In this document: positions 1-64,000 of the stretch, piece by piece
How the letters are laid out: every line of letters starts with the position of its first letter
Position numbering within the stretch: the stretch's first letter is position 1
NCBI GenBank assembly: GCA_029006155.1
Contig: JAQXGF010000033.1
Coordinates: 1-64,000, forward strand
Length of the DNA stretch: 64,000 bases
Reading direction: 5' to 3'
Origin: Lachnospiraceae bacterium
GTDB taxonomy: Bacteria; Bacillota; Clostridia; Lachnospirales; Lachnospiraceae
Notes under the pieces: model-generated
What the model saw: only the letters and a program-made list of their open reading frames with translations
Told to the model about the DNA's origin: nothing
Databases searched by the model: none
Made by a program: the position numbers and the translations under genes

Positions 1-200
1 AAAATATTTCCATCAAAACAAACTGTTCTTTATTCACGCTAATTATATTTTCTGAGCATGGTTACTTTTTGCGAAAACTTTGGATAACTCCGGAATGAAA
101 ACAAAGGAAAAAAATATATTTTCACTCCATTTGCACTCCACCGGAACATCCAGACACCCCATAAAGCCTTTATTTATGGGCTTTTTCGCAATTTTGTCCG
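1..200. other. Intergenic region downstream of guaA
   Basis: No gene is visible. The region is AT-rich and holds two close direct repeats of the type CACTCCA (about 124-141) and a small hairpin with arms CCCATAAA/TTTATGGG near 158-181, followed by a T-run on the plus strand. It abuts the 3' end of guaA, a well-known integration site for genomic islands in Firmicutes, but the window ends too soon to show an integrase or a second att copy. Confidence 0.4.
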
Positions 201-1745
201 CTACTCGAATTCGATCGTCGCAGGGGGCTTGCCAGTACAGTCGTATAAAACTCGGTTGATGTGCTTAACTTCGTTGACGATGCGGCTGGTGGTCTTGCCG
301 ATGATCTCCCATGGGATCTCGGCGCTCTCGGCGGTCATGAAGTCGGTGGTAGTCACGGCACGCAGTGCAATCGCGTAGTCGTAGGTACGCTCGTCACCCA
401 TGACACCGACGGACTGCATATTCGTAAGGGCTGCAAAGTACTGGTTGACTTTCTTATCCCAGCCTGCCGCGGCGATCTCTTCACGCCAGATGGCATCTGC
501 ATCCTGTACCATCTGTACCTTTTCCGGTGTGATGGCTCCGATGATGCGGATACCAAGGCCCGGTCCCGGGAACGGCTGACGGAACACAAGATAATCCGGA
601 ATGCCAAGCTCAAGACCTGCCTTACGCACTTCGTCCTTGAACAGATCGCGCAGCGGCTCGATAATCTCCTTAAAATCAACGTAATCCGGAAGTCCTCCGA
701 CGTTGTGGTGAGACTTGATGACCGTGGACTCTCCGCCGACGCCGCTCTCTACGACGTCCGGATAAATCGTACCCTGTACGAGGAAGTCTACCGCTCCGAT
801 TTTCTTCGCCTCTTCCTCAAATACACGGATGAATTCTTCTCCGATAATCTTGCGCTTTTTCTCCGGCTCGGTCACGCCTGCAAGCTTGCTGTAGAAACGC
901 TCCTGCGCATTTACGCGGATAAAATTCAGATCATATGGGCCATCCGGACCAAAGACTGCCTCGACCTCATCGCCCTCGTTTTTCCGCAGAAGGCCATGAT
1001 CGACAAATACGCAGGTCAGCTGATTGCCGACTGCCTTGGAAAGAAGGACTGCTGCAACGGAAGAATCGACGCCACCGGACAGTGCGCACAGCACCTTGCC
1101 ATCACCGACCTTCTCACGGATCTGGCGGATGGACTGCTCTACGAAGGAATCCATCTTCCAGTCACCTGCACAGCCACAGACACGGAACACGAAGTTCGAA
1201 AGCATCTTCTGTCCCTCCTGCGTGTGCAGCACCTCTGGATGGAACTGCGTCGCATACAGCTTCTTTTCGGTATTCTCCATGGCTGCGTACGGACAATTAT
1301 CGGTGTATGCAATCGTACGGAAGCCCGGAGCCATCTGGGAAATATAATCATTGTGGCTCATCCAGCAGATCGTCTTTTCTGAAACATCCGCAAACAGATC
1401 GGAGGTACGGTCTGTCGTCACTTCGATCTTTCCATACTCACGCACCGGTGCTTTTTCTACCTTGCCGCCGAGCAGGTGCATCATCAGCTGCGATCCGTAA
1501 CAAATACCAAGGATCGGTACGCCCAGTTCAAAAATTTCTTTCGTATAAGTCGGTGCGCCCGGCTCATAGCAGCTGTTCGGGCCGCCGGTAAAGATAATTC
1601 CCTTTGGCTGGAGCGCCTTAATCTTTTCAAAGTCTGTCTTGTAAGAATAAATCTCACAATACACATTGCACTCTCTGACACGTCTTGCGATCAGCTGATT
1701 GTACTGACCACCAAAGTCGAGGACCACAACTGTTTCTCTCTTCAT
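201..1745 (-). CDS. guaA: GMP synthase (glutamine-hydrolysing)
   Basis: Converts XMP to GMP using glutamine and ATP in the cytoplasm, the last step of GMP synthesis. The N-terminal class I glutamine amidotransferase domain carries the nucleophile in GICYGSQ and the His-Pro-Glu of TQFHPEV. The ATP pyrophosphatase domain has the PP-loop SGGVDSSV, and the C-terminal dimerisation domain ends in PATIEFE. The 514 residues are normal for the family. The ATG at 1745 is preferred because GGAG lies 6 nt upstream; an in-frame ATG at 1757 contains that Shine-Dalgarno sequence and is less likely. A sigma-A promoter lies just upstream. No purine riboswitch was recognised in the leader. Confidence 0.97.
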
Positions 1746-1790
1746 GATTTTCTCCATTCTGTATTTATGTTAATATTGGGTAATAGATAC

Positions 1791-1819
1791 ATTATAGTGT
1801 ACTTTTTCCGGACTGACAA
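1791..1819 (-). promoter_or_regulatory. Sigma-A promoter of guaA
   Basis: Read on the minus strand, TTGTCA is followed after 17 bp by TATAAT, about 45 bp before the guaA start. This is near-consensus for the housekeeping sigma factor. Confidence 0.75.
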
Positions 1820-2017
1820 GCCGTTATTTCCGGATTTTTGCAGGTTCCGCACGCACTTTCCCTGTTAATTTTCTCATTTTTATGTTATGATTTCTAAAGT
1901 ATGTTAAAAAATACTCTTGGAGCAGAGATAACCGAAGATTTTATTTGTTACTTAAAATATACAAAAAACGATCGATAGATTTATTACCACTTACCTTGGA
2001 AAGGAGTATCTCCCAAT

Positions 2018-3400
2018 ATGAATCATCCAATTCTTTATCTTGAATGCAATTCCGGCATCAGCGGCGATATGACCGTGGCGGCCCTTCTTGATCTGGGCGC
2101 AGACCATCAGGTGCTGCTGGACGCGCTTGCCAGCCTTCCGCTGACCGGATACTCGATAGAAATCAAAGATGTCTACAAGTCCGGCATCCGCGCATGCGAC
2201 TTCAATGTCATCCTCGAACACGACAACCACGACCATGACATGGAATACCTGCACGGGCATGAGCACGATCATGACACGACAGAAGCACACACCCATGAAC
2301 ATGATCTGTCCGAGGAGCACACACATAGCCATGCTCACGCGGAATACCATCCGGAAACAGCAGAAACCCATGAACATGCTCACGGATCCGTTGAGCCGCA
2401 TCACGAGCACGCTCATCACCACCATCACGATGCCCGCAATTTAAATGATATCACCAAAATCATACAGGCCAGTCAGCTTACATCCGGGGCAAAAGATCTG
2501 GCGCTGAAAATTTTCCAGATCCTTGCCGAAGCAGAAGCGACTGTACATGGCAAAACGTTGGATGAGATTCATTTCCATGAGGTCGGCGCAGTCGACTCGA
2601 TCGTCGATATCGCAGCTGTCGCGGTCTGCATCGACAATCTCTCTCCGGCTGGCATCGTCGTCTCTCCGCTGACCGACGGCAAAGGACAGATCCGCTGTCA
2701 GCACGGACTGATCCCGGTTCCGGTACCTGCCGTCACTGCGATTGCCATGCAGAATGACCTGACTTTAAATATCTCGGATATCGAAGGTGAGCTCGTCACA
2801 CCGACCGGCGCGGCCATCGCCGCTGCCGTCCGAACCACTGCTACGCTTCCAAAGGAATTTCGGATCCGACGCATGGGATTTGGCGCAGGGAAGCGGGATT
2901 ATGCTGCGACCGGGCTGCTGCGCGCAATGCTGCTTCAGCCACTCTCGAAAGACACGCATGATACCATTCTGTCTCTCGAAACGAACATTGATGACTGCAG
3001 CGGAGAAGCACTCTCCTATACGATGCAGCAGCTGCTCGATGCCGGCGCACTTGACGCGTTCTGCATCCCGATCTATATGAAAAAGAACCGCCCGGCCTGC
3101 CTGCTCAAAGTACTGTGTAATCCAGAGCAGCGCACGGAAATGGAGTCGATCATTTTCCGCAATACGACGACGATCGGTATCCGCATTCAGGAAATGCAGC
3201 GCACCAAGCTTCCGCGGAAAATTTTTGCACTGGAAACGCCGTGGGGCATGGCTGATGTCAAATGCTGCACGTATGGAAGTGATACCTATTATTATCCGGA
3301 AAATGACAGCGTCAGCCGTCTGGCCAAGCAGAGCGGAACCGGCTTCACAGAAATGTATAATATGATCCAGGCATATGCACGTGAAAATCCGCATGTGTGA
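2018..3400 (+). CDS. larC: LarC, nickel chelatase for nickel-pincer nucleotide synthesis
   Basis: LarC inserts nickel into the pyridinium bisthiocarboxylate mononucleotide to complete the NPN cofactor of LarA-type racemases/epimerases. The N-terminus (LECNSGISGDMTVAALLDLG) and the GEPTGAA-like segment LVTPTGAAIAAA are typical. Residues about 68-137 form an extreme histidine tract, with 26 His in 70 residues including a run of five, fitting nickel storage or delivery. In Lactobacillus plantarum larC is split by a programmed frameshift; here one 460-residue frame runs through. The start has an AAGGAG sequence about 11 nt upstream. larE follows 196 bp downstream on the same strand; larB is 35 kb away. 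Confidence 0.92.
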   Translation: MNHPILYLECNSGISGDMTVAALLDLGADHQVLLDALASLPLTGYSIEIKDVYKSGIRACDFNVILEHDNHDHDMEYLHGHEHDHDTTEAHTHEHDLSEEHTHSHAHAEYHPETAETHEHAHGSVEPHHEHAHHHHHDARNLNDITKIIQASQLTSGAKDLALKIFQILAEAEATVHGKTLDEIHFHEVGAVDSIVDIAAVAVCIDNLSPAGIVVSPLTDGKGQIRCQHGLIPVPVPAVTAIAMQNDLTLNISDIEGELVTPTGAAIAAAVRTTATLPKEFRIRRMGFGAGKRDYAATGLLRAMLLQPLSKDTHDTILSLETNIDDCSGEALSYTMQQLLDAGALDAFCIPIYMKKNRPACLLKVLCNPEQRTEMESIIFRNTTTIGIRIQEMQRTKLPRKIFALETPWGMADVKCCTYGSDTYYYPENDSVSRLAKQSGTGFTEMYNMIQAYARENPHV

Positions 3401-3450
3401 TTCGGCCTGTCTGTTACGATGCCAGCTTTTCATAAACGAGCAACTTTAAA

Positions 3451-3516
3451 AGCAAGTCTTCCCTGCTACTTATTGTTTTTCACAATCGAAGCAGGGGACT
3501 TGCTTGATTCGGTTAA
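3451..3516 (+). repeat. Intergenic hairpin repeat, family C copy 1
   Basis: A hairpin with arms AGCAAGTC..CCCTGCT and AGCAGGG.GACTTGCT lies between larC and larE. Its right arm and the following bases up to TTGATTCGGTTAAA recur at 36977-37010, and the tail GATTCGGTTA also ends the family-B copy at 28.8 kb. It may also act as a weak terminator for larC. Confidence 0.6.
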
Positions 3517-3596
3517 ATCAGTTATAGATTTTATGGATCATGCGCTAAACTAGCAATAAATTCGCTGAATTACAATATTGAAAGGATCATCCCAAA

Positions 3597-4445
3597 ATGT
3601 CACATACACTTTCTCCCGAACTCGCACAGGACTATACACGTCTCACAGACTATTTTCAGGCACTGGACGCCCAAGGAATCGCCATCGCATATTCCGGTGG
3701 GGTAGACAGCACCCTACTGCTGAAGGCGGCCTGCGAAGTCTCCTCCCGGCCGGTACTTGCCGTCATCCTTGAGACAGAGCTGCACCCGCACTCTGAGATC
3801 GAGACTGCCGTTGCCATGGCGAAAAAACTCGGTGCCGAATGTACCGTCATCCATGTAGATGAGTTTCAGGATCCACAGATTCTGCAAAATCCCACCAACC
3901 GCTGCTACCTGTGCAAGCATCTGCTCTTCACCCAGCTGCAGCAGCTGGCGCATGCCAACGGCCGCATGGCAGTCTGTGACGGAACGAATAAGGACGATGA
4001 AAAGCAGTACCGTCCCGGCATGCTCGTTTTACAGGAACTCGGCATCCACAGCCCGCTCCGGGAGCTTGGCTTCACAAAGCAGCGCATTCGGGAACTGTCC
4101 GCCGCACTCTCACTCCCGACTGCCTCCATGCCGTCTGCTCCATGTCTGGCTACACGGCTTCCTTACGGCGCATTTCTGGATCGGAAGCTGCTGGCAACCA
4201 TTCACGAAGGCGAAGAGTTTATCCGACAGATGGGCTTTTACAACGTGCGTCTGCGCTACCATGACCCGATCCTCCGGATCGAGGTCGACCGCACTTCTTT
4301 TTCAGATCTGCTCGCAAAGAGCGAAGAAATCGTGGCGGAAATGAAACGCCTTGGCTTCCTTTATATCACACTGGATCTCGAGGGCTTTCGCAGTGGAAGT
4401 ATGGACGTATCACTTTCCACTTCTCCAGCAGCCGATCCATCGTAA
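3597..4445 (+). CDS. larE: LarE, sulfur transferase for nickel-pincer nucleotide synthesis
   Basis: Transfers sulfur to the two carboxylates of the LarB product, consuming ATP. The PP-loop SGGVDS is at residues 33-38. Three cysteines sit at C103 and C106 (RCYLCK) and C183 (APCLATRLPYG). C183 matches the sacrificial sulfur donor position of the Lactobacillus enzyme; the extra CxxC resembles LarE variants thought to use an iron-sulfur cluster. The C-terminal LDLEGFRSGSMD block is typical. The last 80 bp overlap, tail to tail, the 3' end of the DNA glycosylase gene on the other strand. A GGAT sequence lies ahead of the ATG, so the ribosome binding site looks modest. Confidence 0.93.
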   Translation: MSHTLSPELAQDYTRLTDYFQALDAQGIAIAYSGGVDSTLLLKAACEVSSRPVLAVILETELHPHSEIETAVAMAKKLGAECTVIHVDEFQDPQILQNPTNRCYLCKHLLFTQLQQLAHANGRMAVCDGTNKDDEKQYRPGMLVLQELGIHSPLRELGFTKQRIRELSAALSLPTASMPSAPCLATRLPYGAFLDRKLLATIHEGEEFIRQMGFYNVRLRYHDPILRIEVDRTSFSDLLAKSEEIVAEMKRLGFLYITLDLEGFRSGSMDVSLSTSPAADPS

Positions 4446-4893
4446 ACGCCGCATTTGCAGGACTCGTGGACGGCAGGCCGGTCATCGGGATCTCCAGATC
4501 CTTCTGGAATTTTTCATACAGGCGCTTTGCAGTTCCGCCATTTGTATAAATATGCTGAATCTTTGCCACATCCAGAATCTGATGCAAATCGTTTGGTACA
4601 ACATTCCGGATGCTACTGTCACTGGATCCAATAATCTCACACTCCGCAATCACATCCCATACAGCGATATGATTGGACAGTAGCATCTGTTTTTTCTCTT
4701 CAATCGTCTGCGGCAGCGGCCAGTTTGTCAACTCCGCGATCACTTTCCAGAAACGGTTCTGCGGATGTCCATAGAAAAACTGCTGTTCCCGTGATTTCAC
4801 CGATGGAAAGCTTCCGAGAATCAATATTCTGCTGTCCGCGTCATAGACCGGTGCAAATTCATGTTGTAATTTCTGGTATTCCTGACATTTCAT
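4366..4893 (-). CDS. Uracil-DNA glycosylase superfamily protein, hypoxanthine-DNA glycosylase type
   Basis: Base-excision repair enzyme, most like family 6 of the UDG superfamily, which removes deaminated bases such as hypoxanthine. Motif 1 is LGSFPSVKSREQQFFYGHPQ followed by NRFW, and the C-terminal motif is TGLPSTSPANA. At 175 residues it is complete. It follows the thioesterase gene by 9 bp, so the two are probably co-transcribed. Its last ~26 codons are antisense to the conserved C-terminal codons of larE. Substrate choice within the superfamily is inferred from motif resemblance only. Confidence 0.85.
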   Translation of the reverse strand: MKCQEYQKLQHEFAPVYDADSRILILGSFPSVKSREQQFFYGHPQNRFWKVIAELTNWPLPQTIEEKKQMLLSNHIAVWDVIAECEIIGSSDSSIRNVVPNDLHQILDVAKIQHIYTNGGTAKRLYEKFQKDLEIPMTGLPSTSPANAAFTMDRLLEKWKVIRPYFHCESPRDPV

Positions 4894-4902
4894 TTCTGTT
4901 CT

Positions 4903-5382
4903 CTAAAATCCTTCCTGTCTGCGTACTTTTCGAAGCTCGGCACGCTTCTGCCCGGCCTCCCATTCGATCTGCTGCGTCACGCCTTCTACGATCAGCCCCG
5001 GCACTTCCTGTGGATGCTGGTGGTCGTCCGTACCGACCATGACAAAATAGGCCCGGTTGATCATCGTCCGCACACCACTTAATGACTCGGCGTAGGTATC
5101 GATCCGCACCTCCATCGAAGAACGGCCCACGTGCGTCAGACGGCCAATCAGCACGATCGTATCGTCCACTCTGGCCCCTGTCTTAAAATACATATTGTCA
5201 ACCGCTACCGTCACGACATTCATCTCCGCGTGACGCTTTGCAACGATCCCTGCCGTCTCATCAATCCACGCAAGCAGCTGTCCACCGAACAGATATCCCG
5301 CCGCGTTCAGGCACTTTGGCATAAGCAGATGCGACTGCTCCGTCAGCGAATCCGCAACTCTTTTCATTTTTCTCTCTGGCAT
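4903..5382 (-). CDS. Acyl-CoA thioesterase, hotdog fold (YciA/BACH type)
   Basis: Predicted cytosolic thioesterase that hydrolyses acyl-CoA. The hotdog core is recognisable from NAAGYLFGGQLLAWIDETAG, with the Asp expected at the active site, and the later VGRSSMEVRIDTYAE strand. It is 159 residues long, normal for a single-hotdog protein. AGGAG lies 8 nt before the ATG. A sigma-A-like promoter sits between spoIIID and this gene, so it can be transcribed apart from spoIIID. The acyl chain preferred is unknown. Confidence 0.85.
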   Translation of the reverse strand: MPERKMKRVADSLTEQSHLLMPKCLNAAGYLFGGQLLAWIDETAGIVAKRHAEMNVVTVAVDNMYFKTGARVDDTIVLIGRLTHVGRSSMEVRIDTYAESLSGVRTMINRAYFVMVGTDDHQHPQEVPGLIVEGVTQQIEWEAGQKRAELRKVRRQEGF

Positions 5383-5417
5383 ATTCCAAACTCCTTCCCG
5401 TATTGCTAACTAAAAGT

Positions 5418-5446
5418 GTTTTATCACACGGCCCATCTCCTGTCAA
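5418..5446 (-). promoter_or_regulatory. Sigma-A promoter before the thioesterase gene
   Basis: On the minus strand TTGACA is followed after 17 bp by TAAAAC preceded by TGA, an extended -10. The -35 overlaps the spoIIID stop codon. Confidence 0.55.
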
Positions 5447-5712
5447 CCGCTGCACGCTGCCTCTTTCCGGTGGAGATACTTTTCTCTCGTAGCCAGTCCA
5501 CCGCGAATATGCCGCTCTGCCTTATTGACCGCCAGCACCTTCCCGGCCTCTGCTGCCAGCGCCGGATTGATCTCGGTCAGTCGCTCTGTGATATCCTTGT
5601 GTACCGTAGATTTGCTTACTCCAAATTTCCGTGCTGTCTGCCGCACGGTTGCCCCTGTCTCGATGATGTAATACGCGATTTCTGTTGCACGCTCTTCGAT
5701 ATAATCCTTCAC
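5443..5712 (-). CDS. spoIIID: SpoIIID, mother-cell sporulation transcription factor
   Basis: Small DNA-binding regulator of sigma-E and sigma-K genes in the mother cell during sporulation. The 89 residues contain the family signature: an N-terminal EERATEIAYYIIETGATVRQ helix, the helix-turn-helix TARKFGVSKSTVHKDITERL, and the basic tail RHIRGGLATREKY. It starts with GTG at 5712. Its Shine-Dalgarno GGAGG lies inside the 3' arm of the terminator-like hairpin of the upstream gene, 7 nt before the GTG. A sigma-E-like -10 (CATACACT) is inside the same hairpin, so the proper transcript probably starts in the hairpin loop and frees the ribosome site. Confidence 0.96.
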   Translation of the reverse strand: MKDYIEERATEIAYYIIETGATVRQTARKFGVSKSTVHKDITERLTEINPALAAEAGKVLAVNKAERHIRGGLATREKYLHRKEAACSG

Positions 5713-5761
5713 AAAAAAGCCTCCGAAGACGCTGTTTTTACAGTGTATGCGAAGGCTTTTT
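5713..5761 (-). terminator. Terminator hairpin also carrying spoIIID translation signals
   Basis: On the minus strand AAAAAGCCTTCG pairs with CGGAGGCTTTTTT around an inner CTGT/ACAG stem, followed by T residues. It ends the C39-like peptidase transcript and contains the spoIIID Shine-Dalgarno in its 3' arm. Confidence 0.75.
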
Positions 5762-5771
5762 ATTTCATCTC
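5742..5771 (-). promoter_or_regulatory. Candidate sigma-E promoter of spoIIID
   Basis: CATACACT at 5742-5749 (minus strand) matches the sigma-E -10 consensus. The -35 region, GAGATGAA about 14 bp upstream, is a weak match. spoIIID is sigma-E dependent in Bacillus. Confidence 0.45.
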
Positions 5772-5800
5772 AGATTGAAACAGTAACGTGCTTTTTCCCG

Positions 5801-6418
5801 CTAGATAAAATACTCGATCACTTCTTCCGGTTCGGTCTTTGTCCGGCGGTTGTAGAGAATCACAGCTTCCCGCTCTTCTTTTGGCCCAAGTGCATAGACA
5901 TCCATGGATTCGCTGTTGAAATACTTCACCGGTACGATACGGTTATATTCTCTTGGATGATCCTCAATAATCAGGATATCTTCCTTCGGTAAATGGTCCA
6001 GCCAGTATGGATCAAACAGCCGGATCGCATCTTTCTCCGTCCCGGTCATGAGCACATAATGTGGCTCGTCCAGATACAGGCGCACGACAGCCACTCCGCC
6101 GTGGCAGAGTGCATAATTGATCCGGCTTTCCGCACCGATACAGACGCCACTGCCGGTAATATGCTCACCGGATACGGGCAGCAGTCCCAGCTCTCCGTAT
6201 TCATTCAGCCAGTTACATAAAAAGGCCATTGCCGCCCTGGAGGTTCCGCGTTTTCCCGGAACTCCTTCTTTGCTGTGACAGTCCAGACAATACAGCATAA
6301 TATTCCGGATCACCTCCGGCGGAATGTCTTTCCGCTCGAAGAGGTAACTGATCGCATTGAGCATGCTCGCCGGTCCGCAGTCATACTCTGTCAATTGGTA
6401 TCGCAATGGATTTTTCAT
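5801..6418 (-). CDS. C39-like cysteine peptidase family protein
   Basis: The N-terminus RYQLTEYDCGPASMLNAISY has the Gln and the Cys (C14) of the papain-like C39 fold. A later PHYVLMTG supplies a His and IRLFDPYW an Asp, so the triad looks complete. There is no signal peptide, transmembrane segment or ABC domain, so it is a stand-alone cytosolic protein of 205 residues. It may be a peptidase or another papain-fold hydrolase; the substrate is unknown. The ATG at 6418 is chosen because GAGGGACGG precedes it. A TGGTAAAAT extended -10 lies near 6474-6482. It is divergent from the symporter gene. Confidence 0.72.
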   Translation of the reverse strand: MKNPLRYQLTEYDCGPASMLNAISYLFERKDIPPEVIRNIMLYCLDCHSKEGVPGKRGTSRAAMAFLCNWLNEYGELGLLPVSGEHITGSGVCIGAESRINYALCHGGVAVVRLYLDEPHYVLMTGTEKDAIRLFDPYWLDHLPKEDILIIEDHPREYNRIVPVKYFNSESMDVYALGPKEEREAVILYNRRTKTEPEEVIEYFI

Positions 6419-6550
6419 CTTCCGTCCCTCTTTTTCTGTCCGTATCAGGCGGAATATTTTCCGCATTTCCCGTATTTTACCACTCTTTTTTTGCTCTGTA
6501 CAGCAATTTTCCAAATCACTTTTCAACAGTCCAAAAAAGAAGACTCCTGT

Positions 6551-6579
6551 TTTACAAATGACCATTTTTATTATATACT
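6551..6579 (+). promoter_or_regulatory. Sigma-A promoter of the symporter gene
   Basis: TTTACA, 17 bp, TATACT, about 50 bp before the ATG at 6631. Confidence 0.65.
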
Positions 6580-6630
6580 GGTTCGTATACTGCGCAGCCA
6601 TCGAAGAGCTGCCCACAGATAGGGGGACTT

Positions 6631-8040
6631 ATGACTTTTATCATCCATTGTATTGAACAGGTATATTATTTTCTCTGGGGCGACTGGATCCGCCTCCCGC
6701 TTCCCGGCGGAACACTTCAGCTGCCACTTCTTGCGCTGCTGCTTATCCCTGCAGGCATTTACTTTACCGTGCGCACCCGTGGCCTGCAGCTTCGTCTGCT
6801 TCCTGATATGGTACGTCTCATCACCGGCTCTGCAGACCCGGATGATTCTAAACAGGCCCGTAAATCCGAAGAACTCTCGGCCCTTCAGGCTCTGATCGTC
6901 TCCACTGCCACACGGGTCGGCATGGGCAATCTCGTCGGTGTCGTGGCCGCGATCTCTGCCGGTGGCGCGGGCGCCATTTTCTGGATGTGGGTGACAGCCC
7001 TGATCGGTTCTGCGACCTCTTTTGTGGAATCCACGCTCGCCCAGCTTCACAAACAGGAGGATCCGCTCTACGGCGGATACCGCGGAGGTCCCGCCTATTA
7101 CATCCATGACTGGATCAACGCCAGACGCAACAGAAAGCCCCGTAAAAGTCTGCTCGCGATTTTATTCGCCCTCTCCGGACTGATCTGCTGGTGCGGTGTC
7201 AGTCAGGTCATCGGAAATTCCGTATCATCCTCCTTAAAAAATGCCTTCCATATCCCGCCGCTCGTATCCACGACTGCACTCGTACTGCTCGCAGCTGTGA
7301 TCGTGCTTCGGAAAAATGCGACGGTAAAGGTACTGGATGTCATCGTGCCGATCATGTCTGGTATCTATGTGCTGATCACACTCTGGCTCATTGTTACGCA
7401 TGCCAGCCAGCTTGGGGATGTCTGCTACCGCATTTTCTCAGAGGCATTCGGATTTCGGCAGGCCGTCGCCTGTGGATTTGGTGCGGTCCTGATGAACGGC
7501 GTCAAGCGTGGCCTCTTCTCCAATGAAGCCGGAAGCGGCTCTGCGCCATGCGCGGCAGCGACCGCCGAGACACCCCATCCGGCGCGCGTCGGTCTGACGC
7601 AGGCATTCGGTGTCTTCATCGATACACTGCTGTGTACCTGCACAGCAATGGTCATGCTGCTCGCACCACAGGAGCTCGTCGGCGGTCTGCAGGGCATGGA
7701 CTTGCTTCAAACTGCCATGTACAGCTATTTTGGCCAGATCGGTGTCATCTTTATCGCCCTGATCTTGTGGATGTTCAGTTTTTCTACCTTCATTGGCATT
7801 CTTTTTTATGCCCGGTCCAATGTCGCCTATCTGTTCGGTGACCGCTGGAGCGCACAGACCGCCTATAAGCTGCTGGCACTCGTCATGCTGTTTATCGGCG
7901 GCCTCGCCGCCTATACCTTCGTCTGGGATCTTGGAGATGTCGGCGTGGGGCTGATGACGATCTTCAATCTGATCGCCCTTCTCCCGATGTCCAAAGAGGC
8001 GATCGACTCCCTGAAAGACTATGAGAAGCGCCGCAACTGA
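6631..8040 (+). CDS. Sodium:alanine/glycine symporter (AGCS family)
   Basis: Membrane protein of 469 residues that takes up a small neutral amino acid with sodium. Family marks are ATRVGMGNLVGVVAAISAGG early on, YRGGPAYYI, and GLFSNEAGSGSAP in the second half. About ten or eleven hydrophobic segments can be picked out. AGGGGG lies 4 nt before the ATG. It is a single-gene unit: its own promoter upstream and a strong hairpin terminator downstream. The exact amino acid (alanine, glycine or other) cannot be read from the sequence. Confidence 0.93.
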   Translation: MTFIIHCIEQVYYFLWGDWIRLPLPGGTLQLPLLALLLIPAGIYFTVRTRGLQLRLLPDMVRLITGSADPDDSKQARKSEELSALQALIVSTATRVGMGNLVGVVAAISAGGAGAIFWMWVTALIGSATSFVESTLAQLHKQEDPLYGGYRGGPAYYIHDWINARRNRKPRKSLLAILFALSGLICWCGVSQVIGNSVSSSLKNAFHIPPLVSTTALVLLAAVIVLRKNATVKVLDVIVPIMSGIYVLITLWLIVTHASQLGDVCYRIFSEAFGFRQAVACGFGAVLMNGVKRGLFSNEAGSGSAPCAAATAETPHPARVGLTQAFGVFIDTLLCTCTAMVMLLAPQELVGGLQGMDLLQTAMYSYFGQIGVIFIALILWMFSFSTFIGILFYARSNVAYLFGDRWSAQTAYKLLALVMLFIGGLAAYTFVWDLGDVGVGLMTIFNLIALLPMSKEAIDSLKDYEKRRN

Positions 8041-8045
8041 CAGTA

Positions 8046-8090
8046 AAAACCTGCAGACAGATCGATGTTCCGATTCTGCCTGCAGGTTTT
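8046..8090 (+). terminator. Bidirectional terminator
   Basis: AAAACCTGCAG pairs with CTGCAGGTTTT, with T-runs on both strands. It serves the symporter gene and the convergent gene ending at 8091. Confidence 0.85.
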
Positions 8091-9068
8091 TTATTTTTCT
8101 TTTATCTCTTCTACCCGCACAACCCGGTTCCATCCACGCCTCCGCCATACCATGACATATACTTGATACTCAATCGAATCCCGCGCATAGACAAATGGCT
8201 CTTCCTCCACGATCTCACAACGCAGATCCTGGTCACGCAGCTCTTGGCAACGCTCCTCCGCTTTCCTGCGCAATCGCCGCATTTTCTCCTCTTCCTCGGA
8301 AGAAAATCTACGCTTTTCATACACAGCGGAAGCCTCTTCCAGTCGCTTTGCAAGTAAATCCACGACTGCTGCATGCCGCGAGCGATGCAGCATCCGTCCA
8401 AGCTTCTTCGCCCTATATTTTCCCGGATGTCTACGATATCGCTCTAATGCCCGCAGAAACGACGCATCGCCAACCTCGGCTGCCAGCCCGTCTATCACCT
8501 GCAAAGCTTTTTCGGATGGTTCCCAGTCCGGCTCTGTGATCGTCTGATATTTCTTCGGAACTGCCGGATAGCAGCAGTAATTCAGCGGCGGAAACTCTGC
8601 CAGTGCCGCAAGCTGACGTTCTTCCTCATTGCAATATTCCTCACCAAGGTATTCCAGCTTGTCATGCAGAATCGCCAGACGGTATTCCAGCTGTCGCAGA
8701 TATTCATATCCCTTCACCCAGAAATGCCCGGTATGTCCATAGTCAAACAAATGCACTTCCAGCGTCATTCCCGTAAAAAATAAGGTAAACGCATTCGCCC
8801 CCTGATGAACTGCCAGCACATAGCCGTTGTCCTCTGTTGCCAGAGCCGCCGAGAGCTCTCCGTCAAATTCTGCCTGATAAGTTCCGCTCATCCGTGCATT
8901 CTGAAATACCAGAAAGCTCTCCACCGCATCGTTCATCAGATAGACGAGCCGCACGTCTGCATCCTTCCATGCTTCTGGAAGCAGCAGCTCAAACTGCCCC
9001 TGCTCGATCAGAAGACCCAGGCGGTCCAGATCTTCCTGCGCGATGTCTATGGCTTTATTCTCCTGCAT
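8091..9068 (-). CDS. Conserved protein of unknown function (possibly DUF3878)
   Basis: A 325-residue soluble protein without signal peptide or membrane segment. The N-terminal half is a mixed alpha/beta region with YLMNDAVESFLVFQ and FTGMTLEVHLFDYGHTGHFW. The C-terminal half is highly charged and helical (EEEEKMRRLRRKAEER) and ends in a short strand-rich segment. I do not recognise a function; resemblance to DUF3878 is a weak guess. AGGAGG precedes the ATG by 3 nt. It sits between two terminators and is probably transcribed alone or from the weakly terminated foldase gene upstream. Confidence 0.7.
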   Translation of the reverse strand: MQENKAIDIAQEDLDRLGLLIEQGQFELLLPEAWKDADVRLVYLMNDAVESFLVFQNARMSGTYQAEFDGELSAALATEDNGYVLAVHQGANAFTLFFTGMTLEVHLFDYGHTGHFWVKGYEYLRQLEYRLAILHDKLEYLGEEYCNEEERQLAALAEFPPLNYCCYPAVPKKYQTITEPDWEPSEKALQVIDGLAAEVGDASFLRALERYRRHPGKYRAKKLGRMLHRSRHAAVVDLLAKRLEEASAVYEKRRFSSEEEEKMRRLRRKAEERCQELRDQDLRCEIVEEEPFVYARDSIEYQVYVMVWRRRGWNRVVRVEEIKEK

Positions 9069-9083
9069 AATCCTCCTTTATAA

Positions 9084-9134
9084 GTTGAAAACATCCCCCG
9101 GCCACGTGCTCTCACACCGCCGGGGGATGTCAAC
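9084..9134 (-). terminator. Terminator of the PrsA-like gene
   Basis: GTTG...ACATCCCCCGG pairs with CCGGGGGATGT..CAAC; on the minus strand a T-run follows the stem. The stem is long and GC-rich. Confidence 0.75.
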
Positions 9135-9160
9135 TTTTCGATTCTATTTTTTCACTCTGT

Positions 9161-10624
9161 TTACTTCGCTGCGGCTGTCTCAGATTCGCTTTCGGTCTCA
9201 GCTGCCGTCTCGGATTCGCTTTCAGCCGCTTCGGTTGCTTTCTCTGTAGTCACTTCCGATCCGGCCTCAGTTGCTGCTTCCGTTGCAGATTCGCTTCCTG
9301 CCTCGGTCGCTGCTTCTGTCGTCGCCTCCGTGGACGCCTCCGTCTCCTGCGTCAGAGAGAAGTCGAAGGTGATCTGCGCCAGAATATCGCTGTCCTCTGT
9401 GATCTCTGCCGCATCCTTCCACTCGGTATAGAGCTCACTGATCCGGTCGGACTTGCGCTGCTCAACGATTGTCTCCTTCTGCTTGTCAGTCGCTTCGCGG
9501 TCAAGCTTTGAGATGACCTGCGCTACATAGTAACCGCTGTCGATCTCAATCGGTGTCTCGACTAAGGTACCGTCATCCAGTCCCTCGGTCGCGGTGATCA
9601 GACCTTCTACGACGCTCGTACTGTCACTTCCAAAGGTCAGGGTCGAGCAGGTCGCATTCTCATCGACTTCTGCGGAAGCAGTCTCAAAATCCTCGCCGCC
9701 CTTTACTTTTGCGATCAGATCCTCAGCCTTTGCCAGCGCTTCTTCTTTCGCCGCCACCATAGCCGGATCTTCGGTCTCCATCTCTGTCTCTGTTTCAGTC
9801 TCAGCTGCCTCGGTTGCCGCTTCTGAACCGTTCTCGGTCTCATCCGCCTCGCTTGCTGCTTCCGATGCAGTCTCCGTCTCTGCGGAAGACTTCGTCTTTA
9901 CGGTCTGCTCCTCCGTCATCGCTGCTGTCTCTGCTTCGGTCTCTACCGATGTCTCACCCTCGGTGCCTGCCTCAGAGACCGCCTCGGTCGTCTCTTCGCT
10001 GCTGCTCTCTGCCTCGGTACCGGTCTCGGACTCTGTCTCTGCCTCGGTCTCTGCACGGAACAGGGTGTAACGGATCTTGCGCTGTGCCGCCTCATCGTCT
10101 GATACCTCAGTATCTACATCTGCGGACATCTGCGGCTCCATCTTCGACTGGATCAGACGAAGGGTCAGATAACGCTCTACGACCTCCTGGGTCGCCCCCA
10201 TCTGATTCAGCACCTCTTCCCCGTTCTCATCCATAAATTTGGTCGCTGCCTCGGTCACAGCTGCCTTCTCGTCATCCGTCAGCTCCACATTGTAGTCGCC
10301 CATCTTCTGCTCTGCCAGCACAAGGCGCTCCAGGGTGGAGACAACGTCATCCTTGATCATGGAGCCAAGCGTCGATCCATTTCCATAAATATCAGAATCC
10401 ATCGGATCCTCGACGCCCATATACATCTTATACATACTCTCCATCAGCGCCTGTGAATAATGTGTCGCAAACTTCACAAGTCCTGCCGAGATCTCATCCC
10501 CGTTTACGGTAATCGCAGCCGCATCTGCCTGAAACGTCTCTTTCTTCGAGCAGCCGGAAAGTGTGCCAAGCATAAGGCAGGCGCTCAATCCGATGACTGC
10601 CAGTTTTTTTAATCTGTTCTTCAT
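9161..10624 (-). CDS. PrsA/parvulin-like foldase lipoprotein with acidic low-complexity insert
   Basis: Predicted extracytoplasmic peptidyl-prolyl isomerase or chaperone anchored by lipid. The signal peptide ends in the lipobox LSGC (Cys25). Residues 30-185 form a SurA/PrsA-like helical domain with ITVNGDEIS and LVLAEQKMGDYNV. The parvulin-like core starts at KIRYTLFR and resumes at about 288 (AKVKGGEDFETASAEV), ending near 375. Between them lie about 97 residues of almost only Glu, Thr, Ser and Ala, and a second such tail covers 427-487. The ATG at 10624 is preferred: AGGAGG lies 6 nt upstream, while the in-frame ATG at 10630 touches it. Isomerase activity is not certain given the insert. 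Confidence 0.8.
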   Translation of the reverse strand: MKNRLKKLAVIGLSACLMLGTLSGCSKKETFQADAAAITVNGDEISAGLVKFATHYSQALMESMYKMYMGVEDPMDSDIYGNGSTLGSMIKDDVVSTLERLVLAEQKMGDYNVELTDDEKAAVTEAATKFMDENGEEVLNQMGATQEVVERYLTLRLIQSKMEPQMSADVDTEVSDDEAAQRKIRYTLFRAETEAETESETGTEAESSSEETTEAVSEAGTEGETSVETEAETAAMTEEQTVKTKSSAETETASEAASEADETENGSEAATEAAETETETEMETEDPAMVAAKEEALAKAEDLIAKVKGGEDFETASAEVDENATCSTLTFGSDSTSVVEGLITATEGLDDGTLVETPIEIDSGYYVAQVISKLDREATDKQKETIVEQRKSDRISELYTEWKDAAEITEDSDILAQITFDFSLTQETEASTEATTEAATEAGSESATEAATEAGSEVTTEKATEAAESESETAAETESESETAAAK

Positions 10625-10738
10625 ACCCATCCTCCTGATACTGCTGCCGCCTGACATCTGTTTCATTAATATCCCCTTTTCCAAAAGCGGACAGCAAATT
10701 TCCACGGGACTCTCTGCGCCCCGCAGATCCATTGTTTC

Positions 10739-10767
10739 ATTATAAACTGATTTACGAAATCCCGCAA
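10739..10767 (-). promoter_or_regulatory. Sigma-A promoter of the PrsA-like gene
   Basis: On the minus strand TTGCGG, 17 bp, TATAAT, about 115 bp before the start codon. Confidence 0.7.
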
Positions 10768-10873
10768 CGCTTTTTCCGGTTTTCACAAACTTTTCACCTG
10801 CATTTTTGCAAAAATACCAGATTCTGCAAATTCATACTCTGTCCAGAGGAAATGAAAACGATCCATCCTTCCG

Positions 10874-13800
10874 TCACGCCAGCTGCCGTTCCATATCCGC
10901 GAGCAGATCCCGGACGGTATCGAGCACGTTGTCGACTTCCCGGCCGCCCTTTTTCTGTCTGGTGTAAAGGAAATACGGATTCTTATCAATGGTGAATTTC
11001 AACCGCCCACGATACTGCTTCAACAGGCCGTCGATGCCCGCCGTATTGATCTGTGCCTTCTCGTACAGAACCATCCGGATCTCCTCGCCCTTCTGCGTCA
11101 CCTCCGTCAGATAGAGGTCATGTGCCTGTGCGCGCAGCCTCGAGACGAGCAGGAGATTCTGCACGGCCTTCGGCGGCTCTCCGAAGCGATCCATCAGCTC
11201 CTCGAGCATGTCATCGTATTCCTCTTCATTCTGGATTCCGGAAATCCGCTTGTAAATATCGAGCTTCTGCATCTCGTTGCGGATATACCGTTCCGGAATA
11301 AATGCGTCAATATCCAGATCAATTTCTGTATTGTAATCCTCTTTGACCGTCGAAATGCCCTGCACCTCTTTGACGGACTCGTTGAGCAGCTTACAGTAAA
11401 GATCATAACCGACGGCCTCCATATGTCCATGCTGCTCACTTCCGAGCAGATTGCCCGCACCGCGCAGCTCCAGATCCCGAATCGCGATCTTGAAGCCGCT
11501 GCCGAGCTCCGTAAATTCCCGGATCGCCGCCAGACGCTTCTCTGCGATCTCTTTGAGCATCTTGTTTCTGCGGTACATCAAAAAGGCATACGCCGTCCGG
11601 TTTGACCGTCCGACACGGCCACGCAGCTGATAGAGCTGGGATAAGCCCATATTGTCAGCATCGTGGATGATCATCGTATTCGCATTGGAAATATCCAGTC
11701 CGGTCTCTATGATCGTCGTCGTGACAAGTACATCAATGTCCCCGTTGATAAAATCAAACATGATCTTTTCCAGCTCATGCTCCTTCATCTGACCATGTGC
11801 AAACGCGACCTGCGCCTGCGGGACGAGCGCCGCGATCCGGTTCGTGATCTCGACGATCGAATTGACCCGGTTGTACACGTAGTAGACCTGCCCGCCCCGC
11901 GCCAGCTCCCGGCTGATCGCCTCGCGCACCATCTCTTCATTGTACTCCATGACGTACGTCTGAATCGGCACGCGCTCCTGTGGTGCTTCCTCAAGCACAC
12001 TCATATCACGGATTCCGACCAGACTCATATGCAGCGTCCGCGGAATCGGCGTCGCTGTCAGGGTGAGCACGTCGATGTCCGTCTTGAGCTGCTTGATCTT
12101 TTCCTTGTGCGCGACACCAAACCGCTGCTCCTCATCGATGATCAGAAGACCGAGGTCTTTATACTCGACATCCTTCGAGAGCAGCCGGTGCGTCCCGATG
12201 ACGATGTCCACCAGCCCCCGTTTCAGGTCTGTGACGGTCTTTTTCTGCTCCGCCGGTGTGCGGAACCGGCACATCAGATCGACGCGCACCGGAAAATCTT
12301 TCATCCGCTGTACGAAGGTATTGTAATGCTGCTGCGCCAGAATCGTCGTCGGCACGAGATAGGCCACCTGCTTGCCGTCCTGTACGGCCTTAAAAGCCGC
12401 CCGGATCGCGATCTCCGTCTTGCCGTAGCCGACATCCCCGCAGATCAGCCGGTCCATGATCTTCCGGCTCTGCATATCGTGCTTGACCGCGTCGATCGCC
12501 ATCAGCTGATCCTCGGTCTCATCATACGGGAACATTTCCTCAAATTCCTGCTGCCAGACCGTGTCACTGCTGTAGGTAAACCCTTCCTTCCGTTCCCGCT
12601 CCGCATACAGCTTCACGAGATCCTGCGCGATCTGCCGCACCGCCGTGCGCACCCGCGTCTTTGTCCGGTTCCACTCCTGCGTGCCGAGCTTGTTCAGCTT
12701 CGGCGCCTTCGCCGCGTCACCGTCTGCATACTTCTGGATCACATCGAGCTGTGTCGCCGGTACATAGAGGCTGCTGCCCCCGGCATACTCGATCTTCATG
12801 TAATCCTTCGTCACATGGTCGACTTCGACCTTTTCGATGCCCCGGTAGACACCGAGCCCATGGTTCTCATGCACGACAAAGTCGCCGACGGAGAGCTCTG
12901 TAAAGCTCGCGATCTGCTTTCCCTCATAACGCCTGCGCTTCTTCTTTTTCTTATGCTCCTGACCGAAAATGTCGCTCTCCGCGATGACGACAAACCGGAT
13001 CAGCGGATACTCATATCCCTTCTGCGCATTTCCATGCGTGATCAGTATCTCGCCCGGAAGCACCTCGCGGTCCGTATCCTCGCTATAGAAGCTGTTCAGC
13101 CCCTCCTCCGCGAGATCCTGCGCCAGCCGGTTGCCTCTGGTACGGGATGCCGAGAGCAGCACGACCCGATAGCCATCCTTCTTCCAGCGCTGCAGATCTT
13201 TCACGAGCAGCTCAAAGCTGTTATTATACGGACTGACCGAGCGAACCGTCAGATTAAAGGTGCCGGATACGGTAAACGGCGCTTTTGCATTTTCCAAGGT
13301 ACAAAGGCCGACCGCATTTTCTCTGGAAATGCGCGCAGCGATCTCCTGTCCGGAAAACAGAATGCCCGTCTGCCCGTTCAGCACGTATCCTTTTTCCAGC
13401 CGGTGCTCCATGCTCTCCCGAAATTCCAGCTCGACCGCATCCGCACTCTCCAAAAGCCGGTTCGGCTCATCCAGAAAAATCAGTGTCCGTTTCGGATCAA
13501 AATAGTCCAGAAATGACTCCGTGCGCGGTGTGAAATAGTCTATAAACCCTTCCATTGAGAGCGGCTCCGCCAGCTCCAAAAGTGCATCTTTTGCATCCGA
13601 AAGCAGCTGCCGTACTGCCGCTGCCGCCTCTGTCTGCCCGTCCTTCTTGAACCGGGTGATCGCCCGTTCTGCGTCCTTTTCGATCCGTTCCAGTGCTGCC
13701 GCACGCTGCCGCTCATCCGGGATGAGCTCCGCCGCCGGATAGATCCGGATCTCCTCCAGATTCTCGATCGACCGCTGGCTCTCGGCATCGTAGCTGCGGA

Positions 13801-14401
13801 TCGAATCGATCTCATCGCCCCACAGCTCGATCCGGACCGGATTCTCCTCGGTCAGCGGATACACATCCAGAATACCGCCCCGGATCGCGAACTGCCCCGG
13901 CCCTTCGGCCTGCGCTGTCCGCTCATAGCCAAGCTGCACAAGTGTCTTTTTCATCACTTCCATGTCGAGCACATCTCCAGGCGCGAACGTCAGCACCTGC
14001 TTCTGCCAGCCATCCGACGGCATCAGGTGGTTCATGCACGCGGCCATCGTCGTGATGACCGTCACATTTTCCCGCTCTGCGAGTGCCTTTAAGACCGCAA
14101 TCCGCTGCTGTTCGAGCAGGTTGCTGTGGATGTCTGCCTGGAAAAAGATCAGATCCTTTGCCGGAAAATAGAGGACATCCCGGTCAAAGAACCGATAGTT
14201 TTCGTACAGCTCCCGCGCGCGCAGATCACTGTACGTGATGATGAGCCGGCAGTCATACCCCTCTGCTGCACAGGAAATAAAATGCGGTTTCTGCGGATCA
14301 ATACAGCCACTCACCTGAAGCACGCCACGGTTGGTACGAATCTTCCGTAAAATTTCTTCAAACTCCCCAAGCTGCTGCATGGGTGCCGTCAATGCTTTCA
14401 T
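10874..14401 (-). CDS. mfd: Transcription-repair coupling factor
   Basis: ATP-dependent translocase that removes stalled RNA polymerase from damaged DNA and recruits UvrA. The order is a UvrB-like N-terminal half, the RNA polymerase interaction domain ([20 protein letters not shown]), the helicase with Walker [13 protein letters not shown] and DEEQ box [12 protein letters not shown], and the C-terminal TRCF D7 domain. The 1175 residues are normal. The ATG at 14401 has AGGA 8 nt upstream; an in-frame ATG at 14410 is the alternative. pth ends at 14412, so the pair is tightly linked, as in many Firmicutes. Confidence 0.97.
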
Positions 14402-14411
14402 AATCCCCATC

Positions 14412-14981
14412 CTACTTGTGCGTATTGTACTGGTTCATCACGCGCTCCACATCTTCTGTCAGCAGTGCGGTCGCCGCATCCGCTGCCCGCAAAAAGGCTT
14501 CTTCCATGAGCGCCTGCTCTTCTTTTGAAAAATGTCCGAGCACATAGTCGGCCAGATCCCAGCCGGCCGGCTTTTCCCCGACCCCGACCTTGACCCGGAG
14601 AAAATTCTGAGTGCCAAGCTGTGCAATGATGTTCTTGATTCCGTTGTGTCCGCCTGCACTGCCCTTTTTGCGCACGCGCAGCTGTCCCGGCGCCAGACTG
14701 ATGTCATCGTAAATGACGATCAGCTCCTGCTCCGGATCCACTTTAAAAAAGTCACAGGCCGCCCGCAGACTCTCCCCGCTTAAGTTCATATACGTCTGCG
14801 GCTTGACGAGCAGCACCTTCTGCCCGTCGATGTAGCCGCTGCCGACCAGTGCCTGAAATTTACGTGTCGTCAGTTCGATTCCGTGCCGCTTTGCCAGGGC
14901 ATCCAGCGAGGCAAATCCCGCATTGTGCCTTGTATTTTCATACTCGCGGCCCGGATTTCCAAGTCCTGCAATGATGTACAT
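14412..14981 (-). CDS. pth: Peptidyl-tRNA hydrolase
   Basis: Releases tRNA from peptidyl-tRNAs that drop off the ribosome. GLGNPGREYENTRHNAGF holds the conserved Asn and the catalytic His; PQTYMNLSGES and KGSAGGHNGIKNI are the other family blocks. 189 residues, complete. It lies directly upstream of mfd and 107 bp downstream of murF. That gap contains an imperfect stem (GCCAG/CTGGC) but no convincing terminator. Confidence 0.97.
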   Translation of the reverse strand: MYIIAGLGNPGREYENTRHNAGFASLDALAKRHGIELTTRKFQALVGSGYIDGQKVLLVKPQTYMNLSGESLRAACDFFKVDPEQELIVIYDDISLAPGQLRVRKKGSAGGHNGIKNIIAQLGTQNFLRVKVGVGEKPAGWDLADYVLGHFSKEEQALMEEAFLRAADAATALLTEDVERVMNQYNTHK

Positions 14982-15088
14982 CTTCTTCTCCTTATCATGC
15001 AGCGAGCCAGATCCAAATGACCTGGCTTATCCACTGCGTTTCTTCTTTTCTTCGTTATCCACTACCGGCATACAGCATGGGTGGATAC

Positions 15089-16459
15089 TTATTTCTCCGT
15101 CAAATTCTCCACGAGCTTCTCAAAATGCATGAAATGAGACGCCTTGACCAGAATCGTATCGCCCTTTGCCAGCTGATGATCCAGATCATGCAAAAGCTCC
15201 TGCAGGTTCTCATAGCAGATGACATCCGCCTCTGGATGTTCCGCCAAAATTCCATCCGCAATGTGTTTGGCCAACGGTCCTACCGTAAGAAAGCGATCAA
15301 TGTCCAGAGATGCCGCGTAGCTTCCGACTTCCCGGTGCAGCTCCTGCTCCTTTGCTCCGAGTTCGCCCATATCTCCCAGGATCGCGACCTTCCGTCCCAG
15401 TGCATCGGCCAGCACCGAAAGGGAGGACTTCATCGAGACCGGATTGGCATTGTAGCAGTCATCGATGATCGTGTAGTCGTCGGTCTGAACGATATGGAAC
15501 CGTCCCGCCACCGGCTGCAGGCTCTCGATCCCGGCCTGTATCTGCGTCAGTGTCAGGCCATACTGCAGTCCAACCGCGGTACCCGCCAGCGCATTCAATA
15601 CCATATGAAGACCCGGAATCGGTATCTTTACCTCAAAGCTGCCCTGCGGTGTATGGATCTGACAGGAAATCCCGGCCAGTCCCTGTGCCTGCATGTGATC
15701 CGCCCAGACGCCGTCCTCTTTTTCAAAGCCAAAGAATATCGGCCGGATCCCTTTTACCTCCTGAATCGTAGCAAGTTTATCATCTTCCCCGTTCAGAATA
15801 ATATGTCCGTTCTCCGGCAGAAAATCAAAAATCTCCGATTTTGCGCGCAATACGCCATCGCGGTCTCCTAAAAATTCCAGATGACACTGCCCGATATTTG
15901 TGATGACACACGTATCCGGCTTCGCGATCCCGGCCAGCTCGTGCATCTCCCCGAAATGGCTGATCCCCATCTCGAGCACCGCGATCTCATCTTCTTCTGT
16001 GAGTCGGAAAATGGTAAGCGGCAGCCCAAGATTGTTGTTGAAATTGCCGGCCGTCTTCAGTGTGCGGTATTTCTGTGACAACACGGATGCAATCATCTCT
16101 TTCGTGCTCGTCTTTCCGACGCTTCCGGTGATGCCGACGACCGGAATACCGAGCTGCTCCCGGTAGTACCCGGCGATCGCGCCGAGCGCCCGGACCGTAT
16201 CTTCCACTATGATATAATTTCCCTGCTCTGTCACCGGCTGTTTTTCTGAAATCACACACAGTGCGCCTTTTTCGAGCACCCCCGGGATAAAGTCATGCCC
16301 GTCGACACGCTCGCCTTTGATCGCTGCGAACAGTCCTCCCGGCTCTGCCTTCCGGCTGTCCGTCGTGATCGCCGTCACTTCCTTTTTTGCATCCTTGGGA
16401 TTTCCAATGTATACGCCATGGCATGCCTCTGCCATCGCCTGTAATGTCATATGCTTCAT
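15089..16459 (-). CDS. murF: UDP-MurNAc-tripeptide--D-Ala-D-Ala ligase
   Basis: Adds D-Ala-D-Ala to the UDP-MurNAc tripeptide in the cytoplasm, the last soluble step of peptidoglycan precursor synthesis. The ATP loop is GITGSVGKTSTKEM, with the Mur-ligase central domain (NFNNNLGLPLTIFRL) and C-terminal domain (ILGDMGELG) present. 456 residues. The start overlaps the ddl stop by 4 bp, so the dipeptide-making and dipeptide-adding enzymes are translationally coupled. Confidence 0.97.
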   Translation of the reverse strand: MKHMTLQAMAEACHGVYIGNPKDAKKEVTAITTDSRKAEPGGLFAAIKGERVDGHDFIPGVLEKGALCVISEKQPVTEQGNYIIVEDTVRALGAIAGYYREQLGIPVVGITGSVGKTSTKEMIASVLSQKYRTLKTAGNFNNNLGLPLTIFRLTEEDEIAVLEMGISHFGEMHELAGIAKPDTCVITNIGQCHLEFLGDRDGVLRAKSEIFDFLPENGHIILNGEDDKLATIQEVKGIRPIFFGFEKEDGVWADHMQAQGLAGISCQIHTPQGSFEVKIPIPGLHMVLNALAGTAVGLQYGLTLTQIQAGIESLQPVAGRFHIVQTDDYTIIDDCYNANPVSMKSSLSVLADALGRKVAILGDMGELGAKEQELHREVGSYAASLDIDRFLTVGPLAKHIADGILAEHPEADVICYENLQELLHDLDHQLAKGDTILVKASHFMHFEKLVENLTEK

Positions 16460-17508
16460 CGTTTCTGCCCTCTTGTCTTCAAAGATACCTCAATCAGCAG
16501 CTCACAGAGCTCCGGAAATGTGATCCCGACCGCTGCTGCCTCCTGCGGAAGCAGGCTCGTCGGCGTCATCCCCGGAAGGGTGTTTGCCTCAAGGCAGTAC
16601 ATCCGGCCCTGTTCATCCATCATGAAATCCATCCGGCCATAACCGGACAACTGCAGCGCCTCATATGCTTTGACCGCATAGGACTGCATCTCCTCCGTCT
16701 GCTCCTTCGAGAGCTCTGCCGGACAAGTCTCGATCGTCGCTCCGGCTGTATATTTATTCTGATAGTCGTAAAATCCCTCCACCGGAGCGATCTCGATGAT
16801 CGGATACGCCTTCCCGTCGATGACACCGGCGGAGAATTCACGGCCCTGAATATACGACTCCACGACCACCTCATTTTCATAGCCAAAGGCAACCGAAAGC
16901 GCATCCTGATACTCCTCCTCCGTCTGCGCGATCGCCACTCCGACACTCGATCCTCCGCAACATGGCTTCACAATGCACGGAAGTCCGACGCCATTTTCCG
17001 ACGCCGCAAGACGCGGATCCTCTTTTTTTAATGCAATGCCAGATGCCGTCGGTACACCGTATGCCTGAAACAGACGTCTGGAAATATTTTTATCCATCGC
17101 CATCGCACTTCCAAGATGGCCCGATCCGGTATACGGGATGCGCAGCAGATCAAAGGCTGCCTGTACCGTACCGCCCTCTCCATCTGCTCCGTGCAGTGCC
17201 AGAAATACGACATCTGCCAGTTTGCAGAGCTTCAGCACATTCGGCCCGAAAAATTCCCGTCCGGATTTCTGGATCTCCTCGATTGTGTTACTCATGCTAC
17301 GGATATATTCAGCTGCCGCATTGACGTCATATGCTTCCGGGAAGCATGCAGCTACATCATCTTCTGTCACACGGGCATCCCCGCAAAATACATCGACCAG
17401 GATCGCCCGGTGTCCCTTCTGCCGAAGCGCCTGACACACGCCGGTCCCCGATACGATCGACACATCCCGCTCCGTGCTGATTCCTCCAGCCAAAACTACG
17501 ATATTCAT
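16456..17508 (-). CDS. ddl: D-alanine--D-alanine ligase
   Basis: ATP-grasp enzyme that joins two D-alanines. The N-terminal AGGISTERDVSIVSG, the serine loop CCGGSSVGV, and the metal-binding end YGRMDFMMD..CLEANTLPGMT are all present. The omega loop DYQNKYTAGAT has the Tyr typical of D-Ala-D-Ala rather than D-Ala-D-Lac ligases. The ATG at 17508 follows AGGAGG by 6 nt; upstream ATG and GTG codons overlap that site. The ribosome site overlaps the stop of the L,D-transpeptidase gene. Confidence 0.96.
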   Translation of the reverse strand: MNIVVLAGGISTERDVSIVSGTGVCQALRQKGHRAILVDVFCGDARVTEDDVAACFPEAYDVNAAAEYIRSMSNTIEEIQKSGREFFGPNVLKLCKLADVVFLALHGADGEGGTVQAAFDLLRIPYTGSGHLGSAMAMDKNISRRLFQAYGVPTASGIALKKEDPRLAASENGVGLPCIVKPCCGGSSVGVAIAQTEEEYQDALSVAFGYENEVVVESYIQGREFSAGVIDGKAYPIIEIAPVEGFYDYQNKYTAGATIETCPAELSKEQTEEMQSYAVKAYEALQLSGYGRMDFMMDEQGRMYCLEANTLPGMTPTSLLPQEAAAVGITFPELCELLIEVSLKTRGQKR

Positions 17509-17519
17509 ATTCATCCTCC

Positions 17520-19109
17520 TCACTGAATGACCACGTCCTGCAGATCTTCCCCGGTATACGGAACTCCGTTTTCTGTCACACCGGACGTGCCTCCACCGTC
17601 GATAATAACGATAGCATCGCTTCCATTATTTCCATTCGTTTCTGTATTTTCTGTATTTCCCGTACTTCCTGCATTGGAAGTCCCATCCGTCGTCTCCTGT
17701 GCATAGCCATAATTGATTCCGGAACGATAGCACACGATCGGAGTACCGACCTCAATATTCTGATAGATCACAGCCACCTTCGCCGTCGGCGTATTGATAC
17801 AGCCGTGTGAACCGGAAGTCTGATAAATGTCCCCTCCATACACACTGCGCCAGCTGTCCGCATCATGAATCCCGACGCCACCATAAAACGGCATCCAGTA
17901 GTCGACCGGCGTGCTGTAGCCCTCACCCTTCAACGTCTCATGCTCCGATTTTCCAACGAGGCAGAAGATTCCCTCCGGAGAGGCATTCCCGGCGCTGACA
18001 TTGCCGGTGACCACGGCCGTCTCCACAAGCAGTGCACCGTCTTTGTAAAACCACAGCCGCTGGTTCGTATAATCGATCTCCACATAGGTATTGCCAAGAT
18101 CATTGTCCCCGCGTGCCCCGGCGGACTCATACCAGATCGGCGTGCGCGTCGCAGATTCGCCAAGCATCAGCTGATTGTACAGCGCTTCGGTCTCTGACTC
18201 CCGGTCCATCTGCCATCCATAGGTCTGTGCCGTCACATAGACCGTCTCTCCGCGTGAAGTCACAAATGGTTCACTCTTTCCGATCGTGTCGTACCGGTCT
18301 GCCAGCGCGTTGACCCAGGCGCTCACCGCACTGCGGTCAATCACCGGCTGTCCGTCCGCGTCTAAGGAAAACCAGCCCGCGGTCGTCGCCGCGTCCAGTA
18401 CCTCTGTGACACCGCCGCCCATATCATAGGTTACGGTGACGGAACTGTATTTATTCATGATCGCCGCCTGCGCCTTCAGGCTGCCATCGGTAGCCCGGAC
18501 CGCCGGTGTGGCATAACAGCCGCTCGCATCCAGATCCACCTCTGTGTAGCCCGACTCGACCGCCTCCTGCAGTGCTTTGTCCACTTTCTGAAGATCCAGC
18601 ATCGTTCCCTCGACCTCCGGGACAATGACATACTGCCCGTCCTGCAGCATGAGATGCGCATCCTCCGGAGGGGTCATCGCATCGGTCTTTAAGCAGTCCA
18701 GCTTTGCCTCCACATGCTGCAGCAGCGCTTTGTCATAGGAGGTCGACACTTCCATCGTATAGGCATCTCCTGCCCCGAAATACTTCGGCAGCCATGCCAT
18801 CGCATTTTGCTGTCCCAGAAAGCCCTGAATCTCCTGATCCGCGACCAGCCGGTAGCGGATGTCCGCACCACGGATCGTCTCCGTCTTGCCTTCGCGCGTC
18901 TTTACCGTCAACGTATAATTTTCCACAGAGGCTGCCAGACGCTCCTTTGCCTCTTCTGCCGTCAGATCTGAGACATCCGTCCCGTTGATCGTCGCGTGTT
19001 CAAAAAAATGGGTCCGATAATAAAATCCGATGCCTGCGTACATGCCGAGCACAATCAGCAGCAGCATGACCGCGCCAGCCAGTGCGATCCCTGTCCGTCG
19101 TTTTCTCAT
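17520..19109 (-). CDS. L,D-transpeptidase with peptidoglycan-binding repeats
   Basis: Extracytoplasmic enzyme that makes 3-3 cross-links or attaches proteins to peptidoglycan. An N-terminal membrane anchor (about residues 7-30) is followed by two regions of the PG_binding_4 type (INGTDVSDLTAEEAKERL) and a YkuD catalytic domain. The active site reads GGDIYQTSGSHGCINTP with the Cys. The C-terminus has a Thr/Asn/Gly-rich stretch and ends DLQDVVIQ. The ATG at 19109 has AGG 9 nt upstream. Its place before ddl and murF suits a cell-wall operon. Confidence 0.92.
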   Translation of the reverse strand: MRKRRTGIALAGAVMLLLIVLGMYAGIGFYYRTHFFEHATINGTDVSDLTAEEAKERLAASVENYTLTVKTREGKTETIRGADIRYRLVADQEIQGFLGQQNAMAWLPKYFGAGDAYTMEVSTSYDKALLQHVEAKLDCLKTDAMTPPEDAHLMLQDGQYVIVPEVEGTMLDLQKVDKALQEAVESGYTEVDLDASGCYATPAVRATDGSLKAQAAIMNKYSSVTVTYDMGGGVTEVLDAATTAGWFSLDADGQPVIDRSAVSAWVNALADRYDTIGKSEPFVTSRGETVYVTAQTYGWQMDRESETEALYNQLMLGESATRTPIWYESAGARGDNDLGNTYVEIDYTNQRLWFYKDGALLVETAVVTGNVSAGNASPEGIFCLVGKSEHETLKGEGYSTPVDYWMPFYGGVGIHDADSWRSVYGGDIYQTSGSHGCINTPTAKVAVIYQNIEVGTPIVCYRSGINYGYAQETTDGTSNAGSTGNTENTETNGNNGSDAIVIIDGGGTSGVTENGVPYTGEDLQDVVIQ

Positions 19110-19163
19110 CGCTCTCATCCTTTTCTTCTATCTGTATTCCCGAAATCTTTTGTGTCAAAAATA

Positions 19164-21542
19164 TCAGTGCCTGTCCGTGACGCTCCGGTAGACTGCCGCC
19201 GCCGTCCCCGGCAACTTTACAAGAATCGTACCAGCCTCTATTTTGCAGTAAACCTTACGTCTGAGCTTCTCCGACTCTGCCGGTACCGTCCACGCAGACA
19301 GCTCATTTTCACACTCAGGATCGTGCAGCCACCCTGCCTGCTCTCCTGCCCGGTGCCCGACCCAGTTGCTATCTGTCCCCGTACTCTCTTTTGTCCATAT
19401 GCCATTTTCAGAAGCCTCCGGTTCCAGTTCTCCCGCCGCATTTTCAGACAGCCAGGTATACGTACCGTCCATCACCTCTTCCGGCATCCAGAATTCCTCC
19501 TGATTCTCCCAGTCACGCCGGCTGCCGTCCACCGAAAATCCGTTTTTATCAGAATAGAAAATCCGCTCCAGCTTTCCTTCCCGCCCGGTGCCTGCCATCC
19601 AGACCGGTACCTTCAGCTCCCGCTCCTCGTCGTTATTATTAAACAGGATGATGATCTGCTCATTTCTCGTAAACCGCGCATAGCCAAGGCAGTTGTAATC
19701 GGTATACAAAAACTTCAGAGAACCGGTCTTCAATACCGGATAAATACGGTGCATCCGGATCGCGGCCTTATGAAAGGCCAGCATCTGCCGATCCTCATGC
19801 CCCCACGGATACGTCCTGCGGTTATCCGGATCGGTAAAGCCACAGACACCCGCCTCGTCTCCATAGTAGACCGTCGGTGCCCCAGGCCATGTCATCTGCA
19901 TGACGACCGCCTCACGCATCACCTCCGGGCGTACATTCTCACTCGCCGCATTGCTGCCCAGATGTTCTGCACGTCCGACGCGGTGGTTCGTACGTGTCAG
20001 GAAACGGGAGTGATCGTGATTCGAAAGCTCATTCATCGCCACTTGCAGGGACGGCCCGAGGAAGGATGCCATGTGATATACCATCGCTCCTTTGAAGCTG
20101 TCCGCATTGCCGAGCATGCCCTGCTGATAATCATCGCTGTGCTTTTCCATACCGGTAAAGAACCAGGTCAGCGGCTCCATAAAAGCGTCGTAGTTCATGA
20201 CGGTATCCCACTGATCCCCGTGCAGCCAGCTCCCCGCATCCCCGTAATGCTCTGCCAGAATGATCGCATCCGGATTTGCCTCTTTGACCACCTTCCGGAA
20301 TTTTCTCCAGAATTCGTGGTTGTACTCCTGACTCTGTCCGAGGTCTGCCGCCACATCCAGCCGCCAGCCATCCACATTAAATGGTGGAGAGACCCACTTT
20401 GCGGCAATGCGCAGGATGTATTCTTCCAGCTTCGGCGAAGCCTCATAGTTCAGCTTCGGCAGGGTATCATGCCCCCACCACCCGTCGTAGAACGGATTAT
20501 ACGGCCACTCGTGCTCATTGTGAAATTTGAAAAAGGAGCGATACGGGCTGTCCTGTGAGACATATGCCCCCGGCTCATAGCCCTCCTGGTTTTCATAGAT
20601 TCGCTCCCGGTCCATCCATTTATTAAAGGAACCGCAGTGATTGAACACACCGTCCAGAATGACCCGCATCCCGCGTCGGTGCAGCTCCTCGACCAGACGG
20701 ATAAAGAGCTGGTTTGACGCTTCCAGGTTCGCCTTATCCGTCACGCGTGTGATGTATCGGGAGGCGTATTTATTCTCTGTCTCCCAGTCCTTCATCAGCT
20801 CCCCTTCCTCTTTGACGATCTTTCCAAAATGAGGATCGATGTAATCGTAGTCCTGAATGTCGTATTTGTGATTGGAGGGCGATACAAAAAGCGGATTGAA
20901 GTAAACGACTTCCACGCCGAGCTCCTGAAGATAATCGAGCTTGTCCAGCACACCCTGCAGGTCGCCGCCATAAAATTCCCGAATGCCCATGCGCACAGCC
21001 GGCAGCTTGTCCCAGTCTTTCACACGGGTCGTCCCATCCCCGATGTAAAAGTACTCCCGGTTCTCCACATCGTTCGTCAGATCCCCATTAAAAAAGCGGT
21101 CGGTAAAGATCTGATACATGACCGCGCCCTTCGCCCATTTCGGAGTGGAAAAGCCCGGAACGATGCAGAACGAGCGGCTCTGCTGCAGGTCACGGGAAAC
21201 GCCGAGCTTATTATAGAAGCAGCGCGCCTTTCCTGCCCGGACATCAAAGTAATAATAGAGCGGCTCATCCGTCAGCGCCACCTCCACACTGTAATAGTCA
21301 AATGTCCCCTCACTCTCTGCGAGCTGCATCTCTTTTTTCAGGGCGCCACTGATAAAGTAGACCCGGTCCACGTTGTCTTTCCACGTCCGGAAACGGATCG
21401 TCACAGTCTCCCCGCACTTCGGCTCCATCGGTGAGACGTAGTTCTCGGTCTCATCGGAAAAAAGAGCATCCGTTCGAAAGACCGGACGCATCCAGATAAT
21501 GTATTGTAATGTCTGCATCATTGATCGAAACTGGCTGTCCAT
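19164..21542 (-). CDS. GH13 alpha-glucan hydrolase (neopullulanase/maltodextrinase-like)
   Basis: Alpha-amylase superfamily enzyme of 792 residues. An N-terminal CBM34-like beta domain (TVTIRFRTWKDNVDRVYF) precedes the TIM barrel. The catalytic residues are the Asp of DGWRLDVAADL, the Glu of ILAEHYGDAG and the Asp of LSNHDHSRF; region I is DGVFNHCGS. No signal peptide is seen, so it probably acts in the cytoplasm on imported or stored maltodextrins. GAGAGG lies about 9 nt before the ATG. It is the first gene of the ldt-ddl-murF run (45 bp gap), an unusual partner for wall genes. Confidence 0.9.
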   Translation of the reverse strand: MDSQFRSMMQTLQYIIWMRPVFRTDALFSDETENYVSPMEPKCGETVTIRFRTWKDNVDRVYFISGALKKEMQLAESEGTFDYYSVEVALTDEPLYYYFDVRAGKARCFYNKLGVSRDLQQSRSFCIVPGFSTPKWAKGAVMYQIFTDRFFNGDLTNDVENREYFYIGDGTTRVKDWDKLPAVRMGIREFYGGDLQGVLDKLDYLQELGVEVVYFNPLFVSPSNHKYDIQDYDYIDPHFGKIVKEEGELMKDWETENKYASRYITRVTDKANLEASNQLFIRLVEELHRRGMRVILDGVFNHCGSFNKWMDRERIYENQEGYEPGAYVSQDSPYRSFFKFHNEHEWPYNPFYDGWWGHDTLPKLNYEASPKLEEYILRIAAKWVSPPFNVDGWRLDVAADLGQSQEYNHEFWRKFRKVVKEANPDAIILAEHYGDAGSWLHGDQWDTVMNYDAFMEPLTWFFTGMEKHSDDYQQGMLGNADSFKGAMVYHMASFLGPSLQVAMNELSNHDHSRFLTRTNHRVGRAEHLGSNAASENVRPEVMREAVVMQMTWPGAPTVYYGDEAGVCGFTDPDNRRTYPWGHEDRQMLAFHKAAIRMHRIYPVLKTGSLKFLYTDYNCLGYARFTRNEQIIILFNNNDEERELKVPVWMAGTGREGKLERIFYSDKNGFSVDGSRRDWENQEEFWMPEEVMDGTYTWLSENAAGELEPEASENGIWTKESTGTDSNWVGHRAGEQAGWLHDPECENELSAWTVPAESEKLRRKVYCKIEAGTILVKLPGTAAAVYRSVTDRH

Positions 21543-21723
21543 GTTTTTATCCTCTCGTCCTTCCCTGCGCAGACAGCTTTCCGCGATTCGCTTCTCTGTC
21601 TGCCCATGGCCAGATGGCCGTTTTATTCCGGCTGTGGCCTGCTCTTCATTTTACCTTACTTTCTTCCAATGTACAACCTTTGAATCTGCAAAATCACCGT
21701 TTTTCCATGTTTTCCCGGTAACG

Positions 21724-21755
21724 AAAGAGAGCAGCCATCACTGGCTGCTCTCTTT
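21724..21755. terminator. Strong stem-loop, terminator-like
   Basis: AAAGAGAGCAGCCA pairs perfectly with TGGCTGCTCTCTTT around a 4-nt loop. T residues lie inside the stem ends rather than beyond them, so termination is likely but not certain. Confidence 0.55.
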
Positions 21756-21985
21756 GGAGAAGGTATTTCTTCTAATGGGGTGTAGCAAAAACTATATAAT
21801 GTATTGGGGGGTTTTACGAGTATTATTATAGCATCACTTCCAAAATCAGTGTGCACAAAGTTCACAAAAATGCTTGTCTGTTTTTGTGCATTTTTCTGTA
21901 CGTTTTTTTGTGCCCTTTTTTCTGCCCGATCAAATTTTACAAGTTTTGCGGGGATGGAGGGGAAGATTCCGGTTTTGAAATTTTA

Positions 21986-22025
21986 GAAAAGACAGCCCAC
22001 GAAACGTTTCCATCCCGTGAGCTGT
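21986..22025 (-). terminator. Terminator of ftsH
   Basis: On the minus strand ACAGCTCACG pairs with CGTGGGCTGT, followed by CTTTTC, directly after the ftsH stop. Confidence 0.7.
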
Positions 22026-22044
22026 ACAAAAATTTTATTTTAGA

Positions 22045-23856
22045 TTATGCCGTCTCAAACAGTGCCTCAAACTCCTCGCGTCCGATCTTCTCTTTCTCCA
22101 CGAGCAGCTTCGCGCAGTCGTGCAGCACCTGTTCATGCGCTTTGAGCATCGTCTGTGCTTTTTCATGCGCATCGTCGATCAGGCGCTTGACTTCCTCATC
22201 GATGACCGACGCGATCTCTTCGCCGTAAGAACGGGTATGCGCCAGATCCCTTCCGATGAACACCTGTCCGTCGTCATCGTCATAATTGATCAGTCCAAGG
22301 CGGTCAGACATACCGTAGCGCGTCACCATCGCGCGCGCCAGTGCAGTCGCCTGCTTGATGTCCTGAGAAGCACCGGTCGTCACATCATGGAAGATCAGCT
22401 CTTCCGCCACGCGGCCACCCAGATCCACGACAAGCTCCTGCATCATCCGTCCCTTTGTCTGGAACATTTCGTCCTTCTCCGGCAACGGCATCGTATAGCC
22501 CGCCGCACCGCGCCCGGTCGGGATGATTGAGATCGTGTGCACCGGCCCGACATCCGGAAGCAGATGGAAGAGGATCGCATGACCGGCCTCATGGTAGGCC
22601 GTGATCTGCTTCTCCTTCTCGGAAATCACACGGCTCTTCTTCTCGGCACCAATTCCTACCTTAATAAAGGCACGGTTGATATCCGACTGCTTCACATAGA
22701 CACGTTTTTCCTTTGCGGCAAGGATCGCCGCCTCGTTCATCAGATTCTCCAGATCCGCTCCGGTAAAGCCGGCTGTCGTGCGTGCGACTTCCTTCAGATC
22801 CACATCGTCACCAAGTGGCTTGCCTTTTGCATGTACGAGCAGGATCTCCTCGCGTCCCTTCACATCCGGCCGTCCGACTGCGACCTGGCGGTCAAAACGT
22901 CCCGGACGCAGGATCGCCGGATCCAGAATATCCACCCGGTTCGTCGCTGCCATCACGATGATACCCTCGTTGACGCCAAATCCATCCATCTCAACGAGCA
23001 GCTGATTCAATGTCTGCTCCCGCTCATCGTGTCCGCCACCCATACCGGTACCACGGCGGCGCGCCACCGCATCGATCTCATCGATAAAGACGATACACGG
23101 CTGATGCTTTTTCGCCTCCTCAAAGAGGTCCCGCACACGGGAAGCACCGACGCCGACAAACATCTCTACAAAATCCGATCCGGAAATGCTGAAAAACGGC
23201 ACTCCGGCCTCACCTGCGATCGCCTTGGCAAGCAACGTCTTACCGGTACCCGGAGGTCCCACGAGAATGACGCCTTTCGGAATGCGTGCGCCCACCTGGA
23301 TAAATTTGGACGGCTCTTTTAAGAAATCAACGATCTCCTCGAGCTCCTCCTTCTCCTCCTGCAGCCCGGCCACATCCTCAAAGGTCACGCGCTTGGCATC
23401 CGGCGTGATCATACGCGCACGGCTCTTTCCAAAATTCATCATCTTACTGTTGCCACCCCCGGCCTGCCGGTTCATCATCGTAAAGACAACGACCAGCACG
23501 ATGCCGATCAGAAGTGACGGCAGAATCGAGATCCAGATGCTGCTGCGCTCGACGTCCTCGATCTCCACATCGATGCTCTCATGCTCCCGCAGCTCGGATT
23601 CCGCTTTGGTGATATCGGTCACATTGACATACTTTACATTGCCATCGGAAAGCAGTACCTTCAGGCTTCCGGTCGGCACCTCCTGATTCGGAGTAATCTC
23701 GACCTTTACGACCTCCTCCTGCGTGATTGCTTCTTCCAGCTGGTCATAGTTCCAGCTCTGGCTCGCCTCCAGGCCACCGCGGAAGTACGTCAGAAGCAGC
23801 AGGATCAGAAGGACGACAATCAGATAAAATCCCAGTCCTTTTGCATTTCTGTTCAA
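22045..23856 (-). CDS. ftsH: FtsH, ATP-dependent zinc metalloprotease
   Basis: Membrane-anchored AAA+ protease for quality control. Two membrane segments (about residues 8-25 and 107-125) flank an extracytoplasmic domain. The AAA module has Walker A GPPGTGKT, Walker [10 protein letters not shown] and the second region of homology [19 protein letters not shown]. The zinc motif is HEAGH. 603 residues, normal but without the long C-terminal tail of some homologues. It follows hpt by 24 bp, the same order as in Bacillus. Confidence 0.97.
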
Positions 23857-23880
23857 TCTGTTTTCTCCTTTCCCTGCATC

Positions 23881-24417
23881 CTATTCCTGTCCGTTTTCGA
23901 ACTCTACGATCCCGATAAACGGAAGGTTGCGGTATCTCTGCGCATAGTCCAGTCCGTATCCGACCACAAATTCATCCGGAATGTTGAAGCAGGTGTAATC
24001 GACGTTGACGTCCTTTACCCGGCGCTCCGGCTTATCCAGCAGGGTACACAGGCGCAGCGACTGCGGATTGCGTTTGCCAAGAATATCGAGCAGATAGCTT
24101 AAGGTCCGTCCGGAATCAATGATATCCTCAATGACCAGCACATTCTTTCCCTCGATCGACTCGTCCAGATCTTTGATGATCTTTACAATGCCGCTGGACT
24201 TTGTATCGTTGCCGTAGCTGCTCACAGACATAAAGTCCATCGTCACAGGAACCGTGATTCGCTTTGCCAGCTCGCACGTAAAAAATACGCTTCCCTTCAA
24301 AATGCAGATCAAATGCACTTCCTGTCCTGCATAATCGCTGCTGATCTTCTGTGCTACCTCCGCAATCCGGGCATTTACCTTCTGCTCCGGCAGGAAAATT
24401 CTGACCTTTTCTTTCAT
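23881..24417 (-). CDS. hpt: Hypoxanthine phosphoribosyltransferase
   Basis: Purine salvage enzyme making IMP or GMP from the base and PRPP. The PRPP motif is VLVIEDIIDSGRTL; GSVFFTCELAKRI and VVGYGLDYAQRYRNLPFIG are also typical. 178 residues. Its ATG overlaps the tilS stop by 4 bp. tilS-hpt-ftsH is a conserved run in Firmicutes. Confidence 0.96.
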   Translation of the reverse strand: MKEKVRIFLPEQKVNARIAEVAQKISSDYAGQEVHLICILKGSVFFTCELAKRITVPVTMDFMSVSSYGNDTKSSGIVKIIKDLDESIEGKNVLVIEDIIDSGRTLSYLLDILGKRNPQSLRLCTLLDKPERRVKDVNVDYTCFNIPDEFVVGYGLDYAQRYRNLPFIGIVEFENGQE

Positions 24418-25856
24418 TTTATCTCCTCCTCAACGTGTATTTTCAATATTTTTCCGGTATTCCCATTGATCTTTACCGCTTCGCTGATCCGCCATCCGAT
24501 GATCCACAGGATGTGTGATCCATCTGCGAGAAGCCAGAGCTGATCCCGCTGTTTTTGCGGAATTTTCTCATCAATCAGATAATCTTTCAGCTTCTTGCGC
24601 CCTCCTCGATCGTTGATCACAAGGTAATCCCCCGCGCGGCGTCTCCGGAAACAGGCATTACAGTTTATTGTATCATAAGATAGCCATTTCGTATACTTTT
24701 TTTCTTGCAGAATTTCAGCGGACGGCACAAGAGAGGGATCGAGCAGTTCACTTTTTACCTGGAACATTCCCACCTGCTGTTCCCGTCCCGGAAAGAGTAA
24801 TATCTCCTCCGGCTTCCGGTCGTACTGCTGCTCTTCTGACGTTTCCTGCCAGAACCGTACCAGGGGACGCTTTTCTCCCGCTTCCCCGTCCGGAAGTTCC
24901 ATTCTGTCCACACGCTCAGCCCGCATCCCGCCAGGCAGCACACAACGCTTTCCACACGGCTGTGTACAGAGCTTCTCCAGGGCATCCAGGTGTACGCTCC
25001 CGACATCCTTCCGCCCCATTCCATCACGCAGCAGGTCCAGACAATGCTTTAAAATCTCTTTTTGTAAAAGCGGATGCTGCTTTCCATACCCGGCAAGTTC
25101 CAGATATACCACAGCTCCCATCTGCCGCACACACGCTTCTTCTGCCGCCTGACACTGATCGATGAGATAATCCTGTACCTCCTGCAGACGCTCTGCCGCC
25201 TGTGCGATATGGCTCACTGCCTGATCGTTCAGTTCCTGTGCAAGCATCGGCAGGATCTGCAGCCGGATTCGGTTCCGCGTATAGTCACAGGACAGATTGG
25301 TCCGATCCGTGCGCCATGCCATGCCTTCTTTTCGCAGGATCTCTTCGATCTCCTGCCTTCCCAGAAACAGAAGCGGACGGATGATCTTCTCCCGCACCGG
25401 ACGGATACCGCCAAGCCCCTGAAGCCCGCTGCCGCGCGTCAGATTCCAGAGCACCGTCTCCGCCTGGTCATTCTCATTGTGCGCCACCGCGATCCGATCC
25501 GCCTGAATCTGCCGCGCCACCTTGTAGAACGCCTCATACCGCAGGGACCGTGCGGCTTCTTCCACACCAAGATGCCGCTCTTTTGCTGCACGCTTTGCAT
25601 CCACCGATTCCAGATAAAAGGGAACTGCGAGCGCTTCACACAGCTCCTTCACATATTGTGCATCTGCAAGGCTCTCTTCTCCGCGCAGACCATGTTCCAC
25701 ATGCACGACCGACAGGGAAAACTCCATCTGGCTTCGGTATCGGATCAGCGCCATCAGCAGGCAGACCGAATCTGCCCCTCCGGAGACTGCTGCCAGCACC
25801 CGCATTCCGGGCTGGATCATATGATATTTCTCAATTGTGTCAATGATTCTCTGCAT
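24414..25856 (-). CDS. tilS: tRNA(Ile)-lysidine synthase
   Basis: Modifies C34 of tRNA-Ile(CAU) to lysidine so that it reads AUA. The N-type PP-loop is SGGADSVCLL, with VVHVEHGLRGEES and VAHNENDQAETVLWNL typical of the family. The C-terminal substrate-binding domain ends with ININ-like sequence. The ATG at 25856 has AAAGGAG 6 nt upstream; the frame extends further upstream but lacks homology there. The gene is 480 residues long and lies 11 bp after the SpoIIE-like gene. Confidence 0.94.
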   Translation of the reverse strand: MQRIIDTIEKYHMIQPGMRVLAAVSGGADSVCLLMALIRYRSQMEFSLSVVHVEHGLRGEESLADAQYVKELCEALAVPFYLESVDAKRAAKERHLGVEEAARSLRYEAFYKVARQIQADRIAVAHNENDQAETVLWNLTRGSGLQGLGGIRPVREKIIRPLLFLGRQEIEEILRKEGMAWRTDRTNLSCDYTRNRIRLQILPMLAQELNDQAVSHIAQAAERLQEVQDYLIDQCQAAEEACVRQMGAVVYLELAGYGKQHPLLQKEILKHCLDLLRDGMGRKDVGSVHLDALEKLCTQPCGKRCVLPGGMRAERVDRMELPDGEAGEKRPLVRFWQETSEEQQYDRKPEEILLFPGREQQVGMFQVKSELLDPSLVPSAEILQEKKYTKWLSYDTINCNACFRRRRAGDYLVINDRGGRKKLKDYLIDEKIPQKQRDQLWLLADGSHILWIIGWRISEAVKINGNTGKILKIHVEEEIK

Positions 25857-25867
25857 GTTTTTCTCCT

Positions 25868-27337
25868 TTATTTTTCCCACAGACTTCCGACCAGAATGGT
25901 CATGTCGTCTCTGGCCCGAAGCTTTTGCAGCAGATAGACGCGCTCCATGAGCCGCTGTGCATACTCTTTTGCATTGACGGCCGCGCAGCACCGCAGCATT
26001 TCTTCCATCCGCCTGTCACGGTCCTCTTCCGGTAGCGCCTCCAGCACGCCATCTGTCATCATAATAATCACATCCCCTGCTGCAAGCTTCCGGTGCGTCC
26101 GTGCATAGTCCGGCTGTTGCAAAATTCCCGACGGCATCGCGGCAGACTGCAGCACCTCGATCTCCTCGCCACATTTTAAAAAAGTAGGCGCTGCACCGGA
26201 TTTCAGGAAATCACAGTCCCCCTCGTACAGATCGACCATACACAGATCGATTGTAGAATAACGCTCCTGCGTATTTTGCAGCAGCATACAGGAATGGATC
26301 ATGCGCACCGCTGTCTCCTGCGGAAATCCGGCCTCCAAAAACTGCTCCAGCAGTCCAATCACCTTTTCGCTCTCCTGACATGCACCAATCCCGGATCCCA
26401 TCCCGTCCGCAAGACTCATGACGATTGTCCCGGTATCCTTCTGCAAAAGAGAGTAGCTGTCGCCTGAGACGAGTTCCCCCGCCTTCGTCACCTTCGAAAT
26501 ACCGCAGAGCATCTGATAGCGCGTCTCCGCGACGAAATGAAAATTCCCGGATACATGACCGATCACCGCCGGGCAGTTCCACGCCGGACGCAGCCTTTGA
26601 TGACAGCATTCCGAGAGAATCTCTGCAATACTTTTGACTGACACCCTGGTATCCCGCACGGTCTGAAGCGACAGATAGATCTCCGGGCGGTCCTGCCCGG
26701 AGCGAAATACCCGCAGGCTGCACAGACGAAGCCCGAGATATTTCAGTTCACCCGGAAGCCTGCGCCAGAGCAGCTGCTCCAGTGCCGGATCCCCGGTCAG
26801 TCCCTTTGCCGCCCGTCGAAGCAGCTCTGCCGTCTGCCGGATCTGCTCACCGGCCGCCATCCGCTGCTCCATCAGACGGTTGTCCATCAAAAGCTGCTGA
26901 CGCGCCTGTGCATAGGCAGCTGTCACAACCTCCATCACCTGCTCCGGTTTCCTGCAAAACCCAAGGATCTCTTCCCATGGCGTCTCTTTTTCTCCCTGCA
27001 GTATCAGCCACAGCTCGTACCATGCCTGACAGCAGGAAAAATAGTTCGTCTCCCAGCACTGCGCCTCGTCCCGACATCTGGCACAGATGTCCTGCCGCAC
27101 CTGCGTCATGATCCCGGAGAGCGCCTCATCACCCGGACGTTCCTTCTGGCAGGGCAACGACTCAAACAGCCGTGCCAGATTCGCAAATGCCTCTGCATAC
27201 TGTGAAAGCAGCTCCTGTTCCGGAAGCGGATACAATGCCGTACTGATCCTGCGCTGCCAGCGCTGCTCCTTTTTCGTCTCTCTGGTTCGAAACCAGTCCT
27301 CCCCCGCATGTACTACCGCCGTAAGCACTTCACCCAT
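25868..27337 (-). CDS. spoIIE: SpoIIE-type PP2C phosphatase lacking the membrane domain
   Basis: SpoIIE dephosphorylates SpoIIAA to activate sigma-F in the forespore. The C-terminal PP2C domain is clear: GELVSGDSYSLLQ, MSLADGMGSGIGA, MMTDGVLEA and ARDDMTILVG. The central region keeps the Cys-rich CARCRDEAQCWETNYFSC typical of SpoIIE. The roughly 300-residue, ten-helix N-terminal membrane domain of Bacillus SpoIIE is absent; the 489-residue protein is soluble. The ATG at 27337 has GGGAGG 7 nt upstream. Its place between divIC and tilS and its Spo0A-type promoter support a true spoIIE orthologue. Confidence 0.88.
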   Translation of the reverse strand: MGEVLTAVVHAGEDWFRTRETKKEQRWQRRISTALYPLPEQELLSQYAEAFANLARLFESLPCQKERPGDEALSGIMTQVRQDICARCRDEAQCWETNYFSCCQAWYELWLILQGEKETPWEEILGFCRKPEQVMEVVTAAYAQARQQLLMDNRLMEQRMAAGEQIRQTAELLRRAAKGLTGDPALEQLLWRRLPGELKYLGLRLCSLRVFRSGQDRPEIYLSLQTVRDTRVSVKSIAEILSECCHQRLRPAWNCPAVIGHVSGNFHFVAETRYQMLCGISKVTKAGELVSGDSYSLLQKDTGTIVMSLADGMGSGIGACQESEKVIGLLEQFLEAGFPQETAVRMIHSCMLLQNTQERYSTIDLCMVDLYEGDCDFLKSGAAPTFLKCGEEIEVLQSAAMPSGILQQPDYARTHRKLAAGDVIIMMTDGVLEALPEEDRDRRMEEMLRCCAAVNAKEYAQRLMERVYLLQKLRARDDMTILVGSLWEK

Positions 27338-27377
27338 CACAAAACCTCCCCGTTCATGCGATTTCCCGCACCTGACG

Positions 27378-27412
27378 ATTATACGCTTTTGTGACTGCAA
27401 AGTCTGTCAAAA
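27378..27412 (-). promoter_or_regulatory. Spo0A-type sigma-A promoter of spoIIE with 21-bp spacer
   Basis: On the minus strand TTGACA is separated by 21 bp from TATAAT. TGTCAAA (plus strand, 27405-27411) fits the 0A box TGTCRAA and overlaps the -35. Bacillus spoIIE and spoIIG promoters share this long spacing with an overlapping 0A box. Confidence 0.8.
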
Positions 27413-27426
27413 CCGGTCAGCCAAAC

Positions 27427-27454
27427 GAAAAAGGATACTGCCCCGCAGTATCCT
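27427..27454 (-). terminator. Terminator of divIC
   Basis: AGGATACTGC pairs with GCAGTATCCT around a 3-nt loop; on the minus strand a T-run follows. Confidence 0.85.
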
Positions 27455-27461
27455 CATGTTC

Positions 27462-27767
27462 TCATTTCTCCGCCTTAAATATAATCTCGTCGTCATAGAC
27501 CAGTCCAAGCTTTTCCCGTGCCATCTTCTCAATAAACTCTTTGGAGTTGACATAATCCTTCAGCTTGTCGATCTCCCCCGACCGCAGCTCTTCGTCCTGC
27601 AGCTTCTGCGTCAGCTCCTCCTTCTGCGACTCATAAGACGCATTTTTCACAGAGATCTGACGGCTCTGGACCATAAGTACTACCAGAAGTACTGCAACCA
27701 CGCCCGCGATGACGACCATTCCCCGCCGGTTGCCGCGGCTCAATTTTTCCTGGCTTCTCTTTGCCAT
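27462..27767 (-). CDS. divIC: DivIC/FtsB-type septum formation protein
   Basis: Single-pass divisome protein. A basic N-terminus precedes one membrane helix (about residues 18-36), then a coiled-coil region (SYESQKEELTQKLQDEELRSGEIDKLKDY is mostly heptad-like) and the family end REKLGLVYDDEIIFK. 101 residues. It keeps the conserved position after yabQ and before spoIIE. Confidence 0.92.
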   Translation of the reverse strand: MAKRSQEKLSRGNRRGMVVIAGVVAVLLVVLMVQSRQISVKNASYESQKEELTQKLQDEELRSGEIDKLKDYVNSKEFIEKMAREKLGLVYDDEIIFKAEK

Positions 27768-27801
27768 GACATCTGACTCCTTTGCATTTCCTGCTCCGTT
27801 T

Positions 27802-28134
27802 TCACGGTTTCTTTTTTATTGTACCCTTTTTCCTATTAGATTTCAATATAAAAAAACATTTTTTTACCGTCTGCCGATAAAGCAGTGCCCCGCAGAAGGC
27901 GCTAAGCAGCACATAGCCACGCAGCTCTCCATCTGTCCCGTAAAACATCAGTGCAAACAAAAGGAAGGCGCCAAGCAGCCAGAACAATAGATCCTCCATC
28001 CCGGTTGCCAGCGCACCATGACGGATCATACGGCGCAGGATCCGCAGGAAATCATAAAACAGGGAGAGGACGGCTCCAAGCGCAACGGCAAGAAAAAACA
28101 CGGCCGTCTCCTGGCGGATCACCCCGCTCATCAT
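27802..28134 (-). CDS. yabQ: YabQ, spore cortex biosynthesis protein
   Basis: Polytopic membrane protein needed for spore cortex formation in Bacillus. About three or four hydrophobic segments are visible in 110 residues, with the family block GAVLSLFYDFLRILRRMIRH near the N-terminus and a basic C-terminal tail. The start overlaps the yabP stop by 4 bp. Confidence 0.9.
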   Translation of the reverse strand: MMSGVIRQETAVFFLAVALGAVLSLFYDFLRILRRMIRHGALATGMEDLLFWLLGAFLLFALMFYGTDGELRGYVLLSAFCGALLYRQTVKKCFFILKSNRKKGTIKKKP

Positions 28135-28409
28135 CGGAACATCCTTTTGAGTACCGATCCTTTTTTCGCCGGACGGCTCCCTGTGTAGACCATGCTCTCG
28201 ATGATGCCATCCAGCTCCACCTCGCCCTGTTCCAGAGAAAGCTTCCCAATGTGCAGGCTCTTTCCTTTTAAGGTGAGGATCCCCTGCTCCGTCTCCAGGA
28301 TCACCGTCGTCTCGTCAAAGGAGCTCACATCCGTCACGCCTGTAATACTCCCCCGTTTTCTGTCTGTCCATACAATCCGGTGCTGCAAAGGCTCTTTTCG
28401 CTCTTCCAT
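28131..28409 (-). CDS. yabP: YabP, sporulation protein
   Basis: Spore-coat/cortex assembly protein of the YabP/YqfC family, 92 residues: SITGVTDVSSFDETTVILET and the following GILTLKGKSLHIGKLSLEQG are diagnostic. The ATG at 28409 has GGAGG 4 nt upstream. A sigma-E-like promoter sits between it and rqcP, so yabPQ can be switched on in the mother cell separately from rqcP. Confidence 0.93.
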   Translation of the reverse strand: MEERKEPLQHRIVWTDRKRGSITGVTDVSSFDETTVILETEQGILTLKGKSLHIGKLSLEQGEVELDGIIESMVYTGSRPAKKGSVLKRMFR

Positions 28410-28439
28410 CCGGCCTCCGAGGATCTCGTGCATTACTGC

Positions 28440-28468
28440 ATTGTATGCCGACACCGGATCAGATATAC
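28440..28468 (-). promoter_or_regulatory. Sigma-E promoter of yabP-yabQ
   Basis: On the minus strand GTATATCT, 13 bp, CATACAAT. The -10 equals the sigma-E consensus and the -35 has the ATAT core. It overlaps the end of rqcP. Bacillus yabP is sigma-E dependent. Confidence 0.7.
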
Positions 28469-28698
28469 CGGTACATCTCTGCCGCAGCCTCTTTTTTCTG
28501 TGATTCCTGAATGGAGAGGACCTCAGCCTTTACGTTTCTTGTACCAAACTGAATCTCTATGACATCTCCGACCTTTACATCCACCGAAGCTTTCGCTGTC
28601 TTTCCGTTTACCGATACCCGCCCGGCATCGCATGCCTCATTGGCTACTGTCCGGCGCTTGATCAGGCGGGATACCTTTAAATATTTGTCGAGTCTCAT
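28459..28698 (-). CDS. rqcP: RqcP, S4-domain ribosome quality control protein
   Basis: Small S4 RNA-binding protein (YabO), a partner of RqcH in adding alanine tails to stalled peptides on 50S subunits. The 79 residues are one S4 fold: MRLDKYLKVSRLIKRRTVAN, ACDAGRVSVNGKTAKAS and VGDVIEIQFG. The ATG at 28698 has GGAG 7 nt upstream. Its leader contains a family-B repeat. Confidence 0.93.
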   Translation of the reverse strand: MRLDKYLKVSRLIKRRTVANEACDAGRVSVNGKTAKASVDVKVGDVIEIQFGTRNVKAEVLSIQESQKKEAAAEMYRYI

Positions 28699-28730
28699 CT
28701 GTGTGCTCCTTTCTGATAATACAGTCAAAA

Positions 28731-28800
28731 CGGATATTCGCAATCCATCCATGCAGCTCTGCTGACAGGGTCTAGCTTCGCTACTTGACTGATTCGGTTA
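28731..28800. repeat. Intergenic repeat, family B copy 1
   Basis: Bases 28731-28787 match 47311-47367 with three differences. The copy ends in CTGATTCGGTTA, shared with the family-C hairpins. Confidence 0.75.
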
Positions 28801-28802
28801 CA

Positions 28803-28833
28803 CAAAAGCCCCGGAACGTCAGACGTCCGGGGC
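28803..28833 (-). terminator. Terminator of hup
   Basis: GCCCCGGACGT pairs with ACGTTCCGGGGC around a 3-nt loop, then TTTT on the minus strand. Confidence 0.9.
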
Positions 28834-28874
28834 CATATTCATCGCAATTGTACAAAAACCGTTCAACCGATGAG

Positions 28875-29147
28875 TTAGTTCATCATATCCTTTAAAGCCT
28901 TGCCAGCCTTGAACTTCGGGGTCTTGGAAGCCTTGATCGTCATGGTCTCGCCAGTCTGCGGATTTCTTCCCTCTCTTGCTGCACGCTCGGATGTCTCAAA
29001 GGTACCAAAGCCTACCAGCTGTACCTTCTCACCATTCTTCATCTGCTCAGCTACAACGTCTGTGAAAGCCTTGAGTGCCTTCTCTGCATCCTTCTTGGAT
29101 AACTCGGTTCTCTCTGCAATTGCAGCAATCAGTTCTGTCTTATTCAT
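28875..29147 (-). CDS. hup: HU-family DNA-binding protein
   Basis: Histone-like nucleoid protein. 90 residues; [20 protein letters not shown] and the DNA-binding arm [20 protein letters not shown] are canonical. GAGGAGG lies ahead of the ATG. Bacillus lacks hup at this spot between mazG and yabO, but many clostridia carry it here. Confidence 0.97.
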
Positions 29148-29461
29148 TGTGTAATTCCTCCTCTGAATTTACCTGCAGTCTTCTATTTTCTGCATATAAT
29201 TTCCGTCTCATGGGCCGGCTCATCCGATCCACCCGACTGTCAGGCTGCGAATTCTAATTTTAAGCAAAATGTGGCTGACCCCGTCTTTTCGAAGCCGTCA
29301 CAGTAAAGCGGACATTCACAATCCGCTTCGCTACTTACTCATGAACACAGCCGCTTCGCGTCCTGTGTCCAAATACTCTGAGCCCTGCTACTATTTATAT
29401 AATGGAATATCCCGTTTGTCAAGGATTTCCTTCATAAAAGCCTGCAAGCTCCCATTCGCCT
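29148..29461. other. Intergenic region upstream of hup
   Basis: No gene is supported. It holds the hup leader and the family-B repeat copy 2 (29301-29370). No confident hup promoter was found. Confidence 0.5.
29301..29370. repeat. Intergenic repeat, family B copy 2
   Basis: Shares GTAAAGCGGACATTC and CTTCGCTACTT with copy 3 at 47.3 kb, then CATGAAC.CAG.CGCTTCGCG, but lacks both the internal 30-nt segment and the 45-bp hairpin found there. Confidence 0.65.
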
Positions 29462-29932
29462 TTACCGTTCGGAAAGATGACAGATAATCTGACCAGCTGC
29501 TGCCCGGAATGCAGCCTTTTCTGCCTGCTCCAGCTCTCTGGACCGCTGCTGCTTTTCCTGCTGCTTGATCGCTTCCCAGTCCGGCACTTCCGCTCCCGGT
29601 GCCCCGAACACATGCGGATGTCTCCGGACCATCTTCTCACTGATCCCTTTTATCACATCTGTAATGTCAAACAAACCTTTTTCCTTTGCAATCTGTGAGA
29701 GCAGCACGACCTGCATCAGGACATCACCGAGCTCCTCACAGAGATTTTCCGCATCACCGGTCTGGGTGTAAAGATCGATCCCGGCCAGTGCCTCCGTCAT
29801 CTCATTGATCATGCATGGCTTCAGGCTCTCAAATGTCTGCTCCTTATCCCACGGGCATCCATGTTCTCCACGCAACGTCGCGATGATGTCCACAAATGTC
29901 TCAAAAGCTGCTTCTTCCTTATGTTCCGACAT
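29462..29932 (-). CDS. mazG: MazG-family nucleotide pyrophosphohydrolase, single domain
   Basis: Hydrolyses nucleoside triphosphates to monophosphates as house-cleaning. The metal-binding EExxE-type helix ENLCEELGDVLMQVV and the N-terminal LRGEHGCPWDKEQT are present. At 156 residues it has one MazG domain, against two in E. coli MazG and a methylase-MazG fusion in Bacillus YabN. The ATG at 29932 has GGAGA 5 nt upstream; upstream in-frame codons lack homology. Confidence 0.9.
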   Translation of the reverse strand: MSEHKEEAAFETFVDIIATLRGEHGCPWDKEQTFESLKPCMINEMTEALAGIDLYTQTGDAENLCEELGDVLMQVVLLSQIAKEKGLFDITDVIKGISEKMVRRHPHVFGAPGAEVPDWEAIKQQEKQQRSRELEQAEKAAFRAAAGQIICHLSER

Positions 29933-30011
29933 GTTACTTCTCCTTCTTGTACAGAGAAACTGGCAGAGCGCCATCTGCCGCCTGCCAGTTTCCAGAACCT
30001 CAAAGCTGCTT

Positions 30012-31748
30012 TTACAGCATTTCGTTGATCATTGCAAGTACTTTCTCTCCAAGTGCCGCAGACTTCGCATCCGCATCCTCCAGGGACGTACCCTTGATCC
30101 CATAGTAGAATTTTACCTTCGGTTCGGTACCGGACGGACGCACGCACAACCAGGCATCGTCAGTCAGATCAAAGTACAGCACGTTGGAGTTCGGAAGTCC
30201 GGTCGGCTTCACCGCTCCGGTCGCCAGATCTTTGATCGTATCCGCCTTGTAATCGCGGAACGAGGTTACCTGATAGTCTCCGATCTGTGTCGGCGGATTC
30301 TTTCGCAGGGTATCCATGATCTCCTGGATCTTCTGCAGTCCCTCAATGCCCTTCAGGCTGACGGACTTGATGTCATCCTTATAATAGCCATAACGCTCAT
30401 ACATCTCGACCATCGCATCCCAGAGTGTCTTGCCCTGTGCCTTATAGAAAGCGGCTGCCTCTGCCAGCGCCATGGACGCCACGATCGCGTCCTTATCTCT
30501 TGCATGTGTTCCGATCAGGCAGCCGTAGCTCTCCTCAAATCCGAACAGATACTCACCTTTTCCGCTCTGCTCAAAACCAAGAATCTGCTGTCCGATATAC
30601 TTGAATCCGGTCAGCACTTCGATCAGTCCTGTCCCGTAGTATTTCGCAATCGCATCTGCCATATTTGTCGTTACGATCGTTTTGATGAGATATCCGTCAT
30701 CCGGCAGTCCCTTCAGTGCCTTTGTCTGGCCGATCTCATAATCTGCCAGCAGACAGCCGGACATATTTCCGGTCAGGGTATGATACTCTCCGGTCTTTGC
30801 ATCCTTTACACGCACACCAAGGCGGTCGGCATCCGGATCCGTCGCCAGTACCAGATCCGCATCAATCTCCTTTGCCAGCTTCAGTCCAAGGGTAAATGCC
30901 TCGTCTGCCTCCGGGTTCGGGTAGCTGACGGTCGGAAAATCTCCGTCTGGAAGCTCCTGCTCCGGAACAACATATACATGCTCAAAGCCAAGCTCTTTTA
31001 AGACACGGCGAACCGGAATATTGCCGGTGCCATGCAGCGGCGTATAGACAATTTTCAGATTTGCGCTCTCCTGTCTGATCGTCTCCGGATGCAGCACACG
31101 GCTCTTTAAGCAGGCGATAAACGCATCGTCAATCTTCGCTCCGATCACTTCGTAAAGTCCGGCTGCGACTGCCTCCTCCTTGCTCATCGTCTTTGCACAG
31201 GTATAGCCCGGCACCTTCTTTACCTCATCCATGATACCGGTATCGTGCGGCGGTGTGATCTGTGCGCCGTCCTCCCAGTATACCTTGTATCCATTGTACT
31301 CTGGCGGATTGTGGCTCGCGGTGATGTTGATACCTGCGATACAGCCAAGCTGTCTCACTGCAAAGGACAGCTCCGGCGTCGGACGAAGGGACTCAAACAC
31401 ATACGCCTTAATCCCATTTCCGGCCAGGGTCAGCGCTGCAAAATCTGCAAACTCCGGAGACATATGTCTGGAATCGTAAGCGATCGCCACGCCCTTCTTC
31501 TGTCCGCCTGCACGGAGAATATAATTGGCCAGTCCCTGTGTCGCACGCTGTACGACATACTGATTCATACGGTTTGTACCGGCGCCGATAATACCACGCA
31601 GTCCGGCTGTACCAAACTCCAGTGCCGTATAAAAACGCTCCCGAATCTCTTTATCATCGTTCTCAATCGCTTTCAGCTCCGCTCTCGTCGCCTCATCGAA
31701 ATACGGATCATTCAGCCATTCCTCATATGCTTTTCTATAGTCTTCCAT
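30012..31748 (-). CDS. pgcA: Phosphoglucomutase/phosphomannomutase (PgcA type)
   Basis: Interconverts hexose 1- and 6-phosphates for cell-wall and glycan precursors. The phosphoserine loop is TASHNPPEYNGYKVY, the metal loop ATDPDADRLG, the sugar loop FGFEESYG and the phosphate loop RPSGTEPKVKFY. 578 residues. GGAGGGG precedes the ATG. A TATAAT with a TGG extension lies about 80 bp upstream. Confidence 0.95.
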   Translation of the reverse strand: MEDYRKAYEEWLNDPYFDEATRAELKAIENDDKEIRERFYTALEFGTAGLRGIIGAGTNRMNQYVVQRATQGLANYILRAGGQKKGVAIAYDSRHMSPEFADFAALTLAGNGIKAYVFESLRPTPELSFAVRQLGCIAGINITASHNPPEYNGYKVYWEDGAQITPPHDTGIMDEVKKVPGYTCAKTMSKEEAVAAGLYEVIGAKIDDAFIACLKSRVLHPETIRQESANLKIVYTPLHGTGNIPVRRVLKELGFEHVYVVPEQELPDGDFPTVSYPNPEADEAFTLGLKLAKEIDADLVLATDPDADRLGVRVKDAKTGEYHTLTGNMSGCLLADYEIGQTKALKGLPDDGYLIKTIVTTNMADAIAKYYGTGLIEVLTGFKYIGQQILGFEQSGKGEYLFGFEESYGCLIGTHARDKDAIVASMALAEAAAFYKAQGKTLWDAMVEMYERYGYYKDDIKSVSLKGIEGLQKIQEIMDTLRKNPPTQIGDYQVTSFRDYKADTIKDLATGAVKPTGLPNSNVLYFDLTDDAWLCVRPSGTEPKVKFYYGIKGTSLEDADAKSAALGEKVLAMINEML

Positions 31749-31826
31749 TATTACCCCTCCTGTATGGTATTATCTGCTCCTGTGTGCATAACCAATGTTC
31801 GTCTCAGGAGACCCACAGATAGGGTA

Positions 31827-31835
31827 ATTATACCA
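31827..31835 (-). promoter_or_regulatory. Extended -10 promoter of pgcA
   Basis: TGGTATAAT on the minus strand; the -35 (TTTATT, 16 bp upstream) is weak. Confidence 0.55.
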
Positions 31836-31876
31836 TGATTTCCTATAAAATAAAACCATATTTTGTGAATTTTTAC

Positions 31877-32050
31877 GCCAGTTTCGAGCAGCAGCAAAAC
31901 GTAAAGGCAGATCGAAGCAAATTTATTTGCTGAAAGCTGCATTTACGTTTTGGGATGGACGGAACGTCCATCAGCCACAGACAGGAGATGCCGCCGGCAT
32001 CGGATAGCTTGCGCAGCAAGCGCGTCTGTGGCCTGCGCCCGAAACGTCCG
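31877..32050 (+). repeat. Structured intergenic repeat, family A copy 1
   Basis: About 174 nt in the gap between pgcA and the CotS-like gene. Stems: GTTTCG/CGAAAC (ends), AAAACGTAAA/TTTACGTTTT enclosing GCAAA/TTTGC, GATGGACG/CGTCCATC, and CCACAGAC/GTCTGTGG enclosing GATGCCG/GGCATC and GCTTGC/GCAAGC. All stems recur with compensatory changes in copies 2 and 3. This copy points opposite to its neighbours. Confidence 0.85.
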
Positions 32051-32070
32051 CCTTATACGAACTACTTGCC

Positions 32071-33051
32071 TCACCGCTCCAGCATCCGCACAAACGCCTC
32101 CTGCTTCTCCATCTGCGCATTGAGCACCTCCAGCTTTTCCAGAAAACGTCCGGAGATCCATGCCTTGTTCCCTCCATAATAATAATTTGCCAGCTTCCGG
32201 AATTTTTCCGGATAGCGCATCCGTATGTACAGAAGCCGCCGCTCCTTCGCTGTCACCGGGCGTGTCCGTATGTACTGCTCCAGCATCCGCATGCCAAGCC
32301 GCTGGTTCCAGTCGTGTTTCTCTAAAATTTTCCGCATGAACCGGTACAGATCCGTGATCTGGCAGTCATACCGGCATTTGGAAAAATCGGTCGTCGCCAT
32401 TTCATAGCCACACAGCAATACATGGTGGTGGTCATAGTCTCCATGGCAGACACTGCCTGTATGTTCCAGATGATCTCCATCCCCGCCGCACGCTTCCAGA
32501 CGCCCCACCGCTTCTTCCGCCTGCGCATAATAGGCCGGAAAACACTGCAGAAACAGTCGTTCAAACGTTCCCTTCTGATTGCGCCTGCGGATAAAAGAAC
32601 GAATCTTGCGCAACTCCGCGTTCTGCGCCTGCAGGCTCTTTGTCAGTGGCGGCGCACTGAAACGCTCCATCAGCACAGGCTCGTCCGGAAGCTGCATCAG
32701 CCGGTGGATCCGGGCCAGATTCTCTACCGCAGCTAAAATTTCACTCTCGCTTGTCGTATCACATTCTCTTCCCACATACCACTCCCGCACCAGATAGCGG
32801 TTGCCATCCCGATCTTCGGAAACCAGTTTTCCCTCCTTATTCGGCACAATCCAGTCTACCCGCTGATATCCGCCTTCCCGCATCCGCTCCATCACCCGGT
32901 TCTGAAATTCTGCCTTATGTTCGGAACAGGTGCAGTCGCACAGCATCCGGATCCCCTGTGGTGTGTCAAAAATGTACGATCCTCTGCCACGGCGCAGCTG
33001 CCCTGCCTCCAGCTCATACTGCTCCAATACTTTCAGCGCTCTCTCATTCAT
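32071..33051 (-). CDS. CotS-like spore coat kinase family protein
   Basis: Aminoglycoside phosphotransferase/choline kinase fold; CotS relatives are spore coat proteins in Bacillus. Recognisable parts are RGRGSYIFDTPQGIRMLCDC at the N-terminus, the kinase-like catalytic loop VCHGDYDHHHVLL and the later KCRYDCQITDLYRFMRKILE. About 326 residues. The ATG at 33051 has GAGGG 5 nt upstream; an in-frame ATG at 33063 after GGAAAGGGAA is the alternative. Whether it phosphorylates anything is unknown. Confidence 0.82.
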   Translation of the reverse strand: MNERALKVLEQYELEAGQLRRGRGSYIFDTPQGIRMLCDCTCSEHKAEFQNRVMERMREGGYQRVDWIVPNKEGKLVSEDRDGNRYLVREWYVGRECDTTSESEILAAVENLARIHRLMQLPDEPVLMERFSAPPLTKSLQAQNAELRKIRSFIRRRNQKGTFERLFLQCFPAYYAQAEEAVGRLEACGGDGDHLEHTGSVCHGDYDHHHVLLCGYEMATTDFSKCRYDCQITDLYRFMRKILEKHDWNQRLGMRMLEQYIRTRPVTAKERRLLYIRMRYPEKFRKLANYYYGGNKAWISGRFLEKLEVLNAQMEKQEAFVRMLER

Positions 33052-33195
33052 TCGATCCCTCATTTCCCTTTCCTGCCAGCCCCAAACGATATGCCCCGCC
33101 ACATTCCTGCGCCCGCGACGCCCCTGCCGCTTCCGCCACCGTGCGCATCCTTGCGAAGCGTTCTTGCTTTACAGAACGTACTTTCCTGTAAAGTA

Positions 33196-33231
33196 AGAAA
33201 CAGGCAGTGACCCGCGTTTCGGCGGATCACT
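33196..33231 (-). terminator. Terminator-like hairpin after the ABC exporter genes
   Basis: AGGCAGTGA.CCGC pairs with GCGG.TCACTGCCT, followed by GTTTCTT on the minus strand. Confidence 0.6.
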
Positions 33232-33282
33232 GCCTGCGTTCTCTTTATCTTATGTAGGAAATCCGGAAAATATGTTGCGGCA

Positions 33283-35079
33283 CTATACCGCCGGCTCCGC
33301 CAGAAAATCATACTGGCTCCGATACAGCCGATAGTACGCTCCCTGCTTTTTCATGAGCTCCTGGTGACTTCCCGCTTCCACGATGCCCTGATGGTCGATG
33401 TAGAAAATACGGTCTGCATTCCGGATCGTGGAGAGGCGGTGCGCGATGATAAACGAGGTCCGTCCCTGAATCATCGCCTCGATGCCCTCCTGAACCATCC
33501 GCTCCGTCTGCGTATCGATGCTCGAAGTCGCCTCATCCAGAATCAGGATCCGCGGATCGGATACGATCGTCCGTGCAAAGGCCAGCAGCTGCCGCTGTCC
33601 GATCGAGAGCTGGCTGCTCCGCTCGCTGATTACCGTATCATAGCCCTTTTCCATTTTCATAATGAAGCCATGCGCATTGACGGCCTTCGCCGCTGCGATC
33701 ATCTCTTCTTCCGTCGCTTCCTCACGTCCATAGCAGATGTTCTCCCGCACCGTTCCGGTAAAAAGGAAGGTGTCCTGCGTCATCACGCCCATCTGGCTGC
33801 GCAGGCTCCTCAGGATAACATCCGAAATCGAATGTCCATCAATCAGAATCTGCCCGGATGTCACATCATAAAATCGGCTGATCAGATTCACGATCGTCGT
33901 CTTTCCGGCTCCGGTCGGCCCTACTAAAGCGATCGTCTCGCCCGGACGTACCTGGAAGCTCACGTCTGAGAGCACCAGCCGATCCGGCTCGTCGGTGTAT
34001 GCAAAACTCACATGAGAAAATTCCACCGCACCCTGAATCGGTGGCAACGGCTTTGCCCCTTCCTGATCTGCGATCTCCGACGGCGTATCCAGAATATCAA
34101 AAATTCGCTCTGCCGCCGAAATATTCGTCACGATTTTATTATAGAAGCTCGCCAGATTCCGGATCGGATTCCAGAACATGCCAAGGTAAGACGAAAAAGC
34201 GAGAAATGTACCGACGCCGATCTGATCCACCCCGACGATCTTGATCCCGATAAAGTAAAGCAAAAATCCGCCAAGTCCCCAGGTCACTTCGACAAGCGCA
34301 CTGAACAGATCCGAGATCCGCACCGCATCGACAAAGCTCTGCCGGTGCTCATCCGAGCACTGGTCAAAATCACGCTGCTTCTCCTGCTCCGCCGCAAAGC
34401 TCTGCACGATGCGGATTCCGGAAAAGTCCTCATGGATAAATGCATTCAGGTTCGAATTTTTCTTGCGGTGTATCTGCCAGAGCTTATGCGCCTGAAACTG
34501 AATCAGGAACATGCAGATGGCAAGCACCGGAAGCATGAGGAGCGTCGCAAGCGCCAGCTGCCAGTTCTTGACGAGCATGATCGCTGCGACACCGATGACC
34601 GTCAGGAAATCCGGTAAAAGCTTCGTCACACTGTCGGAGTAGACCTCCTTTAAGGAATTGACATCCCCGACGACACGCGCCAGAATCTTTCCGGTCGGAC
34701 GGCTGTCAAAAAAATGAAAACTTAAAGTCTGAATGTGCTCATAGAGCTGCTGGCGGATCGTGAGCAGGATCTGGTTCGTCGCTCCGGCCATAATGATCAT
34801 ATAGCTTCGCGTGCTCAGCATATACGCCAGGTATAAAATCAGCGCGAGCACAGCCAGACGTGCCAGCCCCGGGATATCTGAATTTGCCACATACACATCG
34901 ACTGCCCGCTCGATCATCAGCGGCCCGGCCAGGGTTGCCGCCAGCGCAATCAAAATGAGCACCGCAACAAACGCGATTGTCTTTTTATAGTCCAGAAGGT
35001 ACCGGAACATCCGGATCAGTGTATCCTTCTTCGGCACCTCTTTTTGCAGTTCATCCTGCTTCGCGGAATTTACTGCCAT
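33283..35079 (-). CDS. ABC exporter half-transporter A (canonical catalytic Glu)
   Basis: Type I exporter half: six membrane helices (residues about 30-320) then an ATPase. Walker A is GPTGAGKTTIV, the Walker B end is ILILDEATSSIDT with the catalytic Glu, and the signature is the variant LSIGQRQ. 598 residues. GGAGG lies 7 nt before the ATG. Its start overlaps the partner gene by 10 bp, so the two very likely form a heterodimer. Substrates of such pairs are drugs, peptides or lipids; none can be assigned here. Confidence 0.9.
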   Translation of the reverse strand: MAVNSAKQDELQKEVPKKDTLIRMFRYLLDYKKTIAFVAVLILIALAATLAGPLMIERAVDVYVANSDIPGLARLAVLALILYLAYMLSTRSYMIIMAGATNQILLTIRQQLYEHIQTLSFHFFDSRPTGKILARVVGDVNSLKEVYSDSVTKLLPDFLTVIGVAAIMLVKNWQLALATLLMLPVLAICMFLIQFQAHKLWQIHRKKNSNLNAFIHEDFSGIRIVQSFAAEQEKQRDFDQCSDEHRQSFVDAVRISDLFSALVEVTWGLGGFLLYFIGIKIVGVDQIGVGTFLAFSSYLGMFWNPIRNLASFYNKIVTNISAAERIFDILDTPSEIADQEGAKPLPPIQGAVEFSHVSFAYTDEPDRLVLSDVSFQVRPGETIALVGPTGAGKTTIVNLISRFYDVTSGQILIDGHSISDVILRSLRSQMGVMTQDTFLFTGTVRENICYGREEATEEEMIAAAKAVNAHGFIMKMEKGYDTVISERSSQLSIGQRQLLAFARTIVSDPRILILDEATSSIDTQTERMVQEGIEAMIQGRTSFIIAHRLSTIRNADRIFYIDHQGIVEAGSHQELMKKQGAYYRLYRSQYDFLAEPAV

Positions 35080-36821
35080 GCTCCCACCTCCTTTTTCTCT
35101 TCTGTGTCATCCTGCTGCTCACACTGTACGCACCACGTCTCGTAGTATCGACCCTTCGCCGCGAGCAGCTCTGCATGCCGTCCGCGCTCCGCCACTGTAT
35201 GATCATCCAGAATCAGAATTTCATCTGCATTTTTTACCGCCGAAATCCGGTGCGCGATAATGATTTTCGTCAGTCCGCTGATCTTCTTTAAGTTGCCCTG
35301 AATCGCTTTTTCCGTCTCCATATCAAGCGCGGAAGTCGCATCGTCTAAAATGAGCACCGGAGACTGCTTGGCGATCGCCCGTGCAATGCTGATACGCTGC
35401 TTCTGACCGCCGGAAAGCCCGACGCCACGCTCACCGATCACCGTCTCATACCGCTCCGAGAGATCCTCAATAAAATGTGCGGCCCCCGCTGCATCCGACG
35501 CCCACTCGACGAGTTCCTCCCCGGTGTCTGCCCGCTTTCCGGTCTTTACATTTTCACTGACCGAATCGGAGAACAGAAAGACCTCCTGCATGACGACCGC
35601 CATGGCTGCACGCAGCTGGGAGAGCGGAATCGTCCGGATGTCGCGTCCATCCAGCAAAATCCGCCCCGATGTGACATCATAAAAGCGCTGCAGCAGATTC
35701 ACGATCGTCGTCTTTCCGGTTCCGGTCATTCCCATGATGCCAAGCGTCTGGCCCGGCTCGATCCGGAAGCTGACATCCTGTAAAATGACCTGTCCGCCGC
35801 GCTCATAGCCGACATGGTCAAACACGATCTCACCACGTATCTGATCTAGTGGCTTTGCATCCGCTGCATCTGCGATCTGCGGTGTCTCCTTTGCCACCCT
35901 CTGAATTTTCTTCCAGGAGGCCACCGCCGAGGCAATGTCGTTACTCAGCCACCCCAAGATCTCCATCGGCCAGATGACATTATTCGCATATTCAAGAAAT
36001 GCGCCAAGGTCACCGAGCGACATCCGCTTTGCGATGACCTGCAGTCCTCCAATGATCACGACCGCGAGCAGCATCATTTTCCCGAGGAAGGAAATGAGCG
36101 GCTGATGGTTCGCCAAAAACCGTGCCTGACTGATATTCAGATCATAAAATTTCCGGTTGTGGCGGCTGAATTTCTCGATCTCATAGCCTTCCCGTGCGAA
36201 CGCCTTTACGGTGCGCACACCGGCGATGCATTCCTGTGCGACGGTGTTCAGCTCTGCCGTCTCCTCACTGATCTGATCATAGACATGGCCGAGCTTTCCT
36301 TCCATGTGGATCGCCAGAAAGCCGATCACCGGCAGCACCGCGAGCGGCACGAGCGTCAGCCACGGATTCAGCCGGAACATGCACGTCAGCACAAAAATCG
36401 TATGGATCAGGGCCTCGATCGCAAGGCTGCCGATAAATCCAAGCACGGCCCATACTTTATCGACGTCCTCCTTGACACGCGTCATCAGCTCTCCGGTATT
36501 GTGCTGGTCAAAAAAGTCCATGGAGAGCGTCTGCACATGCCGGAACAGATCCTTGCGCATATCATTTCCGATCGTCACCCCGACACAGTCCCACGTAAAT
36601 TCCTTTGCGTATTGCAGGATGGCGCGGCCCATGCCGATGCCGAGCAGTCCAAACAGGAATCGCATCAGCAGCTCAATCTCTCCTCCTACAATGACATCGT
36701 CAATGATGTGTCTGGTAATCTGTGGTGTGATCATATCCAGGACGATCGCTGTGATCATACAGACCATACCAAATAAGTACAGATACCAGTACCGCATCAT
36801 ATACACTCTTAATTTTTTCAT
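35070..36821 (-). CDS. ABC exporter half-transporter B (degenerate catalytic site)
   Basis: Partner half-transporter of 583 residues with six membrane helices and an ATPase. Walker A GMTGTGKTTIV and signature LSGGQKQRISIARA are canonical, but the Walker B end reads LILDDATSALDM, with Asp in place of the catalytic Glu. Half A has the Glu but a variant signature, so one composite ATP site is canonical and one degenerate, as in BmrCD/LmrCD-type exporters. The ATG at 36821 follows GGGGG by 4-5 nt. A family-C repeat and a terminator hairpin precede the gene. Confidence 0.9.
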   Translation of the reverse strand: MKKLRVYMMRYWYLYLFGMVCMITAIVLDMITPQITRHIIDDVIVGGEIELLMRFLFGLLGIGMGRAILQYAKEFTWDCVGVTIGNDMRKDLFRHVQTLSMDFFDQHNTGELMTRVKEDVDKVWAVLGFIGSLAIEALIHTIFVLTCMFRLNPWLTLVPLAVLPVIGFLAIHMEGKLGHVYDQISEETAELNTVAQECIAGVRTVKAFAREGYEIEKFSRHNRKFYDLNISQARFLANHQPLISFLGKMMLLAVVIIGGLQVIAKRMSLGDLGAFLEYANNVIWPMEILGWLSNDIASAVASWKKIQRVAKETPQIADAADAKPLDQIRGEIVFDHVGYERGGQVILQDVSFRIEPGQTLGIMGMTGTGKTTIVNLLQRFYDVTSGRILLDGRDIRTIPLSQLRAAMAVVMQEVFLFSDSVSENVKTGKRADTGEELVEWASDAAGAAHFIEDLSERYETVIGERGVGLSGGQKQRISIARAIAKQSPVLILDDATSALDMETEKAIQGNLKKISGLTKIIIAHRISAVKNADEILILDDHTVAERGRHAELLAAKGRYYETWCVQCEQQDDTEEKKEVGAWQ

Positions 36822-36976
36822 GTTTTCCCCCTTTTTCTCTTGTCTGCACACCCTTATACCCTTCTCGCAAAATCAAGCATAAAAAGATTCCGGGTGTACC
36901 TCTGTCACACCTCGCATGTCATCGCCTTTCTGCCAGTTCATTAACGGAAAGCTACTCCGCAGCTGATTGCTTTGCG

Positions 36977-37010
36977 CAATTGAAGCAGGGGACTTGCTTG
37001 ATTCGGTTAA
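36977..37010. repeat. Intergenic repeat, family C copy 2
   Basis: GAAGCAGGGGACTTGC and the following TTGATTCGGTTAA match 3488-3515; the left hairpin arm seen in copy 1 is lost here. Confidence 0.6.
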
Positions 37011-37042
37011 AAAGGCTGCCACAGAACTTCTCTGCGGCAGCC
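37009..37042 (-). terminator. Second hairpin ahead of the ABC exporter genes
   Basis: GGCTGCC.CAGA pairs with TCTG.GGCAGCC, followed by TTTTT on the minus strand; a strong terminator shape. Confidence 0.7.
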
Positions 37043-37114
37043 GTATCCAAACGAACCTCTTTACCTGCATGAACCTACAGGCTGTTTTCCAGCACAAAGT
37101 CAACTACTCTGTAC

Positions 37115-37142
37115 AAAAAACCGCAGTCCGTTCAGACTGCGG
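37115..37142 (-). terminator. Terminator of the small-peptide unit
   Basis: CCGCAGTC pairs with GACTGCGG around a 6-nt loop, then TTTTTT on the minus strand, 25 bp after the small stop codon. Confidence 0.88.
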
Positions 37143-37166
37143 CACTATAGGCGAAAAAAATGGATA

Positions 37167-37253
37167 TTATCCATTCTCTCTACATACGAGGCAGACTGAC
37201 GTTCTCTTTGCTGTTGTTCTGAAATGGTTCACGATATGCTTACGAATCATCAT
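37167..37253 (-). CDS. Small peptide gene with CxxC motif (27-28 residues)
   Basis: Encodes MMIRKHIVNHFRTTAKRTSV followed by CLVCRENG, basic with one CxxC. AGGAGG lies 4 nt before the first ATG (37253) and 7 nt before the second (37250). A TTGACA-17-TACTAT promoter lies about 85 bp upstream and a perfect terminator 25 bp downstream, so the unit is a self-contained ~217-nt transcript. It lies between the MATE gene and the ABC exporter genes. It may be a leader peptide, a small protein or a dual-function RNA. I do not recognise a family. Confidence 0.55.
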   Translation of the reverse strand: MMIRKHIVNHFRTTAKRTSVCLVCRENG

Positions 37254-37302
37254 ACTACCTCCTTCTCTTTTGACGGGTATTCGCAATCCGTCCTGTGATT
37301 TA

Positions 37303-37329
37303 CTCCTGCTGCTTTTCTTCGCAGCAGCG
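37303..37329 (-). other. 5' hairpin of the small-peptide transcript
   Basis: CTGCTGC pairs with GCAGCAG around an 8-nt loop near the predicted 5' end. Bases 37273-37290 downstream resemble part of repeat family B (TATTCGCAATCCRTCC). Confidence 0.5.
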
Positions 37330-37338
37330 CATATTGCT

Positions 37339-37367
37339 ATAGTATACGCTATTTTTCCCAATGTCAA
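37339..37367 (-). promoter_or_regulatory. Promoter of the small-peptide unit
   Basis: On the minus strand TTGACA, 17 bp, TACTAT; TATACT at 15 bp spacing is the alternative -10. It lies just after the MATE stop codon. Confidence 0.65.
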
Positions 37368-37395
37368 GCAGATTTCACGAAATTTTTTGTACTTT

Positions 37396-38751
37396 TTATA
37401 CCCGCACCTGTTTCCAGATACGTCTCTGCTTATAAAAATAGTACAAAGACATGCTGATCGCCGTCACTACCCACGTGATCGGATAGCAGGCTACGATCTG
37501 CTCTAACGTTCCATCCGGGACAATCCATGTAACCCACACGACACGCAGCAGGCAGACGCCGACCAGCGTCAGAATTGTCGCGATAAATACATGTCCCTGT
37601 GCACGCAGAGATCCGGAAAAAATCTCGACAAAGCAGAACAGAAAATAGGTCGGCGAGATAACATACATCATCCGCAGTCCGATCTCCACTACATCGGTAT
37701 CTTCTGTAAAAATGCTGAAACAGAAGCGTCCGTTCGGCATGAATGCCGCACTAAAGGCAAGCGCCGCAACAATCGCCATGGCAAGGCACTCCCATGTCCC
37801 TTTTTTTACCCGGTCATGCTTACCTGCACCGAAATTCTGTCCGACAAAGGTCGTGACCGCAATGCCGAATGCACCATTTACCATCCAGAAAAAGCTGTCG
37901 ATCTTTCCAAATGCCGTCCATGCCGCCATCGTATTCACACCAAACGCATTGATCGCCGCCTGCACCAGAATGTTCGACAGATTGTACAGGCTGGACTGGA
38001 TGCCAGTCGGAAGTCCGATCTTCAGCATATTCAGCAGCAGGTCTTTTTCCAGACGCAGCTTTCTCAGATCCAGTTTCATATCCTCTGTGTGGTACATCAG
38101 TGCCCGCGTCACAAGCACCGCACTGATTCCCTGTGAGATCAGCGTCCCGACCGCCACGCCGAACACACCCATCCGGCAGCCGAGCACGAGCACAAGATCC
38201 AGCACAATATTGATGCCACAGCAGATCATCAGATAATAGAGCGGCCGCTTCGAGTCCCCGATCGCGCGCAAGATTGCCGAACCGATATTGTAAATACAGA
38301 TAAAGATCAGTCCGGAAAAATAAATCTGTACATACAGCTTCGAATCCGTCATCAGATTGTCCGGCGTCTTCATCATCTGCAGAATCGCCGGTGTGGCCAA
38401 AACTCCGACTACTCCTGCGAGAATTCCAAACGCTGCCGAAAAGGCATACGCCGTATGCAAGGCGCGCTGCAGCCCGTCCCGGTTCTTTGCGCCATAATAT
38501 TGGGCGATGATAACGGTACTCCCAGCCGAAAGTCCCGTAAAAAACCCGACCACAAAATTAATGATCTGGGAGGAAGAGCCACCTACGCTCGAGAGCGCTT
38601 CCTTTCCGGCAAACCGTCCGACTACCACCGCATCCACGGTATTATAAAGTTGCTGAAAAAACGTTCCGATCAGAATCGGAAAGAAAAAAATAAGAATCTG
38701 TTTCCAGATCACGCCCTCCGTGATTCCATTTTTGGCTGATTTTTCTGCCAT
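37396..38751 (-). CDS. MATE-family efflux transporter
   Basis: Cation-coupled multidrug/toxin exporter, 451 residues, about twelve membrane helices in two halves. LIGTFFQQLYNTVDAVVVGR and GGSSSQIINFVVGFFTGLS in the first half, and AAINAFGVNTMAAWTAFGKI in the second, are typical. The ATG at 38751 is chosen because family similarity begins there; its ribosome site (GGGGGAT, 9-11 nt away) is loose. It is the last gene of the ClC-GNAT-larB-MATE run. Confidence 0.93.
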   Translation of the reverse strand: MAEKSAKNGITEGVIWKQILIFFFPILIGTFFQQLYNTVDAVVVGRFAGKEALSSVGGSSSQIINFVVGFFTGLSAGSTVIIAQYYGAKNRDGLQRALHTAYAFSAAFGILAGVVGVLATPAILQMMKTPDNLMTDSKLYVQIYFSGLIFICIYNIGSAILRAIGDSKRPLYYLMICCGINIVLDLVLVLGCRMGVFGVAVGTLISQGISAVLVTRALMYHTEDMKLDLRKLRLEKDLLLNMLKIGLPTGIQSSLYNLSNILVQAAINAFGVNTMAAWTAFGKIDSFFWMVNGAFGIAVTTFVGQNFGAGKHDRVKKGTWECLAMAIVAALAFSAAFMPNGRFCFSIFTEDTDVVEIGLRMMYVISPTYFLFCFVEIFSGSLRAQGHVFIATILTLVGVCLLRVVWVTWIVPDGTLEQIVACYPITWVVTAISMSLYYFYKQRRIWKQVRV

Positions 38752-38832
38752 TTCACACTTATCCCCCACTTTTGGCACGATACCAGCCGTTTTGTTCTTC
38801 CGGCCGTACCTGCCAACCATATCATATCGTTC

Positions 38833-39591
38833 TTACGCTCTTACCGCCTGCTTATTGATTTTAGACGCCAGCACGCCTGCTCCAAATCCGTTATCAATGT
38901 TTACCACACTGACACCGCTCGCACACGAATTCAGCATCGAGAGCAGCGCCGCCAGACCGCCGAAGTTCGCCCCATAGCCGACGCTCGTCGGCACGCCGAT
39001 GACCGGGCAGGCCACCAGACCACCAACCACGCTGACCAGCGCACCTTCCATACCGGCCACTGCGATGATCGCATTTGCATCCTCCAGAATCGGAAGCCGG
39101 TGCAGAAGCCGATGGATGCCCGCCACGCCGACGTCATAGACACGCTCGACCCGATTGCCGTACAGCTCCGCCGTCATCGCCGCCTCTTCTGCCACCGGCA
39201 GATCGCTCGTACCGGCCGCCACGACAACGATTTTTCCTTTCTTTTCGGTCTCCGCCTCATTTACGATGCCGATCTGCGGCGTCGGATAATAGGAAAATTC
39301 CAGCGCCTTTTCGATCTCGTCTGCCTTTTCCTTTGACAGACGGGTAATCAGAATATTCTGTAACCCCTTCTCTTTCATGGCCGACGCAATCCCGGCGATC
39401 TGTTCCGCCGTCTTTCCTGCCCCGTAAATGACCTCCGGCATGCCCTGCCGCAGATGGCGGTGCAGGTCGATGTCCGCATAATTACCAACAAGCATATCGG
39501 GCTGCAGGCTGATATCCGAAAGTGCTTCCGATGCCGTCCGCTCTCCGGATGCTACTTTTTCCAGCAGTGCACGCAGTTCTTCCCGTTCCAT
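38833..39591 (-). CDS. larB: LarB, pyridinium-3,5-biscarboxylate mononucleotide synthase
   Basis: Carboxylates and hydrolyses nicotinic acid adenine dinucleotide, the first step of nickel-pincer nucleotide synthesis. The PurE-like C-terminal half is clear: VVAAGTSDLPVAEEAA, YDVGVAGIHRLLHR, AVAGMEGALVSVVGGLV and GVPTSVGYGANFGG. 252 residues. The ATG at 39591 overlaps the GNAT stop (TAATG). It is separated from larC and larE by 35 kb. Confidence 0.95.
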   Translation of the reverse strand: MEREELRALLEKVASGERTASEALSDISLQPDMLVGNYADIDLHRHLRQGMPEVIYGAGKTAEQIAGIASAMKEKGLQNILITRLSKEKADEIEKALEFSYYPTPQIGIVNEAETEKKGKIVVVAAGTSDLPVAEEAAMTAELYGNRVERVYDVGVAGIHRLLHRLPILEDANAIIAVAGMEGALVSVVGGLVACPVIGVPTSVGYGANFGGLAALLSMLNSCASGVSVVNIDNGFGAGVLASKINKQAVRA

Positions 39592-40088
39592 TAACCTTGC
39601 TCCTTTCTGATCTGCTGGTATGCAATGCGCGGCGTTCCGTCCTCGATATAGATCCGTCCGCATTTCACAAAACCGTTCTTTTCCAGCACATGCTGCATGA
39701 CACGATTATCGTCATGCGTATCGACACGCAGATTCGGCCACTGTGTAAGGCACCACTGAATACATGCCGATCCGGATCCTTTTACTTCCCCACGGGATGC
39801 GATCCGATGCAGCACTGCATACGGCTCGTCATTGAGCCACGCGCCACCTTCGATGACTTTATAGGTCGGATCTTCGCCCTTCCGGAAGAAAAATACGACT
39901 TCAATCTTTCCGTTTTCCACCGCCACATAACTGACGCCGGACGCAATGTCCGCACGGATCAGTTCTTCCTTCGGATAGCCATTTGTCCACTGAGTCGGGT
40001 TCCCCGTCTTACGCATAAAGTTTCGTGCGATCGCATAGACCTCCATGACTTCCGGAAGATCTGCTAAGGTTGTTTTTCTGATTTCCAT
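39591..40088 (-). CDS. GNAT-family N-acetyltransferase
   Basis: Acetyl-CoA dependent acetyltransferase of unknown substrate. EIRKTTLADLPEVMEVYAIA at the N-terminus and LRVDTHDDNRVMQHVLEKNG then FVKCGRI near the end are typical GNAT segments. The acetyl-CoA loop is atypical (SRGEVKGSGSACIQW). 165 residues; coupled to larB and 14 bp after the ClC gene. Confidence 0.85.
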   Translation of the reverse strand: MEIRKTTLADLPEVMEVYAIARNFMRKTGNPTQWTNGYPKEELIRADIASGVSYVAVENGKIEVVFFFRKGEDPTYKVIEGGAWLNDEPYAVLHRIASRGEVKGSGSACIQWCLTQWPNLRVDTHDDNRVMQHVLEKNGFVKCGRIYIEDGTPRIAYQQIRKEQG

Positions 40089-40102
40089 ATATTGCTCTCC
40101 TT

Positions 40103-41344
40103 TTATTTTGTTTTCTCATTAATAAACTGCAGCTTCGTCTTGGAATACATGATCTTCTGGCTGTGATACAGCCCGAAATATCCGGACTCCAGATAGCTGA
40201 TCGACACCGCAATGAGGAAGAACGGCATACAGTCAAATCCGAACAGTTCAAAGCTCAGAAGCAGGGACGAAATCGGGGAGTTTGTCACACCGCAGAATAC
40301 TGCCGCCATCCCGCAGGCCGCGGTCAGTGATGGCGATAACCCGGTCACCTGTCCGAACAAACAGCCAAACGTCGCTCCGACAAACAGCGTCGGCACGATC
40401 TCTCCACCTTTAAATCCACAGGATAACGTAATCGCCGTAAAAATAATTTTCAGAAGGAATGCTGCCGGCTCCGTCTCCCCGTGGATCGCCCGCTCCACGA
40501 TATTCATACCAGCTCCAAGGTAATCGGTCGTCCCGAGTACTTTTGTGAGCACGATGATGAGCAGCGCCCCGACTACGACCCGGATCCATGGATTCTTCAT
40601 ACGGGATTTGAACAGCCGCTCCGTGCGATGCAGCACCTCGCAGAACAGGATGCTCACCGCCGCACACAGAAGCGCAAGCAGGATAATCAGCGCACCGCTC
40701 TTTACATCGAGTGTCACCGATGCCGGCACCGGAAACTGCTCTCCGTGTGCGCCGACCAGATCCGCCATCTCACGTGCGATCAGAGATGCAATGGCACACG
40801 GGACGAGCGCCGCATACTCCATAATTCCGATACTGACGACTTCCATCGCAAAGATGGTCGCTGTCAGCGGTGTCCCAAACAGCGCTGAAAATGCCGCACT
40901 CATGCCACACATAATCATGACCTTCTGATCATACTCATCGAGCCTCAACCATTTGCCGATCGTACCGCCAAGGCTTCCGCCCAGCTGTAAAGCCGCACCC
41001 TCTCTTCCGGCGGATCCACCAAAGGCATGTGTCAGAACCGTCGATATGATGATCAGCGGTGACATCCGAAGCGGGACGTAGGTACCGGACTGAATCCCCT
41101 CCAGTACCCGGTTCGTATCACTCTTGTACGGGTCAAGCCGGTACAGTGCCACGATCGCAAGACCGGCCAATGGCAGCAGATAGAGCATCCATCCATGGGA
41201 CTGCCGAAATGCAGTCACCTCCGTAATACTCCGTCCGAACAGCCCGGCGACCAGTCCGAGCACGATGCCACAGACACCGGCCAGCAAAAGCCAGCGCGCC
41301 AGAATATAGATTCTCCCCACACACTTCATTGCATATTCTTTCAT
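40103..41344 (-). CDS. ClC-family anion transporter, CLC-F-like
   Basis: Membrane anion channel or anion/proton antiporter, 413 residues, with about ten to eleven membrane segments. The gating Glu is in GSAGREGAALQLGGS. The second pore motif reads GGEIVPTLFVGA and the late motif CGVTNSPISSLL. The chain YVPLRMSPL..LTHAFGGSAGREG resembles fluoride-exporting CLC-F proteins more than chloride ClCs; this is from memory of the family and is not proven. No fluoride riboswitch is visible in the 55-bp leader. The ATG at 41344 has GAGGAG 4 nt upstream. Confidence 0.85.
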   Translation of the reverse strand: MKEYAMKCVGRIYILARWLLLAGVCGIVLGLVAGLFGRSITEVTAFRQSHGWMLYLLPLAGLAIVALYRLDPYKSDTNRVLEGIQSGTYVPLRMSPLIIISTVLTHAFGGSAGREGAALQLGGSLGGTIGKWLRLDEYDQKVMIMCGMSAAFSALFGTPLTATIFAMEVVSIGIMEYAALVPCAIASLIAREMADLVGAHGEQFPVPASVTLDVKSGALIILLALLCAAVSILFCEVLHRTERLFKSRMKNPWIRVVVGALLIIVLTKVLGTTDYLGAGMNIVERAIHGETEPAAFLLKIIFTAITLSCGFKGGEIVPTLFVGATFGCLFGQVTGLSPSLTAACGMAAVFCGVTNSPISSLLLSFELFGFDCMPFFLIAVSISYLESGYFGLYHSQKIMYSKTKLQFINEKTK

Positions 41345-41364
41345 CATTCTCCTCTTCCCTGTAA

Positions 41365-41394
41365 GAAAAGAGCCAAGCGGTCAGCCGCTCAGCC
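41365..41394 (-). terminator. Terminator of trpS
   Basis: GGCT..AGCGG pairs imperfectly with CCGCT..GGCT, then CTTTTC on the minus strand. Confidence 0.65.
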
Positions 41395-41402
41395 CTTTTG
41401 TC

Positions 41403-42446
41403 TTATCCAAAGTAATCAATCTGCATTGCATGGCGTACATCATGCAGCGTCTCCGCTGCCTTCGCACGTGCCCGCTCGCTTCCTGCCTTCAGCATTGCAT
41501 ATACCTCGTCGGTATGTGCCTCCCAGTATTTCCGGCGTTCCCGGATCGGCCCGAGCTCCGCCTGAAGCACGTTGTTCAGGAACTTCTTCACCTTGACATC
41601 GCCAAGTCCGCCGCGCGTATAGTGTGCCTTGAGCTCGTCCAGATTCTGATAATCCGGCAGGAACTCCTGAAAATGCTCCGGACGGCAGAACGCATCCAGA
41701 TAAATGAATACCGGATTGCCATCTACCTTTCCCGGATCCTCCACACGCAGGTGATTCGGGTCGGTAAACATCGACATGACTTTTTTCTTGATCTCATCCG
41801 GCTCATCGGAAAGGTAAATGCAGTTGCCAAGCGATTTACTCATCTTTGCCTTTCCGTCGATCCCCGGCAGACGCAGACATGCCTGATTGTCCGGAAGGAC
41901 GATCTGCGGATCCGTCAGTGTCTCACCGTAAACGGTATTGAACTTATGCACGATCTCCTTGCACTGCTCCAGCATCGGCAGCTGATCCTCACCGACCGGA
42001 ACGGCCGTCGCACGGAATGCTGTGATATCTGCCGCCTGGCTGATCGGATAACAGAAGAAACCGACTGGAATGCTCGCCTCAAAATTCCGCTGCTGAATCT
42101 CGGCCTTTACGGTCGGATTGCGCTGTACGCGGGAAACCGTCACAAGATTCATATAGTAGAACGTCAGCTCCGTCAGCTCCGGAACCATCGACTGAATAAA
42201 GATCGTAGACTTTTCCGGATCGATGCCGCATGCCAGATAGTCCAGCGCGACCTGAATGATATTCTGTCTTACCTTCTCCGGATGCTCCGCGTTGTCGGTC
42301 AATGCCTGTGCATCCGCAATCATAATATAGATCTCATCGAATTCGCCGGAATTCTGCAGTCTGACACGTCTTTCCAGTGATCCTACATAGTGTCCTACGT
42401 GAAGTCGGCCGGTCGGCCGGTCTCCTGTTAAAATTACCTGATTCAT
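41403..42446 (-). CDS. trpS: Tryptophanyl-tRNA synthetase
   Basis: Charges tRNA-Trp. The class I signatures are [17 protein letters not shown] (HIGH type) and KMSKSLGN. 347 residues. AAGGAG lies ahead of the ATG. No T-box element is seen; instead the 170 nt before the ribosome site are a family-A structured repeat in the sense direction, so that element would be in the trpS leader if read through from the regulator gene upstream. Confidence 0.96.
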
Positions 42447-42480
42447 TTTACTGTATTACTCCTTTTTGTAATTATTGCAG

Positions 42481-42650
42481 ATGTTCTGCGCGCAGGCCAC
42501 AGACCTGTTTGCTTCGCAAACTATCCGCTGCTGACGCAGCTCCTGTCTGAGGCTTATGGGCGTTCCGCCCATCCCAAACGATAAATACAGCCCCTGCCAA
42601 ATAAATTTGTCAGTGTCTGTCTTTATCGTTTGCTGCTGCTCAGAACTGGT
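42481..42650 (-). repeat. Structured intergenic repeat, family A copy 2
   Basis: Fills the whole gap between the PucR-type regulator stop (42653) and trpS. Minus-strand stems: GTTCTG/CAGAAC, AAACGATAAA/TTTATCGTTT, GGGCG/CGCCC, CAGAC/GTCTG with GCTGC/GCAGC and GTTTGC/GCAAAC inside. These are covariants of the copy 1 stems; the loops GCAGCAGC, GGGATG and CGGATAG are unchanged. Confidence 0.85.
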
Positions 42651-42652
42651 TA

Positions 42653-43741
42653 TTAATATTCCTGATTCTCCATATACTTCATGTATTTGACTACCATCAG
42701 CGCGATCTTAAACGTGATCGCATCCTCGAAGATGCGTAGATCCAGTCCGGTCGACTTCTGAAGCTTGTCCAGACGGTAGACGAGCGTGTTCCGGTGGATG
42801 TAGAGCTGACGGGAAGTCTCTGAGACATTCAGGCTGTTCTCAAAGAATTTGTTGATCGTGATCAGTGTCTCCTCGTCGAAGTCATCCGGTGACTTGCCGT
42901 CGAAGATCTCACGGATAAACATTTTGCAGAGCGGGATCGGCAGCTGATAGATCAGACGGCCGATGCCAAGCGAGCTGTACGCGATCACAGAACGCTCCTC
43001 GAAGAAAATCTTGCCGACATTTAAGGCCATCCGCGCTTCCTTATAAGAGCGGGATACCTCTTTGATCTCTCCTACGACGGTACCGTAAGCGACGAGCGCC
43101 TCCTTTTTCTTCTCCTCACCAAGGGAATCGAGAATCATCCCTGCGATGCGCTCCATCTCTGCGCTGCCATCCTGTGCGCCGAGCTCCTTGACGACGATGA
43201 TGCTCTTCTCATCGACCGCCGTGATAAAGTCACCCGACTTGGAATTGAACAGAGCGCGAACGGTCTCGAGGGAGTTGTTCTCCTTCTCATTGCTGATCTC
43301 CAGAATGAACACAACGCGGCGTGCCTCGGTATCGATATGCAGCTTCTTTGCACGGTTGTAAATGTCGACGAGCAGCAGGTTGTCCAGCAGCAGGTTCTTG
43401 ATAAAGTTATCTTTATCAAAACGCTCCTTATAAGCGACCAGAAGGTTCTGGATCTGAAATGCTGCCATCCGCCCAACCATATGGACATCGTCACTGTTGC
43501 CGTTTGCCAGAAGAATATATTCCAGCTGGTGATCGTCAAACACCTTAAAAAACTGACATCCACTCACTACCTGGCTGTCTGCCGGTGAATCTGCAAAACT
43601 CAGCACGGAATCCCGAAAGCCTTCCGCCTCAGGAAATGTCGTTGCAAGCATGATACCCTCTGTATCGAGCACACACAAATCTACTCGGCTGATCGCCTTC
43701 AGCCCATCCAGTGTCGTCTGTAAAACCTGATTTGAAATCAC
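42653..43741 (-). CDS. PucR/CdaR-type transcriptional regulator
   Basis: The C-terminal PucR helix-turn-helix is LNVSETSRQLYIHRNTLVYR with the preceding LITINKFFENS. The middle GGDEF-like region and N-terminal part (RVDLCVLDTEGIMLATTFP) fit the sugar-diacid regulator class. 362 residues. The start is a GTG at 43741 with AGGAGG 8 nt upstream; the nearby ATG at 43749 is out of frame. It lies next to glnN, which is suggestive of nitrogen control but unproven. Ligand unknown. Confidence 0.85.
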   Translation of the reverse strand: MISNQVLQTTLDGLKAISRVDLCVLDTEGIMLATTFPEAEGFRDSVLSFADSPADSQVVSGCQFFKVFDDHQLEYILLANGNSDDVHMVGRMAAFQIQNLLVAYKERFDKDNFIKNLLLDNLLLVDIYNRAKKLHIDTEARRVVFILEISNEKENNSLETVRALFNSKSGDFITAVDEKSIIVVKELGAQDGSAEMERIAGMILDSLGEEKKKEALVAYGTVVGEIKEVSRSYKEARMALNVGKIFFEERSVIAYSSLGIGRLIYQLPIPLCKMFIREIFDGKSPDDFDEETLITINKFFENSLNVSETSRQLYIHRNTLVYRLDKLQKSTGLDLRIFEDAITFKIALMVVKYMKYMENQEY

Positions 43742-44066
43742 AGTCCCATCCTCCTTTTTCCTTCTCAATTTACCCCAAAATACTGCCGCCCCGAATGACC
43801 GGAACCGGCGCCCGGATGGGTGCCCCCATACATCCTCCGGATGGTATTTCATCCCCACAGCTTTGCCGCAGGGCAGTTATTTTTACTCAACTGGTATTAT
43901 TTTAATATATACGTCCAAAAAAATCAATCAAAATTGTGGATAATTACTAATCATATTTTATAAATTACAAATATCGCCTTTATAAGGCCACATTCGTTCA
44001 TATTTTATTCACGTTTCATTCAAGCAATTTTCAAGAAGCACTCACGTTTTTTTCACGATTTGCGAT

Positions 44067-44072
44067 TATACT
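44067..44072 (+). promoter_or_regulatory. Possible -10 of the small RNA
   Basis: TATACT preceded by TGCGAT; no good -35 was found at 16-18 bp. Confidence 0.35.
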
Positions 44073-44084
44073 GTGTTTATCAAA

Positions 44085-44214
44085 AGTGATTACAAGTATT
44101 TTTTCGAAAATCTTTTTCATAATTATGCCGGGAAGTAGGGTCTCCCGGCATCCTCCCTTTCTTCTTTTTAAGATTTACGCAAAAGAGCTTCGGCGGTTGG
44201 CCGAAGCTTTTTTG
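44085..44214 (+). ncRNA. Candidate C-rich small RNA
   Basis: A plus-strand unit with a hairpin (ATGCCGGGA/TCCCGGCAT, 44125-44151) exposing AGTAGGGTC, then the pyrimidine tract CCTCCCTTTCTTC (44152-44164) and a strong terminator (AGCTTCGGC/GCCGAAGCT, 44186-44208, with T-run). A single-stranded C/U-rich segment complementary to Shine-Dalgarno sequences between two hairpins is the layout of regulatory RNAs such as CsfG of endospore formers. The 5' end is inferred. Confidence 0.55.
44186..44214 (+). terminator. Terminator of the candidate small RNA
   Basis: AGCTTCGGC, 5-nt loop, GCCGAAGCT, then TTTTTT. Confidence 0.85.
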
Positions 44215-44235
44215 TGTTGATCAGGCAGATGTCAA

Positions 44236-44273
44236 AACTGCCGCTTCCCATACAGATACAGGAAACGGCAGTT
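44236..44273 (-). terminator. Terminator of glnN
   Basis: On the minus strand AACTGCCGTTTCC pairs with GGAAGCGGCAGTT, followed by TTTTG. Confidence 0.8.
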
Positions 44274-44317
44274 CCAAACAGTCTCTCTTTTATCATTATA
44301 TTAATAGAAGAAACTCC

Positions 44318-46429
44318 TTATACCTCAAACAGCAGATCGCCATAGGACGGCATCGGCCACATCTCTTTGTCGACGATCATCTCGAGCTTGTCGACCGGAT
44401 CACGCAGCTCTGCCATCGCTACCGTTACGACATCGTGGAAGTATCTTGCCTGCTCCTCGCCCTCTGCCTTGGTCGCAGCTGCCTCTGTCACATCGGTCAG
44501 CTTTGCAAGTGCTACTTTCGTGTCAGAGAGCAGTGCGCTCGTCTCATTCAGCAGCTCGACCTGTACGGATGCCTCTGCACCTGCAGCCGTCACTGCATTG
44601 ATCGTATCGGCCAGTGTCTTTGTATACTTGATGACTGCCGGGATGATCTGCTTGCTTGCCACATCGATCATCGTGCGTGCCTCGATATTGATCGCTTTCG
44701 CATAGTTTTCAAACTTGACCTCGGCACGCGACTCCAGCTCTGCCTTTGTGAATACACCAAATTTGCCAAACAGTGCGATTGATTTCTCGGTCACAAGTGC
44801 CGGGATCGCATCGACCATGGACTTGATGTTCGGAAGTCCTCTGCGCTCTGCCTCTGCTACCCACTCATCGGAATAGCCGTTGCCGTTGAAGATGATTCTC
44901 TGATGCTCGCTTACATACTGCTTGATCAGATCATGTACCGCAGTATCAAAGTCTTCTGCCTTCTCCAGAATGTCGCATGCCTCGCAGAATGCCTCTGCCA
45001 CAATCGTGTTCAGCACGATGTTCGGAGATGCTACGGAATCACGGGAACCTACCATACGGAACTCGAACTTATTTCCGGTAAATGCAAACGGGGAAGTACG
45101 GTTCCGGTCGGTCGCATCCTTTGTCAGATCCGGAAGCGTCTTAACGCCAGTCTCCAGCACGCCGCCCTTCAGAGAATGGGTCGCGGTACCGGTGCTGATC
45201 AGCTGGGAAACGACATCCTGCAGCTGCTCGCCAAGGAATACGGAGATGATTGCTGGCGGTGCCTCGTTTGCGCCAAGTCTGTGATCGTTACCCGGATCGG
45301 CTGCGGATTCACGGAGCAGATCTGCATGCTCATCGACTGCCTTTAAGATGCAGGCAAGTACGAGCAGGAACTGTACGTTCTCGTGCGGGGTCTTGCCCGG
45401 CTCGAGAAGGTTGATGCCATCATCCGTCGCCAGAGACCAGTTGTCATGCTTACCAGAACCATTGACACCTGCGAACGGTTTCTCATGCAGCAGGCACTTC
45501 AGGCCATGCTCACAAGCCACACGCTTTAAGGTCTGCATAACGATCTGGTTGTGATCGACTGCCACGTTTGCCTCAGAGTAGATCGTTGCCAGCTCATGCT
45601 GTGCCGGAGCAACTTCATTGTGCTGAGTCTTTGCGGTAACGCCGAGCTTCCAGAGGTTCTCATTGACATCTTTCATATAAGAAGCGATTCTCTGACGGAT
45701 CGTTCCGAAATAGTGATCGTCCAGCTCCTGGCCCTTCGGCGGCATCGCACCGAACAGGGTCCGGCCGGTGAAGATCAGGTCTTTTCTCTTTAAGAACTTC
45801 TCTGCGTCTACAAGGAAGTACTCCTGCTCCGGTCCAACCGACGGCGTTACTTTCTTCGAAGTCGTATTGCCGAACAGTCTCAGCACACGGAGCGCCTGAT
45901 GGTTAATCGCTTCCATGGAACGAAGCAGCGGGGTCTTCTGATCCAGCGCCTCACCTGTGTAAGAGCAGAATGCCGTCGGGATACAAAGCGTTGCGCCTGC
46001 CGCATCATGACGGACGAACGCCGGTGACGTGCAGTCCCATGCTGTATAGCCTCTTGCCTCGAACGTCGCTCTCAATCCGCCTGACGGGAAAGAAGAGGCA
46101 TCCGGCTCACCTTTGATCAGCTCTTTTCCGGAGAACTCCATCAGGACGGAACCATCCGGGTTCGGAGACGTAATAAAGGAATCATGCTTCTCAGCGGTCA
46201 CGCCGGTCAGCGGCTGGAACCAGTGCGTATAATGGGTCGCACCCTTCTCGATCGCCCAGTCTTTCATGGCTGCTGCGATGACGTCAGCGGTCGCAAGGTC
46301 GAGCTCTTTTCCTTCCTCAATGGTCTTTTTCAGTGCCTTATACACTTTTTTCGGAAGGCGCTCCTGCATAACTTTGTCTGTAAATACATCTTCACCGAAG
46401 ATGTCTGCTACATTAAAATATTCGCTCAT
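44318..46429 (-). CDS. glnN: Glutamine synthetase, type III
   Basis: Makes glutamine from glutamate, ammonia and ATP. The 703 residues and the sequence [56 protein letters not shown] and [16 protein letters not shown] identify type III rather than type I. The ATG at 46429 has GAGGAGAGG just upstream. A promoter-like pair and an attenuator-like hairpin sit in the leader. It is transcribed alone. Confidence 0.97.
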
Positions 46430-46491
46430 GTCCTCTCCTCTTTCCATATAGAATTTATCTGCGGCGGATTCACCGCTCGATATAGTAAAAG

Positions 46492-46527
46492 AGGGCATTC
46501 CACAAACCTGTATTTATGGAACACCCT
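46492..46527 (-). promoter_or_regulatory. Leader hairpin of glnN, attenuator-like
   Basis: On the minus strand AGGGTGTTCCA pairs (two wobbles) with TGGAATGCCCT, followed by CTTTTAC, at the predicted 5' end of the message. Confidence 0.5.
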
Positions 46528-46540
46528 TGTTCTGTGTATT

Positions 46541-46569
46541 AAAATACTCTATTTCCCGTAAAAATGCAA
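46541..46569 (-). promoter_or_regulatory. Possible promoter of glnN
   Basis: TTGCAT, 17 bp, TATTTT on the minus strand, placing the start just before the leader hairpin. Confidence 0.45.
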
Positions 46570-46577
46570 GCAGATTT

Positions 46578-47213
46578 TTATTTTTCGGTATTTTCTTCCA
46601 AAAATGAATCCGAAGGTGCATGCTTTTTCAGCACACGCTCCAGAAATTCTGAAAATAGAAACGCAATTGGACCTGGAATGAAAAAGATCAGGATCGGAAT
46701 CCGGTAAGCAAACGCCCCCATACATACCAGCACCAGTGCAAGCGCAAGCGTCGTCAGGAAGTAACGCACCACCATGTATAACGACAGCTTTAAAAGCCAG
46801 CCCGGACTCATGTCAAAACGGGACAGCGCCGGAAAGAGGTAGCAGGCCGCCATTCCGATGTAGACTGCCGCCGCCGTATACAGACAGATAAAAAACAGCC
46901 CGACATATCCGCTCGTCTTCGCCGTCAGAATCCCGATATTCAGGCGCAGGATGATGGAAACGGCCAGGATGATCAGCCATAGCACGATCCCCGGCACCAG
47001 ATTCTGCCGGAAGGAGCGGAAAAATTCCTGCACCGCATAGCCGTTCCGGTTCTTCACACTCTTGACGGTCGCATAATACAACGCCGCCGAGGATGCCCCG
47101 ATCGTAATGATCGGCAGGCTGCAGAGGATCCACAGAAATCCGAGAATCATCAGATCAAAAATCCGGCTGCAGGCAGCGGTAAAGCCGCCCTCAAATCCAA
47201 ATATGTCCTTCAT
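46578..47213 (-). CDS. YesL/DUF624-family membrane protein
   Basis: Membrane protein with about five helices; FDLMILGFLWILCSLPIITIG and SAALYYATVKSVKN are the DUF624 signature. 211 residues. The family is often encoded with YesM/YesN regulators and ABC sugar importers, as in this locus, but its role is unknown. GGAG lies ahead of the ATG. Its leader contains repeat B copy 3 with the 45-bp hairpin inserted. Confidence 0.9.
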   Translation of the reverse strand: MKDIFGFEGGFTAACSRIFDLMILGFLWILCSLPIITIGASSAALYYATVKSVKNRNGYAVQEFFRSFRQNLVPGIVLWLIILAVSIILRLNIGILTAKTSGYVGLFFICLYTAAAVYIGMAACYLFPALSRFDMSPGWLLKLSLYMVVRYFLTTLALALVLVCMGAFAYRIPILIFFIPGPIAFLFSEFLERVLKKHAPSDSFLEENTEK

Positions 47214-47305
47214 GCCTGCTCCTTTCTTTTTACCAGAAGGCAGGGACGCTTTCGCATTCCCCGCCTTCCCGTTTTCCTTTGTATCAATTCTTCGCTTATC
47301 TGCGG

Positions 47306-47440
47306 TAAAGCGGACATTCGCAATCCATCCCTGCAGCTCTGCTGACAGGGCCTAGCTTCGCTACTTGTAAGATCATAAGGAATCTTCCCGCAAGCGGGCC
47401 CCTCCTTATGATATGTCATGAACGCAGTCGCTTCGCGATC
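47306..47440. repeat. Intergenic repeat, family B copy 3, interrupted by hairpin H
   Basis: 47311-47367 match copy 1 (28.7 kb); 47415-47440 match the right part of copy 2 (29.3 kb). The 45-bp hairpin sits between these parts, where copy 2 has no insert. Confidence 0.75.
47370..47414. repeat. 45-bp hairpin element H, copy 1
   Basis: ATCATAAGGA and TCCTTATGAT enclose an inner CCCGC/GCGGG stem. It differs from copy 2 at 51.6 kb by one base in 45. Confidence 0.85.
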
Positions 47441-47442
47441 TG

Positions 47443-49428
47443 TCAGTGGGCGCGTTCAAATACCGGCAGCTGATCCAGTGGTGCCGCTACGGTAACGGTC
47501 GCTCCACCCTCGTACACTTCTCCGGTAAAGAGATGCTTCCAGCTTCCCTTCGGCAGATAGAGTGTCCTTTCTCTCTCATCTGCATGTAAAATCGGTGCTA
47601 CGAGGATATCACTGCCAAACATATACTGGTCCTCGATCTCCCACGCCTTCGGATCATCCGGGAAGTCATAGAACAGCGGCCGCATGACCGGCGTACCTTT
47701 TTCATGTGCTTCCTGCATCAGGCCACGCACATACGGGCGAAGCGTCTCACGAAGCTCCATGTACTTTTTGCAGATCTCATAGACCTCCTCGCCATAGCTC
47801 CACACTTCATTTTCTGCTCCGCTGAACATCTTTCCGCCACCGGTCGTACTGAGCGGCTTTTTGAACGGCTCGCGGAAGCCGTGCAGACGCATGACCGGAC
47901 AGAATGTACCAAACTCAAACCAGCGTACGAGAATCTCATGGAACTTCGGATCGTGAATATTGCCACCGTGGAATCCACCGATGTCCGTCGTCCACCACGG
48001 AATACCGGCCAGTCCCATATTCAGTCCGGCGGTCAGCTGATTGCGAAGGGAACGGAACGAGGAATCAATGTCGCCGGACCATACGAGCGCGCCGTATCTC
48101 TGGCTGCCTGCCCATGCACACCGAAGCAGATTCACAATATTCTGCTGGCCTTCCGCTTCCATTCCTTCGTATGCCATCCGCGCGTACTCCTTCGGGTAAA
48201 TATTTCCCACTTCAAGGTCTGCGCCGCGCAGGTAACGGTACTGCTCATACTCATATCCGGTAAATTCCGGCTCTGCCTCATCCAGCCAGAAGATACGGAT
48301 TCCGTTCTCATAGTAATTTTTCTTAATCTTGTCCCACACATACGCACGTCCGCCCGGATTCGTCACGTCGATGATGCAGGCATCTCCGAGCTGACCAAGC
48401 CGCTTTCCGAACTCCGAACGGGTCAGGTAGCCAAGCTCTGCCATCTCTTCATAATTCTCACTTCCGGCATCTACGGTCGGCCAGATGGATACCATCAGCT
48501 CCATGCCCATTTCCTTGAGCTCCCGTACCATCGCTGCCGGATCCGGCCAGTAGTCTTTATCGAACTTCCAGTCGCCTTCTGCCGGCCAGTGGAAAAAGTC
48601 TGCCACGATGACATCGACCTTCAAGCCGCGACGGTGATATTCCCGCGCCACTTCCAGAAGCTCTTCCTGCGTCTGATAACGCAGCTTGCACTGCCAGAAG
48701 CCAAGTCCGTACTCCGGCATCATCGGCACTTTACCGGTCGCATTTGCATAGGCTTCCTCGATCTCTGCCGGGGTATCGCCTGCCGTGATCCAGTAGTCCA
48801 TCTGTTTCGTGGACTTGGAAATCCATTCCGTCACATTTTTTCCAAATGTCACACTTCCGATCGCCGGATTGTTCCACAGAAAACCATAGCCGTTGCTGGA
48901 AAGTGCAAACGGGACACTCGCCTGTGAATTGCGGTGTGCCAGCTCTAAGGTACAGCCCTTGACATCCAGATACGGCTGCTGGTACTGTCCCATTCCGTAA
49001 AGCTTCTCGCCCTCAATGGACTCAAAGCGCACCGTCAGGCGATAATTGTCCGTCCCGATGTGCGGCTCAAATGTGCGCGGCACGATCTCCAGCGCACTGT
49101 TGAATTCCTTTCTGCCCTCTTCGGACATGCCACGGATGCGCTCATACTCCTCGAGCAGCAGCTTGCCATCCTGATTCAAAAAGCGCAGCTTGCCGGTACG
49201 GGTGAGCTCGCAGCGGATCTTGCCGTTCTCGATGACCGTATCGGTCCCGCTCTCGTAAATCTTTACCTCGCAGTCTTCCTGCGGAAGCAGTGCGGAAGTC
49301 TCATCTTCCTTCAGAAATTCATACCGCTGTGTCGCGCGCACACGGAAGCTGTTCTTTCCCCACGGCTCGATGCACAGCAGCTCTTTGTCAAATCTGCGGT
49401 ATAATTTATTCCCATCCTGTCTGATCAT
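47443..49428 (-). CDS. GH31 alpha-glycosidase (alpha-xylosidase-like), copy b
   Basis: Retaining alpha-glycosidase of 661 residues. An N-terminal beta-sandwich leads to the TIM barrel; the predicted nucleophile is the Asp of IFWLDEAEPE and the acid/base the Asp of WSGDIDSSF, with IPWWTTDIGGF after. DVIVADFFHWPAEGDWKFD is typical of alpha-xylosidase-like GH31. No signal peptide, so cytosolic. GGAGG lies 9 nt before the ATG and overlaps the stop of the paralogue upstream. The exact substrate is inferred. Confidence 0.88.
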   Translation of the reverse strand: MIRQDGNKLYRRFDKELLCIEPWGKNSFRVRATQRYEFLKEDETSALLPQEDCEVKIYESGTDTVIENGKIRCELTRTGKLRFLNQDGKLLLEEYERIRGMSEEGRKEFNSALEIVPRTFEPHIGTDNYRLTVRFESIEGEKLYGMGQYQQPYLDVKGCTLELAHRNSQASVPFALSSNGYGFLWNNPAIGSVTFGKNVTEWISKSTKQMDYWITAGDTPAEIEEAYANATGKVPMMPEYGLGFWQCKLRYQTQEELLEVAREYHRRGLKVDVIVADFFHWPAEGDWKFDKDYWPDPAAMVRELKEMGMELMVSIWPTVDAGSENYEEMAELGYLTRSEFGKRLGQLGDACIIDVTNPGGRAYVWDKIKKNYYENGIRIFWLDEAEPEFTGYEYEQYRYLRGADLEVGNIYPKEYARMAYEGMEAEGQQNIVNLLRCAWAGSQRYGALVWSGDIDSSFRSLRNQLTAGLNMGLAGIPWWTTDIGGFHGGNIHDPKFHEILVRWFEFGTFCPVMRLHGFREPFKKPLSTTGGGKMFSGAENEVWSYGEEVYEICKKYMELRETLRPYVRGLMQEAHEKGTPVMRPLFYDFPDDPKAWEIEDQYMFGSDILVAPILHADERERTLYLPKGSWKHLFTGEVYEGGATVTVAAPLDQLPVFERAH

Positions 49429-49432
49429 ATGT

Positions 49433-51499
49433 TCAAACCTCCAGTATATATCCCTCTCTCGTAAACAGTGGAATCTGATCGAGCGGTGTCGCCACGGTCA
49501 CGCTCTGGCCACCCTCGAAGACTTCCTTCGTCCATACGTTCGTCCACTTTGCGCCAGCCGGAAGGTAAACATCCTTCTTCTCCTCACCGCGCTCCATGAC
49601 CGGTGCCACGAGGATGTCCGGGCCGTACATGAACTCTTTTTCATTGTCCCAGCATGCCGCATCCTCCGGGAAGTCGTAGAACAGCGGACGCATGACCGGT
49701 GTTCCCTTTTCGTGTGCTTCCTTCATCCGCTCTCTCGTGTACGGACGCATGTTCTCACGGATCGTGATGTACTTCTTGCAGATCTCATAGACCTCTTCGC
49801 CATAGGACCAGATCTCGTTCGGCGCGCCGGATACGCACTCAGCTCCTCCGGTCGTCCCGTACTGCGGCTGATATGGCATACGATAGCCGTGCAGTCTCAT
49901 GACCGGACAGAACGCACCATACTCGAACCAGCGGACAAATACTTCATGGTAGGATTCATCGTAAATGTTTGCGCCGAAGAATCCGCCGATGTCCGTCGTC
50001 CACCACGGAATACCTGCGATTCCCATATTCAGTCCGGCTGCAAACTGATTCTGAAGGCTCTCAAATGTAGAGTGAATATCTCCGGACCACACGAGTGCGC
50101 CATATTTCTGGCTGCCTGCCCATGCACAGCGCAACAGGTTCACGATGTTCTCCTGTCCCTCTGCCTTCATGCCATCAAAGAAGGTCTTTGCGTACATCAC
50201 CGGATATACATTTCCGATCTGTACGTTCGGGCCGAGGTGATAACGGTAGTTCTCAAAATCATAAACGGTGTACTCCGGCTCTGCCTCATCCAGCCAGAAG
50301 ATCTTGACACCCTTGTCGTAATAATTTTTCTTAATCTTGTTCCAGACATATTCCCGTGCTTCCGGATTCGTCGGGTCGTACTGGATCGTGTTGCCCATGT
50401 AGGTATTGTCGATGCGGACGCCCTTCTCGACGCGGGTCAGCAGTCCCTTCGCCTTCATCTCTTCGAAGTTCTCGCTCTTGTAATCGACCATCGGCCATAC
50501 GGATACCATGAGCTCGATGCCCATCTCCTTCAGCTCTTTGATCATCGCATCCGGATCCGGCCAGTACGTCGGATCAAATCTCCAGTCCCCCTGCTTCGGC
50601 CAGTGGAAGAAATCGACTACGATGACATCGAGCGGAATGCCACGGCGCTTGTACTCTCTCGCTACCTCCAGCAGCTCCTCCTGCGTCTGATAGCGCAGCT
50701 TGCACTGCCAGAAGCCAAGTCCGTACTCCGGCATCATCGGTACCTTGCCGGCTGCATCGGCGTATGCCTCCTCGATCTCTGCCGGCGTATCGCCTGCGGT
50801 GATCCAGTAGTCCAGCTTCTTTGTGGACTGTACCTGCCAGGTCGTGATGTTCTTATTGAAGCTCACTCTTCCGATCGCCGGGTTGTTCCAGAGAAATCCA
50901 TAGCCAAGGGAAGAAAGGGCGAACGGGACACTCGCCTGTGAATTGCGGTGCGCCAGCTCCAGCTCTGCACCCTTGATATTCAGGAAATCCTGCTGGTACT
51001 GTCCCATGCCGTAGAGCTTCTCCTTCGGGTTGGACACAAACCGCATCGTCAGCTGATAATCGCCGCCGATGATCGGCTTAAACTCTCTCGCCTCGACCTC
51101 CAGGGAGCTCGTCGTATCCGCAAACATATCCTCGCGGTTCCGCACGTACTCCTCCAGAAGCAGCTCACCCTTCTGATTGTAAAAGAAGAGCTTTCCGATG
51201 TTGTTGATGACGGCGCGGATCTTTCCGTTTACGATCTCCGCGGAATACTCGTGGATCGTCACTTTCGCGTCGGTCTTTTTCGGGTTGCCCTCGAGTGCCC
51301 ACAGCTCCTGCGGCATCTCCGGCATCTTCGATGCGCGTACACGCAGGCTGTTCTCGCCCCACGGCTCTACGATCACGCGCTCCGCATCATAGCGGTAGTG
51401 CAACGCGCCGTCTTTTTCTTCAAAATAGCCAAGCAAAAACTTGTTGTCAGAACGAAAATCACCAGATTTATGTTCATCCTTTTTGGTAAAATCGGTCAT
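49433..51499 (-). CDS. GH31 alpha-glycosidase (alpha-xylosidase-like), copy a
   Basis: A close paralogue of the next gene (long identical blocks such as LAHRNSQASVPFALSS and MMPEYGLGFWQCKLRYQTQE), 688 residues. The catalytic Asp residues are in IFWLDEAEPE and WSGDIHSTF. It has an N-terminal extension of about 25 residues. AGGAGG lies 8 nt before the ATG. Four bp separate the two genes, a tandem duplication with likely split specificity. A family-A repeat forms the upstream gap to the importer genes. Confidence 0.88.
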   Translation of the reverse strand: MTDFTKKDEHKSGDFRSDNKFLLGYFEEKDGALHYRYDAERVIVEPWGENSLRVRASKMPEMPQELWALEGNPKKTDAKVTIHEYSAEIVNGKIRAVINNIGKLFFYNQKGELLLEEYVRNREDMFADTTSSLEVEAREFKPIIGGDYQLTMRFVSNPKEKLYGMGQYQQDFLNIKGAELELAHRNSQASVPFALSSLGYGFLWNNPAIGRVSFNKNITTWQVQSTKKLDYWITAGDTPAEIEEAYADAAGKVPMMPEYGLGFWQCKLRYQTQEELLEVAREYKRRGIPLDVIVVDFFHWPKQGDWRFDPTYWPDPDAMIKELKEMGIELMVSVWPMVDYKSENFEEMKAKGLLTRVEKGVRIDNTYMGNTIQYDPTNPEAREYVWNKIKKNYYDKGVKIFWLDEAEPEYTVYDFENYRYHLGPNVQIGNVYPVMYAKTFFDGMKAEGQENIVNLLRCAWAGSQKYGALVWSGDIHSTFESLQNQFAAGLNMGIAGIPWWTTDIGGFFGANIYDESYHEVFVRWFEYGAFCPVMRLHGYRMPYQPQYGTTGGAECVSGAPNEIWSYGEEVYEICKKYITIRENMRPYTRERMKEAHEKGTPVMRPLFYDFPEDAACWDNEKEFMYGPDILVAPVMERGEEKKDVYLPAGAKWTNVWTKEVFEGGQSVTVATPLDQIPLFTREGYILEV

Positions 51500-51539
51500 A
51501 TAAATGTCCTCCTGATGTATTTATTTAATCCGTGAAATT

Positions 51540-51779
51540 CGGACGTTTCGTGTGCAGGCTGCAGATGCGTTTGCTCCGCAAACTATCCGCTGCTTCGCAG
51601 CTTCTATCTGCAGCTGATGGGCACGGGTAGCGCCTGATAGCGCGCAGATCATAAGGAATCCTCCCGCAAGCGGGCCCCTCCTTATGATATATTCCGCCCA
51701 TCCCAACATGTAAATACAGCCCGTGCCAAGTAAACTTGCCACGTTCTGTCTTCACATGTTGCTGCTGCACGAAACTGGT
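51540..51779 (-). repeat. Structured intergenic repeat, family A copy 3, with insertion
   Basis: Minus-strand stems: GTTTCGTG/CACGAAAC, AACATGT/ACATGTT with CAAG/CTTG inside, GATGGGC/GCCCATC, GCTGCAGAT/ATCTGCAGC with GCTGC/GCAGC and TTTGC/GCAAA inside. About 70 bp including hairpin H interrupt the loop of the GATGGGC stem. It lies in the leader of GH31 copy a. Confidence 0.85.
51646..51690. repeat. 45-bp hairpin element H, copy 2
   Basis: 44 of 45 bases match the copy at 47.4 kb. It lies in the apical loop of a stem in the family-A repeat. Confidence 0.85.
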
Positions 51780-51788
51780 GAACTCATC

Positions 51789-52649
51789 TTACTCCTTTAC
51801 GGCACCTGCCGTCAATCCTCCTACGATATACTTCTGTAAAAAGACGAACAGAAGGATAACCGGAAGGACGAGGATCGTACCGTAAGCCATGATACAGTTC
51901 CATTTGGTTCCCCATTTACTCTGGAATTTGTAAATGTTCGCGGTCAGCGGTCGCATCTCCGGCTTTACGTTGAACGTCATGGAGTAGGCCAGATCGTTCC
52001 AGCCGTTCAGGAAGGAGATAACGACAACGGTGATGATACCGGTCTTGATCGCCGGGATCATGATCTTGAAGAAGGATCGGAAGACGCCGCAGCCGTCGAT
52101 TCGGGCCGCGTCATCCAGTGCGGTCGGCACGCTCTTGAAATACGGACGGAGTGTCACGACGATGAACGGAACAGAACCGGAAGAAATCGCGAGTGCCGGT
52201 CCAAGGTAAGTGCCGAGCAGATGCAGCTTGTTGAAAATCAGGTACATCGGGGTCAGCATCAGGGAAGCCGGAAGCATCTGGGTGACAAGGAAGGTCAGAA
52301 GAAAGCCCTTGCTGCCCGGTACACGGTAGCGTCCCATGCCATAGGCTGCCGGTACACCGAAGGTCATCGAAAGCACCATAGAGAGCAGTGCGATAAACAT
52401 ACTGTTTTTCAGAGACTTCAAAAACTCTGCATCCGTAAAGTTCTCAATCCACGGATCCAACGTAAAGTTATGCGGATAATAGGTCACGATCTTTCCGAAG
52501 GACTCTGCATCGGACTTAAAGGACATCGCTACCAGCCAGTAGATCGGAAACAGGAATACGATGGCAATCGCAATCGCGATGATACAGTTCAGAAGATTTT
52601 TGCGGCGCTCCTTCGAGTTCAGCACCGTTTCTTTTGCCTTTTTATTCAT
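51789..52649 (-). CDS. Carbohydrate ABC importer permease (MalG type)
   Basis: Inner-membrane permease of a CUT1 sugar importer, 286 residues, six membrane helices. The cytoplasmic EAA-type loop is VPTALDDAARIDGCGVFRSF followed by KIMIPAIKTG. The ATG at 52649 overlaps the upstream stop (TAATATG) with AGGAGG 9 nt away. No ATPase gene is in the locus, so a shared MsmX-type ATPase encoded elsewhere probably energises it. Confidence 0.93.
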   Translation of the reverse strand: MNKKAKETVLNSKERRKNLLNCIIAIAIAIVFLFPIYWLVAMSFKSDAESFGKIVTYYPHNFTLDPWIENFTDAEFLKSLKNSMFIALLSMVLSMTFGVPAAYGMGRYRVPGSKGFLLTFLVTQMLPASLMLTPMYLIFNKLHLLGTYLGPALAISSGSVPFIVVTLRPYFKSVPTALDDAARIDGCGVFRSFFKIMIPAIKTGIITVVVISFLNGWNDLAYSMTFNVKPEMRPLTANIYKFQSKWGTKWNCIMAYGTILVLPVILLFVFLQKYIVGGLTAGAVKE

Positions 52650-52650
52650 A

Positions 52651-53544
52651 TTAGTCATCCTCCTTCGAAATCAGGCGCAGATAGAACAGTCCGATGACAA
52701 ACAGACAGCAGAACAGTACCATCGCGGTCGCCGAGCCAAGTGAAAACTCATACTGCTTGAAGGAAAGCGTATAAGAATAAGTACCGAGTACATCCGTCGC
52801 ATTCAGCGGGCCACCGCTCGTCATAACGAACATCAGGTCGAATGCCTTGAACGTATAGATAAATCCGAGCATCAGTACGGAAAGGATCGCCGGCTTCATC
52901 AGTGGAAGTGTGATGTAGCGGAAACGCTGTCCCCATCTCGCACCATCCACGCTGGCACTCTCATAGAGTTCCTGTGAAATACCAGTCAGTCCGGACGTCA
53001 GAAGGAGCATATTGAACGGAATGCCGACCCAGCAGTTTACCGCAATGACTGCCGCCATCGCAGTCGAGCCGTTCAGCAGCCACTCGATCGGTGAGGAAGC
53101 CAGTCCGACCTTCATCAGCAGGTCGTTGATGACACCACTCGATACGTCGAACATATTCTTTCCAAGCAGAGCCGTAACGGACATCGGCATCATGTAGCCG
53201 ACGAGCACCATGCCACGGATCGGACCGGATAAGGTAAATTTCTGAGAGAAAAATAATGCAAAGATAAATCCGATTGTAAACTGGAAAATCAGACACCAGA
53301 TCGTAAATACGAACGTATTTTTCATAACGAGCAGGAAGGTGTCATTGTGGAACAGGTCGATGTAGTTCTGAAATCCGACAAAGACCGAAGTACCGGAAGC
53401 AAAGGTCTTTACATTTACATTTTTAAAACTCAGGATAATATTGTATACAAGTGGATAGCCGAGGATAACGAGCATATAAATAAAGCCCGGCAGGATAAAC
53501 AGATACCCCTCTCTTCTTCGTTTTGCTGCTATTGTAGATTTCAC
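52651..53544 (-). CDS. Carbohydrate ABC importer permease (MalF type)
   Basis: Partner permease of 297 residues with six membrane helices; the EAA loop is ISQELYESASVDGARWGQRF. A GTG at 53544 with AAAGGA upstream is chosen; an in-frame ATG at 53571 lacks a ribosome site. It is followed at once by the second permease and preceded by the binding-protein gene. Confidence 0.92.
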   Translation of the reverse strand: MKSTIAAKRRREGYLFILPGFIYMLVILGYPLVYNIILSFKNVNVKTFASGTSVFVGFQNYIDLFHNDTFLLVMKNTFVFTIWCLIFQFTIGFIFALFFSQKFTLSGPIRGMVLVGYMMPMSVTALLGKNMFDVSSGVINDLLMKVGLASSPIEWLLNGSTAMAAVIAVNCWVGIPFNMLLLTSGLTGISQELYESASVDGARWGQRFRYITLPLMKPAILSVLMLGFIYTFKAFDLMFVMTSGGPLNATDVLGTYSYTLSFKQYEFSLGSATAMVLFCCLFVIGLFYLRLISKEDD

Positions 53545-53633
53545 AGGCTCACGTCCTTTCTTTGGATTCATACATAAGGGCCGCCGCACGGAACCATGCG
53601 GCAGCCCCTGTTACTCACTGCTTGTTGTATCTG

Positions 53634-54932
53634 TTACTGTGCCGCAATCGGTGTCTCCGCAAGGATCGGATCGATCACTGCTGCTGCGTCTGCCAGTGCA
53701 TCTGCCGGCTCCTTCTCGCCAAGGATCGCTGCCTGCTCTGCGGTGTAAACTGCCTCAGAAATGGTCGGCCATGACTCGTGAGGTCCTCTTGCTACTGCAA
53801 ATTCCATAGAATCGTTGAATACTTTATATCTTGCGTCTGCAGTCCAGAAGTCTTTCAGCTCTACGGCATCGCCACGAACAGGAAGCTTTCCTGCGATCTC
53901 ACACCAGTCTGCGTTGTTCTGTGCGGACATCATGGACTTCAGGAAGTCTGCGCACTCTGCTACGTGCTCGCTGCCTGCGCATACGCCAAAGTTCTCACCA
54001 CCGATAACAGTCGCCTGATTGTCGCCGTTCTTCGGCATCGGAACGTACTGGTATTCGAAATTCACCTTGTCGGCATCCTGTCCGTCGAGTGTTGCGATCT
54101 GCCATGTACCGGACTCCAGGATCGCTGCCTTACCTGCAAGGAATGCGTTGTAAGCATCGCCCTGTCCCCAGTTGACTACTTCTTTACTCATCAGACCATC
54201 CTTTACGAGGTCACTCAGATAAGTAAGAGCCTCTACGCCTGCATCAGAATCAACATCTGTGATGTCTCCGCCTGCTCCATACAGCCACGGGATATACTGG
54301 AAGGTTCCCTCTTCGTTGGATACTGCACACATTGCCAGTCCGTATACACCCTCGTCCGGATTCGTGGTCTTCTCACAAACCTCTCTCAACTCTTCCCAGG
54401 TCGTCGGCGGGTTCTCGATGCCGGCTGCCTTTAAGATATCCATATTGCACAGAAGTGCAAGGCAGTTGGAGTTGTTCGGAAGTCCGTAGATCTTTCCGTC
54501 TGCATCCTTTACGCTGGCCATCGGGCCCGGGTAGAACTGCTCCAGATCCGGCCAGTCACTCAGGTAATCGGTAATGTCTGCGAATACGCCAAGGGAAATG
54601 TAGGATGCCATATCCGGGGAATCCACCATTCCGATATCCGGAAGCTCTCCGGATACTGCTCCGATCGTGTACTGCTTCATCAGCTCATCACGGGATACAT
54701 AAGTCGGAACGATGTAAATATCGCTCTGGGACTCATTGTACTGCTTTACCATCTTATTCAGAGCGTCTGCCTCATGCTCAAAATAATGCCACAGAGTAAC
54801 CTCTGCACCACCATTCGGCTCTCCGATGTCGGATGTGCTCTCTTCTGCGGAAGCACCAAAGCCTGCCATCATAGACATCGCCATTGCTCCGGTGAGAACG
54901 AGTGCGAGCTGTTTTCTTGTACGTTTCTGCAT
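53634..54932 (-). CDS. Sugar-binding protein of the ABC importer
   Basis: Extracytoplasmic solute-binding protein, family 1 type, 432 residues. Features include EVTLWHYFEHEADALNKMVK, PDIGMVDSPDMASYI and YGLPNNSNCLALLCN. The signal peptide ends in GFGASAEES with no lipobox Cys, unusual for a Gram-positive binding protein, which normally needs a lipid anchor. GGGAGG lies 8 nt before the ATG. Oligosaccharide bound is unknown; context suggests one cut by the GH31 enzymes. Confidence 0.93.
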   Translation of the reverse strand: MQKRTRKQLALVLTGAMAMSMMAGFGASAEESTSDIGEPNGGAEVTLWHYFEHEADALNKMVKQYNESQSDIYIVPTYVSRDELMKQYTIGAVSGELPDIGMVDSPDMASYISLGVFADITDYLSDWPDLEQFYPGPMASVKDADGKIYGLPNNSNCLALLCNMDILKAAGIENPPTTWEELREVCEKTTNPDEGVYGLAMCAVSNEEGTFQYIPWLYGAGGDITDVDSDAGVEALTYLSDLVKDGLMSKEVVNWGQGDAYNAFLAGKAAILESGTWQIATLDGQDADKVNFEYQYVPMPKNGDNQATVIGGENFGVCAGSEHVAECADFLKSMMSAQNNADWCEIAGKLPVRGDAVELKDFWTADARYKVFNDSMEFAVARGPHESWPTISEAVYTAEQAAILGEKEPADALADAAAVIDPILAETPIAAQ

Positions 54933-55238
54933 AATTGAAACCTCCCTTTTCTTTCAGAGCTTCCCAACCTGCCGGTGATCCCGGTTCTTCACGCCTCGGG
55001 TGCTCTGCATTTGTTTGATGTACCCATTATGTACTTTTTCCACAAAAAAAGATACCTCCATTTTTAAGATGGAGGTAAAAATATTGGGGTAGAATTTTAA
55101 GATTCGGGTAATTTTTTAATATTTTTTATAATTTTATAGCATTTACATATATTTTTATATGCATGTTGACATTATCTTTTTTCTATTTCCGCGCATCATC
55201 CGTCATTTTGCCGTTTTAACAAAATCAGGCCCCGCTTT
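54933..55238. other. Intergenic region between response regulator and binding-protein gene
   Basis: No gene. It contains the terminator 55044-55087 and a very AT-rich stretch (55088-55165), where YesN-type activator sites would be expected. No clear -35/-10 pair for the binding-protein gene was found. Confidence 0.5.
55044..55087 (-). terminator. Terminator of the two-component genes
   Basis: TACCTCCAT pairs with ATGGAGGTA, followed by a T-run on the minus strand. Confidence 0.8.
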
Positions 55239-55988
55239 TTAAACGTGTTCTATTCCCCGCACATACTCCGACACGCTCACTTCTGCGACTTCCCGGAACA
55301 CTTTGCCAAAATATTTGGCGTCCGAAAAGCCGACCTGATAGGCGACTTCCTCTTTTGTCGCGCGACCGGATGAGAGCAGATACTTTGCTTTCTCAATGCG
55401 GTATTTTTTTACAAATTTGGCAAACGGCTCCCCGACATCCTTATTGAACAGATAGCAGAGGTATTCCTGTGAAATACCGAGCATCTGCGCGAGCTCCTTC
55501 TGATTCAGCTTCGAGGCGTAGCTCTCCTCGATGATGTGCAAGGTCTTGCGCACGAGCGGATGGGCATTCGGATACTGATCCCGAAGCGATCCTTCCTGCA
55601 CGCCATGCTCGGATGCCCCACCAAGCTTTGCCGCAAGGCGCTCCAGCACATGTGCGACATCCTCCACCGTAATCGGCTTCACCAGATAGTCGAACACGCC
55701 AAGCCCGATGGCCTCGCGTGCCACCTCGAACTCCTCATACGCCGTGACCAGTACAAATTCCGTCTGACACTCGAGCGCATGCGCCGCGCGGATCAGTGCC
55801 ATTCCGTCCATATATGGCATCTTCAGATCCGTAAATACTACCTCCGGCTTCGTCTGCTGCAGCAGTTCCAGCGCCTGCCTTCCATCCATCGCTTCTGCTA
55901 CGATCTGATAGTCCTCTGAGATCGACATGATCAGATTTTTCAGGCCGCGCATGGCCCTCGGTTCATCTTCGGCTATTAATATTCGCAA
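55239..55988 (-). CDS. YesN-type response regulator (AraC output)
   Basis: Receiver domain with the phosphoacceptor Asp54 in VVFTDLKMP and the Lys of YLVKPIT; the C-terminal AraC domain has NQKELAQMLGISQEYLCYLF and KEEVAYQVGFSDAKYFGKVF. 249 residues. The start is a TTG at 55988, the first codon of LRILIAEDEP, with GGGGAGG 8 nt upstream; no ATG fits. It probably activates the sugar importer/GH31 genes just downstream. Confidence 0.92.
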   Translation of the reverse strand: MRILIAEDEPRAMRGLKNLIMSISEDYQIVAEAMDGRQALELLQQTKPEVVFTDLKMPYMDGMALIRAAHALECQTEFVLVTAYEEFEVAREAIGLGVFDYLVKPITVEDVAHVLERLAAKLGGASEHGVQEGSLRDQYPNAHPLVRKTLHIIEESYASKLNQKELAQMLGISQEYLCYLFNKDVGEPFAKFVKKYRIEKAKYLLSSGRATKEEVAYQVGFSDAKYFGKVFREVAEVSVSEYVRGIEHV

Positions 55989-56051
55989 ATCGTTTTCCTC
56001 CCCTTTTTCCAATCTCTCACATCCCCGCCGCACACAAACGCACGCAGGGCA

Positions 56052-57932
56052 TTACCTGCTTCCGTTCACCGGCTTTATTTTCTGCTCCTGCTGCGGCATC
56101 GGAAGGATAAAGGTGAATTTCGTCCCCTTGCCTTCCTCCGTCTCAAGCTCCGTCTGGAAGTCTTCTCCATAATACATTTTCATGCGTGTGATGACATTCC
56201 GGATACCGATCCCCATGTCACACTTTTTCTCGCTGCCCGGATTGCGCAGCACTTCGCGGATCAGATCCCGCTGCGCCACGTTCATCCCGCAGCCGTTATC
56301 TTCAATCGTAATGCGCAGAAATTCCCGGTAGCCTTCGCCACAGATCCGGATGAATCCGCCCTCCCGTCGGCCCTCAAATCCATGGAGGATCGAATTCTCC
56401 ACAAATGGCTGCAGCATCAGTTTCCGGCACGGCCAGCTGTCGTAGTCCGGATCAAAGTCGATCTCATAGTCAAACACGCTCTCGAGCCGTTCCCGCTGCA
56501 AATACAGATACTGCTCGACCCAGACGATCTCCTGCCGCATGTACACATTCTGGTGCTTCTGGTCAAATGTATAGCGCAACGTATTGGAGAGCTTTTTCAG
56601 CAACGTCGATACTTTATAGTTTCCGCTCTCGATCGCCTCATAATTAATCGCATTGATCGTGTTGCAGATAAAATGTGCATTGATCTGGGACTCCAGCGCC
56701 TCCCGCTCGGCCCGCTGCTTCATTTTCATATTGTCGATGGCCTGCGTGTGCTGGTAAGCGACCTCTTCTTCTGCCTGCGTGATGGCATGCAGCATCTGAT
56801 TGTAAGAATCCGCCAGCTGCCAGATCTCATTGCAGCCCTGTATCGGGATCGCCTCCCGGCTCTGCCCATTCTGTACCTTTGCGATCGATTCCCCGATCAG
56901 ATAAAGCGGCTGTAACGTGTGCCGGCAGGCCCAGAACAGAAGCCCCAGAATCAGCAGGATCAGGATAAAATACATCAGCAGCACCGGTCGGTAGCTCGCA
57001 TTGACGGTCGCAAGAATCTGCTTCTCGTCGATCGCCGTGTGCAGCTTCCAGCCAAATTTTCCGACCGGCACAGATAAATCAGACAGCTTCTGCCGGTTTC
57101 CCCATGCCGCCGCCGACGTTCCGAACAGATCCTTCCCATTTGTATGCAGCAAAATTTTTCCATCGCTTCCTTCGATGTAGCCCTGCACGTACTGCTCCGA
57201 TCCGACGGTGAGCTGCTTCAGAATCTCTTCCATCGGGGCCGTCTGAAAGGACAGCAGCAGAATATACGGAATATCCTGATAAGAATAGCCGCGCCGAAAC
57301 GGAAACGCCAGATGCACCAGCCCGCGTGTCTCCATATTCGGATGCACATGCGGCTCTGTCACAATCTGATACCGCGGAATCGCCTGCCCCTTATTTAAGG
57401 CATGCATATCCGCAAAAATTTTCTGCACCATCTCCTGATCATTCCACAGATCGATTTTGGCAGGCGCAGAGATCTCATATTTATCATACTGATACAGAAT
57501 GCCGTCTGCATCCGCGATCGCCACACCGACAATCCGGTTCGATACATTGCCGGCAACCTTCAGTGCACTCTTCATGCGCTGCTTATCCCCTGCCCCACGC
57601 GGACTGGCAATGTATTCCTCGACGGATTCCTGAAAGTTCGTGTCATGCAGCAGCTCACTGTCCACACAGATCCCGGCTCCGGTGGCTACATATCCATCCA
57701 GCAACGTCTCCAGATTCTCATTGACGGTATCCAGCAGCGCCTCCTGTGTCGAGTAGGTCGTCTGCAGCAGGAACCGGTAATACTGCCTGCGCATATAAAA
57801 CATCAGCACAAGAAGCAGCAGCAAAACCGCCGCTCCGATCACGGCTGCAAACGTACACCATATATGAGATTTCACATAGCTTTGAATCCGGCCCGCTGCC
57901 TTCGTGCGCGTTGCACGATCATTCTCCTGCAT
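56052..57932 (-). CDS. YesM/LytS-type sensor histidine kinase
   Basis: Membrane sensor of 626 residues: helix at about 25-48, an extracytoplasmic dCache-like region to about 315, helix 316-336, HAMP, then the kinase. The phosphoacceptor box reads QINAHFICNTINAIN with His420; the family norm is NPHFLYNTLN, so Pro, Leu and Tyr are replaced. The ATP site has ENSILHGFE, DNGCGM and GIGIRNV. The ATG at 57932 has GGGGAG 7 nt upstream. A near-consensus promoter lies 130 bp upstream. Confidence 0.92.
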   Translation of the reverse strand: MQENDRATRTKAAGRIQSYVKSHIWCTFAAVIGAAVLLLLLVLMFYMRRQYYRFLLQTTYSTQEALLDTVNENLETLLDGYVATGAGICVDSELLHDTNFQESVEEYIASPRGAGDKQRMKSALKVAGNVSNRIVGVAIADADGILYQYDKYEISAPAKIDLWNDQEMVQKIFADMHALNKGQAIPRYQIVTEPHVHPNMETRGLVHLAFPFRRGYSYQDIPYILLLSFQTAPMEEILKQLTVGSEQYVQGYIEGSDGKILLHTNGKDLFGTSAAAWGNRQKLSDLSVPVGKFGWKLHTAIDEKQILATVNASYRPVLLMYFILILLILGLLFWACRHTLQPLYLIGESIAKVQNGQSREAIPIQGCNEIWQLADSYNQMLHAITQAEEEVAYQHTQAIDNMKMKQRAEREALESQINAHFICNTINAINYEAIESGNYKVSTLLKKLSNTLRYTFDQKHQNVYMRQEIVWVEQYLYLQRERLESVFDYEIDFDPDYDSWPCRKLMLQPFVENSILHGFEGRREGGFIRICGEGYREFLRITIEDNGCGMNVAQRDLIREVLRNPGSEKKCDMGIGIRNVITRMKMYYGEDFQTELETEEGKGTKFTFILPMPQQEQKIKPVNGSR

Positions 57933-58060
57933 GCCACCGCTCCCCTCTTTCCATCCTGCAAACGGTTCCAGGAACCCTCCCGTTTCTGTCTTTCCGCCAA
58001 CAAAGTAGACAAGTTTCCGCCTGTCATAAGTTGGATAAATCACAAATCTATTGTAGTAAA

Positions 58061-58089
58061 ATTATATACAATTTTTCTCTTTTCGTCAA
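58061..58089 (-). promoter_or_regulatory. Sigma-A promoter of the two-component genes
   Basis: On the minus strand TTGACG, 17 bp, TATAAT; the best consensus match in the window. Confidence 0.85.
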
Positions 58090-58146
58090 TTATACTATTT
58101 TATTTTTGTGATTGCGTTTATTTTTCGTCATTCTGTATTTTACCGC

Positions 58147-58191
58147 AAAAAAACAGAGGCACATATCACTGCTTCTATGCCCTCTGTTTTT
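58147..58191 (-). terminator. Terminator of galM
   Basis: AACAGAGG pairs with CCTCTGTT, with T-runs on both strands. Confidence 0.8.
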
Positions 58192-58302
58192 CATTTCTAT
58201 TTTCCTTTTCTGTTCTGCCATCCAGATACCCGGTTGCGATAATCGGACAGTTCTTTGCCTTCTGCCGCCCGGTCAGGAAATGGACAATCCATCCGGATCT
58301 CC

Positions 58303-59352
58303 TTACCGGATGGAGAACCGGTAGCTCGTCTCTGAGCTGTAATGCTCCCCGGCCTTTAAGAGCGGGCTTGCGAAGTTTTCCTGATTGATCGCGTTCGGAT
58401 AATAGTGTGCCTCCAGGCAGAAGCCGTCACGCTCGCTGTAGGAGGCCCCGTCCTTGCCTTTCTGCGGGTAAATGAAATTGCCTGCGTAAAGCTGCATGCC
58501 ACAGCAGGTCGTAAATGCCTCAAGCGTGATACCGGTCTTGTCGCTGTGCGCCTCTGCCATCTTCATGCGCTCGCCCGGTGCTTCTCTTAAGGCAAAGTTG
58601 TGGTCGTAACCGCCCACATACTTCATCTGCTGGAAGTCTGCTTCGATGTCTCGTCCGATCGGCTTTGCAGTCGTGAAATCCATCGGCGTGCCGGCTACCG
58701 GAGCGATCTCGCCGGTCGGAATCGCCTGATGGTCCTGTACGACCGTGAATCCCTTTGCCGCGAGCCAGAGCGTCTGATCCAGAATCTTGCCACTGTCATG
58801 TCCGGCGAGGTTGAAGTAGGTGTGGTTCGTCGGATTGACTACGGTATCCGCATCGGTATCTGCATCGTAATGCAGGATGATCTCATTGTCATCCGTCAGG
58901 GTATAGGTCACGGAAAGTGTGCAATTACCCGGAAATCCCTGATCCCCGTCCGGGCTGCTCATCGAAAATGTGATGCAGTTCTTCTCCCCGTCGATCGCCT
59001 TGACCTCCCATTTGCGCTTGTCATAGCCGTCCGGGCCGCTGTGCAGGTTGTTATCGTTGTCGTTGATCGCGAGCTGATACGTCTTGCCATTGATCGTAAA
59101 ACGTCCGTTGGCAATCCGGTTGCCGCTGCGTCCGATGACCGTGCCAAAGTAGCAGGTGTTGTCAAGGTACTCCTGCGGCGTATCATAGCCGAGCACGACA
59201 TCCTTCACACTTCCGTCCTTTGCCGGAACGAGCAGCTTTACCAGGGTAGCGCCAAGGTCTGTCACTACCATTGTCATGTTGTTCTTGTTTGTAAAGGAAT
59301 ATAAGTGATACTCAATCCCTTTCTTGTCTTTTCCGAAGCTTGTCTGATTCAT
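58303..59352 (-). CDS. galM: Galactose mutarotase (aldose 1-epimerase)
   Basis: Interconverts alpha and beta anomers of aldoses. NRIANGRFTINGKTYQL, the catalytic His in NPTNHTYFNL and the catalytic Glu near the C-terminus (DGFCLEAHYYPNAIN) are present. 349 residues. AAAGGAG lies ahead of the ATG. It is separated from the isomerase gene by a hairpin terminator, so it may be only partly co-transcribed. Confidence 0.95.
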   Translation of the reverse strand: MNQTSFGKDKKGIEYHLYSFTNKNNMTMVVTDLGATLVKLLVPAKDGSVKDVVLGYDTPQEYLDNTCYFGTVIGRSGNRIANGRFTINGKTYQLAINDNDNNLHSGPDGYDKRKWEVKAIDGEKNCITFSMSSPDGDQGFPGNCTLSVTYTLTDDNEIILHYDADTDADTVVNPTNHTYFNLAGHDSGKILDQTLWLAAKGFTVVQDHQAIPTGEIAPVAGTPMDFTTAKPIGRDIEADFQQMKYVGGYDHNFALREAPGERMKMAEAHSDKTGITLEAFTTCCGMQLYAGNFIYPQKGKDGASYSERDGFCLEAHYYPNAINQENFASPLLKAGEHYSSETSYRFSIR

Positions 59353-59366
59353 AACTTCTCCTTTCA

Positions 59367-59395
59367 GAAAAGGCTGCCGCAGATTCGCGGCAGCC
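59367..59395 (-). terminator. Terminator of the sugar isomerase gene
   Basis: GGCTGCCGC pairs with GCGGCAGCC around a 6-nt loop, then TTTTC on the minus strand. Confidence 0.85.
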
Positions 59396-59412
59396 AGTCT
59401 ATTCTTTATTCC

Positions 59413-60897
59413 TTATGCGAACGGATTCTCCGTGCGGTACGGTACGCTTGCCGGATGGTTGTATCCGATCTCGTCCGGGCATACGCCGATGAGCTTAAAT
59501 ACCTCGAACAGAGCCTTTCCGTGATGGCCGAATGCAACGGCACCGTGATGCGGATAGTTACCCTCGATCAGCACGTGACGGTAGAAACGTCCCATCTCCG
59601 GAATTGCGAATACGCCGATGCCTCCGAAGGACTTGGTCGCTACCGGAAGGATCTCGCCCTCTGCCACATACGCACGCAGGATGTTATCTGCGGTGCTCTG
59701 CAGACGATAGAAGGTGATGTCGCCCGGAACGATGTCTCCCTCGAGCGTTCCGTTGGTAACCTCTACCGGAAGGCTTCTTGCCATGATCTTCTGATACTTC
59801 ATGTTGAAGCTGGAAAGCTTGGAAGAGCAGGTGTTTCCGCAATGGAAGCCCATGAAGGTATCCTTGTGCGTATAATTATATTTGCCCTTGATGGACTCCT
59901 CGTACATGTCGTCCGGTACGGAGTTGTTGATGTCGAGCAGCGTAACTGCATCGTTGCTGACACAGGTTCCGATGAACTCGCTCAGTGTACCGTAGATATC
60001 TACCTCACAGGATACCGGGATGCCTCTTCCGGTCAGGCGGCTGTTGACATAGCACGGAACGAAACCAAACTGTGTCTGGAATGCCGGCCAGCATTTGCTC
60101 GTCAGGGCAACATATTTTCTGTAGCCTCTGTGTGCCTCTACCCAGTCAAGCAGCGTGAGCTCGTACTGTGCAAGCTTCGGCAGTACTTCCGGCTTCTTGT
60201 TGCCTTCGCCAAGCTCCTGCTCCATATCCTTTACAACGTCCGGAATACGCGGATCGTTTGCATGCTTGTTGAATGACTCGAACAGATCCAGCTCGGAGTT
60301 CTCCTCGATCTCAACGCCAAGGTTGTAGAGCTGCTTGATCGGTGCGTTGCATGCAAGGAAGTTCAGCGGACGCGGGCCAAAGCTGATGATCTTCAGGTCT
60401 TTCAGTCCTACGACTGCACGTGCGATCGGAACGAAGTCGTGGATCATGTCTGCACACTCAGAAGCGGTTCCTACCGGATACTCCGGAATGTATGCATGGA
60501 TGTTGCGCAGCTTCAGGTTGTAGCTTGCGTTCAGCATACCGCAGTAAGCATCGCCACGGCCATCGCTTAAGTCGTTCTGGCTCTCCTCAGCAGCAGCAAC
60601 GAACATAGCCGGTCCGTCAAAGTGCTTTGCGAGCAGTGTCTCAGAGATCTCCGGTCCGAAGTTTCCAAGGTAAACAACCAGTGCGTTACAGCCAGCTGCC
60701 TTGATGTCCTCCAGAGCCTGTACCATGTGAATTTCACTCTCTACGATACAGACCGGACACTCATAAATATCCTCTGCGTCATATTTTGCCTTGTATGCAT
60801 CTACCAGTGCTTTTCTTCTGTTCACGGAAAGAGACTCCGGGAAGCAGTCGCGGCTTACTGCCACAATACCAATTTTTACTTTTGGAATGTTGTTCAT
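59413..60897 (-). CDS. L-fucose/L-arabinose isomerase-fold sugar isomerase
   Basis: Predicted ketol isomerase of 494 residues. Metal ligands by pattern are Glu298 (SCEVDIYG) and Asp322 (TLLDINNS), 24 apart as in E. coli FucI (Glu337/Asp361), plus a His in NYPHHGAVAFG. It is shorter than FucI and not close to AraA. No xylose isomerase (XylA) is in the locus, yet xylulokinase is, so it may supply a ketopentose. The ATG at 60897 has AGGAGG 8 nt upstream. Substrate unknown. Confidence 0.82.
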   Translation of the reverse strand: MNNIPKVKIGIVAVSRDCFPESLSVNRRKALVDAYKAKYDAEDIYECPVCIVESEIHMVQALEDIKAAGCNALVVYLGNFGPEISETLLAKHFDGPAMFVAAAEESQNDLSDGRGDAYCGMLNASYNLKLRNIHAYIPEYPVGTASECADMIHDFVPIARAVVGLKDLKIISFGPRPLNFLACNAPIKQLYNLGVEIEENSELDLFESFNKHANDPRIPDVVKDMEQELGEGNKKPEVLPKLAQYELTLLDWVEAHRGYRKYVALTSKCWPAFQTQFGFVPCYVNSRLTGRGIPVSCEVDIYGTLSEFIGTCVSNDAVTLLDINNSVPDDMYEESIKGKYNYTHKDTFMGFHCGNTCSSKLSSFNMKYQKIMARSLPVEVTNGTLEGDIVPGDITFYRLQSTADNILRAYVAEGEILPVATKSFGGIGVFAIPEMGRFYRHVLIEGNYPHHGAVAFGHHGKALFEVFKLIGVCPDEIGYNHPASVPYRTENPFA

Positions 60898-60999
60898 TGC
60901 TTTTTCCTCCTGATTTGTTCTCTTCATAAAATGAAGCTTATATGTAGAACCCGTGCAGAGAGCGGATGCCCTCTGCCTGGGCTGTTACCTGAATTTTGT

Positions 61000-61617
61000 T
61001 TAATCCAATGTAAGATTCTCGCCGATCAGACCGAGCGGGGATCCTTCCGGAAGTCCTCCCTCCGGATGACCGATCAGCCATTTATTCTTTGCGGTCAGAT
61101 GTCCGTCCTCGCCGCCTTCATGCGCTGCATCCAGCGGAAGGTTCGTATCGCGCGGAAGCACGATCACGACGCGGAAGCCCTGATCACCTGCGCTGCACGG
61201 TGCATAGTGCAGGGTCGTCGCATACAGCTCGACGCCCACGCCCTTCGGCAGCAGGAATGCCTCCATCTTTGCAGTCTCATACGTATAATCTTCCGTCACA
61301 TCCGGCTGCCAGCCAAGCAGCAGGATCGCATCGGATGCTGCGATGTCCAGCTCAGAAGAGCGGTGATACTCGACCGCGTTCAGCTTTTTATTGTAGCCGT
61401 TGCAGTAGCCGATCTGAATCGGCAGCTCACCGTAGCAGACCTTCTGCATTTCTCCATAAACCGGAAGTGCCTCCAGCGCCGCGATCGACGGCTCATAAAT
61501 CACATTGTCCGGACACGGTGTCTTCTGCATCTCCTCTACCAGTTCTGTAAAATCGATCCCGGTCAGGATCTTTCCATATCTGCGGAATGCAGGATCCGTA
61601 ATCTTCTTAATCTCCAT
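61000..61617 (-). CDS. DUF4867-like protein of sugar loci
   Basis: Soluble 205-residue protein, probably a cupin-like fold: CYGELPIQIGYCNGYNKKLN, AVEYHRSSELDIAASDAILL and the later GVELYATTLHYAPC look like beta-barrel strands with His and Glu. The family is of unknown function and usually neighbours FucI-type isomerases. AGGGGG lies ahead of the ATG. An enzyme role such as mutarotation or lyase activity would be a guess. Confidence 0.7.
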   Translation of the reverse strand: MEIKKITDPAFRRYGKILTGIDFTELVEEMQKTPCPDNVIYEPSIAALEALPVYGEMQKVCYGELPIQIGYCNGYNKKLNAVEYHRSSELDIAASDAILLLGWQPDVTEDYTYETAKMEAFLLPKGVGVELYATTLHYAPCSAGDQGFRVVIVLPRDTNLPLDAAHEGGEDGHLTAKNKWLIGHPEGGLPEGSPLGLIGENLTLD

Positions 61618-61680
61618 CGTAAATTCCCCCTTTTTGTATGCAGGATATTTTATTTTCTCTATCTGTCATTTAAAATCATG

Positions 61681-61686
61681 ATTATA
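61681..61686 (-). promoter_or_regulatory. Possible -10 before the DUF4867-like gene
   Basis: TATAAT on the minus strand; the -35 at 17 bp (TAATCA) is poor. Confidence 0.4.
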
Positions 61687-61706
61687 CTGTTTTGCAAACC
61701 ATATGA

Positions 61707-63176
61707 TTAGAGAATCTTCGGAAACAGCTCCTTGCAGGTCGGATAGATCTGACGGAACTGCTGATATCTCGCCTCATATTTTTCTACCAGCTCCGGATCC
61801 GGCTCTACCGTATCGATGATCTTCACGAGCTTCTGTGCTGCATCTTCTACAGAAGCGAACTCACCGCAGCCTACCGCAGCCAGAATCGCGCCGCCAAGTG
61901 CCGGTCCCTCTTCACTCTCGATCACATCGACCTTCAGATTCATGACATTCGCGATGATCTTCTTCCACAATGGGCTCTTTGCGCCGCCACCGCAGATCTT
62001 TGTGCGCTCGATATGAATACCAAGTGCCCGCGCGACTTCCAGAGAATCCCGCAGTGCAAATGCCACACCCTCAAGTACCGCCTGCGTCATATCCGCTCTC
62101 GTCGTATCCATCGTCATACCGATGAACGTCGCACGCGCATTCGGATCATTGTGCGGGGAACGCTCCCCCATCAGATACGGAAGGAAGTAGACATGATTCT
62201 CGCCGAGCTTCTCGATCTGCTTCTGCTCTGCCGCATAATCCTTCGTGCCGATGATCTCATCCATCCACCATTTGTTGCAGGACGCCGCACTGAGCATGCA
62301 GCCCATGAGGTGATAATGTCCGTCCGCATGTGCAAAGGCATGCAATGCGTTGAACTTGTCCACGCCGAATTTTTCAGAAGAAATAAAGATCGTTCCACTC
62401 GTGCCAAGGGAAATATTGCAGCGTCCGTCTCCAACCGTACCGGTACCGACTGCAGCAGCTGCATTGTCTCCGGCTCCCGCTATGACTTTGACATCGGTCG
62501 ATACGCCAAGCTCCGCTGCCACGTCCGGCAGAAGAGTGCCAACGACCTCATAGCTCTCATAAATCTTCGCCATCATCTCTTCTTTGACACCGCAAATGTC
62601 CAGCATTTCCTTCGACCAGCAGCGGTTCTTCACATCAAACAAAAGCATACCGGATGCATCCGATACATCTGTGCAGTGTACACCAGACAGACGATACGCC
62701 AGATAGTCCTTCGGCAGCATGATCTTCGCGATCCGTGCAAAGTTCTCCGGCTCATTTTCCTTTACCCAGAGGATCTTCGGAGCCGTAAAGCCGGTGAACG
62801 CGATGTTCGCGGTATATTTGGAAAGTGTCTCTTTGCCGATCACCTCGTTCAGATACGCAGTCTCCTTCGTCGTCCGGCCATCGTTCCAGAGGATCGCCGG
62901 TCGGATCACCTGATCCTGATCATCCAGGATGACCAGTCCATGCATCTGTCCACCAAAACTGATGCCTGCCAGCTCACTCTTATCGGAATCTGCGAGCAGT
63001 TCCTTCAGTCCGTCAACGGTCATCGCATACCAGTCTTCCGGCTTCTGCTCTGACCAGCCCGGATGCGGGAAATACAGTGGATATTCCCTTGAAACAATTT
63101 TTCTGATCTTACCCTCTCCGTCCATCAGAAGCAGCTTCACTGCTGATGTACCGAGATCCACACCTGCATATAACAT
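61707..63176 (-). CDS. xylB: Xylulokinase
   Basis: Phosphorylates D-xylulose to xylulose 5-phosphate. FGGY fold: GVDLGTSAVKLLLMDGEGKI at the N-terminus, FGGQMHGLVILDD (the substrate-binding MHG), and the phosphate loop GAGDNAAAAVGTG. 489 residues. GGAG lies ahead of the ATG. It heads the DUF4867/isomerase/galM run. Confidence 0.93.
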   Translation of the reverse strand: MLYAGVDLGTSAVKLLLMDGEGKIRKIVSREYPLYFPHPGWSEQKPEDWYAMTVDGLKELLADSDKSELAGISFGGQMHGLVILDDQDQVIRPAILWNDGRTTKETAYLNEVIGKETLSKYTANIAFTGFTAPKILWVKENEPENFARIAKIMLPKDYLAYRLSGVHCTDVSDASGMLLFDVKNRCWSKEMLDICGVKEEMMAKIYESYEVVGTLLPDVAAELGVSTDVKVIAGAGDNAAAAVGTGTVGDGRCNISLGTSGTIFISSEKFGVDKFNALHAFAHADGHYHLMGCMLSAASCNKWWMDEIIGTKDYAAEQKQIEKLGENHVYFLPYLMGERSPHNDPNARATFIGMTMDTTRADMTQAVLEGVAFALRDSLEVARALGIHIERTKICGGGAKSPLWKKIIANVMNLKVDVIESEEGPALGGAILAAVGCGEFASVEDAAQKLVKIIDTVEPDPELVEKYEARYQQFRQIYPTCKELFPKIL

Positions 63177-63280
63177 ATATCCTTCTCCTTTCCTGAACCG
63201 GACGGGCCTGCCAGGCGGCGATTCACCTGTCAGATATCGTCCGGGCGTCCCCCTGTTCTGTTATCTTTCTCATACGCCTG

Positions 63281-64000
63281 CTACGTCAGCGGCACCTCAT
63301 GCACCGCCGGCTCGTCGCTCGCCTCCGTCATGATCTCCAGCACCTGCTGCATGTTCGTCAGCTCGACCTGCGTATGCTCTCCGCCATTCTCCCCGTCGCG
63401 CGTCCATGCGACCGGCTCCTCCGAGCGGATCAGCATGTGCTTTGTCTTGAACCGCACGACGACCTTGCTGTTCTCATCGTGGGTCAGCACCGCGGTGATC
63501 GCTTCCTGCCACTCCAGAAGATTCTTTGGCGTATGTACGAGCATGACCTCGAAGACACCGTCATTCAGCTCGATATTTTTCCCCGGTATGCCTTTAAAGC
63601 CACCGACGGAATTGGAATTTGTAATCATACCGAATACAAATTCGCCGTCCTCCGAAAATTCTTCGCTGTCAATGCGCAGATGGCAGCTCTTCCAGGACCC
63701 CATCCGCTTCATGCCCTCGAGCACATAAGCGGCATGCCCCAGCGCATTTTTCAGATCCTGTGACGTCTGATAAGACACATCGGTCAGCAGTCCGAACGCC
63801 GCCACATAGACAAAATAGCTGTCATTGAACCGTCCGATGTCACACGCAAACGGCTCACCCTCCACGACCAGCTTCGCAGCCTGCTCCATCGGCTTCGGAA
63901 TGCCAAGACTGTTCGCAAAATCATTCGTACTGCCAGCCGGGATATAGCCGACCGGCTTCTTTTCCCCGCTGTTCATCAGGCCGGTCACGACCTCATCCAA
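63281..64000 (-). CDS. Diacylglycerol kinase-family lipid kinase, N-terminus beyond window
   Basis: The last ~239 residues of a YegS/DgkB-type lipid kinase: GYIPAGSTNDFANSLGIPK is the family GSTND motif, followed by ACDIGRFNDSYFVYVAAFG and the C-terminal sandwich. The GGDGT motif should lie just beyond 64000, so the gene is cut by the window edge. Phospholipid recycling is the usual role. It is upstream of xylB on the same strand with a 104-bp gap. Confidence 0.9.
   Translation of the reverse strand: MDEVVTGLMNSGEKKPVGYIPAGSTNDFANSLGIPKPMEQAAKLVVEGEPFACDIGRFNDSYFVYVAAFGLLTDVSYQTSQDLKNALGHAAYVLEGMKRMGSWKSCHLRIDSEEFSEDGEFVFGMITNSNSVGGFKGIPGKNIELNDGVFEVMLVHTPKNLLEWQEAITAVLTHDENSKVVVRFKTKHMLIRSEEPVAWTRDGENGGEHTQVELTNMQQVLEIMTEASDEPAVHEVPLT

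Follow-up and report, generated by a model that had tools for sequence, protein, structure and literature searches.

The window, by which we mean the whole stretch of 64,000 nucleotides analysed here from a Lachnospiraceae bacterium, contains three copies of a structured intergenic repeat that we call family A. The first (31878..32050, plus strand; cmsearch 193 bits) lies between a phosphoglucomutase-type gene (30012-31748) and a phosphotransferase-like ORF (32071-33102) and is antisense to both. The second (42478..42649, minus strand; 183 bits) is flanked by a gene for a PucR-type regulator (42653-43858) and one for a class I tRNA synthetase of the Trp/Tyr type (41403-42446), and the third (51540..51778, minus strand; 157 bits) by genes for an ABC permease (51789-52658) and for a glycoside hydrolase of family 31 (49433-51499); these two are sense to both of their neighbours. 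All three copies stand between ORFs, family A carries no gene of its own, and these are the only strong full-length matches to the covariance model in the 64-kb window. That model was built from 12 own-genome copies, which include copies 1 and 2 but not copy 3. By Pfam, from which the flanks were named, the genes adjoining the three copies are mutually unrelated (metabolic, transport or regulatory), and no nuclease gene was found among the six. Against Rfam, the window gave no match at the gathering threshold, the elements none with E≤10, and the family-A copies of eight loci none with E≤1. Kinship with HEARO, IS605 or IscB, one of the options raised in the earlier note, finds no backing in the Rfam search or in the six neighbour genes.

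All three copies fold much better than their dinucleotide shuffles (z of -6.1, -6.6 and -7.9 for copies 1, 2 and 3, with 0 of 200 shuffles as good) and they have a common shape, in which an outer stem, P1, closes a four-way junction with a long, interrupted arm (P2), a short hairpin (P3) and a branched arm (P4, with sub-hairpins P4a and P4b). The fold and the pair counts place these parts in copy 1, all on the plus strand, as follows. P1 spans 31881..32045 and pairs GTTTCG (31881-31886) with CGAAAC (32040-32045) and, further inward, GC with GC and GCAG with CTGC. P2 (31895..31952) pairs 31895-31905 with 31942-31952 and has inner stems at 31907-31910/31937-31940 and 31916-31921/31926-31931. P3 (31954..31972) is the hairpin GATGGACG-GAA-CGTCCATC, whose loop is, in other copies, the place of inserted modules. 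P4 (31974..32032) pairs 31974-31982 with 32024-32032 and carries P4a at 31987-32001 and P4b at 32007-32021. That the three copies share one structure, as had been proposed from the letters alone, is thus supported by the folds as well as by the model matches.

The covariation of family A is far beyond chance. In a sequence-only MAFFT alignment of the 12 own-genome copies, scored against the structure derived from copy 1, both sides changed in 33 of the 62 pairs and 95.9% of cells were paired; double-change cells numbered 70, compared with 17.8 in shuffles and 3-13 when the pairing was slid. The covarying stems named in the earlier note are real. Two points of that description have to be corrected: GCAGCAGC, taken for a loop, is part of the inner strand of stem P1, and the loops vary across the genus, since among 69 divergent copies only 9 of the 38 interior unpaired positions are conserved at 90% or more (19 of the 38 at 75% or more).

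The family is not limited to these three copies. At E≤4.8e-9 the covariance model recognises 30 separate sites in the own genome, including the 12 copies from which it was built; within the genus it has matches in 33 of the 36 genomes searched. In other families of the order, represented by one genome each, none of 24 genomes matched. A wider scan, in which seven candidates per genome were scored, gave a match in at least 12 of 392 genomes, two of these in the same genus; the strongest matches outside the genus among those scored came from two genera of the same family, g32 (132 bits) and g82 (102 bits), and from one other family (63 bits). The exact P3 motif is present in 14 named stretches from metagenome-assembled Lachnospiraceae, Oscillospiraceae and Clostridiales. 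Copy 2 had no blastn match among plasmid and phage records, and the P3 hairpin and the end sequence had no exact match among viral contigs.

How are the copies placed relative to genes? Counted on longest ORFs, not on annotation, the downstream gene is in sense for 84 of 144 copies and reads the other way for the remaining 60. On the claim that orientation is not tied to a gene, the counts show a weak bias in co-directional contexts (60 sense versus 38 antisense, from the 144 copies with both flanks called). A family of cis-acting riboswitches or leader RNAs could be suspected from the own-genome copies, 11 of 29 of which are in sense to the next ORF and 29-48 nt upstream of its start, and from the fact that some copies start, by eye, close downstream of promoter-like sequence. 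However, unrelated genes adjoin the three window copies, a downstream gene in the opposite direction is common (60/144, as above), and young copies lie between target duplications (see below). Orientation and target duplications tell against a riboswitch or leader as the chief explanation, and we consider it most improbable. In three intergenic regions (L048/L121, L248/L284 and L124/L271), two species carry family-A elements in opposite orientation, probably through separate insertions. An inversion in place was considered; for L248/L284 and L124/L271 the alignments showed shifted positions, which makes separate insertions look likelier.

The clearest evidence on the nature of the element comes from relatives. 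A young subfamily in two genomes, G010 and G035, is near-identical at many sites and has exact borders, GTAACAGTTCAGAACAGC ... GCTGTTCTGAATAGTTAC, over 176 bp, and its elements are flanked by 8-bp direct repeats, for example ATTATTTT, TAATGTTC and AAATTCGA. Among 36 elements of the G010/G035 type, counted after removal of one overlapping duplicate, the flanks were identical at 8/8 positions in 12 and at 7/8 or more in 18, where 2000 shuffles gave means of 0.3 and 0.8 and maxima of 3 and 5. Flanks identical at 8/8 were also found in 7 of 17 elements of G030 (shuffle maximum 2) and in 1 of 16 of G008 (shuffle maximum 1). The signal is weak in G008 and in G023; in the latter, 8 of 16 copies have recognisable ends and 2 of these 8 have 7/8 flanks; with explicit ends, shuffles reached 6/8 or more 0.5 times on average and 3 times at most. 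No duplication signal is seen in the own genome, where flanks agree at 7/8 or more in 2 of 23 copies versus 1.3 in shuffles. The duplicated target sites of the relatives are mostly AT-rich. In G010, GTAACAGTTCAGAACAGC has 132 matches at up to two mismatches (reversed control, 0) and is paired at both ends; terminal inverted repeats are present in the young relatives, and the own-genome ends are degenerate. The young family-A elements in the relatives are MITEs, and from homology we infer mobility for the copies of the own genome and of G023 as well. The MITE-like option of the earlier note is upheld by the inverted ends, the 8-bp target duplications in relatives, the multiple copies and the genus-wide presence: family A is a real, strongly structured, genus-wide MITE family.

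Which enzyme could move it? IS66 ends begin GTAA, and IS66 makes 8-bp duplications. At locus L242, in genome G015, we found a divergent IS66-type protein of 520 aa accompanied by an ORF of 102 aa. The protein scores 41 bits with PF03050 (cut-off 23.1) and 140 bits with the NCBIfam IS66 model, which is below its cut-off of 180. This element has inverted ends GTTACTATTCACGGTC/GTTACTATTCACAGCT and an 8-bp duplication, ACTATTTT. A contig of a viral collection (L375) encodes a protein 45% identical to that of L242, between ends GTTACTATTCACAGTAAA/GTTACTATTCACAACCTT and with the 8-bp duplication TTTTGCGC; the first 12 bases are common to the two elements at both ends, and a fragment in G008 ends like them. 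The end scans demanded duplications of 8/8 (L242) or at least 7/8 (L375) and similar ends starting GT, so these properties hold by construction; the sequence GTTACTATTCAC, shared at both ends, was no scan criterion. Both IS66-type elements' ends read GTTACTATTCAC, and the MITE right end in G010 starts GTAACTATTCAG. The ends compared for IS66 mobilisation, GTTACTATTCA versus GTAACTATTCA and GTTACAGTTCA, come from two elements only, with the protein in 3 of 47 genomes. G015 also carries a young-type family-A copy (L071:975-1152) that has, by eye, AAATGTTA on either side.

The search for the mover covered PF03050 in 6 and then 47 genomes, and PF01610 and PF00872 in 36 genomes each. A scan of 30 IS66-type loci for such ends next to identical 8-bp flanks brought up L242 alone. 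ISL3 and IS256 movers were tried and rejected, a matching end pair being found at 0 of 27 loci, with single weak look-alikes only. In stretches of G010 with unpartnered ends, part of the 132 matches, no transposase ORF stood out by eye. The IS66-type protein is absent from G000, G010, G035, G030 and G023, and because it is present in just 3 of 47 genus genomes, the inference of the mover rests on the ends and the duplication length. A literature search for IS66-related MITEs with 8-bp target duplications turned up no paper. From the sequences, the IS66-type clade of L242 and L375 is the best candidate mover, and family A is probably IS66-mobilised.

The second issue is how the fold is kept. 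In two young subfamilies the rate of change is 4-11 times lower in stems than in loops, with per-site values (stem/loop) of 0.0235/0.0997 in 36 copies and 0.0082/0.0875 in 13 copies, shared changes being counted in each copy and the stem being defined by folding the consensus, a choice that biases stem rates downwards. Among 132 stem changes, 65 gave a Watson-Crick pair, 17 a G-U pair and 50 a broken one; in the larger subfamily 41 of the 47 broken changes fall at the outer ends (positions 1-5 or 163-176). Thirty-five close copy pairs, amounting to 1714 base pairs with P1 left out, showed 15 double changes, and single changes to G-U (13), to A-C (8) and to other combinations (19). Transversions make up 146 of 435 both-sided changes, and these cannot pass through G-U.

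For the G-U and A-C counts, copies outside 158-180 nt were left out; 121 copies were used, or 69 after those at least 92% alike were dropped. Genus-wide, G-U takes 1.8-3.2% of helix cells, and in the 15 own-genome copies counted, 4.3%; the share of A-C is 1.2-2.0%, the top value of which includes one misaligned pair. In the control, 37 tRNAs, G-U reached 6.65% and A-C was absent, the pairs being those that ARAGORN brackets, so that mismatches may be hidden. By cells, G-U is about twice as frequent as A-C (75 to 37 and 133 to 62); as distinct column events, the two are equal (37 to 39). In the first description family A was a selected RNA structure and not a decaying repeat. That the structure is maintained is clear; that the selection acts on RNA is one possible reading of it.

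The main rival of the explanation that we favour accepts the same MITE and ascribes its fold to selection on RNA: the transcribed cloverleaf would serve the host, for example as a stable UTR insulator or a protein-binding RNA, or would serve the element itself, and the compensatory changes would be ordinary RNA evolution. Since the MITE part is common to both, their odds overlap. An RNA reading of family A is possible, and as an account of the fold we hold this one to be a contender at less than even odds. It is favoured by the excess of G-U over A-C in sense copies (89 to 32), which is not found in antisense copies (22 to 20; Fisher p 0.013, or 0.18 without P1), a difference that argues for some selection at the RNA level, and by the excess in own-genome copies (37 to 13). 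The bias towards sense in co-directional contexts and the 9 interior unpaired positions conserved at 90% or more point the same way. So do two pairs of copies (L062/L063 and L093/L070) whose partners occupy the same junction between genes but in different species: the partners are 91% alike and their differences are compensated; the DNA behind them is largely unalignable, and for this reason their likeness also counts against template switching alone. However, antisense copies keep the fold too (87.0% Watson-Crick cells versus 87.8% in sense copies), and the highest score with the model belongs to window copy 1, an antisense copy that also helped to build it. Moreover, G-U in family A reaches between one third and two thirds of its share in tRNAs, and the distinct column events show no excess of G-U.

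Other traces concern the DNA itself. In 139 copies, counted after exclusion of short elements and of copies with short flanks, a partial repeat of the copy's own 5′ part (score of at least 30) lies downstream in 29 and upstream in none (0/139), and 24 of the 29 are closer to their own copy than to the best of 12 others. The own 3′ part is matched by the downstream flank in 6 of 139 and by the upstream flank in 1 of 139, at the same score. At L095 the target duplication comes first and the downstream partial repeat after it, an order that slippage of replication from one duplication to the other would give. Downstream partial 5′ copies (P2, sometimes more), mostly with their own private stem sequence, were noted at L040, L102, L272, L073 and L093, among others, and at L370 and L374. 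Forms shrunken internally to 41-127 bp, which lack most of the core, are likewise found between duplications (8/8 in 2 of 17, at least 7/8 in 6 of 17). Together, the scars and the shrunken forms point to hairpin DNA that trips replication. Template switching has been proposed (PMC8794818) to create and maintain hairpins.

An alternative is that the fold of the same MITE is needed as single-stranded DNA, its hairpins marking the DNA for transposition or replication. Integron cassette sites and the ends of IS200/IS605 are folds that act as single-stranded DNA. The scarcity of G-U pairs and the slight strand preference agree with this alternative, and slippage-like scars and internal deletions suit hairpin DNA. 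However, inverted ends and 8-bp duplications suit an enzyme that cuts and inserts double strands, and the 41-127 bp forms sit between duplications without most of the core, although they may have shrunk after insertion. We judge this alternative unlikely.

The explanation that we prefer, to which we give a probability of about 0.72, is that family A is a non-autonomous MITE of ~170-176 bp, moved by an IS66-type transposase, with hairpins kept by template switching together with some selection. In the host it lies between genes, in many cases where an mRNA would be untranslated. It would be moved in trans by the transposase of divergent IS66-type elements, which themselves end in GTTACTATTCAC and make 8-bp duplications, and the window copies would be old members of the family in which the target duplications are no longer recognisable. 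The inverted ends would form P1, closing the junction of P2, P3 and the branched P4, a core of nested hairpins. Mutations in a stem would be copied or corrected from the opposite arm through template switching during DNA replication, giving near-perfect hairpins. This upkeep is suggested by the rarity of G-U, the weak strand preference, the many transversional double changes and the slippage-like scars. Selection on the fold, for which support is weak, probably adds to it, at least in copies read in sense. In our view template-switch upkeep plus some selection on the fold is most likely.

Some family-A copies also contain hairpin modules. Copy 3 has a hairpin module of about 60-66 nt (M2) inserted in P3, which is present in several other own-genome copies too. 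The core of M2 in copy 3 (51646..51690, minus strand; repeat D14) is 98% identical to a stretch outside family A (47370..47414, minus strand), which lies inside another intergenic repeat. Two pairs of intergenic repeats were noted in the window, 28727-28787 with 47307-47367 (93% alike) and 3449-3517 with 36943-37011 (80% alike), the copy at 47307 being followed by M2; these two further repeat families have no Rfam match. Another covarying hairpin module (M1, ~51 nt) is found in P2, P3 or P4 of various family-A copies, three times in a 328-bp element of L164/L138 (L164:674-1001), and once, by eye, in an apparent arm of Clostridiales-1 type (L336:2949, minus strand). Its distribution looks as if hairpins were moving into hairpin loops. 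M1 was also noted at L149, L069, L106, L009 and L024.

Clostridiales-1 RNA (Rfam RF01699) has matches in 43 of 47 genus genomes, 40 over the cut-off, and 19 in the own genome. They measure ~160-175 nt and have several arms (L307-L336; the match runs from 1501 onward in most). Its flanking direct repeats agree at 7/8 or more in 14 of 29 copies, versus 3.6 in shuffles (maximum 9 in 300), and look ~6 bp long in several copies (range about 6-8 bp). Partial repeats of its own start lie downstream at L320, L322 and L332 (by eye). Its pairs (24 pairs, 22 sequences) comprise 513 Watson-Crick, 5 G-U, 0 A-C and 9 other; as an RNA control for the G-U counts it was dropped, being itself a repeat. The row for Clostridiales-1 in one table of PMC2864571 reads y, n, n. 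A literature search on Clostridiales-1 found no paper on mobility. The three letters of that row we take to stand for RNA, cis-regulatory and switch.

Clostridiales-1 thus resembles family A as a repeat in the same genus with several arms, flanking direct repeats and downstream partial repeats, but it has other end sequences and its direct repeats look shorter. RF01699 does not score at the family-A copies of the window and of the eight loci. At a weak family-A match in another genus (L371) it reaches 32.5 bits over the same span (cut-off 48), and at L374 the family-A match is closely followed downstream by weak matches to RF01699. At L314 and L315 (G035 and G010), an apparent family-A start was seen by eye no more than ~10 bases behind a Clostridiales-1 copy. 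Judged by these sequence features, Clostridiales-1 may be a second structured MITE. We can go one step further, as a conjecture that we would sooner doubt than accept: family A, Clostridiales-1 and the hairpin modules would form one superfamily of modular cloverleaf MITEs in Clostridia, whose fold, as RNA or as single-stranded DNA, would be a working part and whose modules would move into the hairpin loops of other elements. If so, a part of the catalogued orphan structured RNA would be mobile DNA, with covariation that comes from DNA replication as well as from selection.

Family A is easily mistaken for a working RNA, as its fold is kept while its letters change. Covariation is commonly accepted as proving that an RNA functions. 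Family A shows it strongly, and its young relatives have demonstrably jumped; G-U pairs are few, strand preference is weak, and in the same genomes a catalogued orphan RNA, Clostridiales-1, is a repeat too. This makes a question testable, namely what share of the covariation in repeated 'RNAs' comes from replication and what share from selection. With dozens of copies per genome, of different relative age, family A is a natural system for measuring it.

In conclusion, family A can be set beside three known systems. IS66 and its MITEs share with it the 8-bp target duplications, and the family-A ends, GTAAC or GTTAC, are near the GTAA of IS66 and similar to those of the two elements with a divergent IS66-type transposase; unlike IS66 elements, family A carries no gene. 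The guide RNAs of HEARO, IscB and TnpB likewise form a structured, RNA-like region on a mobile element, but family A differs from them in its 8-bp duplications, in matching no Rfam family and in the lack of a nuclease neighbour at the window copies. The bcr1 element of the Bacillus cereus group resembles family A in being a repeat, of ~155 bp, that is mobile, lies between genes and has a predicted RNA fold; its target, TTTAT, is a different one and 5 bp long.
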